From assembly GCA_025150425.1 (NCBI GenBank), contig CP102281.1, positions 868,001 through 932,000 on the forward strand: 64,000 nt of DNA, given 5' to 3'. The position numbers and the translations under genes were made by a program. This DNA is from [Eubacterium] siraeum. Its GTDB lineage: Bacteria; Bacillota; Clostridia; Oscillospirales; Ruminococcaceae. Below, piece after piece: positions 1 through 64,000 of this stretch (position 1 is the stretch's first letter; every line of letters starts with the position of its first letter). Under the pieces are notes generated by a model. It saw nothing but the letters and a program-made list of their open reading frames with translations, had not been told where the DNA came from and made no database searches.

Positions 1-2182
1 TGATGTAAGAGTTATCGCATCTGCTGACGGAAGTTTATCGGTAAGAGGCTTGGTCAACGGTGCGGACAATGCCGTTGTTACTGCGACTGTTACCGCTCCC
101 GACGGAATCCGTGTGCTTAAAGCCCATATCATATCTGACGGAGATACATTTGAATCGGAATTCAGGCTCGAAAACGCTCAGCTGTGGGATGAATTTGAAC
201 GCAATATCTACAGTCTTGAATTACGTTGCGGTGAAGATATATTCAATACCTCGTTTGGCTTTGTGACATTCTCGGGTAATGACAGGAAACTGCTCGTAAA
301 CGGCAGTGAGGCATTTCTCAGAGGAAAGCATGACGGAATGATTTTTCCGCTTACCGCTTATGCTCCCTGTGATGTTAACGATTGGAAAGAGCGTCTTAAA
401 ATTGCCAAAAGCTACGGTATAAACCATTACCGTTTCCACACCTGCTGTCCTCCCGATTCCGCATTTACCGCCGCAGATGAGCTTGGTATATATATGGAGC
501 CTGAGCTTCCTTTCTGGGGAACGATTGCCGCAAAGGGCGAGGGAGGCTACAATGAGGAGGAGCAGAACTACCTCATAAACGAGGGTATCCGTATTATAAA
601 AGATTTTTCCCACCACCCTTCATTTGTTATGATGTCGCTCGGAAACGAGCTTTGGGGCAACCGTGAAAGGCTTGGAGAGATAATCGACATTCTCCGCCGT
701 GAAAATCATTCAATCTTCTTTACAAGCGGCTCAAACAACTTCCAGTTCTGGCCTGCCGAAATTCCGCAGGAGGATTTTTTCGCAGGGGTAAGACTTTCCC
801 GTGACAGACTTTTCAGAGGCTCTTATGCTATGTGTGACGCACCTCTCGGTCATATCCAGACGGACAAGCCGAATACCGCTTACGATTATGATGCGATAAT
901 CAGAGGCGAAAACGGCTCGGAGAACGAGGGCGGAGATACGATACAGATTCAGTACGGCACAGGGGTAAAGACGGTAAAGCTGAGCGCCGCAGACGGCAGT
1001 TATATTCCGCACAAGCCGGTAATATCACACGAGGTCGGACAGTATGATTATTTCCCCGACTTTGATGAGATGAAAATGTACACAGGTCCTCTCGTTCCTC
1101 GCTATCTCGATATTTTCAGAGAAAGGCTTGAAGAAAAGGGACTTTACACGCAGTGGAGAGATTTCTTCAAGGCGGTCGGCGCACATTGTACTCAGTGCTA
1201 TAAGGACGAGATAGAAACGGCTCTGCGTTCTTCCGAACTCAGCGGCTTTCAGCTTCTCGATCTGCAGGATTTCAACGGACAGGGAGTTTCGCTTGTCGGC
1301 GTGCTTAATGCCTTTATGCAATCGAAGGGCTTTATAACGCCTGAGGACTGGAGAGGCTTCTGCGACAGCAATGTACTGCTTGCAAAGACGGAAAAGTATG
1401 TTTTCGGTGCGGATGAAAAACCGTCTGTAGAGATTCTTCTTTCGTCATACGGTAAAGGTAAGATAAAGAGCGGAGCGGTGCAGTATTCACTCAGAAGCGA
1501 TGAACTTGACATAAACGGCAGTGTTGAGTTTACCTCATCGGATGCACGCATTACATCTGTCGGCACATTCGTTCCCGACTTCAGCGGTATCACAAAACCG
1601 CAGAAAGCCGTCCTTACACTTACTATGGGCGAACTGCACAACAGCTATGTATTCTGGCTTTATCCGCAGACAAATGTTGAAATTACCGAAAACGGCATAA
1701 AGACAGCCGATGACGAACTGATTTTTGCAGACAGCGTTGAAAAGGCAAAAGTGCTTATAGCGAGCGGCAAAAAGGCTATGGTTATAACCGATGGCAGTAA
1801 TGCTATAGAAAACGCATACTGTGCGGATTTCTGGAACTATCATATGTTCCGTGTCATTTCGGAGAGTATGAACAAGCCTGTAGCACCCGGTACGATGGGA
1901 CTTCTTATAGACAAGAACGATAAGCTGCTGAGCGCTTTCCCGTGTGAAAAGTTTACCACGCCGCAGTGGTATGAGGCGGTAACGCACAGCAAGGCTGATA
2001 TACTTGATGATACACCCGATGTTACTCCGATAGTTCAGGTTGTGGACAACACCGAGCGTTGCCACCGACTCGGAATGCTGTATAAGAGGAACGGTATTCT
2101 TCATTGCAGTATAAGACTGTGGGAAGCGGCAGACGTTCCCGAAATAAAACAGCTTGCAAAGAGCATTACAGAAAATTTCTGA
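1..2182 (+). CDS. GH2-type glycoside hydrolase, 5' end outside window
   Basis: The reading frame is open from base 2 of the window, so the true start lies upstream; the first in-frame start-like codon (TTG at 50) has no ribosome site and is not the start. The visible part reads as the end of a beta-sandwich domain, then a TIM-barrel domain with YRFHTCCPPD, MEPELPFWG and SLGNELWGN, which match the barrel and acid/base Asn-Glu signature of family GH2 (beta-galactosidase/glucuronidase/mannosidase type). KPVISHEVGQY further on is a candidate nucleophile segment. A C-terminal beta-rich region follows. Substrate cannot be told from sequence; with the GH43/GH5 genes elsewhere in the window a plant-fibre oligosaccharide is a fair guess. 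It ends in a strong terminator. Confidence 0.8.
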   Translation, partial: DVRVIASADGSLSVRGLVNGADNAVVTATVTAPDGIRVLKAHIISDGDTFESEFRLENAQLWDEFERNIYSLELRCGEDIFNTSFGFVTFSGNDRKLLVNGSEAFLRGKHDGMIFPLTAYAPCDVNDWKERLKIAKSYGINHYRFHTCCPPDSAFTAADELGIYMEPELPFWGTIAAKGEGGYNEEEQNYLINEGIRIIKDFSHHPSFVMMSLGNELWGNRERLGEIIDILRRENHSIFFTSGSNNFQFWPAEIPQEDFFAGVRLSRDRLFRGSYAMCDAPLGHIQTDKPNTAYDYDAIIRGENGSENEGGDTIQIQYGTGVKTVKLSAADGSYIPHKPVISHEVGQYDYFPDFDEMKMYTGPLVPRYLDIFRERLEEKGLYTQWRDFFKAVGAHCTQCYKDEIETALRSSELSGFQLLDLQDFNGQGVSLVGVLNAFMQSKGFITPEDWRGFCDSNVLLAKTEKYVFGADEKPSVEILLSSYGKGKIKSGAVQYSLRSDELDINGSVEFTSSDARITSVGTFVPDFSGITKPQKAVLTLTMGELHNSYVFWLYPQTNVEITENGIKTADDELIFADSVEKAKVLIASGKKAMVITDGSNAIENAYCADFWNYHMFRVISESMNKPVAPGTMGLLIDKNDKLLSAFPCEKFTTPQWYEAVTHSKADILDDTPDVTPIVQVVDNTERCHRLGMLYKRNGILHCSIRLWEAADVPEIKQLAKSITENF

Positions 2183-2187
2183 ATAGC

Positions 2188-2225
2188 AAGACCGCCCTGT
2201 GTATAAAAACGCAGGGCGGTCTTTT
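2188..2225 (+). terminator. Rho-independent terminator of the GH2-type gene
   Basis: An inverted repeat (AAGACCGCCCTG / CAGGGCGGTCTT) with an A-rich loop followed by T residues starts six bases after the stop codon. Confidence 0.85.
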
Positions 2226-2242
2226 CAAATAACGCAGATAAA

Positions 2243-2273
2243 AACCTCCGCATTGATTAATAATGCGGAGGTT
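2243..2273 (-). terminator. terminator of the 54-aa gene
   Basis: Arms AACCTCCGCATT and AATGCGGAGGTT face each other; on the minus strand the hairpin is followed by TTTTATC. It lies just after the stop of the small minus-strand gene. Confidence 0.75.
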
Positions 2274-2280
2274 AATTTAT

Positions 2281-2445
2281 TTACTTGTTATCCTTATCGG
2301 GCTTCTGATGAGTAAACGGTTTGTGAAACTCCAACCCCGTTTCAGAAAGATTATCGGTACGCTTAACGCTTCCGTCATTTCTGACAAGCGAGGTTTTAGG
2401 GTCAGCCGTACTCTTTTTGCCCTGAGATAAAGTACCGTGTTTCAT
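2281..2445 (-). CDS. 54-residue hydrophilic protein, unknown function
   Basis: A short ORF beginning MKHGTLSQGK and ending in a lysine/aspartate-rich tail (PDKDNK). It is too small for usual gene calling, but an AAAGGAGGGC ribosome site sits about six bases before the ATG, and a terminator follows its stop. The protein is highly charged, without membrane segment or cysteine. It is read in the same direction as gdhA, 44 bases downstream of the gdhA stop, so it may be co-transcribed with it. I do not recognise the family. Confidence 0.6.
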   Translation of the reverse strand: MKHGTLSQGKKSTADPKTSLVRNDGSVKRTDNLSETGLEFHKPFTHQKPDKDNK

Positions 2446-2489
2446 ATAAAGCCCTCCTTTAAGGGAGTAGTTTTAGTGAAATCGGATTA

Positions 2490-3917
<1,428 letters not shown>

Positions 3918-4011
3918 TCATATAATAATTTGTGAGAAAACCGACTTCATCGGTAAGCTTTACTGCATTCTCTGTGACTAAAGCCGTTATTGCTTTTAAA
4001 CTGCAAGAAAA

Positions 4012-4040
4012 AGTATACCACATATACGCAAAATTTGCAA
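4012..4040 (-). promoter_or_regulatory. probable gdhA promoter
   Basis: On the minus strand TTGCAA (4040-4035), 17 bases, then TATACT (4017-4012). Transcription would begin near 4005, giving a leader of about 160 nt before gdhA. The 443-base gap 3843-4285 otherwise holds only this leader, AT-rich sequence and the smpB promoter. Confidence 0.6.
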
Positions 4041-4171
4041 TAGTTTTTTTAAAATTTTCATAAAAAAGTTTAAAAAACTCAAAACTACGCATTTAAATGT
4101 GCATTTCCGCAAGATTTTATTCGTGTTATTGCAAAATGCAGGAATTTTTTACAATGTGAATGTAAATTCGC

Positions 4172-4200
4172 TTGCAAAAATACCGGTTTTATAGTAAAAT
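4172..4200 (+). promoter_or_regulatory. probable smpB promoter
   Basis: TTGCAA, 17 bases, TAAAAT, ending 85 bases before the smpB start. Confidence 0.45.
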
Positions 4201-4285
4201 AGTATTTATAGCTTATTTAAGAAAACGAATATCGGCATTTTGCACTGCCGATTATACCTTTATATATAAGAAAAGAGAGGTCACA

Positions 4286-4750
4286 ATGGAGAAAACGGCA
4301 CTTAAAACGATTGCAGACAACAGAAAGGCAAGGCATGATTATTTCATCCTTGAAAGCTACGAGGCAGGAATAGAGCTGACCGGCACCGAGGTGAAATCTA
4401 TCCGTGACGGAGGACTTAATCTGAAGGACAGCTGGATTTCTATCGACAACGGCGAATTATTTATCAAGCAGATGCACATCTCGCCTTACGAAAAGGGCAA
4501 CATATTCAACAAGGATCCGCTGAGAACCAGAAAACTGCTTATGCACAAGCGTGAAATAATGAAGCTGCTCGGACAGGTAAAGCAGGACGGTTTAACGCTT
4601 ATTCCTATATCTGTCTATTTCAAGGGCAGCAGAGTGAAGGTTCAGGTCGGTCTTTGCAAAGGTAAAAAACAGCACGACAAGCGTGATGCTATGGCTCAGC
4701 GTGACGCAAAACGCACCATCGACCGTGAGCTGAAAATGCGTAACAGATAA
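4286..4750 (+). CDS. smpB: SsrA-binding protein SmpB
   Basis: Binds tmRNA and delivers it to stalled ribosomes for trans-translation. The 154-residue protein has the OB-fold signature GTEVKSIR near residue 36, the [13 protein letters not shown]-like strand, and a basic C-terminal tail ending [13 protein letters not shown] that enters the mRNA channel in this family. The frame is open upstream, but the ATG at 4286 follows AAGAGAGGTC and gives the standard family length. Its RNA partner ssrA is in the same window at 45.5 kb, not adjacent. Confidence 0.96.
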
Positions 4751-4810
4751 ACCTAAAAACAAGTCGGTTTGTCGTAGCACAAGATTTTTTGGAAAAAATC
4801 AAAAAAGTGC

Positions 4811-4839
4811 TTGACAAACTGATTTTATTCTGCTATAAT
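4811..4839 (+). promoter_or_regulatory. tRNA-Leu promoter
   Basis: A perfect TTGACA, 17-base spacer and TATAAT, 15 bases before the tRNA. Confidence 0.9.
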
Positions 4840-4854
4840 AGATTATGCTGATTT

Positions 4855-4941
4855 GCGGGGATGCTGGAATCGGCAGACAGGCAAGCTTGAGGTGCTTGTG
4901 TCAGTATTGGCGTGTGGGTTCAAGTCCCATTTCCCGCACCA
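4855..4941 (+). tRNA. tRNA-Leu(GAG)
   Basis: An 87-nt class II tRNA with encoded CCA. The acceptor arm is GCGGGGA/TTCCCGC, the anticodon stem CAAGC/GCTTG encloses loop TTGAGGT (anticodon GAG), there is a long variable arm, and the T-arm carries GGTTCAAGTCC. It is identical to the copy at 49213. Confidence 0.93.
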
Positions 4942-4945
4942 GTGT

Positions 4946-4980
4946 AAAGGACATTCGATTTTCGAGTGTCCTTTATTTTT
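4946..4980 (+). terminator. tRNA-Leu terminator
   Basis: AAAGGACA-type hairpin closing on TGTCCTTT, followed by ATTTTT. The same hairpin recurs after every tRNA-Leu(GAG)-like copy in the window (5148-5184, 49304-49336, 49552-49587). Confidence 0.85.
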
Positions 4981-5021
4981 ATATCTCGGCAAATCAGCAA
5001 ATTACTATCATCAAAAACAGT

Positions 5022-5145
5022 CACGCTGGAATCGCACGAAATCTTTGATTTTGTGGAAGCGGAATTTGTTCCGCAGTCAGACAGGCAAGCCCCAGGTGCC
5101 CCAGTCAGTATTGGCGTGTGGGTTCAAGTCCCATTTCCCGCACCA
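5022..5145 (+). pseudogene. defective tRNA-Leu(GAG) copy with hairpin insert
   Basis: This repeats the upstream tRNA-Leu from the D-arm onward. The T-arm, 3' acceptor strand and CCA are intact and the same terminator follows. The 5' acceptor strand has decayed, the anticodon arm has changed (AAGCCCCAGGTGCCCCAG in place of AAGCTTGAGGTGCTTGTG), and a 42-nt double-hairpin unit sits in the D-loop beside the conserved GG. It cannot fold as a normal acceptor stem, so it is called a pseudogene; an RNA function is not excluded. Confidence 0.7.
5035..5076 (+). repeat. double-hairpin D-loop unit, copy 1
   Basis: A 42-nt unit made of hairpin 1 (CACGAAATC-TTT-GATTTTGTG) and hairpin 2 (GCGGAAT-TT-GTTCCGC), ending CAG. 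Same layout as the units at 49392, 49436, 49767, 50006, 50048, 50225 and 50267. Confidence 0.8.
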
Positions 5146-5220
5146 GTGTAAAGGACATTCGATTTTCGAGTGTCCTTTATTTTTGTTTTAGCGAAAACTT
5201 ACACATTGCAGTATGCTGAA

Positions 5221-5255
5221 AAAGCTGTGGCAGTTTCATTGCTGCCACAGCTTTT
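5221..5255. terminator. bidirectional terminator
   Basis: AAAGCTGTGGCAG and CTGCCACAGCTTTT form a hairpin between the tRNA-Leu copies and the minus-strand cotJC remnant; T or A tracts lie on both sides. Confidence 0.75.
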
Positions 5256-5259
5256 ATAT

Positions 5260-5637
5260 TTACTTTATCTGCGACTGAAGTATATCGAGGACCTCACCGA
5301 ATCTCTGGAAATGCACTACTTCACGTTCACGTAGGAATTTAATCACATTGCTTACGTCCGGATCGTCGCAGACTCTGAGAATGTTGTCATAGGTAGCTCT
5401 GGCTTTCTGCTCCGCCGCAAGATCTTCGTGAATATCCGCGAGCGGATCTGCTTTGCTCTGGATGTATGCGGCGGTAAACGGCACACCGCCGGCATTGGAT
5501 GGGTAAACCGCATTTGCGTGATCCATATAATATGCGCCTACTCCGTATCGGTCAAAGCTTTTTGCACCCTCGCCTGTTGTGAGCTGGGATACTATAGAGC
5601 CTATCATTTCAAGATGGGATAGTTCTTCTGTACCTGC
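5260..5637 (-). pseudogene. cotJC: 3' fragment of a CotJC-type manganese catalase
   Basis: The frame reads AGTEELSHLEMIGSIV and continues to a normal C-terminus. GTEELSHLEM is the metal-ligand helix of the Mn-catalase/CotJC spore-coat family. Roughly the N-terminal 70 residues expected for the family are missing. Directly upstream the sequence is the end of a serine recombinase gene in another frame, overlapping it by about 30 bases. The break falls just before the GGTACAGAA codons. No matching 5' half was found elsewhere in the window, so it is either beyond the right edge (an intact element) or lost. Confidence 0.8.
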
Positions 5638-7166
5638 ATCGTTCCCGGAATGATCCCTTGCGATCTCACTGTATTTCCTGTGATGACACGGTAGCTGTCC
5701 CCTCTGCCTGTTGCGGTAAAGCAGGTCGTAAAGCCATTTTCTATACCCTTAAGATACACTGTAAGAGTGCCGTGGATATAATCGGCTCTTATGACCAAGA
5801 GCCATATCGGATCACTTGTGAAATCAAGAAACCTTTCTGCGTTTGTTCTGATTTTATCCGTTTCGAGAACGGATCTGTCGCTTGAAATTTCCTGCGACAG
5901 CTTTTCTATAATACTGTCATAGTACGATTTCTGCTCGATAAGCTCCTGCTGTGTTATCAATCCGTCCAGCATAAGATCGACCGCACGGCGTTTTTTGGCA
6001 TTGAGCGTTTCGATCTTTCTGCGCAGTGCAGGAATGTCGGGCTTGTCTGTTCGGGATAAGCCTTTTATTACTGCGTTTATGACGGATGTTTTGTCGATGG
6101 GTATATCGGTGAAAATACGCTTAACGCAGGCTTTTAGGGCGGTCACGTTAAGCGTTTCGTTGTTGCAGGATTTTCCGCCGATTCTCCCCGAGCAACGCAG
6201 GGCGTGGTATATCTTGCCGTTTTTCAGCGTTTTTACACGGGATACCATCACACTGCCGCACACACCGCAATATACCTTTCCGCTGAAGACATATCGGTCG
6301 CTGTGGCGGCTTGTGTCCGTAGGCTTTCTCCGGCTTATCTCGGCTTGGGTCTGCTCCCACAGCTCACGGCTTATTATCGGTTCGTGATGATTTCTTATAT
6401 AGATATGCTCCGAGCTGTTGAGCCTTTTCTTATGCGTGAGAAAATCCGGAGTGCAGGTCTTTTTCTGCTCAAGGTCGCCGACATATTTTACATTCCGCAG
6501 TACCTTACGGATAAACGCACCGCTCCACCTTCCGCCGTTGACGGTTCTTATCTGCTCGGCGTTCAATCCGTCCGCTATGCTTTCTGCGCCCTTTAAAAGC
6601 ACGGTATACTCTGTGAAAATACGCTTTACTATTTCTGCCGAATCCGCATTGACAGTGATTTTGCCGTCTTTTACGTCATATCCGAGACAGCTTCTGCCGA
6701 ACACTACGCCCTGTTCCATTTTCCTTTGCTGTCCCCATTTTACACGCTCGGAGATTTTGCGGCTCTCCTCCTGCGCTATCGTTGCCATTATAGAAAGTCT
6801 AAGCTCGCCGTCGCTGTCACGGGTGTCTATATTATCGTTTATAAAGATAATACCTACGCCCTTCGCCCTAAGCATACGGGTGATGTTAAGGGTGTCTACA
6901 GTGTTTCTGGCAAAGCGGCTGACCTCTTTTGTAAGGATGATATCTATACCGCCGGACACGGCAAGGGAGATCATTTTGTTGAAGCCGTAACGGTTGAGCG
7001 TTGTCGTGCCGCTTGTACCCTCGTCATAGAACACTCCAACCAAAGTCATGGAGTCCGAATTTCTGATATAATCATCAAAGAACGACCGCTGTGAAGCAAG
7101 TGAGCCGGATTGCTCGGCACGGTCGGTCGAAACACGGCAATAGGCTGCGGCTCTGAGCTTATTCAT
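5604..7166 (-). CDS. large serine recombinase inserted in cotJC
   Basis: A 520-residue site-specific recombinase. The N-terminal resolvase domain has AAYCRVSTD with the catalytic serine and FARNTVDTLN, the recombinase domain follows (about 160-270), then a zinc ribbon (CGVCG near 310 and CSGRIGGKSC) and a coiled region. The ATG at 7166 overlaps the stop of the preceding 37-residue ORF (ATGAATAA), which suggests translational coupling. Its last codons run into the cotJC remnant, as expected when an integrase gene lies at the end of an element and the att site is inside the target gene. Proteins of this kind rearrange sporulation genes in several Clostridia. Confidence 0.9.
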   Translation of the reverse strand: MNKLRAAAYCRVSTDRAEQSGSLASQRSFFDDYIRNSDSMTLVGVFYDEGTSGTTTLNRYGFNKMISLAVSGGIDIILTKEVSRFARNTVDTLNITRMLRAKGVGIIFINDNIDTRDSDGELRLSIMATIAQEESRKISERVKWGQQRKMEQGVVFGRSCLGYDVKDGKITVNADSAEIVKRIFTEYTVLLKGAESIADGLNAEQIRTVNGGRWSGAFIRKVLRNVKYVGDLEQKKTCTPDFLTHKKRLNSSEHIYIRNHHEPIISRELWEQTQAEISRRKPTDTSRHSDRYVFSGKVYCGVCGSVMVSRVKTLKNGKIYHALRCSGRIGGKSCNNETLNVTALKACVKRIFTDIPIDKTSVINAVIKGLSRTDKPDIPALRRKIETLNAKKRRAVDLMLDGLITQQELIEQKSYYDSIIEKLSQEISSDRSVLETDKIRTNAERFLDFTSDPIWLLVIRADYIHGTLTVYLKGIENGFTTCFTATGRGDSYRVITGNTVRSQGIIPGTMQVQKNYPILK

Positions 7167-7272
7167 CGTCTGCATCCTCAGGACCCACAGCTGATGCGTC
7201 ACGTTGATGATTTATGATGATTTTAACAATCTGCCTTGTAATGATTTCTATCTCTGCTTCGGTTATTTCCAT
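7159..7272 (-). CDS. 37-residue acidic peptide coupled to the recombinase
   Basis: MEITEAEIEI... ending EDADDE, with a GAGGTGAT ribosome site. Its stop overlaps the recombinase start by eight bases. Short ORFs of this sort often precede recombinase genes of this class; function unknown. Confidence 0.6.
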   Translation of the reverse strand: MEITEAEIEIITRQIVKIIINHQRDASAVGPEDADDE

Positions 7273-7321
7273 AATATCACCTCGCAACAAAATATTCTTA
7301 CATTGTTTGTACATATTCCTG

Positions 7322-7350
7322 TTGCTTTTTGCTAAATGCAGTGTTATAAT
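7322..7350 (+). promoter_or_regulatory. probable promoter of the TetR-GNAT gene
   Basis: TTGCTT, 17 bases, TATAAT, 32 bases before the TTG start. Confidence 0.55.
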
Positions 7351-7382
7351 TTAATAGGTAATATTTGGCGGGAGGTGTTGAC

Positions 7383-8426
7383 TTGCAGAAAAAGGCTGTA
7401 AAGGATAACGCTAAAAAAAGCAAAATACTCAGTGCGGCGGCAAACTGTTTTATGGCAGACGGATTCGAGGGCACTTCAATAAGGCAAATAATGAATGAGG
7501 CAGGCGCTGAGGTCGGTCTGTTCTATTACTATTTTAAGTCAAAGGATGATATATACAGTGCGTTTATTGAATCGCTGTTCATGGATTATAGAATCAAGAT
7601 AATCGGAATGACGGAAAAAGCCGTAAGGTCGCCGTATACTTCTTTTATTGATATATTCGGATTGTTTGCGGATGAAGCTGAACGCTTCCGCAATGAATTT
7701 GTAGGGAAAATGCACGAAAGCACGCTGAGAGATATTCGTGACCGCTCGCTTGAAATATCCGTCCCGTACATAAAGCAGATTATTGAAGTGCTGATAGAAT
7801 ACGGTGCAAAGCCGCTGATAAGCACGGAAGAGCTTGCTATAATAATGACATACGGGATAGGCAATCTTTTTTTGCGTGACAAGGAATCACGGCTTGCCGG
7901 AACGGATAGGGAAAGTATGAAAACGACTGCACTTCTGTTCGGGCTTGATCTTGAATATGTTTCACTTACCCTGCCACGCATCCCTTATGCTGAGGAAGCG
8001 GAGAAAATAACGGCTCTGGCTGAGCTTTGCAGTGAGAATTTTGCTGACTACAATGCCGAAAGAATGGCAAGGCTTATAAAGAAAAGAATGTCAAGCGGCG
8101 AGATATTTGTTATAGCGCACAAAAATAATATCGCAGGCTTTATTATGTTTTCGAAGAAGAACAAAACGATAGATCATATCGCTGTGTCGCCTGACTACAG
8201 GCGTATTGGTATAGCGTCAAGGCTTATGGTTACGGCTATGGCTCAGTTTGAGGTCGGGGAGGAGCTGTCAGCCGTAACTTTCAGACAGGAACATCTGATG
8301 TCGGACGGGGTAAGCCGTATGTATAAGAAATTCGGCTTCGACAATGAAAAGAATATCGTTGTCCGTGGCGAGCCTCTTGTAAGGAGAACCGCTGTTGTAC
8401 CCGAAAAGGCGATAATAACCGAATAA
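7383..8426 (+). CDS. TetR-family regulator fused to a GNAT acetyltransferase
   Basis: A 347-residue protein. Residues about 10-60 are a TetR helix-turn-helix (ILSAAANCFMADGFEGTSI, then GLFYYYFKSKDDIY), followed by an all-helical ligand-binding part to about 200. The last 140 residues look like a GNAT domain: IFVIAHKNNIAGFIMF, then IDHIAVSPDYRRIGIASRLM with the acetyl-CoA loop R-R-x-G-I-A. Start chosen at TTG 7383 because GGGAGGTG lies six bases ahead; an upstream TTG at 7365 has no ribosome site. One polypeptide thus couples a DNA-binding switch to an acetyltransferase. Targets unknown. Confidence 0.8.
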   Translation: MQKKAVKDNAKKSKILSAAANCFMADGFEGTSIRQIMNEAGAEVGLFYYYFKSKDDIYSAFIESLFMDYRIKIIGMTEKAVRSPYTSFIDIFGLFADEAERFRNEFVGKMHESTLRDIRDRSLEISVPYIKQIIEVLIEYGAKPLISTEELAIIMTYGIGNLFLRDKESRLAGTDRESMKTTALLFGLDLEYVSLTLPRIPYAEEAEKITALAELCSENFADYNAERMARLIKKRMSSGEIFVIAHKNNIAGFIMFSKKNKTIDHIAVSPDYRRIGIASRLMVTAMAQFEVGEELSAVTFRQEHLMSDGVSRMYKKFGFDNEKNIVVRGEPLVRRTAVVPEKAIITE

Positions 8427-8429
8427 AGC

Positions 8430-8458
8430 AAAAGGGGCATAAATGATGCTCCTTTTTA
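8430..8458 (+). terminator. terminator of the TetR-GNAT gene
   Basis: Short hairpin AAAGGGGCAT/ATGCTCCTTT with trailing T residues. Confidence 0.6.
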
Positions 8459-8520
8459 TTTAACCGCAGGCTCTGCAATGATGAAAAAAGCCCGAAATAC
8501 TGCCGATAATGAAATAAGTC

Positions 8521-8549
8521 TTGAAATTTGCGGCGATTTAGTATACAAT
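8521..8549 (+). promoter_or_regulatory. probable promoter for the 8.6-12.2 kb genes
   Basis: TTGAAA, 17 bases, TACAAT, followed 58 bases later by the start of the membrane-protein gene. Confidence 0.5.
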
Positions 8550-8607
8550 ATAATAAGTAACGCTGTAAATCAAACGTATGTGCCTTGCACAGCGGAAAGG
8601 AAAATAA

Positions 8608-9369
8608 ATGGAAAAAGTAATCAGCTTTTTAACAAATAAATGGTTCAAATTCGGCGTATCGTTCCTGTCGATAGCCTATCCCGTGTTTCTGGGCTTCGTG
8701 GCTTGGCTTTTTATGGGATATTATCTTGAGCCGACGCATCAGGGCGCACTTGTTACGCTTTATATCTTTATCAATCTTATCTTCTTCGGTATTATGCTTT
8801 TCACAAGAAAGCAGATAGTCACGAGAATCGTTGCGATAATTTCGCCTTTTTTGGCATTCGCTATACTTCTGTTCGGCTTCGGCAACTGGTTTGCCGCAGT
8901 GCCTCCGATAGTCGTAAGCGTACTTATATTCCTGCTGAGCGGTACGGGCGAGACCACAAAGATCATTATCGGCACTATATATCTGCTGATGTATGTAGTA
9001 GGAGTGCTTGTTTATCTGACTTTCAAGATGCTGTTCGGAAACATTACTCTTATGGATGTCGATCTGTCCGCAAGAAGCACAAGCTACCGCTATTCACCCG
9101 ACAAGCAGTACAGAATAGTTCTTTACGTTGATCCTGAGGGCGATGCCAGCCGTTCGGTATCCTTCTATCTTGAAGAAACAGACGGAGATATAAGCCTGCC
9201 GTTCCTTGAATGCCGTAACGCATTGGGCGGTATCCATATAATAACCTCCGACTATAACAAGCCTGCCGATGTCAAGTGGAAAGACAAGCATACGCTTTAT
9301 GTTGACGGCAGAAAGCGTGAATTCAACTTCGACGCAGTATCGACAGATGACACGTCGGAAGACTATTAA
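8608..9369 (+). CDS. membrane protein with C-terminal extracytoplasmic-type domain
   Basis: A 253-residue protein of unknown family. The first 145 residues hold four or five hydrophobic segments (for instance around 15-40, 48-65, 72-90, 92-110 and 122-140). The last ~105 residues are soluble and beta-rich (SYRYSPDKQYRIVLYVDP...). The ATG has GGAAAGGAAA upstream. It lies 26 bases before the DUF6076-like gene and probably shares its transcript. Confidence 0.6.
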   Translation: MEKVISFLTNKWFKFGVSFLSIAYPVFLGFVAWLFMGYYLEPTHQGALVTLYIFINLIFFGIMLFTRKQIVTRIVAIISPFLAFAILLFGFGNWFAAVPPIVVSVLIFLLSGTGETTKIIIGTIYLLMYVVGVLVYLTFKMLFGNITLMDVDLSARSTSYRYSPDKQYRIVLYVDPEGDASRSVSFYLEETDGDISLPFLECRNALGGIHIITSDYNKPADVKWKDKHTLYVDGRKREFNFDAVSTDDTSEDY

Positions 9370-9395
9370 AGGACCTGCGGAAAGGAAAAGCGGAT

Positions 9396-11591
9396 ATGAG
9401 TATAAAAAGAACAGTCAGCTTAACCGGTATAAATTCAAGTGAGATATATTCTCTTTCATATCCGCAGTCTGTCCTTAAATTTGCCGAATATGACTTTTCC
9501 GGCTTTATCAGACGCTGCACCGACTATTGCAAAAGATGTGCGGAAAGCGGAGAGTACAGACTTGAGGATATTGTTGCGCTCCGTAATTCACTCGGTGCGT
9601 GTCACAAATATGTTGAGGCGAATATCCACGGCATTTATGAAAAAGCGGTGCAGGATCTGTTTATAGAATATCTTTGCAGAGAAAAGGGGCTTGGCATATC
9701 TTCCTTATGGAACGAGCTTATAAATGCCAAAACTCCGTTTGAAAAGCTCATATTCACAAGGCTTACCGAGTATCGTCACAATAAGGCGGTAAACCGCTGG
9801 GTGAGCCTTCTTCAGCTTCAGGAATACGCAAAACGCAAGATAGACTTTGTGTTCGGTGAAAAGGTCACTGCAGAGCAGGCATTTGCAAAGCGTGATTATT
9901 TCGATCTGACATTCAGCGTAGCCGCAAATGAGATGGGCTATCCGTCAGAATGCTTTACCGCCGCAAAGGTGTACACTGTCGGCAGGCTGCCGTCTGCTCC
10001 GTTCATAACGAGCAATATTTCAAAGGCGATAGCGGCTTCGGCACTTCCCGAGATCGAATATGAGGGCGAACACAGACCGTTTGCCGCTCTGCATTCGGAC
10101 AGCGAGGCGATGGACGTCTTTGCTAAGATAAAGAATTATGTTCCCGAAAAACCTGATTCGGTGCTGAACACGATAATAACAACGATGCGTTCTCTGCCGA
10201 AGAAGGTATACGTTTCGGACAGCCTCAAGGCGATAATAGATCTGGAAATAGATCTTTTGCTTGAAAGCGGGGGAGTTCTTCAGCACTGCGAACGCTGCGG
10301 AGAGTATTTTATTCGTGACAAGGATTACGACTATGATTATTGCAGTAAGGCTCAGTCGGGCGGCCGCACCTGCCTTGAGATGAGCACGGCGGTACCTCCG
10401 AGAACGGCGGATGAAATAAGACGGCTTGAGGATATGACCAAAGAACTGTATACATATATGTCGAAGCGTATAAACGTCGATCTTACACAGCGTGATTTTG
10501 CGGAGTGGTATCAGAGCTTTATGGCGATAAAGGAAAGTATCCTCCATAACGCTTTAAGCATTTCGGAATTCCGTGAATTTGAAAAATACTCGCACGACCT
10601 GCATTTTGCACCCGTAAAGCAGACACCGCTACAGGAAAAACCATCTGCGGCAAATGTTTCAGAAAGCACCGACACCGCTAAAAAGCAACCTGAGGTCAAA
10701 CCTTTTGTTTTTGAAAGAGTAGACCGCAGTGTTCTTTATGAGCAGGAAAACCGCCGCAGGAAGCAGGAGCAGGAACGTGAGCTTTATGATATGATGCAGG
10801 AAAGCGCCGCACCCGTACAGCAGGAAGCGGCCGCACTGCAAAACGAAGCTCCTAAGGCACCTGTTCACGTTGTAAAGGCCGGTGAAACGGATAAGCTGGA
10901 TGTCAGCCTGTTTGAAAATCCGTTCGACAATGCTTTCGAAAGCGAAATCTCCGAACTTGAAAAGGTCAGCGGTTATGATTTCAAGCCGCTTGACGATATT
11001 TTCAGTTTCGGCGGAGCAGATGACAAATTACAGCAGGCAACCGGCGGATATACCGATGAAGGCACTGCGGACGAAGACAGTTCCGATAAAGACGATAACG
11101 CATATACAGAGCCTGCTGTTGATACGGGCTTTGCAGGCGAATTTGCAAAAGCCGACTACAGCATAAAGCACTCTGTAACGCCTAAGAGCAACTATGCGGC
11201 AAATATGTACAGGCATACCGTTGAAACAACGCAGACAGCGGCAGAAGATTTCCCTGATGTACAGCAAAGCGGAGAACATCTGACGCAGGATGATTTTGAT
11301 ATTCTGCCGTCCTCGCCGTCACTTACTGTACCGGTCGGAGAAAAAACGTCCGTAAAAGCAAACCTTGAGGAAAAGCCGGCTGTGAGCGAAAAGCACGCTC
11401 CCCCTGTTATAAAGCTGGACGCTCCTTTAGTAGACAGCCTTACCGATGCCGATGATATTCCGGGAGCGGACAGACGCAGACGTGACAACGGCGGCACAAT
11501 GAACAGGAATACAGCAAAACGGCTGCTTGACGGCATAATAAAGCCGACAAAGATACGCAATCCGTTTATAGATGAAAATGATGATGAATAA
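9396..11591 (+). CDS. DUF6076-like protein with zinc-finger-like cysteines and long acidic tail
   Basis: 731 residues. The first ~400 are a globular helical region with a cysteine motif near 297-330 (CERCGEYF then YDYDYCSKAQSGGRTCLE), which resembles the cluster in the DUF6076-type protein at 30041 (CDICKKYF ... KYC ... ITC). Residues 400-731 are low-complexity, charged and probably disordered, with a glutamate/arginine-rich stretch around 447-470 and a basic end (RRRRDNGGTMNRN). The stop overlaps the start of comF. The function of the family is not known to me; the cysteine pattern suggests zinc binding. Confidence 0.55.
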   Translation: MSIKRTVSLTGINSSEIYSLSYPQSVLKFAEYDFSGFIRRCTDYCKRCAESGEYRLEDIVALRNSLGACHKYVEANIHGIYEKAVQDLFIEYLCREKGLGISSLWNELINAKTPFEKLIFTRLTEYRHNKAVNRWVSLLQLQEYAKRKIDFVFGEKVTAEQAFAKRDYFDLTFSVAANEMGYPSECFTAAKVYTVGRLPSAPFITSNISKAIAASALPEIEYEGEHRPFAALHSDSEAMDVFAKIKNYVPEKPDSVLNTIITTMRSLPKKVYVSDSLKAIIDLEIDLLLESGGVLQHCERCGEYFIRDKDYDYDYCSKAQSGGRTCLEMSTAVPPRTADEIRRLEDMTKELYTYMSKRINVDLTQRDFAEWYQSFMAIKESILHNALSISEFREFEKYSHDLHFAPVKQTPLQEKPSAANVSESTDTAKKQPEVKPFVFERVDRSVLYEQENRRRKQEQERELYDMMQESAAPVQQEAAALQNEAPKAPVHVVKAGETDKLDVSLFENPFDNAFESEISELEKVSGYDFKPLDDIFSFGGADDKLQQATGGYTDEGTADEDSSDKDDNAYTEPAVDTGFAGEFAKADYSIKHSVTPKSNYAANMYRHTVETTQTAAEDFPDVQQSGEHLTQDDFDILPSSPSLTVPVGEKTSVKANLEEKPAVSEKHAPPVIKLDAPLVDSLTDADDIPGADRRRRDNGGTMNRNTAKRLLDGIIKPTKIRNPFIDENDDE

Positions 11592-12234
11592 ATACGAGCT
11601 GAAGCGTATACTGCTTGATTGGTTCTTTCCGAACCGCTGCCCCTTGTGCGGTAAGGTCATAGGAAGAATGGATTATATCTGCGATAAATGCGCCTGCGAA
11701 TTCGAGTATAACGAGAAAGAGGAAAGCCTTTGCGGCGGCAGGCTGTTAAGCGTATGCCGTTATAACAAAAAAACTTCGCCTGTAGTTATAGGTGCAAAGA
11801 AGCACCGTGACGGCAGTAAAATCAGTTTTATGGCATATACGCTTGTACAGAAGATTACAGGGTGCTATGAAACTCTGCCGGATGTCATCGTACCTGTTCC
11901 TATTTATTATACGGATAAAATCAGAAAAGGCTACAGCCATACCGAGAAGATATGCCGTGAGATTTCCGAAATAACCGGCATACCGACAGTTAACGCCGTT
12001 GCCAAAACAAGAAAGACCGCACAGCAGAAAACGCTCGGTAAGAAAGAGCGTGAAAGCAATCTCGACAATTGCTTTACTGTGACAGAGCCGACAAAGATCA
12101 ACGGAAAGCATATTCTCATAATTGACGATGTAACGACTACCGGAGCAACGCTGACCGAAATGTATAAAACCATAAACGATTGTGAAGGCTGTTTATGTGC
12201 CGCTATAGATTTTGCAGTGTTTGCAAGAACGTAG
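11572..12234 (+). CDS. comF: ComF-family phosphoribosyltransferase-like protein
   Basis: The N-terminus has a zinc ribbon (CPLCGKVIG ... YICDKCACEF). The C-terminal half is a PRTase fold with the PRPP-binding signature ILIIDDVTTTGATL. ComF proteins act in DNA uptake in competent Firmicutes; in non-competent species their role is unclear. Four in-frame ATG codons (11572-11584) overlap the end of the preceding gene, so the exact start is uncertain and expression is likely coupled. It is followed by a strong terminator. Confidence 0.88.
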   Translation: MKMMMNKYELKRILLDWFFPNRCPLCGKVIGRMDYICDKCACEFEYNEKEESLCGGRLLSVCRYNKKTSPVVIGAKKHRDGSKISFMAYTLVQKITGCYETLPDVIVPVPIYYTDKIRKGYSHTEKICREISEITGIPTVNAVAKTRKTAQQKTLGKKERESNLDNCFTVTEPTKINGKHILIIDDVTTTGATLTEMYKTINDCEGCLCAAIDFAVFART

Positions 12235-12258
12235 AAAAACAGCTTTGAAAGTAAAAAT

Positions 12259-12297
12259 GAGCCGTACACCTGAGAGGTGTTACGGCTCGTTTTTTTA
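12259..12297. terminator. terminator between comF and the ABC operon
   Basis: GAGCCGTAACACC-type hairpin with a seven-T run on the plus strand; it can also end the convergent minus-strand operon. Confidence 0.85.
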
Positions 12298-12313
12298 TAT
12301 CAATTGTTCTGCT

Positions 12314-14047
12314 TTAAACCTTCCACCCTGCAGCCTGCTTACGCTCGACTACAAAGCGACGGTATAATCCATCCACAGCCACAAGCTCATCGTGAGTACC
12401 CTGCTGAACTATCTCGCCGTGATCTACCACAAAAATACAATCGGCATTACGCACTGTTTTCAGCCTGTGGGCAATCATTATGACGGTCTTGTCGTGGGTC
12501 AGTTCGGAAACCGCCTCCATAAGCTCCTTCTCGTTCTCGGGATCGACATTGGCGGTCGCCTCGTCAAGAATGATTATCGGTGCGTCCTTCATGATCGCAC
12601 GGGCAATGGAAATTCGTTGCCGTTCTCCGCCCGAAAGCGTTGCGCCGCCTTCACCGATGACCGTGTCAAATCCATCGGGCTTTGCCATAATGAAATCGTA
12701 GCAACGGGCTTTTTCAGCGGCGGCTTTCACTTCTTCAAGAGTGGCATCCGGTTTGCCGAAGCGGATGTTGTTGGCAATGGTGTCCGAGAACAGATATGTC
12801 CGCTGGAACACGAAGGAGAAATTGCGTATCAGGCTGTCATAGCTGTATTCCCGTACATCTTTTCCTCCGAGGCTGACACTGCCGCTCTGCACATCCCAGA
12901 ACCTTGCCATAAGATTGCATAGTGTGGATTTTCCGCTTCCGGACGGGCCTACGATGGCAACAGTGGTTTTTTCGGGAACGGTCAGCGACACATCACGAAG
13001 AATAGGCTTGCTGTCATATGAGAAGCTGACGTGGGAAAGGGTAATATCCTCGCACCGAGGCGACAGATCCTCGCCGTCAATATCCATAGGCTCGACATTC
13101 AGTATGGAATTTGCCTTGTCTACACCTATGTCAATCGAGCGGAACAGTGATGAAAAGCTGCCTGCACTGTCGAGCTGTTCAAACAGTATGAACGAGCATA
13201 TGAGCATAAGAAGGCAGTTTGAAAGCTCCATTGTGCCGCCTAGACAGAATATTATTGCGGCGGTGCAGACTGCAACACCTGTGAGCTTGTTTATAACAAG
13301 CTGTGCCAGCATATAAAGAACCGACGGTATCTCCATAGCAAAGGAAGCCTTGCGGGATTCTTCCACAGCGGTGTGTACCTGCGTTGAGGAATCGTTGGTA
13401 AGGTCGAAATTCTTGACCTCAGCGATACCTTGAACATACTCAAGCACCTTAGAAACGAGCCGTTCATCAGCATCGAATTTGTGTTTGCTGAGTGTTTGCT
13501 CCGCCCGTTGCATAGCGGCATTTACAGCAAAAAACAGCACCAGACCCGCAAGTGTGATAAGACCCATTCTCCAATCGAAGAAAAGCATCATGACCGCAAT
13601 GATGCCGGAGGTCAGAAATCCCTTTGTCGTGACCATAACCACACGGGTCGCAATGTTAGCCATGTTTTCCATAGTGTTTGTAGTGACGCTTGTCACTTCG
13701 CCAAGACTGTTGTCGTTGAACCAGCCCATAGGCAGATAGCGCAGATGCTCGGCAATTTCAACACGCTTGTCGGCGCAGGCACGGTAGCCTGCTTTTGTCT
13801 GCAGCATAGTGGATTTCATATTTATCGCAATAGTCACAATCAAAGAAACGACTATTATACCAAGACTTGTCCATAGCGTTGACACAGTGACGTTATTGTC
13901 AAGAAGTGCCTTAATGACAACGGCGGCGGCAGGAATACGCATAGCAGAGCAGATGGCGCTGATTACTCCGAGCCGGATGGATATGATAAATAATTTGCGG
14001 TTTTCTTTTCCGCAGAAGTCAAAGAACTTTTTCAGAGTTTTAAGCAT
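12314..14047 (-). CDS. ABC exporter half-transporter (permease plus ATPase), second of pair
   Basis: 577 residues: six membrane helices in the first ~310, then an ATPase domain with Walker A GPSGSGKST, signature LSGGERQRIS and Walker B IIILDEATANVD. Its ATG overlaps the stop of the upstream half-transporter by one base (TAATG), so the two probably form a heterodimer. Pairs like this next to an ECF module occur in Clostridia and resemble YbtP/YbtQ-type siderophore transporters; the substrate here is not known. Confidence 0.88.
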   Translation of the reverse strand: MLKTLKKFFDFCGKENRKLFIISIRLGVISAICSAMRIPAAAVVIKALLDNNVTVSTLWTSLGIIVVSLIVTIAINMKSTMLQTKAGYRACADKRVEIAEHLRYLPMGWFNDNSLGEVTSVTTNTMENMANIATRVVMVTTKGFLTSGIIAVMMLFFDWRMGLITLAGLVLFFAVNAAMQRAEQTLSKHKFDADERLVSKVLEYVQGIAEVKNFDLTNDSSTQVHTAVEESRKASFAMEIPSVLYMLAQLVINKLTGVAVCTAAIIFCLGGTMELSNCLLMLICSFILFEQLDSAGSFSSLFRSIDIGVDKANSILNVEPMDIDGEDLSPRCEDITLSHVSFSYDSKPILRDVSLTVPEKTTVAIVGPSGSGKSTLCNLMARFWDVQSGSVSLGGKDVREYSYDSLIRNFSFVFQRTYLFSDTIANNIRFGKPDATLEEVKAAAEKARCYDFIMAKPDGFDTVIGEGGATLSGGERQRISIARAIMKDAPIIILDEATANVDPENEKELMEAVSELTHDKTVIMIAHRLKTVRNADCIFVVDHGEIVQQGTHDELVAVDGLYRRFVVERKQAAGWKV

Positions 14048-15807
14048 TATACTGCCTCCCCGTTATCTTTTACGCTGATGTGGGCATCCCACATTGTCTT
14101 ATACAGCGGACAGGACTTCAGAAGCTCCTCTTGCGTGCCGGCGGCTTCGATATGACCCTGATTTACGACGATTATCTGATCTGCATCGGCAATGGTTGAC
14201 AGACGGTGAGCAATGACAATTACAGTCTTGCCCTTTACGAGCTTTGCCAGTGCGGATTGAATGACCGCCTCGTTTTCGGGGTCGGTGTATGAGGTAGCTT
14301 CATCAAGAATGACGACAGGTGCGTCCTTCAGCATAGCACGGGTAATGGAGATACGCTGTCGTTCGCCGCCCGAAAGATGTCCGCCCGATGCACCGCACAC
14401 GGTCTGATAGCCGTTTTCAAGGCTCATAATGAATTCGTGACAGCCGCTTTTTTTCGCCGCATCTATGACTTCTTCATCGGTTGCACCTTTTCTGCCCATA
14501 CGGATATTATCCATTACCGACAGATCGAACAGGTAGTTATCCTGAGAAACATTTGCAATGCGTTTTGTGCATTCGGCAAGCGGCAAGGTACGGATATCCA
14601 CGCCGCCAAGCTCCACCGAGCCGTCCTTTACATCCCAGAGAGATGCGATAAGACGGGCAATAGTGGACTTTCCGCTTCCCGACGGGCCGACAAGAGCGTT
14701 GACAGTACCTTGTTCTATATGCAGATTGATGCCGTGAAGCACCTCTTTATCGTGATAGGCAAAGCGGACGTTTTTCAGCTCGATTGAGTTATCGCAAGGT
14801 AGCTTTACGGCTTTCTCAGGTCGCCGCATATCCTCGCAGGAAAGCACCTCGGATACTTCGCCGACAATGGTGCGTACCTGTGCTATATCATCGGTATAGG
14901 AGAAAGCGGTCATAAGCGGCTGCATTACGCCGAATGACAGCACGATAACAGTAAGAAAGGTATCGGCTGTAAGCGTACCCTGCATATATAGCAGGCATCC
15001 TACAGGCAGAACTCCGAGCAGAGTCGAGGGAAAAATCGCCATTCCTGCGGACTGTCCGAACAGGCTGCTTTTCATCCAGTCGATGAAGCAATCTGCGCCT
15101 TCTTTTGCGGCGGACACGAACTTTGCATAACCGGTTTTTGATTGTCCGAATGCCTTGATTACCTCAATGCCGCCGATATATTCAACTGCGGTATCGTTGA
15201 GCGCTTTTGTTGAGGTGACGGTACGCTGAAACTTCTCGTTATAGCCTCTGAACATCGACATAAAGCAGAGCATCCCCAGCGGCAAAACGATGAGCATAGA
15301 AAGCCCCATACGCCGGTCATTTGCAAATATCAGCGCAAGTACAGCCAGTGCGCCGACAATGTTGGCGGTCATTTCGGGCAGAAGATGTGCAAGCGTGGTT
15401 TCAATAGAATCCACACGTTCCACGATGATGTTCTTGTATGAGCCTGAGGAACGGTCAAGCACAGTTCCGAGCGGCAGTGTCGCCAGCTTGTCTAACAGCA
15501 TTATCCGCACTTTAGCAAGCACATGGAAGGTTGCGTGGTGGGAAAGGGTAGTGGACACGCTGTGCAATATATAGCGTAAAATCCATAAGCCTGCCATCCA
15601 TGCGCAGAGCGTCAGGTAATATGAAAGCTCTGCTGTGCCGTTTATAAGTGCTGTAATGATTTTGATTATGAGAAAATACGGGATAAGCGAGCAGGCAACA
15701 CCGATAAGCGCAGTAATAACGCTAAGTAAATATTCGCCCCGTCTGCCTTTTGCAAACTCCGACAGCCACGAGAAAACGGAGCGGTTCGTTTTTTGGGTTT
15801 TGTTCAT
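14047..15807 (-). CDS. ABC exporter half-transporter, first of pair
   Basis: 586 residues from the ATG at 15807, which follows AAGGAGCTTCAG; the frame is open further upstream without a ribosome site. Membrane domain to about 330, then Walker A GPSGSGKST, signature LSGGERQRIS and Walker B VVILDEATSYTD. It is one-base coupled to its partner downstream and 20 bases from the S-component gene upstream. Confidence 0.88.
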   Translation of the reverse strand: MNKTQKTNRSVFSWLSEFAKGRRGEYLLSVITALIGVACSLIPYFLIIKIITALINGTAELSYYLTLCAWMAGLWILRYILHSVSTTLSHHATFHVLAKVRIMLLDKLATLPLGTVLDRSSGSYKNIIVERVDSIETTLAHLLPEMTANIVGALAVLALIFANDRRMGLSMLIVLPLGMLCFMSMFRGYNEKFQRTVTSTKALNDTAVEYIGGIEVIKAFGQSKTGYAKFVSAAKEGADCFIDWMKSSLFGQSAGMAIFPSTLLGVLPVGCLLYMQGTLTADTFLTVIVLSFGVMQPLMTAFSYTDDIAQVRTIVGEVSEVLSCEDMRRPEKAVKLPCDNSIELKNVRFAYHDKEVLHGINLHIEQGTVNALVGPSGSGKSTIARLIASLWDVKDGSVELGGVDIRTLPLAECTKRIANVSQDNYLFDLSVMDNIRMGRKGATDEEVIDAAKKSGCHEFIMSLENGYQTVCGASGGHLSGGERQRISITRAMLKDAPVVILDEATSYTDPENEAVIQSALAKLVKGKTVIVIAHRLSTIADADQIIVVNQGHIEAAGTQEELLKSCPLYKTMWDAHISVKDNGEAV

Positions 15808-15827
15808 CTGAAGCTCCTTAGTCTGCG

Positions 15828-16403
15828 TTATACCGTCAGATGTTTCTTTACAATCCGCTTGCCGATCAGCGCACCGATAAGTGCGGCAACAATTACGCCG
15901 ATTACAAGCGCAACGGATACCCATGACTGTAACAGCTTTGACGCATCAAGGATAGTATCCTGACGACCGTCTGTTACTGCCTGATCCGCCATAGCGCTTG
16001 CGGCGATAGCGTAGGGTATTATTGTGCTTCCGAATGCGGCAAGCACCTGATTGATGATATAGCCTATAGTCAGTGCTTTTGCACTGCCGTAGCCTATCTT
16101 CCACAGCAGCAGCTCGGTAATGGCACCGGAGAGAATGAAAAGTATGATGTACGGCAGGTATCCGCCCAGAATGGCACGGACGATACTGTAAATGAGGATA
16201 GCACCCGGCTTTTTCACCTTTGTGCCGATGATGAAGTAGACAATGCCTTCAAGCAGGGCAAAAAATACCGGCATAAGAATTATGGTTATCGGCGTTGCGT
16301 ATAAAAGTGAGCTTGCAAAGAACAGCACCACATTTATAAGCGCCAGCAGGACAACGGTAATGATGTCCTTGATTTTAAGCTTGTTACGGTTTACGGTTTC
16401 CAT
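15828..16403 (-). CDS. ECF transporter S component, MptD/Trep_Strep-like
   Basis: 191 residues, nearly all hydrophobic, with five or six membrane segments and a basic C-terminus (GKRIVKKHLTV). It starts METVNRNKLKIKD at 16403 after AAAGGAGTTTATAACT; a longer frame has no ribosome site. The position directly after an EcfA-EcfA-EcfT gene supports the role as substrate-capturing membrane subunit. The substrate cannot be read from sequence. Confidence 0.8.
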   Translation of the reverse strand: METVNRNKLKIKDIITVVLLALINVVLFFASSLLYATPITIILMPVFFALLEGIVYFIIGTKVKKPGAILIYSIVRAILGGYLPYIILFILSGAITELLLWKIGYGSAKALTIGYIINQVLAAFGSTIIPYAIAASAMADQAVTDGRQDTILDASKLLQSWVSVALVIGVIVAALIGALIGKRIVKKHLTV

Positions 16404-16462
16404 AGTTATAAACTCCTTTGATTTTATATGTATTTTTATTTGAAAGCCACTCAGGGCAGCTG

Positions 16463-18625
16463 TCACAAAATAAGACCGACCACAACAGATGCTGTCAGCA
16501 CAACGAAGAACAAAATATCCCACGCCGAGAACCGAAGTGACAGGAAATTACTTTTGCGGCGTTTAAGGTCGATGCCCCGTGTTTCTGCGGAAGCTGACAG
16601 CGTTTCGGCGATGCGTATTACCCGCAGTGCCATAGGTACTGTCAGGATTTCAATATAGGATGGCAGCGCCCGTAGCTTCTGCCACAGCGTCGCAAATGCT
16701 CCTCGTGTCCGGATTGACTGCCGCAGCAGCTTCATATCTCCCGAAAGCACCGGGAAAAAGCGGAAGATAACCGCCACAATCATAATAAACCGCTCCGGCA
16801 GGTGCATATTTCGCAGTGCGGCAAGGGTGCGGCTTGCTTCATTTCGTCCGATAAGCGTCATCATAGAAATTCCTACGGCAATTATTCGTGGGAACAGCAC
16901 GAGCATAAACGAGAACAGTGTGTCAGGCAGAAGAACGTTTGCCGCCCACAGCAGTCCAAAGCTCGCACTGCCGATAAGCGCCGCTGTGAGCCTGCCGTTA
17001 GCGGCAGTCAGAAGCATCAGCGCCGCATAAGCGGCATATACAAGGTGATTGTCCGATGTGGATATAACGATAGTCAAGACTAACCAGTAAAGCAGCTTTG
17101 TCGCAGGATGAAACCGCTCATTGTACTGCTTAGGCGGTGAAACCTTTGTCGGATGGAAGCGCTCTATATATCGCCGCACCGCCTGCAGATCCTGTTGCGA
17201 CCGAATGAAAAATTCAGTGTCGGAGTGACCACCGATCAGCCCGATACAGCGGTCGCAGGCATCTGCTATCAGCTCAAGATCGTGTGTAATGATAAGAACG
17301 GTCTTTTCTTTTCCCATCTCACGAATCAACTTCGCACACCGTTTCAGGCTCTCGGCATCCTGCCCGGCGGTTGGTTCGTCCAGTATGATAATCGGTTTAT
17401 CGGAAAGATATGCCATCATCAGCGTAAGTCGCTGCATCTGCCCGCCTGAGAGGGAAAACGGGTGGCGGTCACGGCATTCCCACATATCCATACTTTTAAG
17501 AAGCGTTTCTGTTTTCTTTTCAAATTCATCCGTTATCTTATGTCCGTATTGAAGCTCGTGCAGGAAGGAATTTGTGAAGAATTGAAACTCCGCCTCCTGC
17601 ATTATGAAAAGCACCTGTTTTTGCAGCTGCTTCGGCTTCTGAGCCTTGCCGAACAGGGAAATCTCGCCGCCTGTGGAGCGGTAAAGTCCTGCAATCAGTT
17701 TGCCGAGAGTGGTTTTGCCGCAACCGTTAGTGCCTACCAGACCGACGATTTCATGCTCACAAACGGAAAAATTTACGTCTGAAAGTATTGCTCTGTTTTT
17801 CCTTCCGTATTTATACCGAAGGTTTGAAACAGAGAGCGCCTGTGGCATATTTTCGGGTTGTGGCGGTCTTTCCGACACGGTGATTTTTTCAAGGTCAAGT
17901 GTACGCAGGCAAAGCGTGTGCAATTGCAGTGGTAAAAGCGATTTTGCTTTTTCGGCGGTGTATTTATGCTTTATCTCGCCGTTTGCCATAATCCAATATT
18001 CGTCGGCAATATCCGCAAGATAATATAAGCGGTGTTCGCTGAGAAGCAGGGTCTTTCCCTGCTTTTTAAGCTTAAGCAGAATATTTTTCAACTGTTGTGT
18101 CGCCGCAAAGTCAAGGTTTGCCGTAGGCTCGTCAAGAAGAAAAATATCCGTATCCATCGCCCACGCAGAGAGTATGGAGATTAATTGTCGCTCACCGCTT
18201 GACAGCTCATAGACGTTGCGATTTTTCAGATGCTCAAGGTGAAATGTCCGAAAGGCTTCATCGACCCTATTCCGTATCTTTTCCTGAGGCAAGCCGTGGT
18301 TTTCAAGTCCGAATGCGACCTCGTTGGAGCTGTTTACAGTGAAAAACTGACTGCGTGGATCCTGAAAGACCGATGCCGCAAGCTCTCCGATTTCACCGAT
18401 ACTAAGGTCTGCTGTGCCATGCCCGTCTAGGCGACAGAAGCCTGTCAACTCTCCCTCGTAAAACTGCGGTATCAGACCGTTGAGGCATCGCAGTAGTGTG
18501 GACTTGCCGCAGCCGCTTCCGCCGCAAAGCACCACACATCGCCCCGCAGGAATATTTCCGCTGACTTTTCGGAGCGTAGGTGTACTTTCTTGCGAATATT
18601 GAAATTCGAATTCAAAATCTATCAT
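16463..18625 (-). CDS. fused ECF module EcfA1-EcfA2-EcfT
   Basis: 720 residues carry the whole energy-coupling module in one chain. ATPase 1 (about 1-215) has Walker A CGGSGCGKST, LSSGE and LLDEPTANLD. ATPase 2 (about 262-465) has GTNGCGKTT, LSGGQMQRL and ILDEPTAGQD. A membrane T-like part (about 490-720) ends with coupling-helix text RSFRTRGA-like (QSIRTRGAF). In most genomes these are three genes. It is first after the TetR gene and supplies energy for the S component that follows. Confidence 0.88.
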   Translation of the reverse strand: MIDFEFEFQYSQESTPTLRKVSGNIPAGRCVVLCGGSGCGKSTLLRCLNGLIPQFYEGELTGFCRLDGHGTADLSIGEIGELAASVFQDPRSQFFTVNSSNEVAFGLENHGLPQEKIRNRVDEAFRTFHLEHLKNRNVYELSSGERQLISILSAWAMDTDIFLLDEPTANLDFAATQQLKNILLKLKKQGKTLLLSEHRLYYLADIADEYWIMANGEIKHKYTAEKAKSLLPLQLHTLCLRTLDLEKITVSERPPQPENMPQALSVSNLRYKYGRKNRAILSDVNFSVCEHEIVGLVGTNGCGKTTLGKLIAGLYRSTGGEISLFGKAQKPKQLQKQVLFIMQEAEFQFFTNSFLHELQYGHKITDEFEKKTETLLKSMDMWECRDRHPFSLSGGQMQRLTLMMAYLSDKPIIILDEPTAGQDAESLKRCAKLIREMGKEKTVLIITHDLELIADACDRCIGLIGGHSDTEFFIRSQQDLQAVRRYIERFHPTKVSPPKQYNERFHPATKLLYWLVLTIVISTSDNHLVYAAYAALMLLTAANGRLTAALIGSASFGLLWAANVLLPDTLFSFMLVLFPRIIAVGISMMTLIGRNEASRTLAALRNMHLPERFIMIVAVIFRFFPVLSGDMKLLRQSIRTRGAFATLWQKLRALPSYIEILTVPMALRVIRIAETLSASAETRGIDLKRRKSNFLSLRFSAWDILFFVVLTASVVVGLIL

Positions 18626-18709
18626 AGGTATCTCTTTTCCGCAGGTTAGGATAGTCTAACCATATGCTGTAAGAAACGGGCGGCATCACCGCCCCTGAAT
18701 TAAAAGCTG

Positions 18710-19318
18710 TTATTTCAAAGTAAGGCACAGCTGTCGCCAACCGGCATTGGTGAAATCCAAAATCGAGCGCAAGCAGGCGAACATCCTGTCTTCATCCGGG
18801 CGCTTATCCAGTAGCTGACGGAAATTCCAGAACTGCGACCCCATAATAAGACGGATAGCGTCGGCGTTTGGCTTTTTCCCGTAAACACGGAAAAAGAAAT
18901 CGACCGTTTGCTGTGTTTTCTGTTCCATAAGATCGTTCAGCATTGTTTCGACAGAGCTTCCGTCACTGCGGCTGAAGAATAAGGTACAGTCGTCATAGTG
19001 CGAAGCAAGCAACTCAAAGTATATTTTTTCCTCAGAGTTTATGGCACTGAGAATATCTTCCGTCTTTGCACTGAACATTGCCTTTTCGTATTCCTTTGCG
19101 ACAGGTGCGAACATAACCTTCATCGCTTCAAAAAAATCCTGCAGCAGAGCAACAAACAGTGCGTCTTTATTTTTGTATCTTGTGTAGATTGCTCCGGTGG
19201 TGACTCCGGCTTTTTCGGAAATCTTGTGGAGCGAGGCTTTACAAAAGCCGTAAGCAAGAAACTCTGAATATGCCGCCCTGATGATTTTGTCATCAAGCGA
19301 ATGATCCTTATTTGCCAA
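18710..19318 (-). CDS. TetR-family repressor of the ECF/ABC operon
   Basis: 202 residues; HTH near the N-terminus (AYSEFLAYGFCKASLHKI, then GVTTGAIYTRYKNKDALF). It is the first gene of the minus-strand block ahead of the ECF module. A 30-bp near-perfect palindrome overlaps its promoter, as expected for autorepression. A C-terminal ligand domain is present but its inducer is unknown. Confidence 0.88.
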   Translation of the reverse strand: MANKDHSLDDKIIRAAYSEFLAYGFCKASLHKISEKAGVTTGAIYTRYKNKDALFVALLQDFFEAMKVMFAPVAKEYEKAMFSAKTEDILSAINSEEKIYFELLASHYDDCTLFFSRSDGSSVETMLNDLMEQKTQQTVDFFFRVYGKKPNADAIRLIMGSQFWNFRQLLDKRPDEDRMFACLRSILDFTNAGWRQLCLTLK

Positions 19319-19338
19319 AATTCCACCTCCGCAAAATC

Positions 19339-19394
19339 AATAACGCCGTTATCAATAACGGAGTTATTATAGCACGGCAGGCGGTAAATGTCAA
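19339..19394 (-). promoter_or_regulatory. TetR operator overlapping a consensus promoter
   Basis: On the minus strand TTGACA (19394-19389), 17 bases, TATAAT (19371-19366). A 30-bp dyad at 19339-19368 (half-site AATAACKCCGTTAT) covers the -10 edge and start region, so repressor binding would block initiation. Confidence 0.8.
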
Positions 19395-19762
19395 GAGGTA
19401 TGTAAGCTGTTTTCGTGGCTTTTTTGCGCCTTGATATACGGTGGAGAATGTGGAACGCAGAAAAATATACTTGTCCGACAGATTTACTTTGGCTGTAATC
19501 TTTTGCTTGGGGGCAGGGAGGAAAACTCAACTCGGTTACGTGAAAAGCTTACAATAAGATTTGGCTTATTGATGGGATTTACAGCGATATGACAATTTGA
19601 TAGGAATTCTGCGTGGAATTTGACAGTGGAAAATATATTTGTTGTGTGATAATATGAAAAATAGTAAACGGAATGTGCAAATTTTATATCGGTTATATCA
19701 AAATACACGTTTCGTATGCAGTAAAGCCGCAAGGCTGTCATTATTCAAACGGAGGAAATCAG
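19395..19762. other. intergenic stretch with no gene seen
   Basis: 368 bases of AT-rich sequence between the TetR promoter and the repeat-protein gene. A TTGACA at 19620 lacks a well-spaced -10 (nearest GATAAT is 22 bases on). No RNA fold or coding signal is evident. Confidence 0.5.
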
Positions 19763-22735
19763 ATGCAAGCGAGAGATTTAAAAAACATTATCGAAAGTGA
19801 AAATCATGAACTGAAAACTCAGTTCTGCAATGTTCCGTTTACTATTACTCCCGACAGGAACATTTATAACATTATCAGAAACAAGTACAAGGAACTGGCT
19901 CTTGAAGCGCAGACGAAATTTGCAGAGATAAACGAGCAGTTTGAGGATCTTGACGATCTTATAAACAATGCTCCGAGTGCTTTTGTATACTGCATTGAAA
20001 AGGCTCTGCTCGAGCTGATACAGGATATAATCAGCGTGGATATTTATACAATAGACAAAGATGCTGTTGTGAATATGGCTTTTGACGGTGTGTATTTTGA
20101 CGAATTCACAGAAGCGTTCAAGGTCATTGACAAGAAGTATGAAAAGATACTTACCGATCTTAATGATGCCGAATATGCAAGAGAACTGAGAAAAGAGAGC
20201 AGACCTCGCTGGCAGTCGGCTACATTCGGCGGAAATGCCATAAATGCCTGGTCAAATCAGCTTGATGCAACGGCAATGAATATCACCGAGGGTATAGCAT
20301 ACAGCCTTGTTAATGCTGTCGGAAATATGATGAGCCGCAGCTATGCACGTTCACAGATAAAGGAACTTTTTAACACAATGAGTCTTCGTCAGGATATGGT
20401 GAACAGTGTTTATGATTCCTGCTTCAATCTGCATTTATTACTGCTTGATATAGTAGAGAAGAACACCGCAATAAAGTTTGACGGTACTGTGAGTGCGGCT
20501 GATACGCAGAAAGCACAGGCTATGTTCAACAATATGATGTCTATAAGTCTTCCCCCCGAAAAGAGAGATGCTTTTATCGTGCAGATATTCGAGCTTGATC
20601 CTTACGAGGACAGTTTCTATTCAAAGCTGATTGATACAATGGGCGATGAGGATGACTCCATAGGAAAATTCTCCGAATTTTTCGGCGTGAATATATTCGA
20701 CATCAAGAACGATATACTTGCTCGCTTTGTAAACGACAATATCGGTGAAACCGAAGAAGATGCCGTGAAGTGCAAGGGACTTATGGAGGAGTATGCCGCA
20801 AAGATAGGGCTCAGTACCGTGCAGATTGTACAGGCAAGGAATATAGTGGAAGAACGTCTTAAATATTTCAATGACCTTTATTGCACCGTAGACGGCGTTC
20901 TTATGGACTCAAGAGCGGAAGCGGACCTTGCGAGAGAAGAGCTTCCACAGATTACGGCGATATTTGAAACGGTTACAAAGCCGACCGACAAGTCTGACCT
21001 TGATTATGAAAACGACCTTATCGAAAAGAGAAAGCAGATAGATTCGTTCAAAACAAAAGTTAAGGATAAATATCTTGAAAGTATAGACGCATTGCTTTCC
21101 GATTTCGACAGGCTTTTCAGGAAAGAGGGAAAATTCGACCATAGCCTGACGAGAGAAGAAGCGGGGGCAATAAGAGCCTTTGAATATGTAAAGGGTATGA
21201 GAATAACATCTTTTGAAGAGCGTGACAACGCTGTTAAGATGCTGACCGAGCGTTTGTCGCATCTCGGTATAACCGAGGCACAGGCGGAAAACGCTTACGC
21301 TTATCTGGACGAGGTCGAAAAGAACCTTTGCGTAATTGACGGAATACAGTTTGCAAACAGGGAAGAGGCTTTAAAGGCTACCGCAGAGCTTAATGAGATA
21401 ACGGCAATAGTAAATGCCGTGCCGAAGCCTGACAAGAACAGCGTTCTTCCTTATGAGAAAATGCTTGATGAAACAAAGGCAAAGCTGGAATCTTATGAAA
21501 CAGACGTAAAAAACAAGTATATCGGAATTATCGAGCAATACAAGGCGAAGTTCGACACAACATTCCGTACGGTAGGATTTACGGTGTATGAAACAAGAAA
21601 AGAAGCGGCGGCACAAAGAGCATTGAATTTTGCAAAGAGCGTGATTCCCAAGGGTTACACCGAGCAGGATCTGATTGATGCAAGGCAGAAGGTCGATGAA
21701 TTTCTGTTAACGGTCGGAATAACCTTTGAGGAAGCTGAGCAGGTTAGTGAGCTATTCAGACAATGCTATCTCAATGTCAATACCGTTGACGGAATTGCTT
21801 TCAACAGCAAGGAAGAAGCAGAAGCGGCAAGAGCCGAGCTTGCGGAGATTACCGCTATAATGAGCGATGTACCGAAACCGAATCCCGATCTTCTTCTCGA
21901 TTATGAGCAGAAGCTGTTCGATGTAAAGGCAAAGCTTGAAAGTTACAAGACGCCGGTAAAGGATAAGTATATTGCGATTATTGACGATTATATAGCAAAG
22001 TTTGATACGACCTTCAAGACGACAGGTGCGTTTTCAAAGGCTGAAACACGTCAGCAGGCGGCGCAGATAAGAGCATTGAAGCTGGTAAAATCCATAGCCC
22101 CGACCGGTTGCACCTATGATGACGTTGACAAGGCAATAAAGGCGCTTGATGACACGTTGCCGAAGCTTGGTATAGACAAGGCACTCGCAACCGATGCGAC
22201 AGATTACATACAGGCGCAGGAGAACAAGCTGAATACGGTTGACGGAGTGGTTCTGCCTGACAGGGAGAATGCCGCCCTCGCCAAAAAGGAGCTTGAGGAG
22301 ATACAGAATATAATGTTCAAGGTCGCACCTCCGCAAAATGAGCCTTTACTGAGCTATGAAAGAAACTTGCTTGAAATCGAGGATAAGCTGTCACAGCTCA
22401 GAACTCCCGTAAAGGATAAGTATATAGGTATTATCAAAAAGCATCTGGTGGATTTTGACGAAAAGTTCAGAAAGGTATCACTTATCAAAACCGCCGCAAC
22501 AAGAGAAGAAGCGGCAAAGGAAAGGGCTCTTAAATTCGTGAAGAGCAAGACTTACAACACAGTAACCGATGTCAATAATGCAAGGAACGAGCTTGCAGAG
22601 CTTCTTCCCGAACTCGGCATAACATCAGAGCAGGCGACCGAAGCAAATGAATATCTCACAAATACCGAAAACAAGCTGAACGGAACTGCACCGCAATCAA
22701 AGCTGAAAGGCGTTTTCGGTATGTTCAAGAAGTAA
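19763..22735 (+). CDS. 990-residue helical protein with four ~150-residue repeats
   Basis: The start at 19763 follows GGAGGAAATCAG; the frame extends upstream without a ribosome site. Residues 1-370 are unique. From about 375, 525, 674 and 825 four repeats begin with a (V/I)DG(V/I) strand, then an EEA..A..EL.EI helix, an LxYE.xLxxxKxKLxxY helix, VKDKYIxII, a phenylalanine pair FD.xFR, a TREEAA.xRALxFVK helix and LGIT.xQA. Repeat spacing is 149-151 residues. The chain is rich in Glu/Lys and lacks membrane segments or signal peptide, so a cytosolic scaffold or coiled-coil-like rod is likely. Family not recognised. A terminator follows. Confidence 0.7.
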   Translation: MQARDLKNIIESENHELKTQFCNVPFTITPDRNIYNIIRNKYKELALEAQTKFAEINEQFEDLDDLINNAPSAFVYCIEKALLELIQDIISVDIYTIDKDAVVNMAFDGVYFDEFTEAFKVIDKKYEKILTDLNDAEYARELRKESRPRWQSATFGGNAINAWSNQLDATAMNITEGIAYSLVNAVGNMMSRSYARSQIKELFNTMSLRQDMVNSVYDSCFNLHLLLLDIVEKNTAIKFDGTVSAADTQKAQAMFNNMMSISLPPEKRDAFIVQIFELDPYEDSFYSKLIDTMGDEDDSIGKFSEFFGVNIFDIKNDILARFVNDNIGETEEDAVKCKGLMEEYAAKIGLSTVQIVQARNIVEERLKYFNDLYCTVDGVLMDSRAEADLAREELPQITAIFETVTKPTDKSDLDYENDLIEKRKQIDSFKTKVKDKYLESIDALLSDFDRLFRKEGKFDHSLTREEAGAIRAFEYVKGMRITSFEERDNAVKMLTERLSHLGITEAQAENAYAYLDEVEKNLCVIDGIQFANREEALKATAELNEITAIVNAVPKPDKNSVLPYEKMLDETKAKLESYETDVKNKYIGIIEQYKAKFDTTFRTVGFTVYETRKEAAAQRALNFAKSVIPKGYTEQDLIDARQKVDEFLLTVGITFEEAEQVSELFRQCYLNVNTVDGIAFNSKEEAEAARAELAEITAIMSDVPKPNPDLLLDYEQKLFDVKAKLESYKTPVKDKYIAIIDDYIAKFDTTFKTTGAFSKAETRQQAAQIRALKLVKSIAPTGCTYDDVDKAIKALDDTLPKLGIDKALATDATDYIQAQENKLNTVDGVVLPDRENAALAKKELEEIQNIMFKVAPPQNEPLLSYERNLLEIEDKLSQLRTPVKDKYIGIIKKHLVDFDEKFRKVSLIKTAATREEAAKERALKFVKSKTYNTVTDVNNARNELAELLPELGITSEQATEANEYLTNTENKLNGTAPQSKLKGVFGMFKK

Positions 22736-22761
22736 TACAGCATAAAAGTAAACCGACATAT

Positions 22762-22798
22762 AAAATTATCCCGCACCTCAGAGTGCGGGATAATTTTT
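22762..22798. terminator. bidirectional terminator
   Basis: AAAATTATCCCGCAC / GTGCGGGATAATTTTT hairpin between two convergent genes. Confidence 0.85.
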
Positions 22799-22805
22799 AT
22801 GCGTT
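22787..22805 (+). repeat. 19-bp direct repeat, left copy
   Basis: GGGATAATTTTTATGCGTT occurs here, within the terminator end, and again exactly at 23452-23470, on the other side of the LURP-one-related gene and at the recombinase end of the mobile element. Confidence 0.6.
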
Positions 22806-22806
22806 G

Positions 22807-23280
22807 TCAGTTGTTTCTTGAGCATTTTTCCGCATCAATGGCAAGAACAAGCATCAATACATACAATGCGTCCTGTGGGTCTTGCACATCAAGCACATAG
22901 GTATCTGTCCAGTTCCAGATTTCTTTGGATACACAAGCTATGTAACGACCGGTACAGTCACGGATGTTATAATCCCACTCAAGCCAGTCGCCATCAATAT
23001 TCCAGCCGTTATAATCAATGTTGAATCTGGGTCTTATGAATGTAAACTCTTTGCTGATGCAGCCGACATAACGATAGTCAACATACATCTCAAACTTCGG
23101 AAGCCAGGTAAACACCTTTTCCTTAATGTATCCGACCTCTTTTCCGCAGGAGTTATAAATACGGAGCAGGTGTCCCCATGCAAGCTCACCTTTTACAACG
23201 AACGCAGTATTTCCGGCTTCGTCATAAATGTCGTAGCTGTCAAACCACGAGAATAATCTTTGCTTGAATAAAAGTTTCAT
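22807..23280 (-). CDS. LURP-one-related (tubby-like, YxjI type) protein
   Basis: 157 residues built of short strands: LFKQRLFSWFDSYDIYDEAG, FVVKGELAWG, LRIYNSCGKEVGYIKEKVF. This is the typical LOR/DUF567 pattern of a small beta-barrel around one helix. Bacterial members have no settled biochemical role. The ATG has AAGGAGAAAG ahead and a consensus promoter stands about 80 bases upstream. Confidence 0.8.
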   Translation of the reverse strand: MKLLFKQRLFSWFDSYDIYDEAGNTAFVVKGELAWGHLLRIYNSCGKEVGYIKEKVFTWLPKFEMYVDYRYVGCISKEFTFIRPRFNIDYNGWNIDGDWLEWDYNIRDCTGRYIACVSKEIWNWTDTYVLDVQDPQDALYVLMLVLAIDAEKCSRNN

Positions 23281-23362
23281 TTATTACTTTCTCCTTGATG
23301 CGTGAAAATACATATTATCTGCCATTAAATCTTTAGCCGGAATAATTCCGGTTTTCAAGTTC

Positions 23363-23391
23363 AGTATAGCATATCGGGATTTAAAAGTCAA
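23363..23391 (-). promoter_or_regulatory. promoter of the LURP-one-related gene
   Basis: TTGACT (23391-23386), 17 bases, TATACT (23368-23363). The leader contains a CCGGAATAATTCCGG palindrome at 23337-23351. Confidence 0.75.
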
Positions 23392-23451
23392 AGGTGATTA
23401 TATTATAATTATGACGGTGTCAGGGCAGTGCTGTTAGTGACAGCAAAATGT

Positions 23452-23470
23452 GGGATAATTTTTATGCGTT
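23452..23470 (+). repeat. 19-bp direct repeat, right copy
   Basis: Identical to 22787-22805; overlaps the 3' end of the recombinase pseudogene. See the matching finding. Confidence 0.6.
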
Positions 23471-25024
23471 TTGTACTACCGTACATAAAAAATTCCACAC
23501 CCATATATATGAGCGTGGAAAAAATGGTGGAGCGGGTGTCATCAAGGATGAACAACCCTCCGTTTCGGTATTTTCGCCCTCAAAAGCTTTCTCAATATCA
23601 TCAAGCGGGATATTGTCAATGCTCAACGGCTTCTTGCTGGCGTTGATGATGAGGGTAAAGTGATCGTCATACAGGTAGATGGACTGAACAAAGATGTTGA
23701 TGATGGCTCGGCGCTTATTCACATCGTCGGCGGGCATTTCGCACACATAATCAAGAAAGGCTAAAATCTGCGCTTCGGATAGGCAGATTTTCTTGTTGTT
23801 CTCAATAGCAAGCTGAGTTTCCAATTCCTATTTTTCTGCTTGTCGTTTATGCAGACGCTCAGTCAGCATATCAACCGATTGTCCTTGTTCAATACCTTTC
23901 CAAAGGTTTTCAATGGCAGCATCGACTTCCTTAATGGCTTTCTTGATTTCACGCACCGATATATTGTCGGGACTCTTGTTACATTCCTCTGCAACACGCT
24001 TTGCAATATATCGGATTTTATCATCAGTAAGCATTTTGAGGCATTCGCTGACAACACGGTCTTCGATATATTGCTTGCCGATAATCTTCTTATCGCATTT
24101 CTTTTTGCGTGCCTTTTTGCACATATAATAGTGATACTGCCTGCCGGTCTTGCTGGTGCCGCCGTAGCCCACCATCATTTCCTTGCAGTGCCCGCAGAAC
24201 AGCTTTGTAGTCAGCAGGTATTCGCCCTCGCCGTGAGTTCGAGCCGGCGCATTTTTGTTTTTGTTCATCATTGATTGCACCCGGTAAAATAGGTCATCAT
24301 CCAGAATGCGAGGCATCCCGCCGGGTGTTTCCTTTCCTTTGTAAAGATAGACGCCGATATAACGCTTGTTGCTGAGCAGGTGACTGAGACTGTTGAGACT
24401 GAATTCCTTGCCGAGGGAGGTCTTGACCCTGCGCCGTTTCAGATCCCGGATGATCTCCGCTTTCGTCTCGCCGCTGGCGTAGCGCTCATAAATCTCACGG
24501 ACAACGGCGGCTTCCTCCTCATCCACATAGAACCGCCGCTCGGCATCGACCTTGAAGCCCAGGCCGGGGTTGCTGCCGTTAGACAGGCACTTTTCGGCAT
24601 TGATGGCCATGCCTCGATGGATCTTCTGAGAAAGCTCCACGGAGTAGTATTCCGCCATACTTTCCAGAACGCCCTCCACCAAGATGCCGGAAGCGTCGTT
24701 CGCAATATTCTCTTTGGCAGACAGCACCCGGACACCGTTCTTTTTCAGCTTTGCCTTATTGATGGCACTGTCGTACCGATTCCGGGCAAAGCGGTCCAGC
24801 TGATACACCAAAACGCCCTCAAAGGTGTGCTTGTCGCTGTCGGAGATCATCCGCTGAAATTCGGCACGGTTGTCCGTGGTGCCACTGATGGCCCGGTCGA
24901 TATATTCTCCGACAACAGTATAATGATTCGACTCCGCATATTCATAGCACACCTTGAGCTGTCCCTCAATGGACTGCTCCGTCTGGCTGTGGTTGGAAAA
25001 GCGGGCGTATATTACAACATTCAT
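23462..25024 (-). pseudogene. large serine recombinase interrupted by an amber codon
   Basis: The first 398 codons have the resolvase domain (ARFSNHSQTEQSIEGQ with catalytic Ser, YQLDRFARNRYD), recombinase domain and zinc ribbon (CGHCKEMM ... CKKARKKKC). A TAG at 23828-23830 interrupts the coiled segment RQAEK*ELETQLA, and the same frame continues to 23462 with a normal family C-terminus. Full-length relatives read through this point with a sense codon. A truncated protein lacking the last ~120 residues could still be made. The gene is the presumed integrase/transposase of the 23.5 kb element. Confidence 0.85.
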
Positions 25025-25093
25025 CTGTGAGCCTCCAATTCTTTCTATACATAATTATAATTCTCCTTTATTTGCTGTCGAATGTGCGAAAAC

Positions 25094-25291
25094 TCAGACG
25101 CCCGATGCAGTTGCATCAGGTGTCCGTTCATCATATTCAGGGTGTTTGGTAAGCCATTTTTCAAAGTAAGCTTTGCCCTCGTCACTATCATAGAACTTCC
25201 TAATCTCTGGCGCTAATGCCTTTGCAAAAGAAGTGAGCAGTTCTTCGGGTAACTCTACCTTGGTATAATCAATCCTTGTATATTTCTTCAT
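25094..25291 (-). CDS. 65-residue element-borne protein
   Basis: MKKYTRIDYTKVELPEELL... with GATGAGGTGAGCCT as ribosome site, placed nine bases after parB. Charged, no membrane segment. Small genes of this kind are common beside recombinases of Clostridial mobile elements; function unknown. Confidence 0.65.
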   Translation of the reverse strand: MKKYTRIDYTKVELPEELLTSFAKALAPEIRKFYDSDEGKAYFEKWLTKHPEYDERTPDATASGV

Positions 25292-25300
25292 AGGCTCACC

Positions 25301-26155
25301 TCATCGTTCTCGGTCACGCTGTCGAATCAGATAGCGGCGGTAATGCTCGCAAGCTTTCATAACAAAGTCTTCTGCCTGCTTTGTATTGGCGTTAGGGACA
25401 TATTTGCGAATGCGCTCCATCGGCACCTTGAACATTTCACGCTGATTTGCTTTTTCCTCGCTCATAACGGTGGCAATAACTTCGGGTGTCAAGCCTTCCT
25501 CCCCACTCATCTTCTTAAAACGGCAAGCCTGAGAGAGCGACGGAGTGCAATCATTCAGCTCCATCTGTTCCAAAAGGTCGTACTGTTCTTGTTCGTTAAG
25601 ATACGAAAGCTCAACGGCGGGAGTAAAAGCGATACGCCCGTCATCCACATATTGCAGGATTTCGGGAATAAGGTTGGTAAGACGGATATAGCGTTTAATA
25701 GTATCTTTGCTTGTACCCGCATCCTCTGCAATTTGTTCGGTTGCTAACTTCGGTGCAACTTGCACCGAAGTTAAATCTGTACGATATCCTTTGTGTGCCA
25801 ATGCCTCCGCTTTCATCTTGTAAGCAAAGGCTTTTTCAGAGGGCAGAATGTGCTCTCGATGCAGGTTGCTGTCCACAAGCACGATTGCCGCCGCATCACG
25901 GTCAAGGGAAACAACTAAGGCAGGGACTTCTGTGATCCCTGCCTTTCTGCTTGCCATAACCCGTCTGTGACCGGATATGATCTCATATTCATCTGCGGTG
26001 TTTTCAAGTGGTCGGACTATAATGGGAGATACAACGCCGTGCATCTTAATACTTTCTGCAAGTGCATCCATTTCTTCGTTGTCCTGTACCTTGTATGGGT
26101 GGTTTTCAAAGGGGTGTAATTTCTCGATAGAGATATTTTTCTTAGTATTTTTCAT
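25301..26155 (-). CDS. ParB/Spo0J-family nuclease-fold DNA-binding protein
   Basis: 284 residues. The ParB N-terminal domain shows MHGVVSPIIVRP, EIISGHRRVMASRKAG and LVDSNLHREHILPSEKA. A central HTH follows (LATEQIAEDAGTSKDTIKRY). It binds element DNA for partition or regulation. Its ATG overlaps the relaxase stop by four bases, so they share an operon. No ParA partner is next to it; the ParM/ParR-like pair lies 2.4 kb away. Confidence 0.9.
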   Translation of the reverse strand: MKNTKKNISIEKLHPFENHPYKVQDNEEMDALAESIKMHGVVSPIIVRPLENTADEYEIISGHRRVMASRKAGITEVPALVVSLDRDAAAIVLVDSNLHREHILPSEKAFAYKMKAEALAHKGYRTDLTSVQVAPKLATEQIAEDAGTSKDTIKRYIRLTNLIPEILQYVDDGRIAFTPAVELSYLNEQEQYDLLEQMELNDCTPSLSQACRFKKMSGEEGLTPEVIATVMSEEKANQREMFKVPMERIRKYVPNANTKQAEDFVMKACEHYRRYLIRQRDRER

Positions 26156-27526
26156 CGTTCATAACCTCGTTCTTTCTTAATAATTAAACCGTTGTGTTTC
26201 AGTTCGATATTGCGCTCGGCATCAAGCAGTTCGTGAATTTTGGGAATATGCTCCTCAATGCGCAGGGCGACTTTTAATTTCTTTCGCAAGGGAGTAATTC
26301 TTGCGGTGATCTTCTTTGCCTGCTCCTTCAGGGCGGCATCTTCTTCGGGCGTTTTCACTCGGCGCAGTTTTAGCCGCAGGGCATACCGTTCTTGTTCCAA
26401 AGCAGAGATACAGGCGGATAAGTTCTCTTGAAATGACAAAAGCTCCTTCGGCGACTCAATATGGTTGTCGCAAAGGAGCTTGTATTCCTCGATATATTTA
26501 TCTAACTTTTGTACCTCTGCCCGCATCATCGGTGAGAGAGGGCGGTTGTCCGCTTCTTGGATATTGCTGCCCGTGCAGAGTTTTAAGATTTCAATAAACA
26601 GTTCAAATAATAACTGTACTGTATCTTTCCGCCGTGCCTGCCGTAGTTGGTATTCAAAGTTAAGCAGCGGCGCACGTTTCCATTTGGGTGTTATAAGCAC
26701 ATACAGTTCGGGCAGGCGTTGGTTGGCAACGAGCTTTTGCCGCATTGCCTCCCGTGAGTATTTTTCACCAAGACCTGAAATGCGCACCGCCCGTTTCCAT
26801 CCGTCTGCTATAACGGAGGGGTGTTCATAGCGGAAATCACGCTCAAATCTGTACCCTAGGCATTTAAGGTAATATTCAAATTCCTTAAAGGTACAGCATT
26901 TGGAAAGTGCTTCGTCCACGTCACGCCGTAACATATCCCGATGAGTGAGCTTGCCGGAGTTGCGTATCCAATACGCTTTTTTATTGCCGTAAAAATGCGT
27001 AAAGGGTATTACGGACTTTCCGTGTTCCTTGCAGACCGCATCGGAGATCTGCCGAAGCTCCACGTGGTCACAGATATGATTTTCAAACTTTCTGCCCGTC
27101 TTAAAAGAAACGGAATTTATCACGAAATGATTGTGAATGTTATCCGTGTTAAGATGGGTGGTAACAACTACTTCGTAATTTGCCCCCCCACATCCGCTTT
27201 GCCGTTTCCACACCGATACGGTGCGCTTCGGCGGGAGCGACTTCATCTGCTACAAAACTCTGATACCCGTGATAAGCAACGTTGCCGCCGAGCTTCCCAT
27301 ACCGCCGCTTTGTTGCCATCATACATTGGTAGGCTCTTTGCTTCGGGCAGTTGATACCCGACACATACATTGTTTGGTCGGTCTTTTGGTCGTTCTCCAC
27401 GTAACGGAGTGCCGCCCACAAGTCCTCGTCCAAGAACTTCTTATTTGTGGTTTTATCGGGGTTCTCCGCATAGTCGATTACTTCCTTTAATCGGGACTTG
27501 ACGGGCCGGAAGCCTGTGCTTGCCAT
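26152..27526 (-). pseudogene. MobA/VirD2-type relaxase with a G7 frameshift
   Basis: The N-terminal frame (27526-27149) has MASTGFRPVKSRLKEVIDYA and ends soon after TAKRMWGG. The downstream frame resumes with NYEVVVTTHLNTDNIHNHF, the histidine-rich metal motif of the MOB-P relaxases. The join lies in a run of seven G (27183-27189 as C on the plus strand). With six G the frame reads RMWGANYEVV, as relatives do. Either the gene is inactive, the tract slips, or this is an assembly error. The C-terminal part is long, helical and charged. Confidence 0.85.
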
Positions 27527-27852
27527 TGTGCCACCTCCCGTATGATTTCTTTCTTACTCTGCTTTGGCGCATCTGTGATTTCGGCATAAATATCGTCAAA
27601 GAGTTTCAGTGCCGCCGCTTCGGTTTCGGGAGATAACTCACGGTTGAGCAGTTCGCTTATTTTCTCGTTAAAAACATAAAATGCATCGGGAACAACTGCT
27701 TTCACAGTGTATCCCAATGCCCGTTTACGGAGATATTCAGCGACAGGGATGCCGCAGCTCTCGGCGAGTTCGGTGATCTTCTTTTTCTCCTGCGGAGATA
27801 CCCGAAGATATAACCGACACGGCTTTTCTTTTGGATTTCTATTCATATACAT
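27487..27852 (-). CDS. MobC-like relaxosome accessory protein
   Basis: About 120 residues with a ribbon-helix-helix N-terminus (RLYLRVSPQEKKKITELAES, then CGIPVAEYLRKRALGY). Such proteins bind oriT and help the relaxase nick. It overlaps the relaxase start by 40 bases and sits next to a hairpin-rich region that probably is oriT. The start may be the second Met (27846). Confidence 0.85.
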   Translation of the reverse strand: MYMNRNPKEKPCRLYLRVSPQEKKKITELAESCGIPVAEYLRKRALGYTVKAVVPDAFYVFNEKISELLNRELSPETEAAALKLFDDIYAEITDAPKQSKKEIIREVAQWQAQASGPSSPD

Positions 27853-27875
27853 ACCTTCTTTCTGTAATTGGGGTA

Positions 27876-27986
27876 TTAGGGGTGTCCCCTAAATATGAAC
27901 AGTAGGCGGAAACGCTTACTGTTTATTTGGAACTTGCCGTACAAGTTCCCTGCTTGTTACGGTGTAAGACACACGCCAATTGGCGT
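27876..27986. other. candidate oriT with four hairpins
   Basis: Four inverted repeats stand in a row before mobC: TTAGGGG-TGT-CCCCTAA (27876-27892), CAGTAGGCG-GAAA-CGCTTACTG (27900-27921), GGAACTTG-CCGTA-CAAGTTCC (27929-27949) and ACGCCAATTGGCGT (27973-27986). Position beside mobC and relaxase is typical of oriT. The rest of the gap (27987-28205) holds no gene I can support. Confidence 0.6.
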
Positions 27987-28205
27987 ATGCCTTCCATTCT
28001 CCGTGACTTGAACCGTGAGGGAGCGACCTCATACCGTTCTTATCACTGCAAATCCTTCAAAAGTTCCATTTATCTGCGTAGTTGGCACCACATTTTATGT
28101 GAGTGCCATCAGTATTGCAAAATGGTGGCACCGTTGGTATTAGTGGGGGCATTTCCTTTGGATATTGCCATCACAGTCCCGTCAAAAGCAGGAATAAGTG
28201 TCACC

Positions 28206-28532
28206 TTAAAAGCTGTCAAGAAAAGCGAGTACCGTTTCTTCGGTTTCAGCGTTGTTTTCTTTTTCAGCGGGTGTTTGTGCAGGGGGTGTCTGCACAAATT
28301 GTAATAATCCGCCAAGAGGATTACTTTTTCCAACTTCCTCTCGGATAGTTGAAATAACCCGTTCAAGGAAAGCATCTTCGGTTGCCGTCCTTTCAGATAA
28401 TTCCATAAATCCGCATATAACAGAAATGACCGCCTTGCTGTACGATTTCTCTGCGCCTTGCAGATAGTCATACGCCCTGCGGTCATTTTCCTTATCTAAA
28501 TTGAAGCGGATTTTTACATTCCTAACACTCAT
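28206..28532 (-). CDS. ParR-like partner of the actin-like protein
   Basis: 108 residues starting MSVRNVKIRFNLDKENDRRAY, a beginning like ribbon-helix-helix DNA-binding proteins, then a polar tail. It overlaps the preceding actin-like gene by four bases, the order found in ParM-ParR partition modules. Function inferred from position and fold-like N-terminus, not from a motif. Confidence 0.6.
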   Translation of the reverse strand: MSVRNVKIRFNLDKENDRRAYDYLQGAEKSYSKAVISVICGFMELSERTATEDAFLERVISTIREEVGKSNPLGGLLQFVQTPPAQTPAEKENNAETEETVLAFLDSF

Positions 28533-29455
28533 ACCACACCACCGTTCCTGTTAAGGGAAACGAGTGCCATATACTCATATCCCTTTGCGGTGGCACAAAT
28601 ATCCTCGTTGATGATAACTCGGCTTGCATCGTAATCGGCAAAGTTACGGATAAGGCAACCACCGCCGCCGACCACATATAGTTTCATCAGTTTGGGATCG
28701 TATTCGTGTTCACGCAGACGGTGGAAGATACCGGCGGTGTATTCTTTTGCGGTTTTGATAACCGTTTCAAGATACTGCCCGTCAATATCTGCTGTGCCTT
28801 TCTTGAGAATTTCTGTGATTATCGCATCATCGATGATTGTATGATAGTGCTTCATCATCTGCTCACGGATAAGCAGAGCGCATTGATGGGTGCCGTACTT
28901 CTCGGTAAACATACGCTGGGCATCAGGTTTCTTGTTTACAATCCGAAGCAGGTTCATTGTACCGTTGCCAATATCGCAGAGCATATTGACACCCTTAAAA
29001 TCACCAAGGTTTTCGGCAACAGCAGCGAACCCCTGCGGATAGATTTCTGCACCGACAATTTTAATGCGGTAATCGGTGTTATGGAAAGAAAATTTAACAT
29101 CGCTGTGTTGAAGCAGATATTTCTTAAACTCAGCCTTTTGCTCACGTACCCAAGTTAAGGGTAGTCCTGCGGCGATAAATACAGAAGCCTCGGTGAGGCG
29201 TTCTCTCCGTAACTCCCGTGCGATAGCGGCAAGGGTGAGTACATAATAGTCCTCGTCAGTAAACTTGTCTGCCGTAAATTCCTTATGACCGACGCCGATG
29301 GAATAGTATTTGCCGTTCCATTGGAGCAGGTCGCTGACAAAGGTGGGTTCGGTATCGCTTTTCATTACTCCGGTGGGAAAGCAGCAGTTCGCCGTTTTCA
29401 TATTCCCGTAGCCGTGGTCGATACCGATAACGTACATTTCATTAAATTTTCTCAT
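28529..29455 (-). CDS. ParM/StbA-type actin-like plasmid segregation ATPase
   Basis: 308 residues. Actin-fold phosphate loops are visible: VIGIDHGYGNMK near residue 9 and LCDIGNGTMNLL near 165, with the adenosine motif YVVGGGGCLI near 272. Such proteins form filaments that separate plasmid or ICE copies. Start MRKFNEMYV has AAGGAG about nine bases ahead. First gene after the Cys-rich VLP gene in a long minus-strand operon. Confidence 0.85.
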   Translation of the reverse strand: MRKFNEMYVIGIDHGYGNMKTANCCFPTGVMKSDTEPTFVSDLLQWNGKYYSIGVGHKEFTADKFTDEDYYVLTLAAIARELRRERLTEASVFIAAGLPLTWVREQKAEFKKYLLQHSDVKFSFHNTDYRIKIVGAEIYPQGFAAVAENLGDFKGVNMLCDIGNGTMNLLRIVNKKPDAQRMFTEKYGTHQCALLIREQMMKHYHTIIDDAIITEILKKGTADIDGQYLETVIKTAKEYTAGIFHRLREHEYDPKLMKLYVVGGGGCLIRNFADYDASRVIINEDICATAKGYEYMALVSLNRNGGVV

Positions 29456-29474
29456 AATTTCATTTCTCCTTTTC

Positions 29475-29705
29475 TTACTTCAATTTGTTGTGCTTTTTGA
29501 TTTGTTCGTACAGCTCTTTATCGGCGAGTAATACTGCTTTTTTGAAGTAGTTGCAGTAAATCCCGTAGATAGAGATAAGCTGCACGCAGCGGTGTGCTTC
29601 GCCGTCGTCAAGCAGAATGCAGTTGCCGTCCTTATCACAGTTGGCGCACAGCGAATTAACAAGACGGTGAACCTTTTCCGCCTGCTTGGTTGTAATCTTC
29701 ATCAT
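29475..29705 (-). CDS. cysteine-rich VLP-type protein of conjugative elements
   Basis: 76 residues (MMKITTKQAEKVHRLVNSLC) with cysteines in CANCDKDGNCILLD, HRCVQ and IYCNYFK. The pattern matches the Cys-rich VLP family common in Firmicute ICEs; function unknown. The start at 29705 follows AAAGGAGGAAAGG; a longer frame is open but lacks a site. Confidence 0.75.
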   Translation of the reverse strand: MMKITTKQAEKVHRLVNSLCANCDKDGNCILLDDGEAHRCVQLISIYGIYCNYFKKAVLLADKELYEQIKKHNKLK

Positions 29706-29734
29706 AGACCTTTCCTCCTTTCGTTTTCGGGCAA

Positions 29735-29761
29735 CAAAAAAGCCGCCGGTTTCCCGACGGC
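29735..29761 (-). terminator. leader terminator or attenuator before the VLP gene
   Basis: On the minus strand GCCGTCGGG-AAA-CCGGCGGC is followed by TTTTTT. It stands upstream of the minus-strand operon with no minus-strand gene behind it (29762-30040 is AT-rich without ORF), so it may be a transcription attenuator or a relic. Confidence 0.55.
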
Positions 29762-30040
29762 AATGCCCGTGTATTTTGTGAGGTTTTCGCTCCCTCACTT
29801 ATATTAATGCATTAAAATTTCGGTTGCTGAAATAATGAGATAACAGATATAAAATTAAAAGCGTAACAAGTATAAACCCTTGTAAATACTGCGTTTTTAT
29901 AATATAATGATAAAAAAGATAAAATTTGATAACAAAAATCTTTACAAAAACTTTTTAAAATATTTTTTCGTCCTGTCAGACTAAAGGAAGTTTTATGGGA
30001 CACTTCTTTTGATAGAATTAGTACGGGGGTACAGCGGAAT

Positions 30041-31171
30041 ATGGATAAAATCAGCTTTTTCAGCGCCGATTATCGTGACGGCAGAGTGCATATCGGCGGC
30101 AAGAGCTATCCTGCGGGGACTTTTGCGGCGCACCTGCTGAATCAGTATTACGAAAATGACACCGCCGCCCGTATTGGCGTTTTCACAACGGATAATTGGC
30201 ATCTTGAAAAGATGTTGCGGCTTGGGTATTTGAAAGTCAGCGACTATGTGAACGCCGGAGAAAGAATGGTAAATATCTTTACTGCACTTCCGTGGCTGAA
30301 GCCATTTGATATGCTCGGCACAGATGATGAACATAACAGAATAGCAACGTTGTTTTCTGAAGAAAACGGACATATCATAAGCGAATATTTTTCCCGTCGT
30401 GCAAAGATCGGTCAAATGGATGTGGGGCAAATAGTGTTTCCCAACTTACCGAAAGAATATGAAAAAGACTTCTTTGACCGTACTGAAGCTCTGCTTGGCG
30501 AAGTCAATGCTACACTCAGTTTCTACGATACTTTGAGTGCCGACATTCGCAATTCTTTTGAAAAGCTTAGAGTTTTCGTGAGCCGTGTAAATGAAGCTGA
30601 CCGATTTGACGAGGAACATTTGCTCCCCATAGCATTAGAAGTACTCGGCTCTGTGCCGTTTCCCGTGACAACGGAATATGTACCGATCAAGAAAGCCAGC
30701 CGCAGTAAAACGGCTACTCTTGCACGCAGGCTTTATTTCGACAGCTATTACAGCTTTGTGATGACCGACTTCTTTGAAGGCTTACATTACGGTCATTATC
30801 CAAGGAGGTGCGATATCTGCAAAAAATATTTCCTTATGACCTCTGCGGCAAGGCAAAAGTATTGTACAGGCTATGCGCCGTTTAAGCTCAAGGGCAAAGC
30901 CATTACCTGCCGGAAATACGCCGCAAGAATCAACCGTAAAGAATTAGCGGCGGGCAATCCTGTTATCCGCATCTATAAAAACCGCTGCTCTGTGCTCCGA
31001 ATGGAAAGAAAACGAGGTACTGTCACAGAAGAATTTGCCTCCACAGCGCTTGATCTTGCAAAAGAGCGTATGCAGCGTGCAAAAGAGGATGCCGAATATG
31101 CCAACAGTCAGTATGAGTCGGATATGAGCCGTGAAAAGCTCTACGCCGAAGTCGATAAGCAGTTAAAATAA
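30041..31171 (+). CDS. DUF6076-type protein
   Basis: 376 residues with a cysteine cluster at about 256-292 (CDICKKYFLM, KYCTGYAP, ITCRKYAA), probably zinc-binding, between helical regions; the C-terminus is a charged helix. The protein family is found on Firmicute mobile elements. It is the first plus-strand gene after the divergent gap and precedes the sigma-like gene by about 30 bases, so the two may form an operon. Function unknown; the cysteine arrangement recalls the chromosomal protein at 9396. Confidence 0.65.
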   Translation: MDKISFFSADYRDGRVHIGGKSYPAGTFAAHLLNQYYENDTAARIGVFTTDNWHLEKMLRLGYLKVSDYVNAGERMVNIFTALPWLKPFDMLGTDDEHNRIATLFSEENGHIISEYFSRRAKIGQMDVGQIVFPNLPKEYEKDFFDRTEALLGEVNATLSFYDTLSADIRNSFEKLRVFVSRVNEADRFDEEHLLPIALEVLGSVPFPVTTEYVPIKKASRSKTATLARRLYFDSYYSFVMTDFFEGLHYGHYPRRCDICKKYFLMTSAARQKYCTGYAPFKLKGKAITCRKYAARINRKELAAGNPVIRIYKNRCSVLRMERKRGTVTEEFASTALDLAKERMQRAKEDAEYANSQYESDMSREKLYAEVDKQLK

Positions 31172-31202
31172 CGGTAAGTATCACAGAACGGAGGTGAGTG
31201 CC

Positions 31203-32108
31203 GTGACAGAAATTTATATAGATAAAGCAGATTTAAATATGTATCAATTGAAGCCGGCACCGCCGAAATGGGATTTGCAGGAATATATTGTAACCTATCT
31301 GAAAGAGAAAGATAACCGCTATCTTGCTTGGTTTCTGCACTATTATGAAAAAACGCTTAACAACAATGTGCAGGAATATATGCGAAAGCTCTTTATGCCG
31401 GAGCATTTTGCGGATATGAAACAGGCATATATTGCCGGACTGCTCAAAGCATTAAAAAACTACGATATTAAGCAAGGCGTGCCGTTTACCTCGTTCAAGG
31501 AACGGTATGTGGAACGGGAGATACTGGACTATGTGCGCTCTATGCGTACAGGCTTCACAGCATAAAGCATCGCAGAATATGCCAAGCTCCGTAAAGCAAT
31601 GGCGATATGGTACAAATACGAGCGTGATTATTCAGATAAAACACTGATAAAGGTTGCAGGCGAGCTTGAGGAAACCGTTGAAAACACTAAAGAAATATTA
31701 CTCGGCGGTCTGCTCAATGAAAACCGGGTGGATTTGTATCGGCAATACACAGACGATGACGGTGAAGAATGCACAGAGGAGGCACATTCCGACGGTACCT
31801 CTGACACTTATACGCTGTTTATGAAAAATGAGCTGTATACCCGACTGTGGGAAGCATACGAAAAACTGGAGTATACCGAACGGAAAATGTTATCTCAAAG
31901 ACTCGGTTTTTGCTTTGAATGCCATAGTCTGTTTTATATGGATCATAACGATTTGGACGAATACGGCGAGCCGAAAAAGAAGTCAATCAAGAAGATGATG
32001 TATACGGATATTGCTACCGACCACGAATACAGCTCAGCAAATACGGCTCATAACAAGTGTGAAAAGGCGCTGGAGAAATTAAGAAAAGCAATAAAAGATT
32101 TAATATAA
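31203..32108 (+). pseudogene. sigma-70-like gene interrupted by an ochre codon
   Basis: The GTG at 31203 follows GGAGGTGA. The first part resembles sigma region 2 of ICE-borne sigma-like proteins (GLLKALKNYDIKQGVPFTSF, EREILDYVRSMRTGF). A TAA at 31563-31565 stops it, and the same frame continues SIAEYAKLRKAMAIW to 32108 with helices and LGFCFECHSLF. Relatives read this as one protein of about 300 residues. The second half has no ribosome site of its own, so the gene is probably inactive. Confidence 0.8.
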
Positions 32109-32114
32109 ATTAGC

Positions 32115-32158
32115 AAAAAGCGGCGGCAGGAAGATTCTATTCTTTCTGTCGCCGCTTT
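32115..32158 (+). terminator. terminator after the sigma-like pseudogene
   Basis: AAAGCGGCGGCAGGAAG / CTTTCTGTCGCCGCTTT hairpin. Confidence 0.75.
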
Positions 32159-32272
32159 CCATTTTGGTAGGTATGTTCCGCTAATTTAGGCTTTATTTTT
32201 TCTTAACAGTAATCAATGAGGTCTTTTTCCCGTTTTTATTTCTCCTGTGCTAATCTATAATTGTCATAGGTA

Positions 32273-32404
32273 GTCGAAACAGTGCTTAAATGCACTATTT
32301 CGACCCCAAATCTTTGATTTGGGAGCAAATTTTCAAAGAAAATTTGGCTATGCCCATTGCAATGAATATCGAGTGAATTCAAATGAACATTCATTTGAAT
32401 TCAC
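32273..32404. repeat. cluster of four hairpins upstream of the kdp block
   Basis: In order: 32273-32304 (GTCGAAACAGTGC arm, one mismatch), 32305-32323 (CCCAAATC-TTT-GATTTGGG), 32324-32349 (AGC-AAATTTTC-AAA-GAAAATTT-G-GCT) and 32373-32404 (GTGAATTCAAATGAA with perfect 15-bp complement). The second hairpin shares the AAATCTTTGATTT core with hairpin 1 of the tRNA-Leu inserts. No T-run follows, so these are not simple terminators. Confidence 0.7.
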
Positions 32405-32444
32405 TTAAACCGATAGTCATTATAAGCGTAAGGAGGGATTAAAT

Positions 32445-32639
32445 ATGTCAGCCATATTTAAAGCTATACACGAATTTGATAAGCGCATTGAAGTACGAGC
32501 GGAGCATTTCGCATTCAAGCATCCGTATCTGTCCTTTTTTGCGGTATTTATCGGTATGCCGATTTGTGTTCTCGCTGCCGTGTTTTTCTTCACCGTAATT
32601 ATTACGGTTCCGATTGCTTTGATTTTCGGATGGCTGTAA
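32445..32639 (+). CDS. 64-residue single- or double-span membrane protein
   Basis: An amphipathic charged N-terminus (FDKRIEVRAEHFAFKHPYL) is followed by two closely spaced hydrophobic stretches. AGGAGGGATTAAAT precedes the ATG. Located just before the kdp promoter; could be a small regulator or unrelated. Not recognised. Confidence 0.6.
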   Translation: MSAIFKAIHEFDKRIEVRAEHFAFKHPYLSFFAVFIGMPICVLAAVFFFTVIITVPIALIFGWL

Positions 32640-32681
32640 GCGTCTTAATATAGTTTTAATGTGCTGTATATTCTGCTAATC

Positions 32682-32709
32682 CCGATTTAATCTTTTTGCT
32701 GTTAAAATA
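32682..32709 (+). promoter_or_regulatory. kdp promoter box
   Basis: CCGATTTAAT, ten bases, TTAAAATA. The same arrangement with identical spacing occurs before trkH at 37859-37886, so both are probably controlled by the same factor; KdpE, an OmpR-type regulator encoded in the block, is the obvious candidate. Confidence 0.55.
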
Positions 32710-32729
32710 TCAAACAAGGAGGTAAGACT

Positions 32730-32822
32730 ATGAATATTATAATCGGATTTATCGGTCTTTGTGCTGCGGCACTGCTAATCTACTATGTTTACATACTGAT
32801 GAAAGGGGATGAGCAAAAATGA
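32730..32822 (+). CDS. kdpF: KdpF small subunit
   Basis: 30 residues (MNIIIGFIGLCAAALLIYYV then YILMKGDEQK), one membrane helix. AAGGAGGTAAG is the ribosome site, and the stop overlaps the kdpA start by four bases. Size, hydrophobicity and place match KdpF, which stabilises the KdpABC pump. Confidence 0.9.
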   Translation: MNIIIGFIGLCAAALLIYYVYILMKGDEQK

Positions 32823-34630
32823 GTGCGGTGATACAATACATACTCTATCTTGCCGTTCTTATTGTTTTGGCGATTCCGCTCGGCGCTTATATCAAGAAAG
32901 TAATGAACGGAGAGAAAACCTTTCTTTCCAAAATTCTAACGCCCTGTGAAAACGCTGTGTATAAGGTTATGCGCATCAAAAAAGACGAGCAAATGAACTG
33001 GAAAAAATATGCCGTTTCCGTTCTGATTTTTTCAGGCATCGGACTTATTTTTCTGTTTTTGCTTCAGATTTTGCAGGGAGTTCTTCCCGGAAATCCGCAG
33101 GGGATTTCGGGTGTAAAATGGGATTTGTCCTTTAATACCGCAGCCAGTTTCGTAACCAATACAAACTGGCAGGCATACAGCGGCGAGTCCACATTAAGCT
33201 ATCTGACCCAAGCGCTCGGACTTACCGTGCAGAACTTTGTTTCCGCAGCCACGGGTATTGCCGTGCTGTTTGCCCTGATACGGGGATTTATAAAAGTAAA
33301 AGCCGATGGATTAGGCAGCTTTTGGGTTGATATAACAAGAATCGTCATTCATATTTTGATTCCGCTGAATCTTATCATCTCACTTTGCCTTGTGGGCGGC
33401 GGCGTGATTCAAAACCTGAAAGGCGCTGAAACCGTATCGCTCGTTGAACCGATTGCGGTAAGCGCAGACGGCGAAATTCTTGAAAACGCCGAAATTGACC
33501 TTGATACAAATACCGTAACAGTTGACGGCAAAAAAATAGAAGACGCCGAAATTGTTACCGAACAGTTTGTACCTATGGGTCCTGCGGCAAGCCAGGTCGC
33601 CATTAAACAAACGGGTACAAACGGCGGCGGTTATATGGGCGTTAACTCCGCTCATCCGCTCGAAAACCCGAACGCTTTTACAAATTTGATTGAAATGCTT
33701 TCAATTTTGCTTATTCCTGCGGCGCTGTGCTTCACCTTTGGCAAGGCGGTAAAGAATAAAAAACAGGGCGTTGCAATCTTTATGGCGATGTTTATATGCC
33801 TTGCGCTGGCGCTGGGCACGATTGCCGTCAGCGAACAGGTTGCGACGCCGCAACTTGCACAGGATGGTGTCAATGTCTCAATGACCGACCAGGCGGGCGG
33901 CAATATGGAAGGTAAGGAAACCCGATTTGGTATTGCAACATCCTCTACTTGGGCGGCATTTACAACAGCGGCTTCCAACGGCTCTGTAAACTCCATGCAC
34001 GACAGTTACACACCGCTCGGCGGTATGGTGACAATGCTCTTGATGCAGCTCGGCGAGGTTATCTTCGGCGGCGTTGGCTGCGGTCTTTACGGTATGCTTG
34101 CCTTTGCCATTCTGACGGTATTTATAGCCGGACTTATGGTCGGCAGAACGCCGGAGTTTTTAGGCAAAAAGATTGAGCCTTATGAAATGAAATGGTCTGT
34201 GCTTGTTTGCCTTGCAACGCCGATTGCTATTCTTATCGGCAGCGGACTTGCAGCGGTCGTTCCGAGTGTAGCGGACAGCCTAAACAACAGCGGAGCGCAC
34301 GGCTTTTCCGAAATACTGTACACATATTCTTCCTGCGGCGGTAACAACGGCTCTGCCTTTGCCGGCTTTAATGCAAACACCGTATTTTTGAATGTTTCGC
34401 TCGGTCTTGTCATGCTGTTTGCCCGTTTCCTTCCGATCATAGGAACACTGGCGATCGCGGGCAGTCTTGCCGGCAAAAAGAAGATTGCAACAAGCGCAGG
34501 TACACTTTCCACAACAAACGGTATGTTTGTATTCCTGCTGATTTTAATCGTCCTTATTATAGGCGCACTCAGTTTCTTCCCAGCGTTGGCGTTAGGACCG
34601 CTCGCTGAATTTTTCAGTAATGTTATTTAA
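32819..34630 (+). CDS. kdpA: KdpA, potassium-binding channel subunit
   Basis: 603 residues, about ten membrane helices; related to K+ channels. Pore-loop-like repeats are visible (NTAASFVTNTNWQAYSGE, STWAAFTTAASNGSVNSMHD, YSSCGGNNGSAFAGF). It takes up K+ from the outside and passes it to KdpB. First large gene of the operon; 12 bases to kdpB. Confidence 0.97.
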   Translation: MSAVIQYILYLAVLIVLAIPLGAYIKKVMNGEKTFLSKILTPCENAVYKVMRIKKDEQMNWKKYAVSVLIFSGIGLIFLFLLQILQGVLPGNPQGISGVKWDLSFNTAASFVTNTNWQAYSGESTLSYLTQALGLTVQNFVSAATGIAVLFALIRGFIKVKADGLGSFWVDITRIVIHILIPLNLIISLCLVGGGVIQNLKGAETVSLVEPIAVSADGEILENAEIDLDTNTVTVDGKKIEDAEIVTEQFVPMGPAASQVAIKQTGTNGGGYMGVNSAHPLENPNAFTNLIEMLSILLIPAALCFTFGKAVKNKKQGVAIFMAMFICLALALGTIAVSEQVATPQLAQDGVNVSMTDQAGGNMEGKETRFGIATSSTWAAFTTAASNGSVNSMHDSYTPLGGMVTMLLMQLGEVIFGGVGCGLYGMLAFAILTVFIAGLMVGRTPEFLGKKIEPYEMKWSVLVCLATPIAILIGSGLAAVVPSVADSLNNSGAHGFSEILYTYSSCGGNNGSAFAGFNANTVFLNVSLGLVMLFARFLPIIGTLAIAGSLAGKKKIATSAGTLSTTNGMFVFLLILIVLIIGALSFFPALALGPLAEFFSNVI

Positions 34631-34642
34631 GGAGGCACTGTT

Positions 34643-36712
34643 ATGGCATCAAATAATAAAAGTGCTTTTGCCGATAAAAATATGCTCGGCAGAGCCATAA
34701 AAGACTCATTTGTAAAACTAAATCCCAAAACACAGGTGCAAAACCCCGTTATGCTTTTGGTATATATTTCGGCGATCCTCACAAGCGGACTGTGGATTGT
34801 ATCCCTATTCGGACTAAAGGACGCTTCAAGCGGATATACATTGGCAATCGCAGTTATTCTGTGGTTTACCTGTATTTTTGCCAATTTTGCCGAAGCGATT
34901 GCCGAGGGCAGAGGCAAGGCGCAGGCGGACGCTCTGAGAGCTTCAAAAAAAGATGTGGAGGCACACAAGATACCCTCTGCCGATAAGAAAGAACAGATAA
35001 CCGTTGTTTCTTCCGCGTTGCTTAAAAAAGGCGACATTGTCATTGTGAAAGCAGGAGAGCAAATTCCGGGCGACGGTGAGGTTATTGAGGGAGCCGCTTC
35101 CGTAGACGAAAGCGCTATCACAGGCGAATCCGCACCCGTTATCCGTGAGGCAGGCGGCGATAGAAGCGCAGTAACTGGCGGTACTACCGTACTTTCCGAT
35201 TGGATCGTTGTGCGGATAACAAGCGAAGCGGGCGAAAGCTTCCTTGATAAAATGATTGCCATGGTCGAGGGTGCTTCCCGTAAAAAGACGCCAAACGAAA
35301 TCGCATTGCAGATTTTTCTTGTCGCCCTTTCCATTATCTTTATTCTTGTTACGGTATCGCTTTATACCTACTCCATATTCTCGGCAAAACAGGCGGGAAT
35401 TGATAACCCCACCTCTGTTACTACCTTGGTAGCGTTGCTTGTCTGCCTTGCCCCTACCACCATCGGCGCATTGCTTTCTGCTATCGGCATTGCGGGAATG
35501 AGCAGACTTAATCAGGCGAATGTACTTGCTATGAGTGGCAGAGCCATTGAAGCCGCAGGCGATGTGGACATACTTATGCTTGACAAAACAGGTACGATTA
35601 CACTCGGCAACCGTAAGGCAAGTGCTTTTATCCCCGTTGACGGAGCAAGTGAACAAGAGCTTGCCGATGCGGCGCAGTTATCCTCGCTTGCCGATGAAAC
35701 GCCCGAAGGCAGAAGCGTAGTTATTCTCGCAAAAGAAAAATTCAATATTCGCGGCAGAGAGCTTTCCGACAAGAATATGACCTTTATTCCCTTTACGGCG
35801 AAAACCCGTATGAGCGGCGTTGATTATGACGGCAACGAAATCCGCAAGGGAGCCGCCGATACAATGCAAAAATATGTGACCGAAAACGGCGGCGTTTATT
35901 CCGAGGAATGCGACCAAATCGTAAAAGAGATTGCAAACAAAGGCGGTACGCCGCTTGTCGTGGCAAAAAATCATAAGATTTTAGGCGTTATTCATCTGAA
36001 AGACATTATCAAGCAGGGCGTTAAAGAGAAGTTCGCGGATCTTCGTAAAATGGGTATAAAAACCATTATGATTACAGGCGACAATCCGATGACCGCCGCT
36101 GCTATTGCGGCAGAAGCGGGCGTGGACGATTTTCTTGCCGAAGCAACGCCGGAAGGCAAGCTCCAAATGATCCGTGATTTTCAGAGCAAGGGACACCTTG
36201 TCGCTATGACAGGTGACGGTACCAATGATGCGCCTGCTCTTGCGCAGGCTGATGTGGCGGTTGCGATGAACACCGGCACGCAGGCGGCCAAGGAAGCGGG
36301 AAATATGGTTGACCTTGATTCGTCTCCGACAAAGCTTATTGATATCGTCCGCATCGGTAAACAGCTTTTGATGACAAGGGGCAGTCTGACTACCTTCTCC
36401 ATAGCGAACGATGTGGCAAAGTATTTCGCCATTATTCCCGCCTTGTTTATGGGACTTTATCCGGGTCTTTCGGCACTTAACATTATGGGACTTCATTCCC
36501 CGCAAAGCGCAGTTTTGTCGGCAATCATCTACAATGCACTGATTATTATTGCGCTGATTCCGCTGGCGCTTAAGGGCGTAAAATACCGCGAGGTTCCTGC
36601 GGGAAAGCTCTTGTCACGCAACCTGTTAATTTACGGTCTCGGAGGTCTTGCGGCACCTTTTATCTTCATTAAGCTTATTGATATGCTGCTTGTACTGTTC
36701 AGCTTGGCATAA
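34643..36712 (+). CDS. kdpB: KdpB, P-type ATPase subunit
   Basis: 689 residues. The phosphorylation motif DKTGT lies at about residue 314, the actuator loop reads [11 protein letters not shown] (TGES), and the hinge [14 protein letters not shown] is present. It hydrolyses ATP to drive high-affinity K+ uptake. All catalytic motifs are intact. GGAGGCACTGTT precedes the ATG. Confidence 0.98.
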
Positions 36713-36724
36713 GGAGGTTTTACC

Positions 36725-37333
36725 ATGAAAACATTAAAAAATGTACTGCCGAGAGCGGCAATAATCTTTCTTATTTTTACATTGCTCTGCGGCGTGGTTT
36801 ATACGGGTGTAGTTACAGGGTTTGCGCAGCTTATTTTCCCTGATAAAGCAAACGGCAGCATTATTGAGGTTGACGGAAAAAAGTACGGCTGTGAACTGCT
36901 CGGTCAGCAGTATATGGATGAGGGACATATGTGGGGGCGCATTATGAATATTGATGTTTCAACCTACAAGGACGAAAACGGAAAAACGCTGATGTATGCC
37001 GCACCGTCAAACCTTTCCCCGGCAAGCGAAGAATATGAGGCTTTGGTTCGGGAGCGTGTGGAAAAACTGCGGGAGGCAAACCCCGATATGGACGAAACGG
37101 CAATTCCCGTTGATCTTGTGACCTGCTCGGGCAGCGGACTTGACCCGCATATTTCCCCCTCCGCCGCCGAGTATCAGGTGGCAAGAATCGCAAAAGCAAA
37201 CGATATGACCGAGGAAGAGGTGCGGGAGATTATTATGAAATGCACTGACGGTAAGTTTTTAGGGCTTTTCGGAGAAGAAACCGTTAATGTTCTTAAAGTG
37301 AATTTAATGCTGGACGGAATTTTGGAGAAGTAA
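36725..37333 (+). CDS. kdpC: KdpC subunit
   Basis: 202 residues with one N-terminal membrane helix and the family text GSGLDPHISPSAAEYQVARI. It stabilises nucleotide binding by KdpB. AAGGAGGTTTTACC precedes the start. Confidence 0.97.
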   Translation: MKTLKNVLPRAAIIFLIFTLLCGVVYTGVVTGFAQLIFPDKANGSIIEVDGKKYGCELLGQQYMDEGHMWGRIMNIDVSTYKDENGKTLMYAAPSNLSPASEEYEALVRERVEKLREANPDMDETAIPVDLVTCSGSGLDPHISPSAAEYQVARIAKANDMTEEEVREIIMKCTDGKFLGLFGEETVNVLKVNLMLDGILEK

Positions 37334-37340
37334 TCACACG

Positions 37341-37745
37341 ATGAACATTATCAAAATCATGATTCCGAAAATTTCCACCGTGTTCCTCCATGAGAATGAT
37401 ACGGTCCGTCAGGGACTGGAACGCTTTCGTGCGCACGGATATACTGCCATACCCGTGCTGAATGAAGAAGAACAGTATGTGGGAAATGTGACGGAGGGAG
37501 ATTTCCTCCGTCACATTTTGGCTGTCGGAAATACGGATTTAAAATTTCAGGAGCGTTACCGAATTGGCGACATCATGCGCAAAGAATGTTATCTTGCCCT
37601 ATCCATAGATGCGGACGAAAAACAGGTTATTGCTGTTGCCTTGAATCAAAACTATGTTCCTATTGTTGACGGAAGGGGCGCACTCTGCGGTATCATTACC
37701 CGCCAGTCGTTAATTCATTATTTTGAAAATCAGAGAAATGCATGA
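37341..37745 (+). CDS. two-CBS-domain protein
   Basis: 134 residues: CBS 1 about 1-60 (FRAHGYTAIPVLNEEEQYVG) and CBS 2 about 72-130 (NQNYVPIVDGRGALCGIITR). CBS pairs bind adenine nucleotides. It starts seven bases after kdpC, so it is part of the kdp transcript and may sense energy state or c-di-AMP-like ligands for K+ control. That role is inference. Confidence 0.85.
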   Translation: MNIIKIMIPKISTVFLHENDTVRQGLERFRAHGYTAIPVLNEEEQYVGNVTEGDFLRHILAVGNTDLKFQERYRIGDIMRKECYLALSIDADEKQVIAVALNQNYVPIVDGRGALCGIITRQSLIHYFENQRNA

Positions 37746-37826
37746 TGATTTCCAATTTAATTTGAATCATGGAAGATATGATTCCGTATCTCTTCAGTGT
37801 TTTAGCACAAATTTGAAATCCTTTAT

Positions 37827-37916
37827 GCAATCTTAATATCATCTTTATCTTGCTTACGCCGATTTAATGCAGATTAAGATAAAATAAAGACAGTCTAAAT
37901 TTGATATTAAGATTGC
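37827..37916. promoter_or_regulatory. trkH control region with 15-bp inverted repeat
   Basis: GCAATCTTAATATCA (37827-37841) has a perfect complement at 37902-37916. Between them lies CCGATTTAAT, ten bases, ATAAAATA (37859-37886), the same box as before kdpF. The predicted start point lies inside, so the left arm is not transcribed and the dyad should act as DNA. Confidence 0.55.
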
Positions 37917-37929
37917 GAAGGTATCCGTT

Positions 37930-39270
37930 ATGATAAAACGGCAAAATCCAAAACACAAGCACATTACATCGTTCCAGATTATTATATTAGGTTTTCTGTC
38001 TGTGATAATTTTAGGCAGCATACTGTTAATGCTGCCCGTTGCAACAAGGGACGGTAAAGGCGCTGTATGTTCAGACGCACTGTTTACCGCCACCTCCGCA
38101 GTTTGTGTAACCGGTTTGGTTATACACGATACCGCTACATACTGGTCAATGTTCGGGCAGAGCGTAATACTGTTTTTAATTCAAATCGGCGGTATGGGCA
38201 TTGTCACGGTTGCAGTTTCGGTTGCGGCTTTTTCAGGTCGAAAAATAGGCCTAATGCAGAGAAGTACTATGCAGGAAGCAGTTTCTGCACATCATGTCGG
38301 CGGCATTGTGCGGCTTACAAAATTTATATTAAAAACCTCGGTGTGCATTGAGCTGATTGGAGCAGCCATGCTTTTGCCGGCTTTTATCCGTGATTTCGGA
38401 ATTACGAAGGGTTTATGGTACGCCTTGTTCCATTCTGTTTCGGCATTCTGCAATGCAGGCTTTGACTTAATCGGCATTAAAGAGCCATTTTCGTCATTAA
38501 CCTCTTATTCATCACAGCCTTTTTTCAACTTCACGGTTATGGCCCTTATTATTATCGGCGGAATAGGCTTTTTAACTTGGGAGGATATTAATAACAATAA
38601 GCTTCATTTCAGAAAATACCGAATGCAAAGCAAGGTTATCCTCACGGTTACGGGAATACTGATTATCCTGCCATCGCTTTACTTTTTCTTTTTCGAGTAT
38701 CAGAACCTTCCACTTGGAGAAAGAATCCTGACCTCTCTTTTCCAGTCTGTTACGCCGAGAACAGCCGGCTTTAATACCACGGATTTAACATCCTTCAGTG
38801 AGACAGGTCAAATGCTGATAATATTGTTGATGCTGATCGGCGGTTCGCCCGGTTCAACGGCTGGCGGTATGAAAACCACCACAATCGCCGTTTTGGTTTC
38901 ATCGGCGCTGTCCGTGTTTCGTAAAAAGGAAGATACACACTTTTTCAAACGGCGCATATCCGACGATACCGCGAAAAGTGCGGCAGCTATCTTTTTACTG
39001 TATATTGGGCTGTTTATAGGTGGCGGAATGATCATCAGCAGCATCGAAAATCTTCCATTGCTCCCGTCGCTGTTTGAAACAGCGTCGGCAATCGGAACGG
39101 TGGGGCTTTCGCTTGGCATCACCTCACAGTTGGGGATTGCTTCGCAGTTCATTCTGATTATACTCATGTTTTTCGGAAGAGTCGGAGGACTGACATTGAT
39201 ATTTGCGGCAATGAAAGGTACGGGGACAAACGTAACAAAATATCCGCAGGAAAAAATAACGGTTGGCTAA
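37930..39270 (+). CDS. trkH: TrkH/KtrB-type potassium transporter
   Basis: 446 residues with four channel-like M1-P-M2 units; filter-like segments include ATSAVCVTGL, VSAFCNAGFDL, TPRTAGFNTTD and ASAIGTVGLSLG. The length favours the KtrB class. It carries K+ (often with Na+) and is gated by the cytosolic RCK protein encoded next. GAAGG precedes the ATG. Confidence 0.93.
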   Translation: MIKRQNPKHKHITSFQIIILGFLSVIILGSILLMLPVATRDGKGAVCSDALFTATSAVCVTGLVIHDTATYWSMFGQSVILFLIQIGGMGIVTVAVSVAAFSGRKIGLMQRSTMQEAVSAHHVGGIVRLTKFILKTSVCIELIGAAMLLPAFIRDFGITKGLWYALFHSVSAFCNAGFDLIGIKEPFSSLTSYSSQPFFNFTVMALIIIGGIGFLTWEDINNNKLHFRKYRMQSKVILTVTGILIILPSLYFFFFEYQNLPLGERILTSLFQSVTPRTAGFNTTDLTSFSETGQMLIILLMLIGGSPGSTAGGMKTTTIAVLVSSALSVFRKKEDTHFFKRRISDDTAKSAAAIFLLYIGLFIGGGMIISSIENLPLLPSLFETASAIGTVGLSLGITSQLGIASQFILIILMFFGRVGGLTLIFAAMKGTGTNVTKYPQEKITVG

Positions 39271-39282
39271 AGGAGAAATAAT

Positions 39283-39930
39283 ATGAAATCTGTTTTATTA
39301 ATAGGGCTTGGAAGGTTTGGCAGGCATATTGCTATGAAGCTTAACGAGATGCGGCATCAGGTTATGGCTGTAGACAAAAACGAACAAAGAGTAAATGCGG
39401 TATTGCCCTTTGTTATGAACGCGCAAATAGGCGATGCAACAAATAAGGAGTTTTTGGAGTCTTTGGGCGTAAATAATTTTGATGTTTGCATCGTTACAAT
39501 CGGGGACGATTTTCAAAGCTCGCTTGAAACGACATCTCTATTAAAGGAATTGGATGCCAAAAAGATAGTTTCCCGTGCGGCACGGGATGTGCACGCAAAA
39601 TTCCTTCTGAGAAACGGGGCGGATGAAATCGTATATCCCGAAAGGCAGCTTGCCGATTGGACGGCTATCCGCTATACCGCCGACCATATCCTCGATTACA
39701 TAGAGCTTGACAGCGATCACGCTATTATTGAAATTGCGGTGCCCGAAAAATGGATAGGAAAGACGGTTGTCGAAGCGGATGTGCGTAAAAAGCACGGTAT
39801 CAATATTATGGCGATTAAACGCGACGGTAAAATGAATCTGAATTTTGCGCCCGAAACAAGATTTATACCAGGTGATACCATTTTAGTGCTGGGCGATACC
39901 AAAAACATACAAAAGTGTTTTCACATATAA
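39283..39930 (+). CDS. trkA: TrkA/KtrA RCK regulatory protein
   Basis: 215 residues: RCK-N Rossmann domain with LLIGLGRFGRHIA near residue 5 (G-x-G-x-x-G) and an RCK-C domain from about 140. It binds nucleotides and gates the TrkH/KtrB channel. Twelve bases after trkH, AAAGGAGAAATAAT upstream. Confidence 0.94.
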   Translation: MKSVLLIGLGRFGRHIAMKLNEMRHQVMAVDKNEQRVNAVLPFVMNAQIGDATNKEFLESLGVNNFDVCIVTIGDDFQSSLETTSLLKELDAKKIVSRAARDVHAKFLLRNGADEIVYPERQLADWTAIRYTADHILDYIELDSDHAIIEIAVPEKWIGKTVVEADVRKKHGINIMAIKRDGKMNLNFAPETRFIPGDTILVLGDTKNIQKCFHI

Positions 39931-39952
39931 GTTCCGAAAGAAGACGGGAATC

Positions 39953-40471
39953 ATGAAAGAATTATTGTTAGTGTGCGCAGTGGCTGCCATCATTGTGTTC
40001 GGTTACTTTGTAATGAAAAAGCTTGACGCTTTTTTAGCAAATAACCGCCGCTTTATTGACGCTGAAATCGCAGAAAACTGTCTCTATATTGCGCTTGATA
40101 ACCCTATGATATTGGATTCTCTGATGCCGCTGTTTGAAAAGTTTTCAAAAGCTAATCCGAATTGCCAGCTCCATTTCCTGTTTGGAAATACAGAGGATAT
40201 ATATGATAAACTAAATAAAAATCGCATTGACTTTGGCTTTATTGAAAACAATGCTTCTGCAAATGACGATACATACCGCTGTCTTATCATTTCTACAAAG
40301 CAAAATAGTATTATCTGTGAGAAAGCAGGATGTACGATAGAATCGCTGGATCCTTCCGTAATTCAGACCGCTGTGATATGGAAAAAGGCTTCAAATAATG
40401 CCTTTGCAAATAGCTTCTCTGATTTTCTCTTTTCAAATCAAGCGGTGATCAATGTGGAATATGTAAAGTAG
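39953..40471 (+). CDS. membrane-anchored LysR-sensor-like protein without HTH
   Basis: 172 residues. An N-terminal hydrophobic helix (LLLVCAVAAIIVFGYFVM) is followed by a region like half of a LysR substrate-binding domain (LYIALDNPMILDSLMPLFEKF, IDFGFIENNASAND). There is no DNA-binding domain. It starts 22 bases after trkA. Because LysR sensor domains bind small ligands, a membrane-tethered sensor for the K+ genes is possible; this is speculation. Confidence 0.6.
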   Translation: MKELLLVCAVAAIIVFGYFVMKKLDAFLANNRRFIDAEIAENCLYIALDNPMILDSLMPLFEKFSKANPNCQLHFLFGNTEDIYDKLNKNRIDFGFIENNASANDDTYRCLIISTKQNSIICEKAGCTIESLDPSVIQTAVIWKKASNNAFANSFSDFLFSNQAVINVEYVK

Positions 40472-40540
40472 AAAATACTTTTATACTTGTGATATAATAA
40501 AAACTTGTGATATAATTAAAAGTAGAAAGGGGGAGTTGTA

Positions 40541-41452
40541 ATGCAATACTTTATAAATTCAAAAGACGGAAGTCTGCAATCCGCCCAAAACTGCGGCGAT
40601 AAAAAGCCGTTTTTTACGGTTATGAGTACGGCGGAATTTCACGAATGTAAAGAACAACTGCCGTATTATAAAGAACTTCTTCACTGCCTCGGATCAATTC
40701 GTTACTGCAAGGCAGAGGTTTTCAAAAACTGCATCATCGGAACCTTACGCCTGCCTCAAAAAAGCGAACAGCGTTCACCACAGCTTTCTTTCGGCTTTTA
40801 TTTGACGGGACAGTCGCTCTTATTTGTCGAAGATGTAGGCGATTTGAAATTATTGGTTGACAAACGGATAGGTATGCTTCAGAAACTGAACAGTCCGGCT
40901 CATCTTCTTTTGCAGTTTATGGAGCAAATGATAGAGGATGATGTTCTCTATCTTTCTCACATCGAGTCAGAAACAGAAAAAATGGAAGAAAATATCGGCT
41001 CCGGCGGTTCGGCAGACTTTTTCCCGTTGCTTACAAAACACAGGCAAAAGCTGTCCGAATTAAATGCTTACTATGAACAATTGACAGATATCGGAGAGTT
41101 GTTTCAATCCCGCGCGTGTTCTTCATTTGCAGACGATACCGGTGACTGGGATAAATTTACCCACCGTGCCGAGAGATTGCAAAATCATGTTCAGTTGCTT
41201 CGTGAAAATATGCTTCAGCTTCGTGAACTTTATCAGTCAAAGCAGGATGCACGGCAAAATAAGATTATGGGCATTCTCACAATCGTCACCACCTTTTTCC
41301 TGCCTCTTACTTTAATTACGGGATGGTATGGAATGAACTTTGCCTATATGCCTGAGCTTAAATGGCGGTACGGTTATCTGTCGGTGATTATTGTTTCTCT
41401 TGTTATCGCAATAGGAGAAATCATCTACTTCAAAAAGAAAAAATTCTTTTAA
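40541..41452 (+). CDS. corA: CorA-type divalent cation channel
   Basis: 303 residues. The C-terminus has two membrane helices around the signature YGMNF (G-M-N near 264), preceded by the long coiled stalk helix (about 130-240). CorA moves Mg2+ or related ions. AAAGGGGGAG precedes the start. Placement between trkA and kdpD suggests co-regulated ion balance. Confidence 0.88.
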   Translation: MQYFINSKDGSLQSAQNCGDKKPFFTVMSTAEFHECKEQLPYYKELLHCLGSIRYCKAEVFKNCIIGTLRLPQKSEQRSPQLSFGFYLTGQSLLFVEDVGDLKLLVDKRIGMLQKLNSPAHLLLQFMEQMIEDDVLYLSHIESETEKMEENIGSGGSADFFPLLTKHRQKLSELNAYYEQLTDIGELFQSRACSSFADDTGDWDKFTHRAERLQNHVQLLRENMLQLRELYQSKQDARQNKIMGILTIVTTFFLPLTLITGWYGMNFAYMPELKWRYGYLSVIIVSLVIAIGEIIYFKKKKFF

Positions 41453-41467
41453 TCAGGAGGTGTTTTT

Positions 41468-44170
41468 ATGGACGAAACAAGGCAAAGCCCGGAACAGATT
41501 TTAAAGCAAATTGAAAAGGAAGAGCAAGCTCTTAATCGCGGGCATTTGAAGATATTTTTTGGATATGCCGCAGGTGTAGGCAAAACCTATGCCATGCTGA
41601 AAGCCGCACATTCGGCAAAAAGGCGAGGTATTGATGTCGTTGCAGGTTACATTGAGCCCCACGTCCGTCCGCAGACCTCCGCGCTTGTAAACGGATTGGA
41701 ATGTCTTCCGAATCTTGTTTCGGAATATAACGGAATTACTCTTTCGGAATTTAATCTGGACGCTGCACTTGCCAGACATCCACAGTTGATTCTTGTGGAT
41801 GAGCTTGCCCATACCAATGCCCCCGTGTGCCGACATACAAAGCGTTATCAGGATATTGAAGAGTTACTTAATGCGGGAATAGACGTTTATACCACGGTAA
41901 ACGTTCAGCATATTGAAAGTCTAAATGACACCGTTGCATCTATAACGGGCATTATGGTACATGAGCGAATCCCCGATTCGGTATTTGATAACGCAAGTCA
42001 GGTTAAGCTTGTGGATATTGAGCCGCAGGAATTGATTGAACGGCTGCAAGCGGGCAAAGTTTATAGCCCGACTCAGGCTGAGCGTGCTACAGAGAATTTC
42101 TTTACCGTGGAAAATCTAACGGCGCTTCGTGAAATTGCTTTGCGACGCTGTGCAGACAGGGTAAATCTTCTTACCGAAGCCGTAAGAATAAAAAGCCACA
42201 GTGATTATCATACGGATGAGCATATTCTTGTATGCCTTTCGTCGTCACCGTCGAATGCAAAAATAATTCGCACTGCCGCCCGGATGGCGAATGCCTTTAA
42301 GGGCGCTTTTACCGCGCTGTTTGTGGAAACTCCTGATTATCAGGTTATGCCTGAAGAAGATGTAAAACGCCTGCGAAGCAATATGCGTCTTGCAGAACAA
42401 TTAGGCGCTAAAATTGAAACCGTGTACGGTGAAGATATTTCCTATCAAATTGCCGAATTTGCAAGGCTTTCGGGTGTCTCAAAAATTGTGATAGGAAGAA
42501 GTTCCGCAACCCGAAAAAGCATATTTTCTAAACCTACTCTTACAGAAAAACTGATTGCAAGAGCGCCGAATTTAGATGTGCATATCATACCCGATACCGG
42601 CGGTAAAAACACCGCATACCGCGCCAAAAAAGCAAGGAAGAAAAACGGAATCGTGTTTTCGGTTTCCGATCTTTTAAAAAGCGTTGCCATTTTAATTTTG
42701 GCAAGCTGTATAGGAATGCTGTTCAGGCAATTGGGGTTTGCAGAGGCAAATATCATCACGGTATATGTTCTCGGCGTTCTTGTGACCTCGGTCGTTACAA
42801 GACATCGGGTTTACAGCCTGATTTCTTCTATTGTCAGCGTTTTGGTTTTCAACTTTTTCTTTACCGATCCGCAGTTCACACTTCAGGCTTACGATCAAGG
42901 ATATCCTGTCACCTTTTTAATTATGTTTTTGGCGGCACTGCTCACAAGCTCGCTTGCCGTGAAGTTGAAAGAGCATGCGAAACAGTCTGCAAAGGCGGCT
43001 TACAGAACAAAGGTGCTGTTTGATACAAATCAGCTTTTGCAACAGGCAAAAGACAAAAACGAAATCGTTTCCGCAACGGCAAATCAGCTTATAAAACTGC
43101 TCGGAAAGGATATAGTGTTTTATCTGACTGAGGGCGAAACGCTCGGAGAACCTCATATTTTTACAGTTTCGGGAGATAAAACAGACAAAGAAATAACGGG
43201 TACAAAAGAAGAGGCGGTTGCGGAATGGGTGCTAAAAAATAACAAACACGCAGGTGCTACTACCGAAACACTTTCAAACGCAAAGTGCCTATACCTTGCC
43301 GTAAGGGTAAACAGCCGAGTTTACGGCGTTGTAGGTATTTATATAGGCAATGAGCCGCTTGATGCGTTTGAAAAGAGTATTCTTTTGTCTATACTCGGTG
43401 AGTGTGCTTTGTCGCTGGAAAACGAAAAGAATGCAAGAGAAAAAGAAGAAGCGGCAATTCTTGCAAAGAATGAACAGCTCCGTGCAAATCTTCTGCGGGC
43501 TATTTCGCACGATCTGCGAACACCGCTTACTTCCATTTCGGGAAACGCAAGCAATCTTATATCAAACGGTAATTCCTTTGACGAAGCGACAAAGAATCAG
43601 CTTTATACAGATATTTACGATGACTCTATGTGGCTTATCAATCTTGTGGAAAATCTACTTTCGGTAACAAGAATTGAAGAGGGACGGTTGAATCTTCATA
43701 TTACAGAGGATTTAGTGGACGATGTCATTACAGAAGCACTTCATCATGTGAACAGAAAAAGCGTAGAACATCATATTACCGTCCGGCATAAAGAAGACTA
43801 TCTTCTTGCCAAAATGGACGCAAAGCTGATGGTGCAGGTTGTTATAAATATTGTGGACAACGCCATTAAATACACGCCGAAAGGCTCCAATATTCTGATT
43901 AAAACCTGGAAGCAAGGAGATAAAGCCGTTATATCCATTGCCGATGACGGCGACGGGATACCGGATGAAATGAAAGAGCGGGTGTTCGATATGTTTTACA
44001 GCGGTGCAAATAAAATAGCCGACAGCCGCCGTAGCTTGGGGCTGGGCTTGTCGCTGTGCCGTTCCATTGTAAATGCACACGCCGGAAAAATAACCGTTTC
44101 GGACAACACACCGCACGGCACGGTGTTCACCATTACATTACCTGCCGGGGAGGTAGAAATTCATGAATAA
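41468..44170 (+). CDS. kdpD: KdpD sensor histidine kinase
   Basis: 900 residues in the full classic order: N-terminal KdpD domain with Walker-A-like GYAAGVGKTYAML (about 30) and LILVDELAHTNAP; a USP-like domain (about 245-370); four membrane helices (about 400-495); a GAF domain; HisKA with ISHDLRTPLTS (His near 681) and HATPase with DNAIKYTPKG and DDGDGIPDEM. It senses low K+ or osmotic stress. AGGAGGTGTTTTT precedes the ATG; its end overlaps kdpE by eight bases. Confidence 0.97.
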   Translation: MDETRQSPEQILKQIEKEEQALNRGHLKIFFGYAAGVGKTYAMLKAAHSAKRRGIDVVAGYIEPHVRPQTSALVNGLECLPNLVSEYNGITLSEFNLDAALARHPQLILVDELAHTNAPVCRHTKRYQDIEELLNAGIDVYTTVNVQHIESLNDTVASITGIMVHERIPDSVFDNASQVKLVDIEPQELIERLQAGKVYSPTQAERATENFFTVENLTALREIALRRCADRVNLLTEAVRIKSHSDYHTDEHILVCLSSSPSNAKIIRTAARMANAFKGAFTALFVETPDYQVMPEEDVKRLRSNMRLAEQLGAKIETVYGEDISYQIAEFARLSGVSKIVIGRSSATRKSIFSKPTLTEKLIARAPNLDVHIIPDTGGKNTAYRAKKARKKNGIVFSVSDLLKSVAILILASCIGMLFRQLGFAEANIITVYVLGVLVTSVVTRHRVYSLISSIVSVLVFNFFFTDPQFTLQAYDQGYPVTFLIMFLAALLTSSLAVKLKEHAKQSAKAAYRTKVLFDTNQLLQQAKDKNEIVSATANQLIKLLGKDIVFYLTEGETLGEPHIFTVSGDKTDKEITGTKEEAVAEWVLKNNKHAGATTETLSNAKCLYLAVRVNSRVYGVVGIYIGNEPLDAFEKSILLSILGECALSLENEKNAREKEEAAILAKNEQLRANLLRAISHDLRTPLTSISGNASNLISNGNSFDEATKNQLYTDIYDDSMWLINLVENLLSVTRIEEGRLNLHITEDLVDDVITEALHHVNRKSVEHHITVRHKEDYLLAKMDAKLMVQVVINIVDNAIKYTPKGSNILIKTWKQGDKAVISIADDGDGIPDEMKERVFDMFYSGANKIADSRRSLGLGLSLCRSIVNAHAGKITVSDNTPHGTVFTITLPAGEVEIHE

Positions 44171-44864
44171 ACCATTGATATTGGTTGTTGAAGATGATAA
44201 TTCGGTCAAAAATCTTATTACAACAACCCTTAAAGCACACGATTACAGATACTTAACCGCACCTAACGGCGCCACCGCCATTTTGGAAGCGTCATCGCAC
44301 AATCCTGATATTGTCCTCTTAGATTTAGGACTTCCCGATATTGACGGTGTTGAAGTAATCAAAAAAATCCGCACTTGGTCGAATATGCCGATTATCGTTA
44401 TCAGCGCACGAAGTGAAGATACCGATAAAATTGACGCACTCGATGCGGGGGCAGACGATTATCTGACCAAACCGTTTTCTGTGGAAGAATTATTGGCAAG
44501 GCTCAGGGTAACGCAAAGGCGGCTTAATATGATACAGAATGAGACCGCCGCCGAAGCGTCTGTTTTCACAAACGGTCAGCTTCGTATAGATTATGCCGCA
44601 GGATGCGCCTATCTCGGCGACGATGAACTGCACCTTACACCTATTGAATATAAGCTTTTGTGTCTGCTTTCAAGAAATATCGGCAAGGTTTTAACCCATA
44701 CCTTTATTACCCAGAACATTTGGGGCAGCAGTTGGGATAACGATATTGCTTCCTTGCGTGTTTTTATGGCAACGCTCCGCAAAAAGCTGGAGAAGGACGC
44801 AGATTCTCCCCAATATATCCAAACGCATATCGGCGTTGGTTACAGAATGATGAAGGTTGAATAA
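44163..44864 (+). CDS. kdpE: KdpE response regulator
   Basis: 233 residues: receiver domain with phospho-acceptor in DIVLLDLGLPDIDG (Asp near 54) and Lys in YLTKPFS, then an OmpR-type winged helix (about 130-230). It activates kdp when phosphorylated by KdpD. Candidate targets are the matching boxes at 32682 and 37859. Confidence 0.97.
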   Translation: MNKPLILVVEDDNSVKNLITTTLKAHDYRYLTAPNGATAILEASSHNPDIVLLDLGLPDIDGVEVIKKIRTWSNMPIIVISARSEDTDKIDALDAGADDYLTKPFSVEELLARLRVTQRRLNMIQNETAAEASVFTNGQLRIDYAAGCAYLGDDELHLTPIEYKLLCLLSRNIGKVLTHTFITQNIWGSSWDNDIASLRVFMATLRKKLEKDADSPQYIQTHIGVGYRMMKVE

Positions 44865-44895
44865 TCTGTTAAACAGAAAATGCATACGCAAAAAC

Positions 44896-44928
44896 GGTGC
44901 TGTAAACCCTTTTGATGTTTACAGCACC
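44896..44928. terminator. terminator between kdpE and tnpV
   Basis: GGTGCTGTAAAC / GTTTACAGCACC hairpin with A and T tracts on both sides, serving both convergent genes. Confidence 0.8.
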
Positions 44929-44937
44929 ATTAATCTT

Positions 44938-45315
44938 TTATGAAAAAATCAATTCATTATTTATGACTTCCTTTGCTCTGCTGCGGATGTTATTCATCCG
45001 CCCGACCCATTCCATTTGGTTGTTGGCTTTCAGCGCTTCCGTAATGCCCTCTGCATCTGCCATTTGCTTTACCAGCCGAAGAAAAAGTTCTTCTGCCTGT
45101 CGGTCAATATCCACAAGATAGGCATTCAATTCACCGCTGGTCAGCAAATTGGCATATCGTCCACGGTGGTACCTCTTGAGATAGCGGAGATGCCGCTGTC
45201 CCCATATACCGACCGGCTCGCGTTCTTCCGGCTCATCTTCTCCGGCAATCAGATAATAGTCGCCAACCAGCTCATACTTCAGCCCAGTGTGTTCATCCGT
45301 GACAAATCTTTCCAT
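44938..45315 (-). CDS. tnpV: TnpV-like transposon-encoded protein
   Basis: 125 residues (MERFVTDEHTGLKYELVGDY, then GIWGQRHLRYLKRYHRGRY) matching the TnpV family carried by Tn4451-like Clostridial transposons; its role is unknown. The start at 45315 follows CAGGAGGTTATACAA. It stands alone, convergent with kdpE and just before ssrA, and marks the right side of the mobile block. Confidence 0.8.
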   Translation of the reverse strand: MERFVTDEHTGLKYELVGDYYLIAGEDEPEEREPVGIWGQRHLRYLKRYHRGRYANLLTSGELNAYLVDIDRQAEELFLRLVKQMADAEGITEALKANNQMEWVGRMNNIRSRAKEVINNELIFS

Positions 45316-45389
45316 TTGTATAACCTCCTGTTCCTTTCTGCAATCATTGTAGCAGTAGGAATAGCAGAAATCGAATGTGTGGACAGCAA

Positions 45390-45429
45390 AAAATCGCCGT
45401 CTCAGGATCACTCCCAAGACGGCGATTTT
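45390..45429. terminator. bidirectional terminator between ssrA and tnpV
   Basis: AAAATCGCCGTCT / AGACGGCGATTTT, 13-bp perfect stem. Confidence 0.85.
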
Positions 45430-45502
45430 CTGTTGTGGATCAGAGCGAACATTTCACGGCGAAACCGCCGCTGAAGAAATAGGTGTTCGTCCAATACCTG
45501 TT

Positions 45503-45853
45503 TGGTGGAGCCGAGGAGAATCGAACTCCTGTCCGAAAACCGATCCGCCAACCTTTCTACACGCTTAGTGAAGTCTTTTGAAATTCCCTTTCTCCTCTCC
45601 GGCTCACAGGATAGAAGTCCGGTAGTCCTTTGATGTGTTGACGGTTACAGGACTCTCACCGAAAACATTGGCTGTTAGTCGACGCCCTTTATAGAGCCAC
45701 AGCGCTCTCTACAAGGACGGTAGCGCACTTAGGCAGCTACTAATTCAGATCTATTGTCTGCGTTTAATTTTAAAAATGCCCCGTTTAAAGAGATAAGGCG
45801 ATCTCTGCGTGCTTAGCCGGGTTCACAATCCCCGTCGAAACCTTTACGGCCCC
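45503..45853 (-). ncRNA. ssrA: tmRNA
   Basis: 351 nt. The 5' end GGGGCCGTAAAGGTTTCGAC and 3' end CGGCTCCACCA form the tRNA-Ala-like acceptor arm, and the T-arm GGTTCGATTC-like segment is present. The tag frame at 45761-45729 encodes ADNRSELVAA and stops with TAA; the peptide ends in the hydrophobic Ala-Ala degron expected for ClpXP. It rescues stalled ribosomes together with SmpB (4286). A perfect-spaced promoter lies upstream. Confidence 0.95.
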
Positions 45854-45869
45854 GTTTGTTTGGATAATT

Positions 45870-45898
45870 ATTGTAGCACAAAGGAAAAGGTTTGTCAA
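45870..45898 (-). promoter_or_regulatory. ssrA promoter
   Basis: TTGACA (45898-45893), 17 bases, TACAAT (45875-45870), placing the start near the mature 5' end. Confidence 0.85.
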
Positions 45899-46155
45899 GG
45901 AGAAATTTGCACTTTTATGAGGTTTCGGATAAAATAAACCGTATATTTTGACATTTTCCGCAATATCTGCCGATTGGCGCAAGGCTTGTTGTATTCACAA
46001 GCAGATTCAAAGGAAAGGCAGAGGACCGGATATAAATTTAAATGTTCATATTGTACGGTATATGTCCGGCACGACTAAAAGAAAAATAATGAACAATTGA
46101 CAACTATGAATGTCGGTGGTATGATTATAATATCAACATCCGGGAGGAATATTCG
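45899..46155. other. intergenic, no gene seen
   Basis: Between the ssrA promoter and the SGNH hydrolase. TTGACA at 46097 and TATAAT at 46126 are both good hexamers but 23 bases apart, so the hydrolase promoter is uncertain. Confidence 0.5.
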
Positions 46156-46779
46156 ATGACCGATAAGGAAATGAAGCTGGAACGCTTTAAAGAAGAAAAT
46201 AAGAATGCTGTAAAGGGTCAGATCGTGCTGACGGGATCTTCTCTTATGGAGATGTTTCCTGTGAATAAATTTCTCGCTGAGCGTGGCTCGGACACTATCG
46301 TGTATAATCGTGCGATAGGCGGGTATATAACAGACGAGCTTATGCAGGTGCTTGATACCTGCGTGTTCGAGCTTAAGCCGAGAAGGGTGTTTATAAATAT
46401 AGGCACAAACGATCTCAGCAATTCAAGAATACCTATGGATCGTATAATGGAGCACTATGATAGCATTATAAGTTCGATAGAACAGCGATTGCCGAAAACA
46501 GAAATTTACCTTATGGCATATTATCCGGTGAACTATGAAGCCGCCGCAGAAAATATGAAGGAGTGCCTGAAAATCCGCACGAATGAAAAGATAACGGAGG
46601 CAAACGCACTTGTAAAACTGATTGCGGAAAAGCACGGTCAGCACTATATAGATATAAACGACGGCCTTAAGGATGAGCAGGGCAGGCTGAAAGCTGAGTA
46701 CACAATAGAGGGCTTACATATAAACGAGCAGGGCTACAGAGCGATTTTTGACGACTTCCTGAAATATCTTGAAAACTGA
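46156..46779 (+). CDS. SGNH/GDSL-type lipase-acylhydrolase family protein
   Basis: 207 residues with the four SGNH blocks: LTGSSLMEM (catalytic Ser29), the glycine block (AIGGYI), NIGTND near 83-86, and EGLHINEQGY with the catalytic His near 190. No signal peptide, so cytosolic. Such enzymes remove acetyl or acyl groups from sugars or lipids; an oligosaccharide acetylesterase would suit a fibre degrader. CGGGAGGAATATTCG precedes the ATG. Confidence 0.88.
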   Translation: MTDKEMKLERFKEENKNAVKGQIVLTGSSLMEMFPVNKFLAERGSDTIVYNRAIGGYITDELMQVLDTCVFELKPRRVFINIGTNDLSNSRIPMDRIMEHYDSIISSIEQRLPKTEIYLMAYYPVNYEAAAENMKECLKIRTNEKITEANALVKLIAEKHGQHYIDINDGLKDEQGRLKAEYTIEGLHINEQGYRAIFDDFLKYLEN

Positions 46780-46792
46780 TTTTTGACAATAC

Positions 46793-46820
46793 CCCCTTGT
46801 CTGTCTTGACAGGCAAGGGG
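46793..46820 (+). terminator. hairpin after the SGNH gene
   Basis: CCCCTTGTCTGTC-TT-GACAGGCAAGGGG with one wobble pair; no good T-run follows, so a weak terminator at best. Confidence 0.5.
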
Positions 46821-46840
46821 CAAACTATATAAAACTATAA

Positions 46841-46873
46841 AAAAATAAACCCGTAAGAAAAACTTACGGGTTT
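46841..46873 (-). terminator. terminator of the tRNA-Thr/tRNA-Tyr transcript
   Basis: On the minus strand AAACCCGTAAG-TTTTT-CTTACGGGTTT followed by ATTTTTTT, directly after tRNA-Tyr. Confidence 0.85.
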
Positions 46874-46957
46874 GGTGGGAGCGGGTGGATTCGGACCACC
46901 GAAGCGAAACGCAACAGATTTACAGTCTGCCCCCTTTGGCCACTCGGGAACACTCCC
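46873..46957 (-). tRNA. tRNA-Tyr(GTA)
   Basis: 85 nt class II tRNA with encoded CCA; acceptor GGGAGTG, anticodon loop CTGTAAA (GTA), long variable arm, T-arm GGTCCGAATCC. Confidence 0.93.
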
Positions 46958-46978
46958 ATATTAAGTTAAAGAAAAAAT

Positions 46979-47054
46979 TGGAGCTGGTGGACGGACTCGA
47001 ACCCCCGACCTGCTGATTACAAATCAGCTGCTCTACCAACTGAGCTACACCAGC
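46979..47054 (-). tRNA. tRNA-Thr(TGT)
   Basis: 76 nt; acceptor GCTGGTG/CACCAGC, D-arm TAGCTCAGTTGGTAGAGCA, anticodon loop TTTGTAA (TGT), T-arm GGTTCGAGTCC, encoded CCA. Co-transcribed with tRNA-Tyr, 21 bases apart. Confidence 0.95.
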
Positions 47055-47088
47055 TTGTTAATTTGTTTCTTGTCAACCGACGTGTTAT

Positions 47089-47117
47089 ATTATATCATAT
47101 CGAAAACCGCTTGTCAA
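47089..47117 (-). promoter_or_regulatory. promoter of the tRNA-Thr/tRNA-Tyr unit
   Basis: TTGACA (47117-47112), 17 bases, TATAAT (47094-47089): full consensus. Confidence 0.9.
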
Positions 47118-47312
47118 GAGTTTTTTAAAATTTTTTTAATTTTTTTACTCTCGGCTTCATCGGCTTTTGCTGTGCCGTGACAACAGATAATATTGTATCA
47201 CAAAGTCAAACGTTTGTCAACCCTTTTTCGACAATTTTTTGATTTTTTTGAACGGGAATTGCAGAACCGCTTTGCAATGCGGCAAAGCGGTAAAAAGCAA
47301 TATCGGATATTA

Positions 47313-48176
47313 TCAGAGCTTGCGGTAGTCGCACAGTACCGTATTAGTCATAAGCCAGCTAAGACAATCCTCAAACAGCACGCCAAGTCGTGGCTCGGTA
47401 CCGTAGCTGTAGGTGGTTTTAACGGCAATTTCCGTGAACGTGGTTGCACGGTTAAGGGCAATAGGCAGGCTTTCGCCCTTCAGCAATGATGCGGTAAGCA
47501 CTGAAGTGAAGATGTCGCCTGTGCCGGGGTAATGTACGGGAATATGATCCCAGTCGATACGCCAGAAGCTGCCGCTTTCCTTGTCGAAGCCTACGTTAGA
47601 GAGCTTCTGACCGTCATCGTCTATCAAAGGTACACCCTTTATTACTACTATTCCGGGCTTGTCGCTGAGGCGGGCAAGCCACGAGCGTGCCTGTGCCACC
47701 GACATTACGGGAGGGCATTCCTCTCCGAGAAGCATACATGTTTCGGTGAGGTTAGGTGTTATAACATCTGCGGCATCAACAAGCTCCTTCATCCTGCGGA
47801 TAAGCTCGGGAGTGTAAGTGCTGTAGGGTTTTCCGTTGTCGCCCATTACCGGATCCACTACTTTAAGTGAGTCGGGGTTTCCGTGAAGGAATTCAAGACA
47901 GCAATCCACCTGTTTCGGAGATGAGAGAAAACCGCTGTAGATTGCATCAAACTTCAGATGCAGTTTTTCGTAGTGGTTATAGCAGGCTGAAATATGATCT
48001 GTGAGATCCTCCATAGCAATATCGGTAAAGCCGCCGGTGTGAGTTGACATAACGGCGGTCGGAACCGGACAGACCTGTATCCCCATAGCAGAGATAACGG
48101 GTAATATAACGGAAAGCGAACATCTTCCATAGCCGGAGAGGTCATGGATAGCCGCTATTATTTTATGCTGTGACAT
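47313..48176 (-). CDS. pdxK: pyridoxal/pyridoxamine kinase
   Basis: 287 residues of the ribokinase-like PdxK/PdxY family. Visible marks: DLSGYGRCSL near the N-terminus, VVDPVMGDNGKPY (about 110-122), and the catalytic anion hole PGTGDIFTS near 216. It phosphorylates B6 vitamers with ATP. A perfect 10-bp hairpin (ACCGCTTTGC / GCAAAGCGGT, 47266-47291) lies after the stop without a T-run. The ATG follows AAAGGTCG. Confidence 0.92.
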   Translation of the reverse strand: MSQHKIIAAIHDLSGYGRCSLSVILPVISAMGIQVCPVPTAVMSTHTGGFTDIAMEDLTDHISACYNHYEKLHLKFDAIYSGFLSSPKQVDCCLEFLHGNPDSLKVVDPVMGDNGKPYSTYTPELIRRMKELVDAADVITPNLTETCMLLGEECPPVMSVAQARSWLARLSDKPGIVVIKGVPLIDDDGQKLSNVGFDKESGSFWRIDWDHIPVHYPGTGDIFTSVLTASLLKGESLPIALNRATTFTEIAVKTTYSYGTEPRLGVLFEDCLSWLMTNTVLCDYRKL

Positions 48177-48390
48177 TAAAAAACGACCTTTCTTTTTTAC
48201 ACATACATTTATTTTAGCACAAAATTATCATATTGTCGAGATGTAAATTTTATATAGCTCACTTTATTTCTGATACACAAAGAGGATAATAAGGCAAATT
48301 CTGATGTCAGATTTATCAAGCTATAATTTTTTAACGGCGGCACATTATATTATCGAGCCGAAAAAGGCGGTTATGAAAGGAAACGGAAAA

Positions 48391-48564
48391 ATGAGTAAGA
48401 AAACTTCCAATAATATGATATGTGCCGCTACCGCAATGGTGGCAGGCGGCATTGCTTTTGCCGCAACAAAGGCTATGACCTCGAACAAGACGCAGAACGT
48501 CAAGAAGGCAACAGGCAAAGCGATAAAAGCTGTAGGGGCGGTAATAGAATCGCTCCAGATGTAA
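48391..48564 (+). CDS. 57-residue small protein with one hydrophobic helix
   Basis: MSKKTSNNMICAATAMVAGG then AFAATKAMTSNKTQ and a basic KKATGKAIKAVGAV tail. The ATG at 48391 has AAAGGAAACGG nine bases ahead; longer in-frame starts have weaker sites. It resembles small alanine-rich membrane-associated proteins of Clostridia but I do not recognise it. Confidence 0.6.
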   Translation: MSKKTSNNMICAATAMVAGGIAFAATKAMTSNKTQNVKKATGKAIKAVGAVIESLQM

Positions 48565-48576
48565 CGGGCTTACAGC

Positions 48577-48619
48577 AAAAAGCCGTTCACGAGCCGTTTT
48601 TGGTAAGTGGACGGCTTTT
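48577..48619 (+). terminator. terminator of the 57-residue gene
   Basis: AAAAGCCGT..CAC / GTG.ACGGCTTTT with one bulge. Confidence 0.65.
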
Positions 48620-48698
48620 ATCTGTCGGGACTATTATAATCGCCGCTTTTAAAAACAAATATATTCGGCATCAAGCGAATAATAAGGCGAGGGTAGGT

Positions 48699-48727
48699 TT
48701 GACTTTGCGGCGGTATAGTGTTATAAT
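48699..48727 (+). promoter_or_regulatory. promoter of the 101-residue gene
   Basis: TTGACT, 17 bases, TATAAT, 50 bases before the ATG. Confidence 0.8.
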
Positions 48728-48777
48728 TTATTGTACTATCAAGAGATAAAAGCAAGAGATAAAGGCAAGGTGCATTT

Positions 48778-49083
48778 ATGATAACAGGATTGAGAACGAG
48801 AGAGCCGCTCGGATTTACTAAATTCATTGAAATGATTCAGCAGGCTGCCGCAAAAAAGGGAAGCGTGTTTTTCCTTGATTGCAAAGAGGGCCACGAGCAG
48901 GTGAAGAACGGGCTGATTGCGAGCGATTGCAGCGGCTGGCTTGTGCCTGCGGAAGAAGCGGAGGAGTTCAATGCGGAATATATGGATTTCAGCGAGTGCG
49001 ATTGCTGGGATAAGTATTTTGCGTGGGAAACCTGGTACGAGGACGAAAACGGCGAGCTGAAGATAGATGTTTCGGTAGTGTAA
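48778..49083 (+). CDS. 101-residue acidic protein, unknown
   Basis: MITGLRTREPLGFTKFIEMI... with three cysteines (FFLDCKEGH, ASDCSGW, SECDCWDKY) and many Glu/Trp residues near the end. A good promoter and GCAAGGTG site support it as a real gene. No family recognised. Confidence 0.6.
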   Translation: MITGLRTREPLGFTKFIEMIQQAAAKKGSVFFLDCKEGHEQVKNGLIASDCSGWLVPAEEAEEFNAEYMDFSECDCWDKYFAWETWYEDENGELKIDVSVV

Positions 49084-49169
49084 CATTGATTGCAACAGTT
49101 ACAGCAGGTAAATAAAACGCCGTAAAAGCGACAGCGTAAAATAAAAAACGAAAATGTAAATTTTTGTGC

Positions 49170-49198
49170 TTGACAAATGTAAAATTATCTGATATAAT
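49170..49198 (+). promoter_or_regulatory. promoter of second tRNA-Leu(GAG)
   Basis: TTGACA, 17 bases, TATAAT, 14 bases before the tRNA. Confidence 0.9.
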
Positions 49199-49212
49199 AA
49201 ACAAGCTGATTT

Positions 49213-49299
49213 GCGGGGATGCTGGAATCGGCAGACAGGCAAGCTTGAGGTGCTTGTGTCAGTATTGGCGTGTGGGTTCAAGTCCCATTTCCCGCACCA
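49213..49299 (+). tRNA. tRNA-Leu(GAG), second copy
   Basis: 87 nt, identical over its whole length to 4855-4941, anticodon GAG, CCA encoded. The flanking terminator is also shared, but the promoter spacers differ. Confidence 0.93.
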
Positions 49300-49303
49300 G
49301 TGT

Positions 49304-49336
49304 AAAGGACATTCGATTTTCGAGTGTCCTTTATTT
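49304..49336 (+). terminator. terminator of tRNA-Leu(GAG) copy 2
   Basis: Same AAAGGACA/TGTCCTTT hairpin as after the 4.9 kb copy, followed by ATTTTA. Confidence 0.85.
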
Positions 49337-49377
49337 TATATCTCGGCAAATCAGCAAAGCATTATCATCGAAAAAAG

Positions 49378-49548
49378 CCACACTGGAATCGCACGAAATC
49401 TTTGATTTCGTGGTAGAGGAAACTTGTTTCCTCGGCGTGAAATCTATGATTTTGCGGAAGCGGAACTTGTTCCGCAGATTGACAAAGGCAAGCTTGAGGT
49501 GCTTGTGTCAGTATTGGCGTGTGGGTTCAAGTCCCATTTCCCGCACCA
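49378..49548 (+). pseudogene. defective tRNA-Leu(GAG) with two D-loop hairpin units
   Basis: Anticodon arm (GCAAGCTTGAGGTGCTTG), variable arm, T-arm, 3' acceptor strand and CCA are the same as in the intact tRNA. The 5' acceptor strand is lost (AAGCCACACTGG instead of GCGGGGATGCTGG) and two hairpin units fill the D-loop after GGAATCG. The same terminator follows. Confidence 0.7.
49392..49477 (+). repeat. double-hairpin D-loop units, copies 2 and 3
   Basis: Unit 2 (49392-49434): CACGAAATC-TTT-GATTTCGTG and GAGGAAAC-TT-GTTTCCTC. Unit 3 (49436-49477): CGTGAAATC-TAT-GATTTTGCG and GCGGAAC-TT-GTTCCGC. Changes fall in pairs that keep the stems. Confidence 0.8.
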
Positions 49549-49685
49549 GTGTAAAGGACATTCGATTTTCGGGTGTCCTTTATTTTTATTCATAGAAGAT
49601 TTGAAAATCATTAGCATTAAAGACAGTGATAATAGAATCAGAGTTTTCCGATAATGCAGAAGGTGAAGAAATTTTTAAAAAACAC

Positions 49686-49714
49686 TTGACTTTGAAGCTC
49701 CGCTATGATATAAT
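49686..49714 (+). promoter_or_regulatory. promoter of the tRNA-Leu(CAG) cluster
   Basis: TTGACT, 17 bases, TATAAT. It stands before the truncated first copy; the intact tRNA follows about 135 bases later. Confidence 0.8.
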
Positions 49715-49748
49715 ATCAACGTTGACTATTTGGCAACGCATTAAATAT

Positions 49749-49820
49749 GCAGGTGTGGCGGAATTGCGCCAAATCTTTGATTTGGTGGTAGCGGAACTTG
49801 TTCCGCAGGCAGACAGCGCC
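49749..49820 (+). pseudogene. 5' fragment of tRNA-Leu(CAG) with one hairpin unit
   Basis: GCAGGTGTGGCGGAATTG matches the intact tRNA's first 18 bases. Unit 4 (49767-49808, CGCCAAATC-TTT-GATTTGGTG and GCGGAAC-TT-GTTCCGC) follows, then GCAGACAGCGCC, after which the tRNA sequence is lost. Confidence 0.75.
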
Positions 49821-49849
49821 CAATCTAAAGTTGTCAACATATTAAATAC

Positions 49850-49936
49850 GCAGGTGTGGCGGAATTGGCAGACGCGCTAGCTTCAGGTGCTAGTGATCGC
49901 AAGGTCGTGTGGGTTCAAGTCCCGTCACCTGCACCA
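49850..49936 (+). tRNA. tRNA-Leu(CAG)
   Basis: 87 nt; acceptor GCAGGTG/CACCTGC, anticodon loop TTCAGGT (CAG), variable arm GATC-GCAA-GGTC, T-arm GGTTCAAGTCC, CCA encoded. Confidence 0.93.
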
Positions 49937-49938
49937 AG

Positions 49939-49968
49939 ACAAGTCGTAGAAATACGGCTTGTTTTTTT
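49939..49968 (+). terminator. terminator of tRNA-Leu(CAG)
   Basis: ACAAGTCGTA-GAAA-TACGGCTTGT followed by TTTTTT; repeated at 50160-50190 after the next copy. Confidence 0.85.
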
Positions 49969-49989
49969 ATTGCTGATACATTTTAAAAC

Positions 49990-50158
49990 GGCAGTGGCGG
50001 AATTGCACCAAATCTTTGATTTGGTGGTAGCGGAACTTGTTCCACAGCACGAAATCTTCGATTTTGTGGAAGCGGAACTTGTTCCGCAGACAGAGAGCGC
50101 TAGCTTCAGGTGCTAGTGACGCATAGTCGTGTGGGTTCAAGTCCCGTCACCTGCACCA
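49990..50158 (+). pseudogene. defective tRNA-Leu(CAG) with two hairpin units (50006-50089)
   Basis: Three bases are missing from the 5' acceptor strand (GCAGTGGCGG for GCAGGTGTGGCGG). After GGAATTG come unit 5 (50006-50047) and unit 6 (50048-50089), then the anticodon arm CTAGCTTCAGGTGCTAG, a shortened but still paired variable arm (GAC-GCATA-GTC), T-arm and CCA. Confidence 0.72.
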
Positions 50159-50209
50159 AGACAAGTCGTAGAAATACGGCTTGTTTTTTTGCTGATACGT
50201 TTTAAAACA

Positions 50210-50378
50210 GCAGTGGCGGAATTGCACCAAATCTTTGATTTGGTGGAAGCGGAACTTGTTCCGCAGCACAAAATCTTCGATTTCGTGGAAACAGAACTTG
50301 TTCTGCAGACAGAGAGCGCTAGCTTCAGGTGCTAGTGACGCATGAGTCGTGTGGGTTCAAGTCCCGTCACCTGCACCA
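50210..50378 (+). pseudogene. defective tRNA-Leu(CAG) with two hairpin units (50225-50308)
   Basis: Same plan as the preceding copy. Unit 7 (50225-50266) is close to unit 5; unit 8 (50267-50308) has ACAGAAC-TT-GTTCTGC, where a G-C pair is replaced by A-T. Variable arm GAC-GCATGA-GTC. CCA present. Confidence 0.72.
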
Positions 50379-50383
50379 TAACA

Positions 50384-50430
50384 GGACACCAATTTTGATA
50401 CAATGCGTATCTTGATTGGTGTCCGTTTTC
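50384..50430 (+). terminator. terminator after the last tRNA-Leu-like copy
   Basis: GGACACCAAT ... ATTGGTGTCC stem with inner GATAC/GTATC pairing, followed by GTTTTC. Confidence 0.7.
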
Positions 50431-50580
50431 TTTATTCGAAAGTCTTTATTTAATGGGATTTATCGATACAATTTAACGAAAGAAGGCTCTGCTGCGATCT
50501 CAAAACGGTCGCTGCAGAGCCAGTTTGATTTTCTCAGGCTAAACCTTTTAACGATTGGTATGTAGATATGTCCACTTTTT
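50431..50580. other. intergenic with one hairpin
   Basis: Contains a GGCTCTGC ... GCAGAGCC inverted repeat (about 50487-50523), possibly a terminator for the minus-strand glycosidase operon. TATGTCCA occurs twice near 50567 and 50588. No gene seen. Confidence 0.4.
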
Positions 50581-50765
50581 TAGGTGGTATGTCCATATTC
50601 GCATTCACTGTTTCGAAGCCCGTCAATCAGCCTTTGATATATGCTGTCGGCGTACAGATCGTTTTCATACTGAAGTTCACCGAGTGGGCTTAAATTTATG
50701 TCCCGTCTGCAAGCTACAGCTTTACCCAAGTCTGAACACGCCAGAATTGTAGAATAATAGGTCAC
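50580..50765 (-). CDS. possible 61-residue protein, unknown
   Basis: A minus-strand ORF with a GTG start and GAGAGG site, 15 bases after the glycosidase gene. It contains four cysteines (ILACSD, VACRRD, SECEYG) but no recognised domain. It may be a scrap of a larger gene. Confidence 0.3.
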   Translation of the reverse strand: MTYYSTILACSDLGKAVACRRDINLSPLGELQYENDLYADSIYQRLIDGLRNSECEYGHTT

Positions 50766-50780
50766 CTCTCTGGGCGAACA

Positions 50781-52298
50781 TTATTCTATCCCATCCTCAG
50801 CTTTCTTAATTCTAACCGCAAGATACTCCCTTGTGGGCAGATCAATTCTGAAACGTCCCTTAAAACTTCCGACATTCTCAACCGTCATGTTCCATGTGTC
50901 TATAATGTCGACGGTGTATATATTATTATCGTCAATATGATAATATCTGAATCCCGGACGCGAAATCCCGTTATAAAACAGGTGATAACCGGTTTCATCA
51001 GCTAGATTTTCATCTTCCGGAACCACACATAGCTCGTCCCATTCCATGTTTTTGGGTCGCAATCCGCCGTTCGGAGCTTCCTCAAGTATTTTTCGCATAA
51101 AAGCTATTCTTTCCGGGCTGTCACCTTTAAGCTCTCCGCCATGAGACCACCATACCGCCTTATCGTCTATGTAGGTTTCGCCATGACCACCGTAGCCGCC
51201 GCGGCAAAGTGCTTCCCAGAACCTCCGAACAAGCTCTTGCGGCGAAATATTGCCCCACGCATACTGAATATTTCCCTCGTATAGCATTTCGTCAATTACT
51301 ATCGGTTTGCCATAGCTTTTTCTCCACTCTGATGTTCCCTCCGGAGAACGCTGAATGCTACAGTGCGTTATCCATGACTTTGTATGATCGTAAAACTGAT
51401 TACCGTTATGTATTGATCGCAGGTGATCATACGGGTCGCTTTCTACGATTATTTGCGCATATCGTTCCCAGTCCTCAATGCTCTTGTTTTTTATCAGGTC
51501 ATATTCATTAGCAAATGCCCACCATACATTTCTGAAAGCCGAAAACCTTGCCGCTGTGTATTTCAGATAAAGTTCGTTTTGCTCCGGTGTCATTGTTGAA
51601 AAGCCCCAGCGGTCATACGGGTGAAAGAGGATAATATCTGCCTCAATACCCAGCTTTTGAAGCTCGGTGATACAGTATTCAATATGCTGAAAATGTTTGG
51701 GGTTAAACCTCTCAAAATCCCAGTTGTTGCCCTTGGAGTCCGGAGTGTAGCCCCACACATTGTCCTCTGTTATAGCACTTCCGTCAACCGGAGTACCCTC
51801 GTATGGATAAGAGCGCGGCTCACGTGAATTGTAGCAGTAGCTTTTAGGAAATATGCAGAAACGTATCTTGTTGAACGGGGAATTTTTCAGAGTTTCAAGA
51901 GTTTGTGCGATAAGGTCATCGCTTTGCAGATTCCATACATAACAGGTTGTGCCGACAGGATAATAAGGTGTTCCGTCGGAATACTGAAAATGATATTTGT
52001 TATGTACCTTTACGCAACCGTGATTATTTTCAGACGGCGGCGTGACAGAAAAAGTTCCTTCGTATTTACTGTCAGAAAAATTCCCGCAGACCGTAAAATG
52101 GTATTCTTCCTCAAACGATGGCATGAATCTTACTTTGTATATTCCGTTCCCATCGTAAAAACCATTTACGGTTTTGCGCTCGGAATCGCTTTCAAATAGC
52201 GCAGTGATACTGCGTTCCAGGAATGGGTTGCCAGCGGTGGTTCCCTCGGAGCAAAACTCGAAAACGCCCCATTTTTCAACTGATTTTGTATAATTCAT
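50781..52298 (-). CDS. DUF5060/DUF4038-type glycoside hydrolase, cytosolic
   Basis: 505 residues without signal peptide. The N-terminal beta-sandwich (DUF5060-like, about 1-85) precedes a TIM barrel with YFPVGTT-like text (YYPVGTTCYVW), WWAFANEYD near 264 (acid/base Glu) and IVIDEMLYEG near 334 (nucleophile Glu). Related enzymes include GH140-type apiosidases and other plant-glycan hydrolases; the exact substrate is unknown. The start at 52298 follows GGAGGAACCATT. Last gene of the minus-strand operon. Confidence 0.8.
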   Translation of the reverse strand: MNYTKSVEKWGVFEFCSEGTTAGNPFLERSITALFESDSERKTVNGFYDGNGIYKVRFMPSFEEEYHFTVCGNFSDSKYEGTFSVTPPSENNHGCVKVHNKYHFQYSDGTPYYPVGTTCYVWNLQSDDLIAQTLETLKNSPFNKIRFCIFPKSYCYNSREPRSYPYEGTPVDGSAITEDNVWGYTPDSKGNNWDFERFNPKHFQHIEYCITELQKLGIEADIILFHPYDRWGFSTMTPEQNELYLKYTAARFSAFRNVWWAFANEYDLIKNKSIEDWERYAQIIVESDPYDHLRSIHNGNQFYDHTKSWITHCSIQRSPEGTSEWRKSYGKPIVIDEMLYEGNIQYAWGNISPQELVRRFWEALCRGGYGGHGETYIDDKAVWWSHGGELKGDSPERIAFMRKILEEAPNGGLRPKNMEWDELCVVPEDENLADETGYHLFYNGISRPGFRYYHIDDNNIYTVDIIDTWNMTVENVGSFKGRFRIDLPTREYLAVRIKKAEDGIE

Positions 52299-52392
52299 AA
52301 TGGTTCCTCCAATGTCTTTACACATAAACCGACGGACCACTGTGCCGGTGGAATCCGTCGGTTTTGATTTTGAATATCACAGGTAATCTGAT

Positions 52393-54147
52393 TTATGGCG
52401 CTGAATAAGTGAATGTTATTTCCAGCGTCGAAAGTATCTCATTGTCTTTGACGGAAAGAACAGTCGCAGACAGATCGGATTTGTCGCCATCGGCGTGTCT
52501 GCAGTCATCGGGGATAGATGTTACCCACTGGTTATAGAGGTTTACTCTCGTGCAGTTACCGTCGTCGGAACAGGTATATTCCTTGCCGGATAGCTCACGG
52601 ACTTCGCCGTTTACCTTAACCTCATCAATAGAGATAGTATAACCCGGGAAGAACTTCTCGCCGTTGTAAATCCCGAGAGCCGAGAAAAGCACTCCCTTTG
52701 GAATACCGCAATCCGAGAAATCCAGACTGACGGTGTAGGTTCCCTCACCGGTTATCTCAGCATTGTTTGCAACGATACCCAGGGTCATATCCGTCGGGTC
52801 GTACTTGTTGCCGACACAGTACTGAACTGAAGAATCAAGACTCTGGTACATTATCCATGCCACTGCGGTATCATCAGAAGCCGGAATGGATACGCCCGCC
52901 ATAAATTCGTCTTCAGCCGCCTTTGTTGACTTGTCCATTCTCTCCCTTGCGGCAGACTGGATCTCGGAATAATCCTTGCCTTCTTCGGTCGAAGCGCGTC
53001 TGTCGCTGTACAGCTTTGCTATGTTTTCATCGGTAGTTTTTCTGAGGGCCCTTTTGTAAAAATCGCTGCAGTCCCAGAGGACGGGGCAGTAATTATACAG
53101 GTCGCAGTTATCCAGAAGATTGGCGTAAAACTTATCCCTATCGGGTTTATTCGCCGCACCCATAACGGCATATTCGCCTATAACCACGCCGTATCCCAGG
53201 TCTGTGAATTTAGTCAGCATCTGAAAAAGGGAATTCTGCTCCTCATAATCGCCGGGAGTTCCCCACCGTTTTGCATTGCCGTCACTGCAATAGTCCCACG
53301 GCGTGTAATAATGTACTGAAAGCAGAAGCTTGTCCTTTGCAGTGTCCTCCGGCATTTGGTATCTGTCATCGCATGTTTTCCTGAAGTCGGTGTTGTACCC
53401 TGCGATAAGCAGGAATCTGTCTGCATTTTTGCCGCCGGTCGAACGTACCAGCTTAACAAATTCGCTGTTAATTCTGTTCGTTGTTTCGTAGCATTCGTCC
53501 TCGCTGAGAACTCCTTCTGTTCCGGTGACGTCGCTATCGTTGAGTCTGTGACAAAGTTCCTCATTTGCAGATTCAAATATCAGCTTGTAGGAATAATCGG
53601 AAAAATGCTCGCATATCTGCGTCCACATGGACTTATAAAGTGCCATTCCTTTTTCACGAACTGCCTCGTCGCCGGAGCCGAACATTCCCCACCAGCTTCC
53701 GTCCCAGTGTTCATTCAGTATAACATACATATCAGCGTCAAGAGCATAATTGACTACCTCATCGACACGGTTCATGAGCCGCTCGTCAATGGTGTAATCT
53801 CCGCTCTCGTAATTTATGCCATTGGTCCATGCCACAGGAATGCGGAGAGTATCGAAGCCCATAGCTTTCATATCGTCTATCATTTCCCTTGTGGTGACGG
53901 GCTGTCCCCATAGCGTTTCAAAGGAAGTGGGGTCTACCCCTAATTCTACATAGCTTTTGTGGTTGTATGCCTCCAGCGTGTTGCCGAGGTTTATTCCGTT
54001 GCCCATGAGCCGGATAACCTCCGTTGCGGTAAGGTCGTTTCCGGACACATTGTTATCCGTAATACTATTTGTGGTACATCCGTTCAATAACATTGAAATA
54101 ACCAATCCTATGCTTCCTATGATTTTAATAGCAGAAACACGGTTCAT
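52393..54147 (-). CDS. GH5-family cellulase/hemicellulase, lipoprotein
   Basis: 584 residues. A signal peptide with lipobox LLNGC (Cys near 23) anchors it outside the membrane. The GH5 barrel has VILNEHWDG, FESANEEL near 197 (acid/base) and VVIGEYAVMG near 325 (nucleophile). After about 420 a beta-rich C-terminal domain resembles carbohydrate-binding modules. It likely cuts beta-1,4-glucan, mannan or xylan chains. Start at 54147 after GGGAGGATCTTCA. Confidence 0.92.
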   Translation of the reverse strand: MNRVSAIKIIGSIGLVISMLLNGCTTNSITDNNVSGNDLTATEVIRLMGNGINLGNTLEAYNHKSYVELGVDPTSFETLWGQPVTTREMIDDMKAMGFDTLRIPVAWTNGINYESGDYTIDERLMNRVDEVVNYALDADMYVILNEHWDGSWWGMFGSGDEAVREKGMALYKSMWTQICEHFSDYSYKLIFESANEELCHRLNDSDVTGTEGVLSEDECYETTNRINSEFVKLVRSTGGKNADRFLLIAGYNTDFRKTCDDRYQMPEDTAKDKLLLSVHYYTPWDYCSDGNAKRWGTPGDYEEQNSLFQMLTKFTDLGYGVVIGEYAVMGAANKPDRDKFYANLLDNCDLYNYCPVLWDCSDFYKRALRKTTDENIAKLYSDRRASTEEGKDYSEIQSAARERMDKSTKAAEDEFMAGVSIPASDDTAVAWIMYQSLDSSVQYCVGNKYDPTDMTLGIVANNAEITGEGTYTVSLDFSDCGIPKGVLFSALGIYNGEKFFPGYTISIDEVKVNGEVRELSGKEYTCSDDGNCTRVNLYNQWVTSIPDDCRHADGDKSDLSATVLSVKDNEILSTLEITFTYSAP

Positions 54148-54179
54148 TGAAGATCCTCCCAAATTATGATTTTCTCACC

Positions 54180-56291
54180 TTAATCAAGGATAAGCCCACT
54201 TATTTCAAGATTGTAGGTTATTGATGTAAAGGGAACTTCCTCACCGTTTTTTATGAGCGCAAAACGGTAGCCTATCCAGTCGACAGTTGTTTTTGCGGCA
54301 ACTATTCCGCATTCCTTGGTGCCGTAAATCACGGAACCTATCTCAGCGCCCATCCAGCCGTTAGCAAGTCCATTTGCGGAGCCGCTTGTCGGGTCAAGCT
54401 CTGCGTTTACAGGGACTTCAACGATACCGTTTTCCGTTTCAAGACCTACGGACTTGACAAGCACCTTGTATTTCGCATCCGGATCAACGTTGATGAAACC
54501 GAAGTTAAGCAACTCGCTCTCTTTTTCAAATGAGGTGGACTTCACGGAATACTCACCGTCACCGGTCATTTCGACATATGCCGACGGACTAGGACCGGGA
54601 TTTACAGCCTGCCCGGTAAGTATAAGAGTTTCGTACTTTATCTCGGTATCTGAGATGTTCTCCTCGGGACGGAGTTCCTCGTTGCCCTTTGTGAACTGCC
54701 ACGATCTCAGTTCAATATCCGCACCGGAAAATACCAGATAGATATTGTGATTTCTGCCGTCAAACTTACTGAATTCAGTAGAACGAACCTTAGCATAATC
54801 AGCGTTGTCAAATTCAATGAAAGATACTGCCTTGCCGGAAATGCTGTCAAGGCGAACCTCGATTCTGCCCTTGCCTTTAACATCAGCGGTGAAAGCGGAA
54901 GCGCCATAACCGAAATCCGCACCTCTTACATAGGTCCATGCGCCGTTTGCCTTGCTCTTTGCGGCAGGGTCGTTACCATCGGTGTAACCTATATCGGCAG
55001 ACGTAAACATAACTGCGCCGCTGTTTTCAGCGTAGGGGTCAAGAAGCTTTATCTGAGATACGCCCTGACGCGTTGCGGCAGTTATCGGGATCTCTCCGTC
55101 AGCCGCATTCATCGGGAGATAATCAACCATAATGCTGCGGTAACCTGCTGTGCCGCCTGTCAGTTCTTCAAGAAGGAGCGTGTGGTGGACGATGTAGTTC
55201 GTTCCCTGAAACTCGCAGAAATGCGTGTGATTGTTGCCCCAGCGCATTCCGGATTCGCCGTTGGCATTCTGACCGGAATTGTAGAAATATGCACCCTTGT
55301 ATTCCCAGCTGTTTGCGTCGAGGGGAGTTTTTGTGGTCATGTATGCCATACTGCATGTAGGCGGCTCAGGAATGTCCTTGCGGTCCCACTTGCTGCGGTT
55401 CTGCCAGTCGTTGCAGTAGGTGTAATAATAGGTGCCGTCGATGTAATTCAGCTCGCTTGCCTCCAAGAAATACGGGGCGTCAATAGAAACGAACTCGCTG
55501 TCAAACGAAAGCATATCCGCACCCAGACGTGCTACCTTAGGCACATTGGTATGTACAACACCGCCGTCTGCAGCATTTCCGCCGCCAAAAGTAAGCCAGC
55601 CTGTGCCGTTTTCATCAATGCAGACGCCCGGATCGAACGGCGCAGGGCAATTCTCAAGGCCCGGCATATTCTGATAAACCAGCGGTTCGCCGAGAGGGTC
55701 AGACCACGGACCTACCGGGTCGGTGGAGGTAATAACTCCCACACCGCCGCCACCGTTGGAGAAGTACAGATAGAAGTGCGTAAGACCGTCTTCCTCAACG
55801 CGGGAAGCAATTGACGGTGCCCATGAATTTGTTATCCACGGCGCTATTTTGTCGACCTCTATCCTGCCGTGATATATCCAGTTTACCATATCATCGGTGG
55901 AAAATACCACAAGCGATTTGATATGGGCGTAGTCGTTCTTTGTTCCCTCTTCCGACTGCTGTTGGTCGTTCGTGCCGTAAACGTAAAGCCTTCCGTTATA
56001 TTCCACCGCGGTGGGATCGGCGCAGAATATACTCGGCGAAATGGGATTGGCGTTACGCTCGTTTTTGTAGACATTTCCGCTTACCTCGTCGATTATTATT
56101 CCGTTATTAAGGCTGTCGATTATTGTTTCGTTGTCAGGTTTGTCGCTTGTTTCCGCTTTGCTCACACTGTCTACGCTGTCGGCAGAGCTTTCTGTCTGCA
56201 CAGGTGAATCATTCAAGCCGTTCTGCTCGGAACAGCCGGAAACAAGCAGCATAGCCGCTGTACAAATCAAAGCCGTTATCTTCTTGTTCAT
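54180..56291 (-). CDS. GH43-family lipoprotein with CBM6-like domain
   Basis: 703 residues. Lipobox LLVSGC (Cys near 20). The five-bladed GH43 domain shows FCADPTAVEYNGRLYVYG (base Asp), SWAPSIASR, FDPGVCIDENGTG and FLEASELNYIDG (acid Glu). A CBM6-like domain (about 425-530) and a further beta domain to 703 follow. GH43 enzymes remove arabinose or xylose from arabinoxylan. Start at 56291 after AAAGGAGTAATT. The catalytic part is closely related to the next gene, suggesting duplication. Confidence 0.92.
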   Translation of the reverse strand: MNKKITALICTAAMLLVSGCSEQNGLNDSPVQTESSADSVDSVSKAETSDKPDNETIIDSLNNGIIIDEVSGNVYKNERNANPISPSIFCADPTAVEYNGRLYVYGTNDQQQSEEGTKNDYAHIKSLVVFSTDDMVNWIYHGRIEVDKIAPWITNSWAPSIASRVEEDGLTHFYLYFSNGGGGVGVITSTDPVGPWSDPLGEPLVYQNMPGLENCPAPFDPGVCIDENGTGWLTFGGGNAADGGVVHTNVPKVARLGADMLSFDSEFVSIDAPYFLEASELNYIDGTYYYTYCNDWQNRSKWDRKDIPEPPTCSMAYMTTKTPLDANSWEYKGAYFYNSGQNANGESGMRWGNNHTHFCEFQGTNYIVHHTLLLEELTGGTAGYRSIMVDYLPMNAADGEIPITAATRQGVSQIKLLDPYAENSGAVMFTSADIGYTDGNDPAAKSKANGAWTYVRGADFGYGASAFTADVKGKGRIEVRLDSISGKAVSFIEFDNADYAKVRSTEFSKFDGRNHNIYLVFSGADIELRSWQFTKGNEELRPEENISDTEIKYETLILTGQAVNPGPSPSAYVEMTGDGEYSVKSTSFEKESELLNFGFINVDPDAKYKVLVKSVGLETENGIVEVPVNAELDPTSGSANGLANGWMGAEIGSVIYGTKECGIVAAKTTVDWIGYRFALIKNGEEVPFTSITYNLEISGLILD

Positions 56292-56302
56292 AATTACTCC
56301 TT

Positions 56303-57697
56303 TCATTCAGCCTGCCATATTTCAAGGCAGATGTCCTTGCTTGAAAATGCAAAATATACATTGTGAATTCCTGTTATTTTTGTGGGAAGAACCACAGGAA
56401 TTTTATCAAATCCATCATTTGCGAGTTCGATCACTCCCAACGGTTCGGCATTCCTGTCATCAAGACGAATCTCGATAACGCCCGTGCCCTTTGCGGTAAC
56501 GAGCAGCTTTTCTGTGCCCTTGCCGAAATCCACGCCCTTTATGTAAGTCCATGCACCCTCTGCCAGCGACTTCACAGCCATTTTGCCGGTGGATATCTGT
56601 TCGTACCACATATCTGCGCAGGTGAACATCTCCGCACCGCTGTGAGCTTTATACGGGTCGAGCGGCTGAGTCTGCGTGACGCCTTCACGTGTTGCCTTTG
56701 TGACGGGAAATTCCGTATCCGTGTAAGGCAGTAGATCCACGCACATACCGCGGAATCCTCCCTTTGTTTTCGTGCGCTCCTGAATGTGAAGTGTGTGGTG
56801 AAGAATGTACCTTGTTCCCTTATATTCGATAAGGTGGGTGTGATTGTTGCACCAGTCCATTCCGGAATCACCGGCGTTCAGGAAGAATCCGCCCTTGAAC
56901 TGCCAGCTTTCCGGGTCAAGGGGAGTTTTGCTCGTCATACAGCCCATGCTGCATGTTCCCAGCGCAGGAACGTCCGTTCTGTTCCAGTTTTCTCTTGACT
57001 GCCAGTCCGTGCTGTATGTGTAGATAAACGTTCCGTTTTCGTAGTTCAGCTCGCTTGCCTCGAAGAAATACGGAGCGTCTATCGGAACAAAATCGCTGTC
57101 AAACGAAAGCATATCCTTTCCCAGCCGCACTATCTTAGGTACATTTGTGTGCAGCGTATTACCGTCAGGTGGAGTCCCTCCGCCGAACGCAAGCCAGCCT
57201 GTGCCGTTTTCGTCGATGCATACTCCCGGGTCAAAGGGCGCAGGACAGTTTTCAAGTCCCGGCATATTCTGATAGATTAGCGGCTTTCCGAGAGGGTCGC
57301 TCCACGGTCCGAGAGGGTGTTCCGCCGTAAGCACTCCTACACCGCAGCCGCTGTTCGAAAAGTAAAGGTAAAAATGAGTTTTTCCGTCCGCCTCAACTCT
57401 GGAAGCTATGGACGGCGCCCATGAATTCACTATCCAAGGTGCTATTTTTGCGACGTCTATGAAGCCATGGTATTCCCAGTTCACCATATCGTCAGTTGAC
57501 AGCATAACGATGGATTTTATGTGAGCATAGCCGTTCTTTCCGTCATCGCCGACTGCCTCGTATTCCTGATGGTCGTTAGTGCCGTAAATATAAAGTCTGC
57601 CGTTGTACTCAACGCCTGTCGGGTCGGCGCAGAATACATTCGGCGAAATTGGATTAGCCGTATTTTCCAGCTTGTAGCAATTTTCGCTTATTTTCAT
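56303..57697 (-). CDS. GH43-family enzyme with CBM6-like domain, no signal peptide
   Basis: 464 residues. GH43 motifs FCADPTGVEYNGRLYIYG, SWAPSIASR, FDPGVCIDENGTG and FEASELNYENG are all present, then a CBM6-like domain from about 357. It is a cytosolic counterpart of the lipoprotein 12 bases downstream, so extracellular and intracellular steps may use similar substrates. Start at 57697 after GAGGTGATG. First gene of the operon. Confidence 0.92.
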   Translation of the reverse strand: MKISENCYKLENTANPISPNVFCADPTGVEYNGRLYIYGTNDHQEYEAVGDDGKNGYAHIKSIVMLSTDDMVNWEYHGFIDVAKIAPWIVNSWAPSIASRVEADGKTHFYLYFSNSGCGVGVLTAEHPLGPWSDPLGKPLIYQNMPGLENCPAPFDPGVCIDENGTGWLAFGGGTPPDGNTLHTNVPKIVRLGKDMLSFDSDFVPIDAPYFFEASELNYENGTFIYTYSTDWQSRENWNRTDVPALGTCSMGCMTSKTPLDPESWQFKGGFFLNAGDSGMDWCNNHTHLIEYKGTRYILHHTLHIQERTKTKGGFRGMCVDLLPYTDTEFPVTKATREGVTQTQPLDPYKAHSGAEMFTCADMWYEQISTGKMAVKSLAEGAWTYIKGVDFGKGTEKLLVTAKGTGVIEIRLDDRNAEPLGVIELANDGFDKIPVVLPTKITGIHNVYFAFSSKDICLEIWQAE

Positions 57698-57830
57698 TAG
57701 CATCACCTCATTGTTTTTGGGCAACACCGCACAAAAACCATTTATTGGATTTTGTACGCATCTTGCTTACATTTTTTTCGTCATATTGCACAATACACGC
57801 ACAATCTTTGCACGGTATTGCTCTAATTTT

Positions 57831-57859
57831 ATTATACACATTGCAATGTAGAAATTCAA
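57831..57859 (-). promoter_or_regulatory. promoter of the glycosidase operon with palindromic site
   Basis: TTGAAT (57859-57854), 17 bases, TATAAT (57836-57831). The spacer contains ACATTGCAATGT (57838-57849), a perfect 12-bp palindrome and a likely binding site for the divergent regulator or a CRP-like factor. Confidence 0.7.
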
Positions 57860-57910
57860 CAGCGTATATTCGTTTAATCCACCTTTTAGTCATAATATGC
57901 ACTTTTGCTC

Positions 57911-57939
57911 TTGACTTTAGTGCGGAATTAAGCTATACT
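57911..57939 (+). promoter_or_regulatory. promoter of the AraC-type regulator
   Basis: TTGACT, 17 bases, TATACT, 17 bases before the ATG; divergent from the operon promoter about 50 bases away. Confidence 0.8.
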
Positions 57940-57956
57940 GTAAACGGGGTGATATT

Positions 57957-60083
57957 ATGCGCAGAAGAATAGCGGTCATTACCGCAAGAGCCGATGCATC
58001 CGAACAGCGAGATATATTATACGGAATATCCGAGGCCGCATTCCGGAAAGACACCGATGTTGTGGTCTACTCAAACATATACAACCACTGGCAGGACGAT
58101 AATCTGCTGAATTATGAGAACATAATTTACTCACTGATTGAGCCGGATTTATTTGACGGTGTTATTGTCACAGCCGAGGCATTCCGGGATATAAAAATAA
58201 TCAACGATACAATTGATAAAATCAGAGCTGCAAAAATCCCCGCCATTGTTATTGACGGGGAGTTGGATGGATTTAAGAGCGTTTATTCCGACGATGAAAC
58301 CGACCTGGAGAAAATGACGGAACATCTGATAACGGTTCACGGTTTTACGGACATCGACATACTGACGGGAAGCAGAGACAGCGCCGCTTCGCAAAAGCGT
58401 CTGAACGGCTGCAAGCGTGCATTCGGAAAGCACGGAATAAGCTTTGATAATATCAGAGTGTATTACGGAAACTTCTGGAACGATTCAGGCGAGGAACTTG
58501 CCCGGCGGTATCTCAGCGGTGAAATTCCGCGACCTCAGGCGGTGATATGTACCAACGATTTCATGGCGTTCGGGCTGTGTGATGTTCTTTCGGAGGCAGG
58601 AGTGGATATTCCCAGCGAGCTGACAGTAACGGGCTACGACCTGACCGGCGGCGACCATACCGCAGGAAGAATATATCACTATCCGCTGCTGACGACTTAC
58701 CGCAGAAACCGCCGTAAAATGGGACGGGACGCTGTGGATGCTATTCTCGGCGGCAGTCCTATTCAAGACAATTCCGACAGGTTCGTAAGCGGAAACACCT
58801 GCTCCTGCGGCGTCTGCCGTTTGCATCTTTTAGATGAGCTTGTCGCGGAAAAGATAGACCAGTATCACACCATTATGAGCACCGTGGCACAGTTTTCCGG
58901 CAGGCTCACCACATCGCGTACTCTTGAGGAATACACCGGAGCAGTAAGCGAGTTTTTCTATCTGCTGCACGGCGCTGACAGGCTGTTTCTGTGCCTTGAC
59001 AGCGCATGGAACAGTGAACGTTTCAACGGTGGTGAGTTCCTGTGCTGTGCGATAGATAACGAGTATTCGGAACCTCCGATAAAGTTCAGCAGTGGCGAAA
59101 CTCCCGTGCCGTTCATTACGGAGCACGATTCCCCTGCGATTTTCTATGTGAATCCCGTGTGCTTTCAGACAAGGCTTTACGGGTATACGGTGCTGGAATA
59201 CAACCGCCCGGCGAGCTATGATTTCAGCTTCCGCGACTGGAACAAGACTGTTGCGGATACGCTGGAATTTCTGCGAATGAAGAATGATATCCACTATCTC
59301 ACGCAATGCCAGCGGCAATCCGCACTGTATGATTCGCTGACGGGGTTCTACAATCTTTGTGAATTTGAAAGCATTGTGGAGGAAGCCGGGCATAACTTCT
59401 GCATTCAGGCGGTAAGGCTTAGTTTCCCGGACGGCGGAGAATACCTGTTTGGTGAAAACCACCGCAGCGATATAATCGCAGAAACAGCGTCAGCAATAAA
59501 ACGTGTATGCACTAAGCATGAAATATGCTGCCGGACCGATGACAACACATTTCTTATCCTGTTCAAAAGGGAAAACGGAATGTTTCCTGAGAAACTGAAA
59601 ATATCGCTCCACAACGAGGTTTATTCACGGCACGATGAACGGCAGGTTATTATCACATACCACAGTTCCGATAACACGCTGGTCGGAGAGCTGCGCTCAG
59701 CCGTATTGTTGAATGCAGAGCACGATGTCGGTCTGATAAGCGAACGAAGAAGACTTCCGCATTATAATGAGCTTGCCGACATAAGGAACAGGATAATTTC
59801 AATGCCTAATAAGATGCCTAAGCTTTCGGAAGTCAGCAGAAAAATGTGCGTCAGCGAGGGGCATTTCCGTTTGATTTACCGGCAGTGCTTTGATGTAAGT
59901 TACAACCGCGACTGCATAAATTCAAGGGTAATGAAAGCCTGCTACTTACTGTATTCTACCGCCATGAGCATTTATGCGACAGCAGTAAGCTGCGGTTACG
60001 ATGATGAAAAATTTTTCTCACGGCAGTTCAGGCAGGTGACCGGATTTTCTCCGGCAGAATACAGAAAAAAGATACTGCAGTGA
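57957..60083 (+). CDS. LacI-type sensor / degenerate GGDEF / AraC regulator
   Basis: 708 residues in three parts. Residues 1-270 are a periplasmic-binding-protein-like sensor of the LacI/XylR class (VICTNDFMAFGLCDVL, then LTVTGYDLTGG). Around 450-590 is a GGDEF-like fold: YDSLTGFYNLCEFE starts it, but the catalytic GG[DE]EF position reads TDDNT, so no cyclase activity is expected. The last 100 residues are an AraC HTH pair ending YDDEKFFSRQFRQVTGFSPAEYR. GGGGTGAT precedes the start. Divergent from the glycosidase operon, which it probably controls in response to a sugar. Confidence 0.88.
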   Translation: MRRRIAVITARADASEQRDILYGISEAAFRKDTDVVVYSNIYNHWQDDNLLNYENIIYSLIEPDLFDGVIVTAEAFRDIKIINDTIDKIRAAKIPAIVIDGELDGFKSVYSDDETDLEKMTEHLITVHGFTDIDILTGSRDSAASQKRLNGCKRAFGKHGISFDNIRVYYGNFWNDSGEELARRYLSGEIPRPQAVICTNDFMAFGLCDVLSEAGVDIPSELTVTGYDLTGGDHTAGRIYHYPLLTTYRRNRRKMGRDAVDAILGGSPIQDNSDRFVSGNTCSCGVCRLHLLDELVAEKIDQYHTIMSTVAQFSGRLTTSRTLEEYTGAVSEFFYLLHGADRLFLCLDSAWNSERFNGGEFLCCAIDNEYSEPPIKFSSGETPVPFITEHDSPAIFYVNPVCFQTRLYGYTVLEYNRPASYDFSFRDWNKTVADTLEFLRMKNDIHYLTQCQRQSALYDSLTGFYNLCEFESIVEEAGHNFCIQAVRLSFPDGGEYLFGENHRSDIIAETASAIKRVCTKHEICCRTDDNTFLILFKRENGMFPEKLKISLHNEVYSRHDERQVIITYHSSDNTLVGELRSAVLLNAEHDVGLISERRRLPHYNELADIRNRIISMPNKMPKLSEVSRKMCVSEGHFRLIYRQCFDVSYNRDCINSRVMKACYLLYSTAMSIYATAVSCGYDDEKFFSRQFRQVTGFSPAEYRKKILQ

Positions 60084-60149
60084 CGGCAAGAATATTGTGA
60101 TGATCAATAAACGACAGACAAAGGCACTGTAAAAAAAGACTGCCATCTC

Positions 60150-60345
60150 AAAAAATGAGCTGCGGGAAAAGCTTTTTTTCGCAGGTGGTAGAGCAGTTCA
60201 CAGCAAAAGGACTGATCATAAAAAGAGAGCGATAGTAGATTCAACGATAATAGCAGTGCAGACTTCCACAAAAAACAAGGAACGCAAACGCAACTCTGAC
60301 GCACATCAGACGCACAAGGGAAATGCGTGGTATTTCGGCTTTTAG
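60150..60345 (+). pseudogene. fragment of an IS5-family transposase
   Basis: In one frame VVEQFTAKGLIIKR, then after a one-base shift IVDSTIIAVQTSTKNKERKR and HQTHKGNAWYFGF before a stop. This matches the region before the second catalytic Asp of IS5-type transposases (VDATLI..PSSTKNK..HQTKKGNQWHFG). Both ends and the catalytic core are missing. The rest of 60084-60557 holds no gene. Confidence 0.75.
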
Positions 60346-60557
60346 AGCACGGGCTAAACGTTCCTTTTGTTCCTCATTTAAAACCGAATATCAACAGCTT
60401 CCGGTATAACAATACCGTTATGTCACATTTATCCGCTTCTCTGAACTTTAGCTTTGCGTATTTACAAATTCGGACATAGTAAAAGGGCTGCTGCGGCAAC
60501 CCTCAGAATGTTGAAAAAGTCAAGCAGAAACACTTGTTTTATTACTGCACGAATTAA

Positions 60558-61226
60558 TTAATTTGTACCTTTCGCAATTTCCCCATCCGAAAGCTCGATG
60601 ACACGCTTACAGCGAGCGGCAATGTCTTTGTCGTGGGTTACGATTATGACGGTTTTTCCCGACATATTGAGGCGTTCGAAAATCTGCATTATTTCATCTG
60701 CGGTCATGCTGTCAAGTGCGCCTGTCGGTTCATCGGCAAGGATTATCTGTGGTTCGTTTACCACCGCTCTTGCTATGGCTACTCTTTGCTTCTGACCGCC
60801 GGACAGTTTGTAGGCAGGCGTGTTTGTTTTATCGGACAGTCCGACGCTTTTTAATACATCGTTTATCGCCTTTTCCTTATTGATGGGCTTATCTGTGTAT
60901 ATAAGAGGGATATTTATATTCTGCTTTACCGTGTACTTTTCGACAAGGGCGAAATCCTGCATTACAAAGCCTATATGACTGTTTCTGAGCTTTGCTTTTT
61001 CACGCTCCGGTATGGAAGATACTTTTTTGCCGTCAATATAATAATCGCCGTCCGTTTGCTTGTCTAGAAGTCCGAGAATATTAAGAAGCGTTGATTTTCC
61101 GCTTCCGCTTTTTCCGATTATTGCGACAAGCTCGCCCTTGTTTACTTCAAAGCTGATATTTTTCAATGCTTGAACCTGTGTGTCACCGTCACGGAAAGTC
61201 TTTGATATGTTGTCGAGTCTGATCAT
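60558..61226 (-). CDS. MacB/LolD-type ABC transporter ATPase
   Basis: 222 residues: Walker A GKSGSGKST, signature LSGGQKQRV, Walker B IILADEPTGALD, H-loop VTHDKD. The type works with FtsX-like permeases in peptide export or resistance. It starts directly after the stop of the second permease gene with no gap. Confidence 0.92.
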   Translation of the reverse strand: MIRLDNISKTFRDGDTQVQALKNISFEVNKGELVAIIGKSGSGKSTLLNILGLLDKQTDGDYYIDGKKVSSIPEREKAKLRNSHIGFVMQDFALVEKYTVKQNINIPLIYTDKPINKEKAINDVLKSVGLSDKTNTPAYKLSGGQKQRVAIARAVVNEPQIILADEPTGALDSMTADEIMQIFERLNMSGKTVIIVTHDKDIAARCKRVIELSDGEIAKGTN

Positions 61227-62351
61227 TTACTTTTCCTCCTTTATCTGCATAATAAGCGGTTTTCTCTTAATGCTCACCATAACGGGCAAAATGGCTATCA
61301 CTGCCGTTGCAATGCCTGTCAGCATAAAAACAAGTGTTGTACGGAGTGACATAAATATAAGAGATGAAACAACAACACCGACAAGGTTTATAATCAGCAC
61401 TTCGGCGCTTATCCTGAGCAGGATATCCGACTGTGAAGCACCGCAAATCATGTGTATGAGCAGTTCACGGATATTTTTTCTGACATAGAGCAGGGTTGAC
61501 TGTATCATTGAAAATACCGCAAGAATAATGATTATTGATGATATGACGATGAGTGAAATATCGGCTTTTGCAGAAACAAGGTCGATAAGCTGTCTTGTTT
61601 CATCGGCAGATATGAAGTTATATGTATTCATGCCGTTTTCTGCGGCGTAATCATTTATTGCGGCAAGGTCGGATTTATCATCGGCATAGATAAGTGAGGT
61701 GGGGTAATCAATGCCTTGTGCTTTCATGCTTTCAATGCTCATGACAGGTATAAATACATCGTCGTCGGCGGAAACGACAGAGCTTTTGTCGCCTTGCAAA
61801 AAGGTTGTTTTCATACCGCTTTTCAGTATACCGACTACCTCGTATTTATCAAGGTACAAGTCGCCGATGCTATAGTCGTTTTCAAAGTCACTGCCGAGAA
61901 CTACGGGCGGATTATCTGACAGATCTTTGCCGTATTCTGTATTTTGAAACAGCCGTCCTTTGCTTACTTCAAAGCCGAATATATCAAAGTAATGCTCTGT
62001 AATTACAGACAAAGTATATTCTGTACCGTCTTTTTCTTCATAGAATTCGGAACGCCCCTCGGTTTTATAGTTTTCGGCTATGTAATAGCTGAGGTTTCTT
62101 TCCTTTTCTATGTCGTCATAATCAACCACTATTCCGCCGTCGGTGTAAATATCGGTGCTTGACGGGCTGTAGCAGTTTTTGGGAAAATCAAAGCCGTCAA
62201 GGGCATTCACAGTTACAGTTTTATATGCGGTGATACTGCAAAGATTGCCTATAACAAAGAATGCTACTATCATCTGGAATGTAAGAAGCAGGCAGGAAAG
62301 CAGGTTCGATTTTATATCGAAAAGAATTATTTTTATAAGTTGCTTGTTCAT
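61227..62351 (-). CDS. FtsX/MacB-like permease, second
   Basis: 374 residues: one helix at the N-terminus, a ~230-residue extracytoplasmic domain, then three helices at the end (around 265, 315 and 345), the MacB-like order. Its start overlaps the stop of the first permease by four bases. Confidence 0.85.
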   Translation of the reverse strand: MNKQLIKIILFDIKSNLLSCLLLTFQMIVAFFVIGNLCSITAYKTVTVNALDGFDFPKNCYSPSSTDIYTDGGIVVDYDDIEKERNLSYYIAENYKTEGRSEFYEEKDGTEYTLSVITEHYFDIFGFEVSKGRLFQNTEYGKDLSDNPPVVLGSDFENDYSIGDLYLDKYEVVGILKSGMKTTFLQGDKSSVVSADDDVFIPVMSIESMKAQGIDYPTSLIYADDKSDLAAINDYAAENGMNTYNFISADETRQLIDLVSAKADISLIVISSIIIILAVFSMIQSTLLYVRKNIRELLIHMICGASQSDILLRISAEVLIINLVGVVVSSLIFMSLRTTLVFMLTGIATAVIAILPVMVSIKRKPLIMQIKEEK

Positions 62352-63331
62352 AACACTCTCCTTAACGAAATGACCTGTTCGTGCGAATACTTGTCACTCA
62401 GACTGTAGGAAATTATACCGCCGATAAGAAGGATGAACGCTACGGATATAAGTCCTGCGGAAATTCTGATATTGCCGAGATAATAAGAAACGGCAGGAAT
62501 AAGAGTAAGGAGCAGTGTGACAATAAAGCCGATAAGTATGCCGACTGCGGAGATCATAAGGAAATTTATGAATATCATTTTTTTAATGTCCGCATCATCT
62601 GCACCGCATATACGGCGAGCCATTATTTCGGAGCGTTTGGAGTTTATCCATGACCATGTGAACACGCCCGAATTCATAAGAATAAGCAGACCGATAAGCA
62701 ATATCGCAATGATGATAACTATATTGCCTGATGTAAAGAGATTGCCTTTTCCCGCTATCTTGGATATATCATCGGTTCTGATATTGGTATCGGGGTTTTT
62801 CCCGGTTATATCTGATTTTATGCTTTCGGTGACTGAGGGCGTTTTATCTTTGTTGTCAATTATAAGTGTCAGTCCCGAAAACCGCACCGTGCTGCCGCTG
62901 AGCTTATCAGACTGCAATATGAAATCGCTGTCTTTACCTCCGTATATGTTGATACTGCTGACGGTGTAATTCTGTCCGATGAAGTTTATCGTTTTTCTTC
63001 CGTTTATCGTCATACAGTACGGCTCAAGTTCGGGCTTTATCACGGCGGTCGGTGCGCTGTTTTCAGAAGATGTTTTTTCGTAGTCAAACAGGGCGTAGCC
63101 GGAATTGTATTCGATTACGAGTTTTATTGCACCGACAGCTTTATACTTTGACAGTATATCGCCTAAATCGCTGTAGGTAAGGGCGCTTTCGGAGTTGTGG
63201 TTCTGATTGACTGTTATTATTTCCGCATTATCCGAAAGCCTGCCTGCGACGCCTGAGCTTACTGAATTTAAAAACATGGAAATGAGAAAAGCGCAAAGAA
63301 AATACGTTACGGCAAAGAATGTTATCATCAT
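62348..63331 (-). CDS. FtsX/MacB-like permease, first
   Basis: At least 327 residues: N-terminal helix, extracytoplasmic domain, three C-terminal helices. The first ATG in frame (63331) has no ribosome site. A good GAGGTGAT lies further upstream, and the frame is open there with codons reading NIRQLFNKSG but no ATG, GTG or TTG; the real start may therefore be a rare codon about nine residues upstream. First gene of a three-gene ABC operon. Confidence 0.82.
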   Translation of the reverse strand: MMITFFAVTYFLCAFLISMFLNSVSSGVAGRLSDNAEIITVNQNHNSESALTYSDLGDILSKYKAVGAIKLVIEYNSGYALFDYEKTSSENSAPTAVIKPELEPYCMTINGRKTINFIGQNYTVSSINIYGGKDSDFILQSDKLSGSTVRFSGLTLIIDNKDKTPSVTESIKSDITGKNPDTNIRTDDISKIAGKGNLFTSGNIVIIIAILLIGLLILMNSGVFTWSWINSKRSEIMARRICGADDADIKKMIFINFLMISAVGILIGFIVTLLLTLIPAVSYYLGNIRISAGLISVAFILLIGGIISYSLSDKYSHEQVISLRRVL

Positions 63332-63439
63332 GCCGCTTTTGTTGAATAATTGTCTGATATTATCACCTCATAATTCAAATCTTGTATGCTGTTATCAACT
63401 TATAGTGCGGAAGAGTGTTTTGCAAATTTTGACATTTAA

Positions 63440-63468
63440 ATTATATATGATTTATTTAGATTTGTCAA
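63440..63468 (-). promoter_or_regulatory. promoter of the ABC operon
   Basis: TTGACA (63468-63463), 17 bases, TATAAT (63445-63440): full consensus, leader about 70 nt. Confidence 0.85.
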
Positions 63469-63698
63469 TAGAATTTTTGAAATATATTACATTTTGTCGG
63501 TTTGCAATAGAGATGCAAAAGAGCAGCAGAAAAGCCAAACCTATGTGTTACAGTTAAGTTAAGAAAAAGCAACAGGAAACAAAGCAAACCCTTTATGAAT
63601 GCGGTAATGCACCCGTCTCCGTCAAGCAATAACAGAATATCCGCAATCGCATCACGGTAAGGAATATAAAGTTTTTGATTATTCTTAAAAAACAAAAT
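63469..63698. other. intergenic, no supported gene
   Basis: A minus-strand frame of 76 codons is open here but lacks a ribosome site and a recognisable domain, and its composition (long hydrophobic Leu/Phe run) looks accidental or relic-like. Confidence 0.4.
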
Positions 63699-63737
63699 CC
63701 GCAGGACTTGCTCATTTAAAGCTGAGCAGTCCTGCGG
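63699..63737 (-). terminator. terminator of the epimerase gene
   Basis: CCGCAGGACT-GCTCA / TGAGC-AAGTCCTGCGG, followed on the minus strand by ATTTTGTTTTTT. Confidence 0.8.
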
Positions 63738-63802
63738 TTATGTTATTTCGTTCTTTTAAAACGGTAGGTTGTTTTAGCGTCGCAGTCAGATTACAAGCAC
63801 TC

Positions 63803-64000
63803 TCAGCCTTGTCCGTAATAGGCGTTTGCACCGTGCTTGCGCAGATAATGCTTGTCAAGAAGCTCCTGCTGCATTCTTCCTGCAGTGGGTGCGATAGTGA
63901 TGGCGTGGTAATTCATAAATGCGACTTCCTCAAGCACTACGGAATTATGCACCGCCTCGTGTGCGTCTTTGCCCCAGGTGAACGGACCGTGACTTTTGAC
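63803..64000 (-). CDS. araD: L-ribulose-5-phosphate 4-epimerase, 3' end only
   Basis: The last 65 codons read [32 protein letters not shown] and [20 protein letters not shown], the conserved C-terminus of class II aldolase-fold AraD/UlaF epimerases. The gene begins beyond the right edge. AraD converts L-ribulose-5-P to D-xylulose-5-P, the step after arabinose release by GH43-type enzymes, so it fits the metabolism of this region. Confidence 0.92.

Follow-up and report, generated by a model that had tools for sequence, protein, structure and literature searches.

The eight double-hairpin units found in the window (the whole stretch of 64,000 nucleotides analysed here, part of G000, a 2.69-Mb prokaryote chromosome of 2,694,742 bases) are, on balance, probably palindromic mini-elements that lodged in spare, tandem-duplicated copies of tRNA-Leu genes and spread with them, the complementarity of their arms being kept by correction at the DNA level and the copies themselves being pseudogenes. 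The original prediction placed eight units in five defective tRNA-Leu copies, always beside the conserved GG of the D-loop, and both statements held. Seven units, in four copies, lie within the interval it had described (49378-50378), and the remaining copy lies outside it, at 5026-5145, with its unit at 5035-5076. The prediction had also argued that this is not the pattern of random decay, and this view fits best, the same D-loop point being occupied in six of 71 genomes of the genus and in three isoacceptors.

All eight units are double hairpins of 42-44 nt. Hairpin 1 (H1) reads CACNAAATC-NNN-GATTTNGTG, with outer pairs that vary, and is joined by a short linker, GGTA in three of the eight window units and GGAA in five, to hairpin 2 (H2), GCGGAA-CTTG-TTCCGC or a variant of it. 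The CUUG loop is kept in seven of the eight, also where the stem is one pair longer, and the tetranucleotide before H2 is GTAG in three units, GAAG in four and GAAA in one. The H2 arm GCGGAA is identical to the 5' strand of the D-stem of the CAG copies. Each single unit, or the first unit of a tandem pair, enters at GGAATYG/GCAG, between the two conserved Gs of the D-loop, and the empty site, GGAATYGGCAG, is found in the intact copies of the same genome. The 42-nt consensus, with up to three mismatches, matched the window five times, against 0.00 matches expected from 100 shuffles, and the window has 14 perfect hairpins, four of which belong to units, a mild enrichment over the 3-7 of five shuffles. 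Over the eight units 97.5% of 120 cells pair, with two-sided changes in four of 15 pairs; the number of pair types is not above that of shuffles (66 of 500 as high). At gathering score, Rfam recognised in the window only the tmRNA and five intact tRNAs, and the units match no RNA that it describes.

The units sit in two loci, all features being on the plus strand; scores are those of R1, a model built from the window units. At the first locus, a sigma-70-type promoter with 12 of 12 consensus positions (4811-4839) serves an intact tRNA-Leu(GAG) with an empty D-loop site (4855-4941; ARAGORN, Rfam), followed by the defective GAG copy at 5026-5145, which holds one unit (70.6 bits), keeps its 3' half and CCA, and has a changed anticodon arm and no detectable promoter of its own. 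The second locus begins with another 12/12 promoter (49170-49198) and its intact tRNA-Leu(GAG), also empty at the D-loop site (49213-49299; ARAGORN), and a terminator (49302-49334) separates them from a defective GAG copy without the acceptor 5' strand (49383-49548). This copy contains a 44-nt unit whose second stem is one pair longer (49392-49435; 58.2 bits) and a further unit (49436-49477; 65.7 bits), and it is followed by a copy of the same terminator (49551-49583). Next comes a promoter with 11 of 12 consensus positions (49686-49714), 5' of a truncated copy and of the intact tRNA-Leu(CAG) gene, which has an empty D-loop site (49850-49936; ARAGORN) and a 3' terminator (49936-49965). The truncated copy, a 5' half of tRNA-Leu(CAG) located between promoter and intact gene (49749-49820), carries one unit (49767-49808; 69.3 bits) and has counterparts in three other genomes. 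Two defective CAG copies with two units each complete the locus: the copy at 49991-50158 (units 50006-50047, 68.6 bits, and 50048-50089, 70.5 bits) has a 3-nt deletion in the acceptor 5' strand, and the copy at 50210-50378 (units 50225-50266, 72.2 bits, and 50267-50308, 62.8 bits, the latter with two A.C mismatches) is its tandem duplicate, identical at 152 of 163 nt.

The defective copies had been described as keeping T-arm, 3' acceptor strand, CCA and terminator intact while the 5' acceptor strand decayed. The 3' half is indeed near-identical to the parent: from about tRNA position 24 to CCA or terminator, the four full copies agree with it at 100/101, 100/107, 105/108 and 61/62 nt. The parent's terminator, however, is present in only three of the four, the last CAG copy having a different one. 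The 5' acceptor strand is missing or carries a deletion, but judged from the sequence its loss may reflect the boundary of the duplicated segment and not decay: the two CAG copies have the 3-nt deletion in common, and in the two GAG copies similarity to the parent sets in only beyond the acceptor strand. Promoters close to consensus (11-12 of 12) stand before the two intact GAG genes and the truncated CAG copy; by consensus scoring at both window loci, nothing resembling a promoter was found in the stretches that separate the terminators from the copies following them, and the only further candidates, two 9/12 matches, lie at 49611-49655, on the 5' side of the CAG promoter. The best reading is that the defective copies are pseudogenes and that their intact neighbours do the work. 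A tRNA intron, removal of which would leave a complete tRNA, was rejected, since the acceptor 5' strand is deleted or missing in the four full copies and the truncated copy has no 3' half. The 5' flank and acceptor-strand start of tRNA-Leu(GAG) (49205-49220) recur in inverted orientation behind the terminator (49340-49355; 16 nt, 88% complementary), and a like inversion of the GAG 5' flank was seen by eye at the 4.9-kb locus.

The original prediction had suggested searching the own genome and its relatives with a model built from the units; pattern and model searches together located the H1-linker-H2 architecture in D-loops of tRNA-Leu copies in six of the 71 genus genomes (own included), in the isoacceptors CAG, GAG and UAG. 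A D-loop pattern search over the 71 genomes identified G000, G031, G020, G023 and G033, and G025 was added by models R2 and R3, which were built from the carriers' own sequences (G025 not in R2), so that carriers match them by construction. In the own genome, where R1 was applied to 150 of the 500 first-look candidates, the eight units reached 58-72 bits, and the next listed match (26.1 bits) was a unit read on its reverse strand. Over the 71 genus genomes (91 first-look candidates scored per genome) R1 was strong only in G000 and G031, the copies of G020, G023 and G033 scoring within its noise range. The G025 carrier is a half copy of tRNA-Leu(UAG) in which both stems are of other sequence, yet paired. 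A further copy in G033 holds only ATAT in its D-loop, a second double hairpin remaining at the D/anticodon junction, and it could be a deletion product; hairpin pairs also occur at this junction in G020 and G023. A comparison of filled and empty D-loops gave exact junctions, with empty sites in the same genome and in the relatives G031 and G025 (in the stretches read, neither the two GAG genes of G031 nor the CAG gene of G025 show an insert or a defective copy). No target-site duplication was seen. In G025 the tRNA-Leu(UAG) half copy with its unit is separated from the intact gene by a 137-aa gene (C29, about 10337-10751; L232) that is weakly like Immunity protein 44 (22.9 bits, cut-off 25).

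Among the candidates scored, a part of those from the first look (R1 in the own genome and 71 genus genomes, R2 in 14 genomes, R3 in 71), no Leu unit rose above noise outside tRNA-Leu, and no genome, G000 or relative, had dispersed copies above noise at many sites. Of the weak model matches, the loci read (30 + 3 + 4) were, by eye, mini-palindromes, reading frames, 16S rRNA helices (C1:22597, 1919525 and 2488695) and, in G035, a T-box-like leader. In 396 family genomes, eight of them of the genus, an H1-type pattern with up to three mismatches, which would miss other stem sequences such as that of G025, occurred in the own genome only and in none of the 388 outside the genus. A D-loop plus H1 pattern yielded seven stretches of a genome-contig collection in which near relatives are possibly absent, none with a tRNA in the fetched piece, and the unit was absent from phages and plasmids (blastn) and from viral contigs (exact pattern).

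Identity over a 240-nt fragment of smpB is 0.86 between G000 and G031, 0.95-0.97 within G020, G023 and G033, and 0.74-0.78 between the two groups. Across the two clades H1 and GTGGTA, the latter comprising the H1 end and the linker, are nearly identical, whereas H2 has been replaced outright. GTGGTA is common to all six aligned rows, five of the eight window units having GGAA there, and it suggests common descent from one lineage. Conservation of H1 and linker to this extent exceeds the expectation for a neutral relic. In the six-genome alignment, made on the same sequences as its structure so that the percentages paired lean to structure, 97.8% of 137 cells pair and two-sided changes occur in nine of 25 pairs; they amount to 17 cells against 5.9 in shuffles and 0-2 in slid controls. 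Pair types number 13 versus 13.5 in shuffles, with 389 of 500 shuffles as high. Pairing kept through two-sided changes is the mark of a structured RNA, and palindrome correction at the DNA level predicts the same. Over 13 units (215 cells) there are 205 Watson-Crick pairs, seven G.T and three A.C, with no clear bias towards the tRNA strand (p 0.34, a weak test on a small sample), so that this comparison lends no support to selection on the RNA strand. Folded as RNA, the full copy at 49989-50158 surpasses each of 200 shuffles in stability (z -4.75), which the hairpins alone would achieve.

A parallel was provided by a tRNA-match scan of G000 and G025, which led to tRNA-Arg(CCU). In G000 and G031, which are 98% alike, and in G052, the gene is followed beyond a terminator by a tandem copy whose D-loop contains a hairpin insert, directly after TATAA, and whose 3' half is intact; the terminator of the G000 copy differs from that of the intact gene. 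The core of the insert (query 66-121) occurs at 11 further places in G029, G033, G025, G028 and G023. At the one locus read in each of these five genomes it lies directly after TATAA, with a tandem second copy after ATTAA in G025, and at none of the five was there a tRNA under the core or an overlapping ORF of at least 90 aa. The Arg insert is thus a dispersed multi-hairpin repeat of the relatives, and it has a RAAATC-NNN-GATTTY module in common with H1. At E 0.01 the core has a single listed place in G000 and in G031, namely the tRNA-Arg copy. A family may therefore be dispersed in relatives while persisting here within a tRNA copy alone, so that the missing dispersal of the Leu unit counts for less as an objection.

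These features are consistent with the following course. A tRNA gene would be duplicated in tandem, the copy often beginning within the 5' acceptor strand or past it, with 3' half, CCA and terminator preserved, as is seen in the pattern of the copies. A hairpin element would then enter the D-loop of the spare copy, an event that would be harmful in a single working gene, and would multiply with its host by tandem duplication, both from one to two units within a D-loop and as whole copies, as the near-identical repeats suggest. Passage between copies of different Leu isoacceptors could proceed by recombination or re-insertion. What keeps the arms complementary would be correction of one arm by the other as the DNA is replicated, as described for quasi-palindromes, and not RNA function. 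Exact junctions with empty sites, one architecture in six genomes and three isoacceptors, the common GTGGTA, the possible deletion product of G033, the Arg insert in three genomes with its core dispersed in five, the lack of promoter-like sites before copies behind terminators and the wobble pairs without clear strand bias all argue for mini-elements. Against them stand the confinement of the Leu unit to tRNA-Leu copies, its dispersal being deduced from the Arg case, the absence of a visible target-site duplication, the conservation of H1 between clades above neutral expectation and the fold of the full copy. A tRNA-targeting mini-element was one of three origins originally offered, and it fits best by the D-loop site used across genomes and the dispersed Arg insert, though mobility of the Leu unit itself was not seen. 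The second, an RNA-copied, SINE-like origin, finds no support, because the copies are tandem to their parent and mostly (three of four full copies) retain the parent's own terminator. The third, a new structured RNA, is possible for the half copy 5' of the intact tRNA-Leu(CAG) and unlikely for the copies behind terminators, which have no promoter-like site.

That half copy is the basis of the main rival to the mini-element reading. A half-tRNA with a two-hairpin D-arm in the 5' leader of tRNA-Leu(CAG) would act in cis to control processing or level of the tRNA, the downstream copies being its decayed offshoots; on the present sequences we regard this as unlikely. In G000, G023 and G033 the 5' half with its unit stands downstream of a promoter and upstream of the intact tRNA-Leu(CAG) (promoters of the relatives identified by eye), and the same arrangement is deduced in G031, where the repeat terminates two contigs, one with the promoter and the other with the gene. 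The covariation over six genomes (nine of 25 pairs, 17 cells against 5.9), the conservation of H1 across an old divergence and the CUUG loop of seven window units agree with such a function. However, G020 and G025 have an intact tRNA-Leu(CAG) with no half copy upstream, the copy of G020 being downstream and that of G025 in a UAG gene; H2 is replaced between clades, and pair types do not exceed shuffles. Moreover, half copy and intact tRNA of G000 fold together with a z of only -1.67, and the covariation would also be expected from correction at the DNA level.

Two further readings each explain parts of the data, and no reading is proven. It is improbable that the 3' halves are displaced attachment sites of lost integrative elements and the hairpins sequences from the ends of such elements. 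Fragments of tRNA 3' halves are outlined as common attachment-site remnants in PMC9897764, and partial copies with an intact 3' end beside a whole gene are alike in both cases. In G000 a tRNA-Thr 3' half at C1:2057770 (L227) adjoins, by eye, the end of an integrase-like reading frame and is probably an attachment site; in G023 (L122, C184) the last ~29 nt of tRNA-Leu(GAG) with flank are repeated, by eye, ~200 nt downstream; and in two copies of G000, the last one of CAG and that of Arg, the terminator is unlike that of the intact gene. The Leu copies differ from such fragments in having tRNA sequence, namely D-arm, on both sides of the insert and the parent's terminator in three of four full copies, as tandem duplication predicts, and no integrase was recognised by eye among the listed ORFs near them. 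For these reasons, attachment-site fragments in the strict sense, one tRNA end repeated with an integrase between, were rejected. Slightly more improbable still is an origin in situ, in which template switching while tRNA copies are replicated creates the palindromes and no element is involved: the H2 of G000 would copy the D-stem GCGGAA, to which its arm is identical, and an inverted repeat of the GAG 5' flank does lie just behind the GAG terminator, but the GTGGTA common to six genomes suggests shared descent, the H2 of G020, G023, G033 and G025 is unlike the D-stem, and the Arg insert belongs to a dispersed family.

Among titles and abstract openings of the papers listed by the literature searches, no description of double hairpins in D-loops of bacterial tRNA copies was found. 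Double-hairpin elements were reportedly described in Allomyces mitochondrial DNA by Paquin et al. in 2000. Organelle elements of this kind, as outlined in PMC5910586 and PMC2800124, consist of two adjacent hairpins, lie also inside genes and are proposed to be mobile; hairpin-forming organelle elements also figure in PMC2670323. The Leu units resemble those of fungal and algal mitochondria in that two adjacent short hairpins make one unit, but they are bacterial, restricted to tRNA-Leu copies and not dispersed, whereas the Arg insert is dispersed in relatives. Rickettsia palindromic elements are likewise palindromic inserts in bacterial genes, differing by being longer and dispersed in Rickettsia genes. 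REP and BIME sequences have a conserved tetranucleotide before the palindrome, most often GTAG. The Leu units resemble these sequences, which are accompanied by TnpA-REP, as short non-autonomous palindromes of a bacterial chromosome, with GTAG before H2 in three of eight window units and in G031, but the tetranucleotide is not constant (GTAG, GAAG or GAAA, and GTAA in G020, G023 and G033). REPs are numerous and mostly intergenic, as summarised in PMC8266576, in contrast with the eight copies found here, all in tRNA-Leu.

The usual location of short palindromic elements is intergenic, and organelles have them within RNA genes as well. In the present case they recur in bacteria at a fixed point of tRNA copies, affecting no fewer than two tRNA families and more than one species, and they stay paired despite sequence turnover. 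If the association of element and spare tRNA is mechanistic, it would provide a natural system for the entry and spread of palindromes that carry no gene, and would also allow one to ask whether palindromes can become the regulatory leader of a tRNA gene. A rather doubtful extension is that, in one clade, the half-tRNA with its two-hairpin D-arm is a functional leader RNA controlling a leucine tRNA gene, its hairpins domesticated, and that D-loops of spare tRNAs are a preferred landing place for palindromes across families (Leu, Arg).

Other arrangements of tRNA-Leu were observed in the relatives. In L117 (G019:C52), L130 (G070:C11), L131 (G018:C163), L141 (G017:C181), L118 (G017:C124) and L163 (G019:C5) the gene is in broken halves: 5' halves end in the anticodon loop and continue into GGTTGCGTCACGACAGTG-like tails, and 3' halves are preceded by the reverse complement. 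The idea of split tRNAs was considered for G017, G018, G019 and G070, the tails of the 5' halves being complementary to the sequence before the 3' halves. G017 has both halves, and their acceptor strands match, which would suit split tRNAs as well as the ends of an inverted-repeat element; the 3'-half pattern, with up to three mismatches, was found among the 71 genomes in G017 only, so that G018 and G070 (98% complete) showed no partner. A conserved leader-like piece (TGCGGAGCAACTCGTAACAAAGTCCGCCTCGG..CCGTGTAAAA) lies upstream of the tRNA-Leu(CAG) copies of L116, L115, L114 and L117; it went unmatched when L114-L117 were compared with Rfam, it occurs twice in G033, and a similar piece is present in L139 (G070). 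Finally, Gut-1 RNA (RF01706), which forms multi-hairpin arrays beside tRNA-Leu genes in the same genus and differs from the units in having no match in the window at gathering score, adjoins tRNA genes of relatives in L115, L116, L120, L121 and L240.
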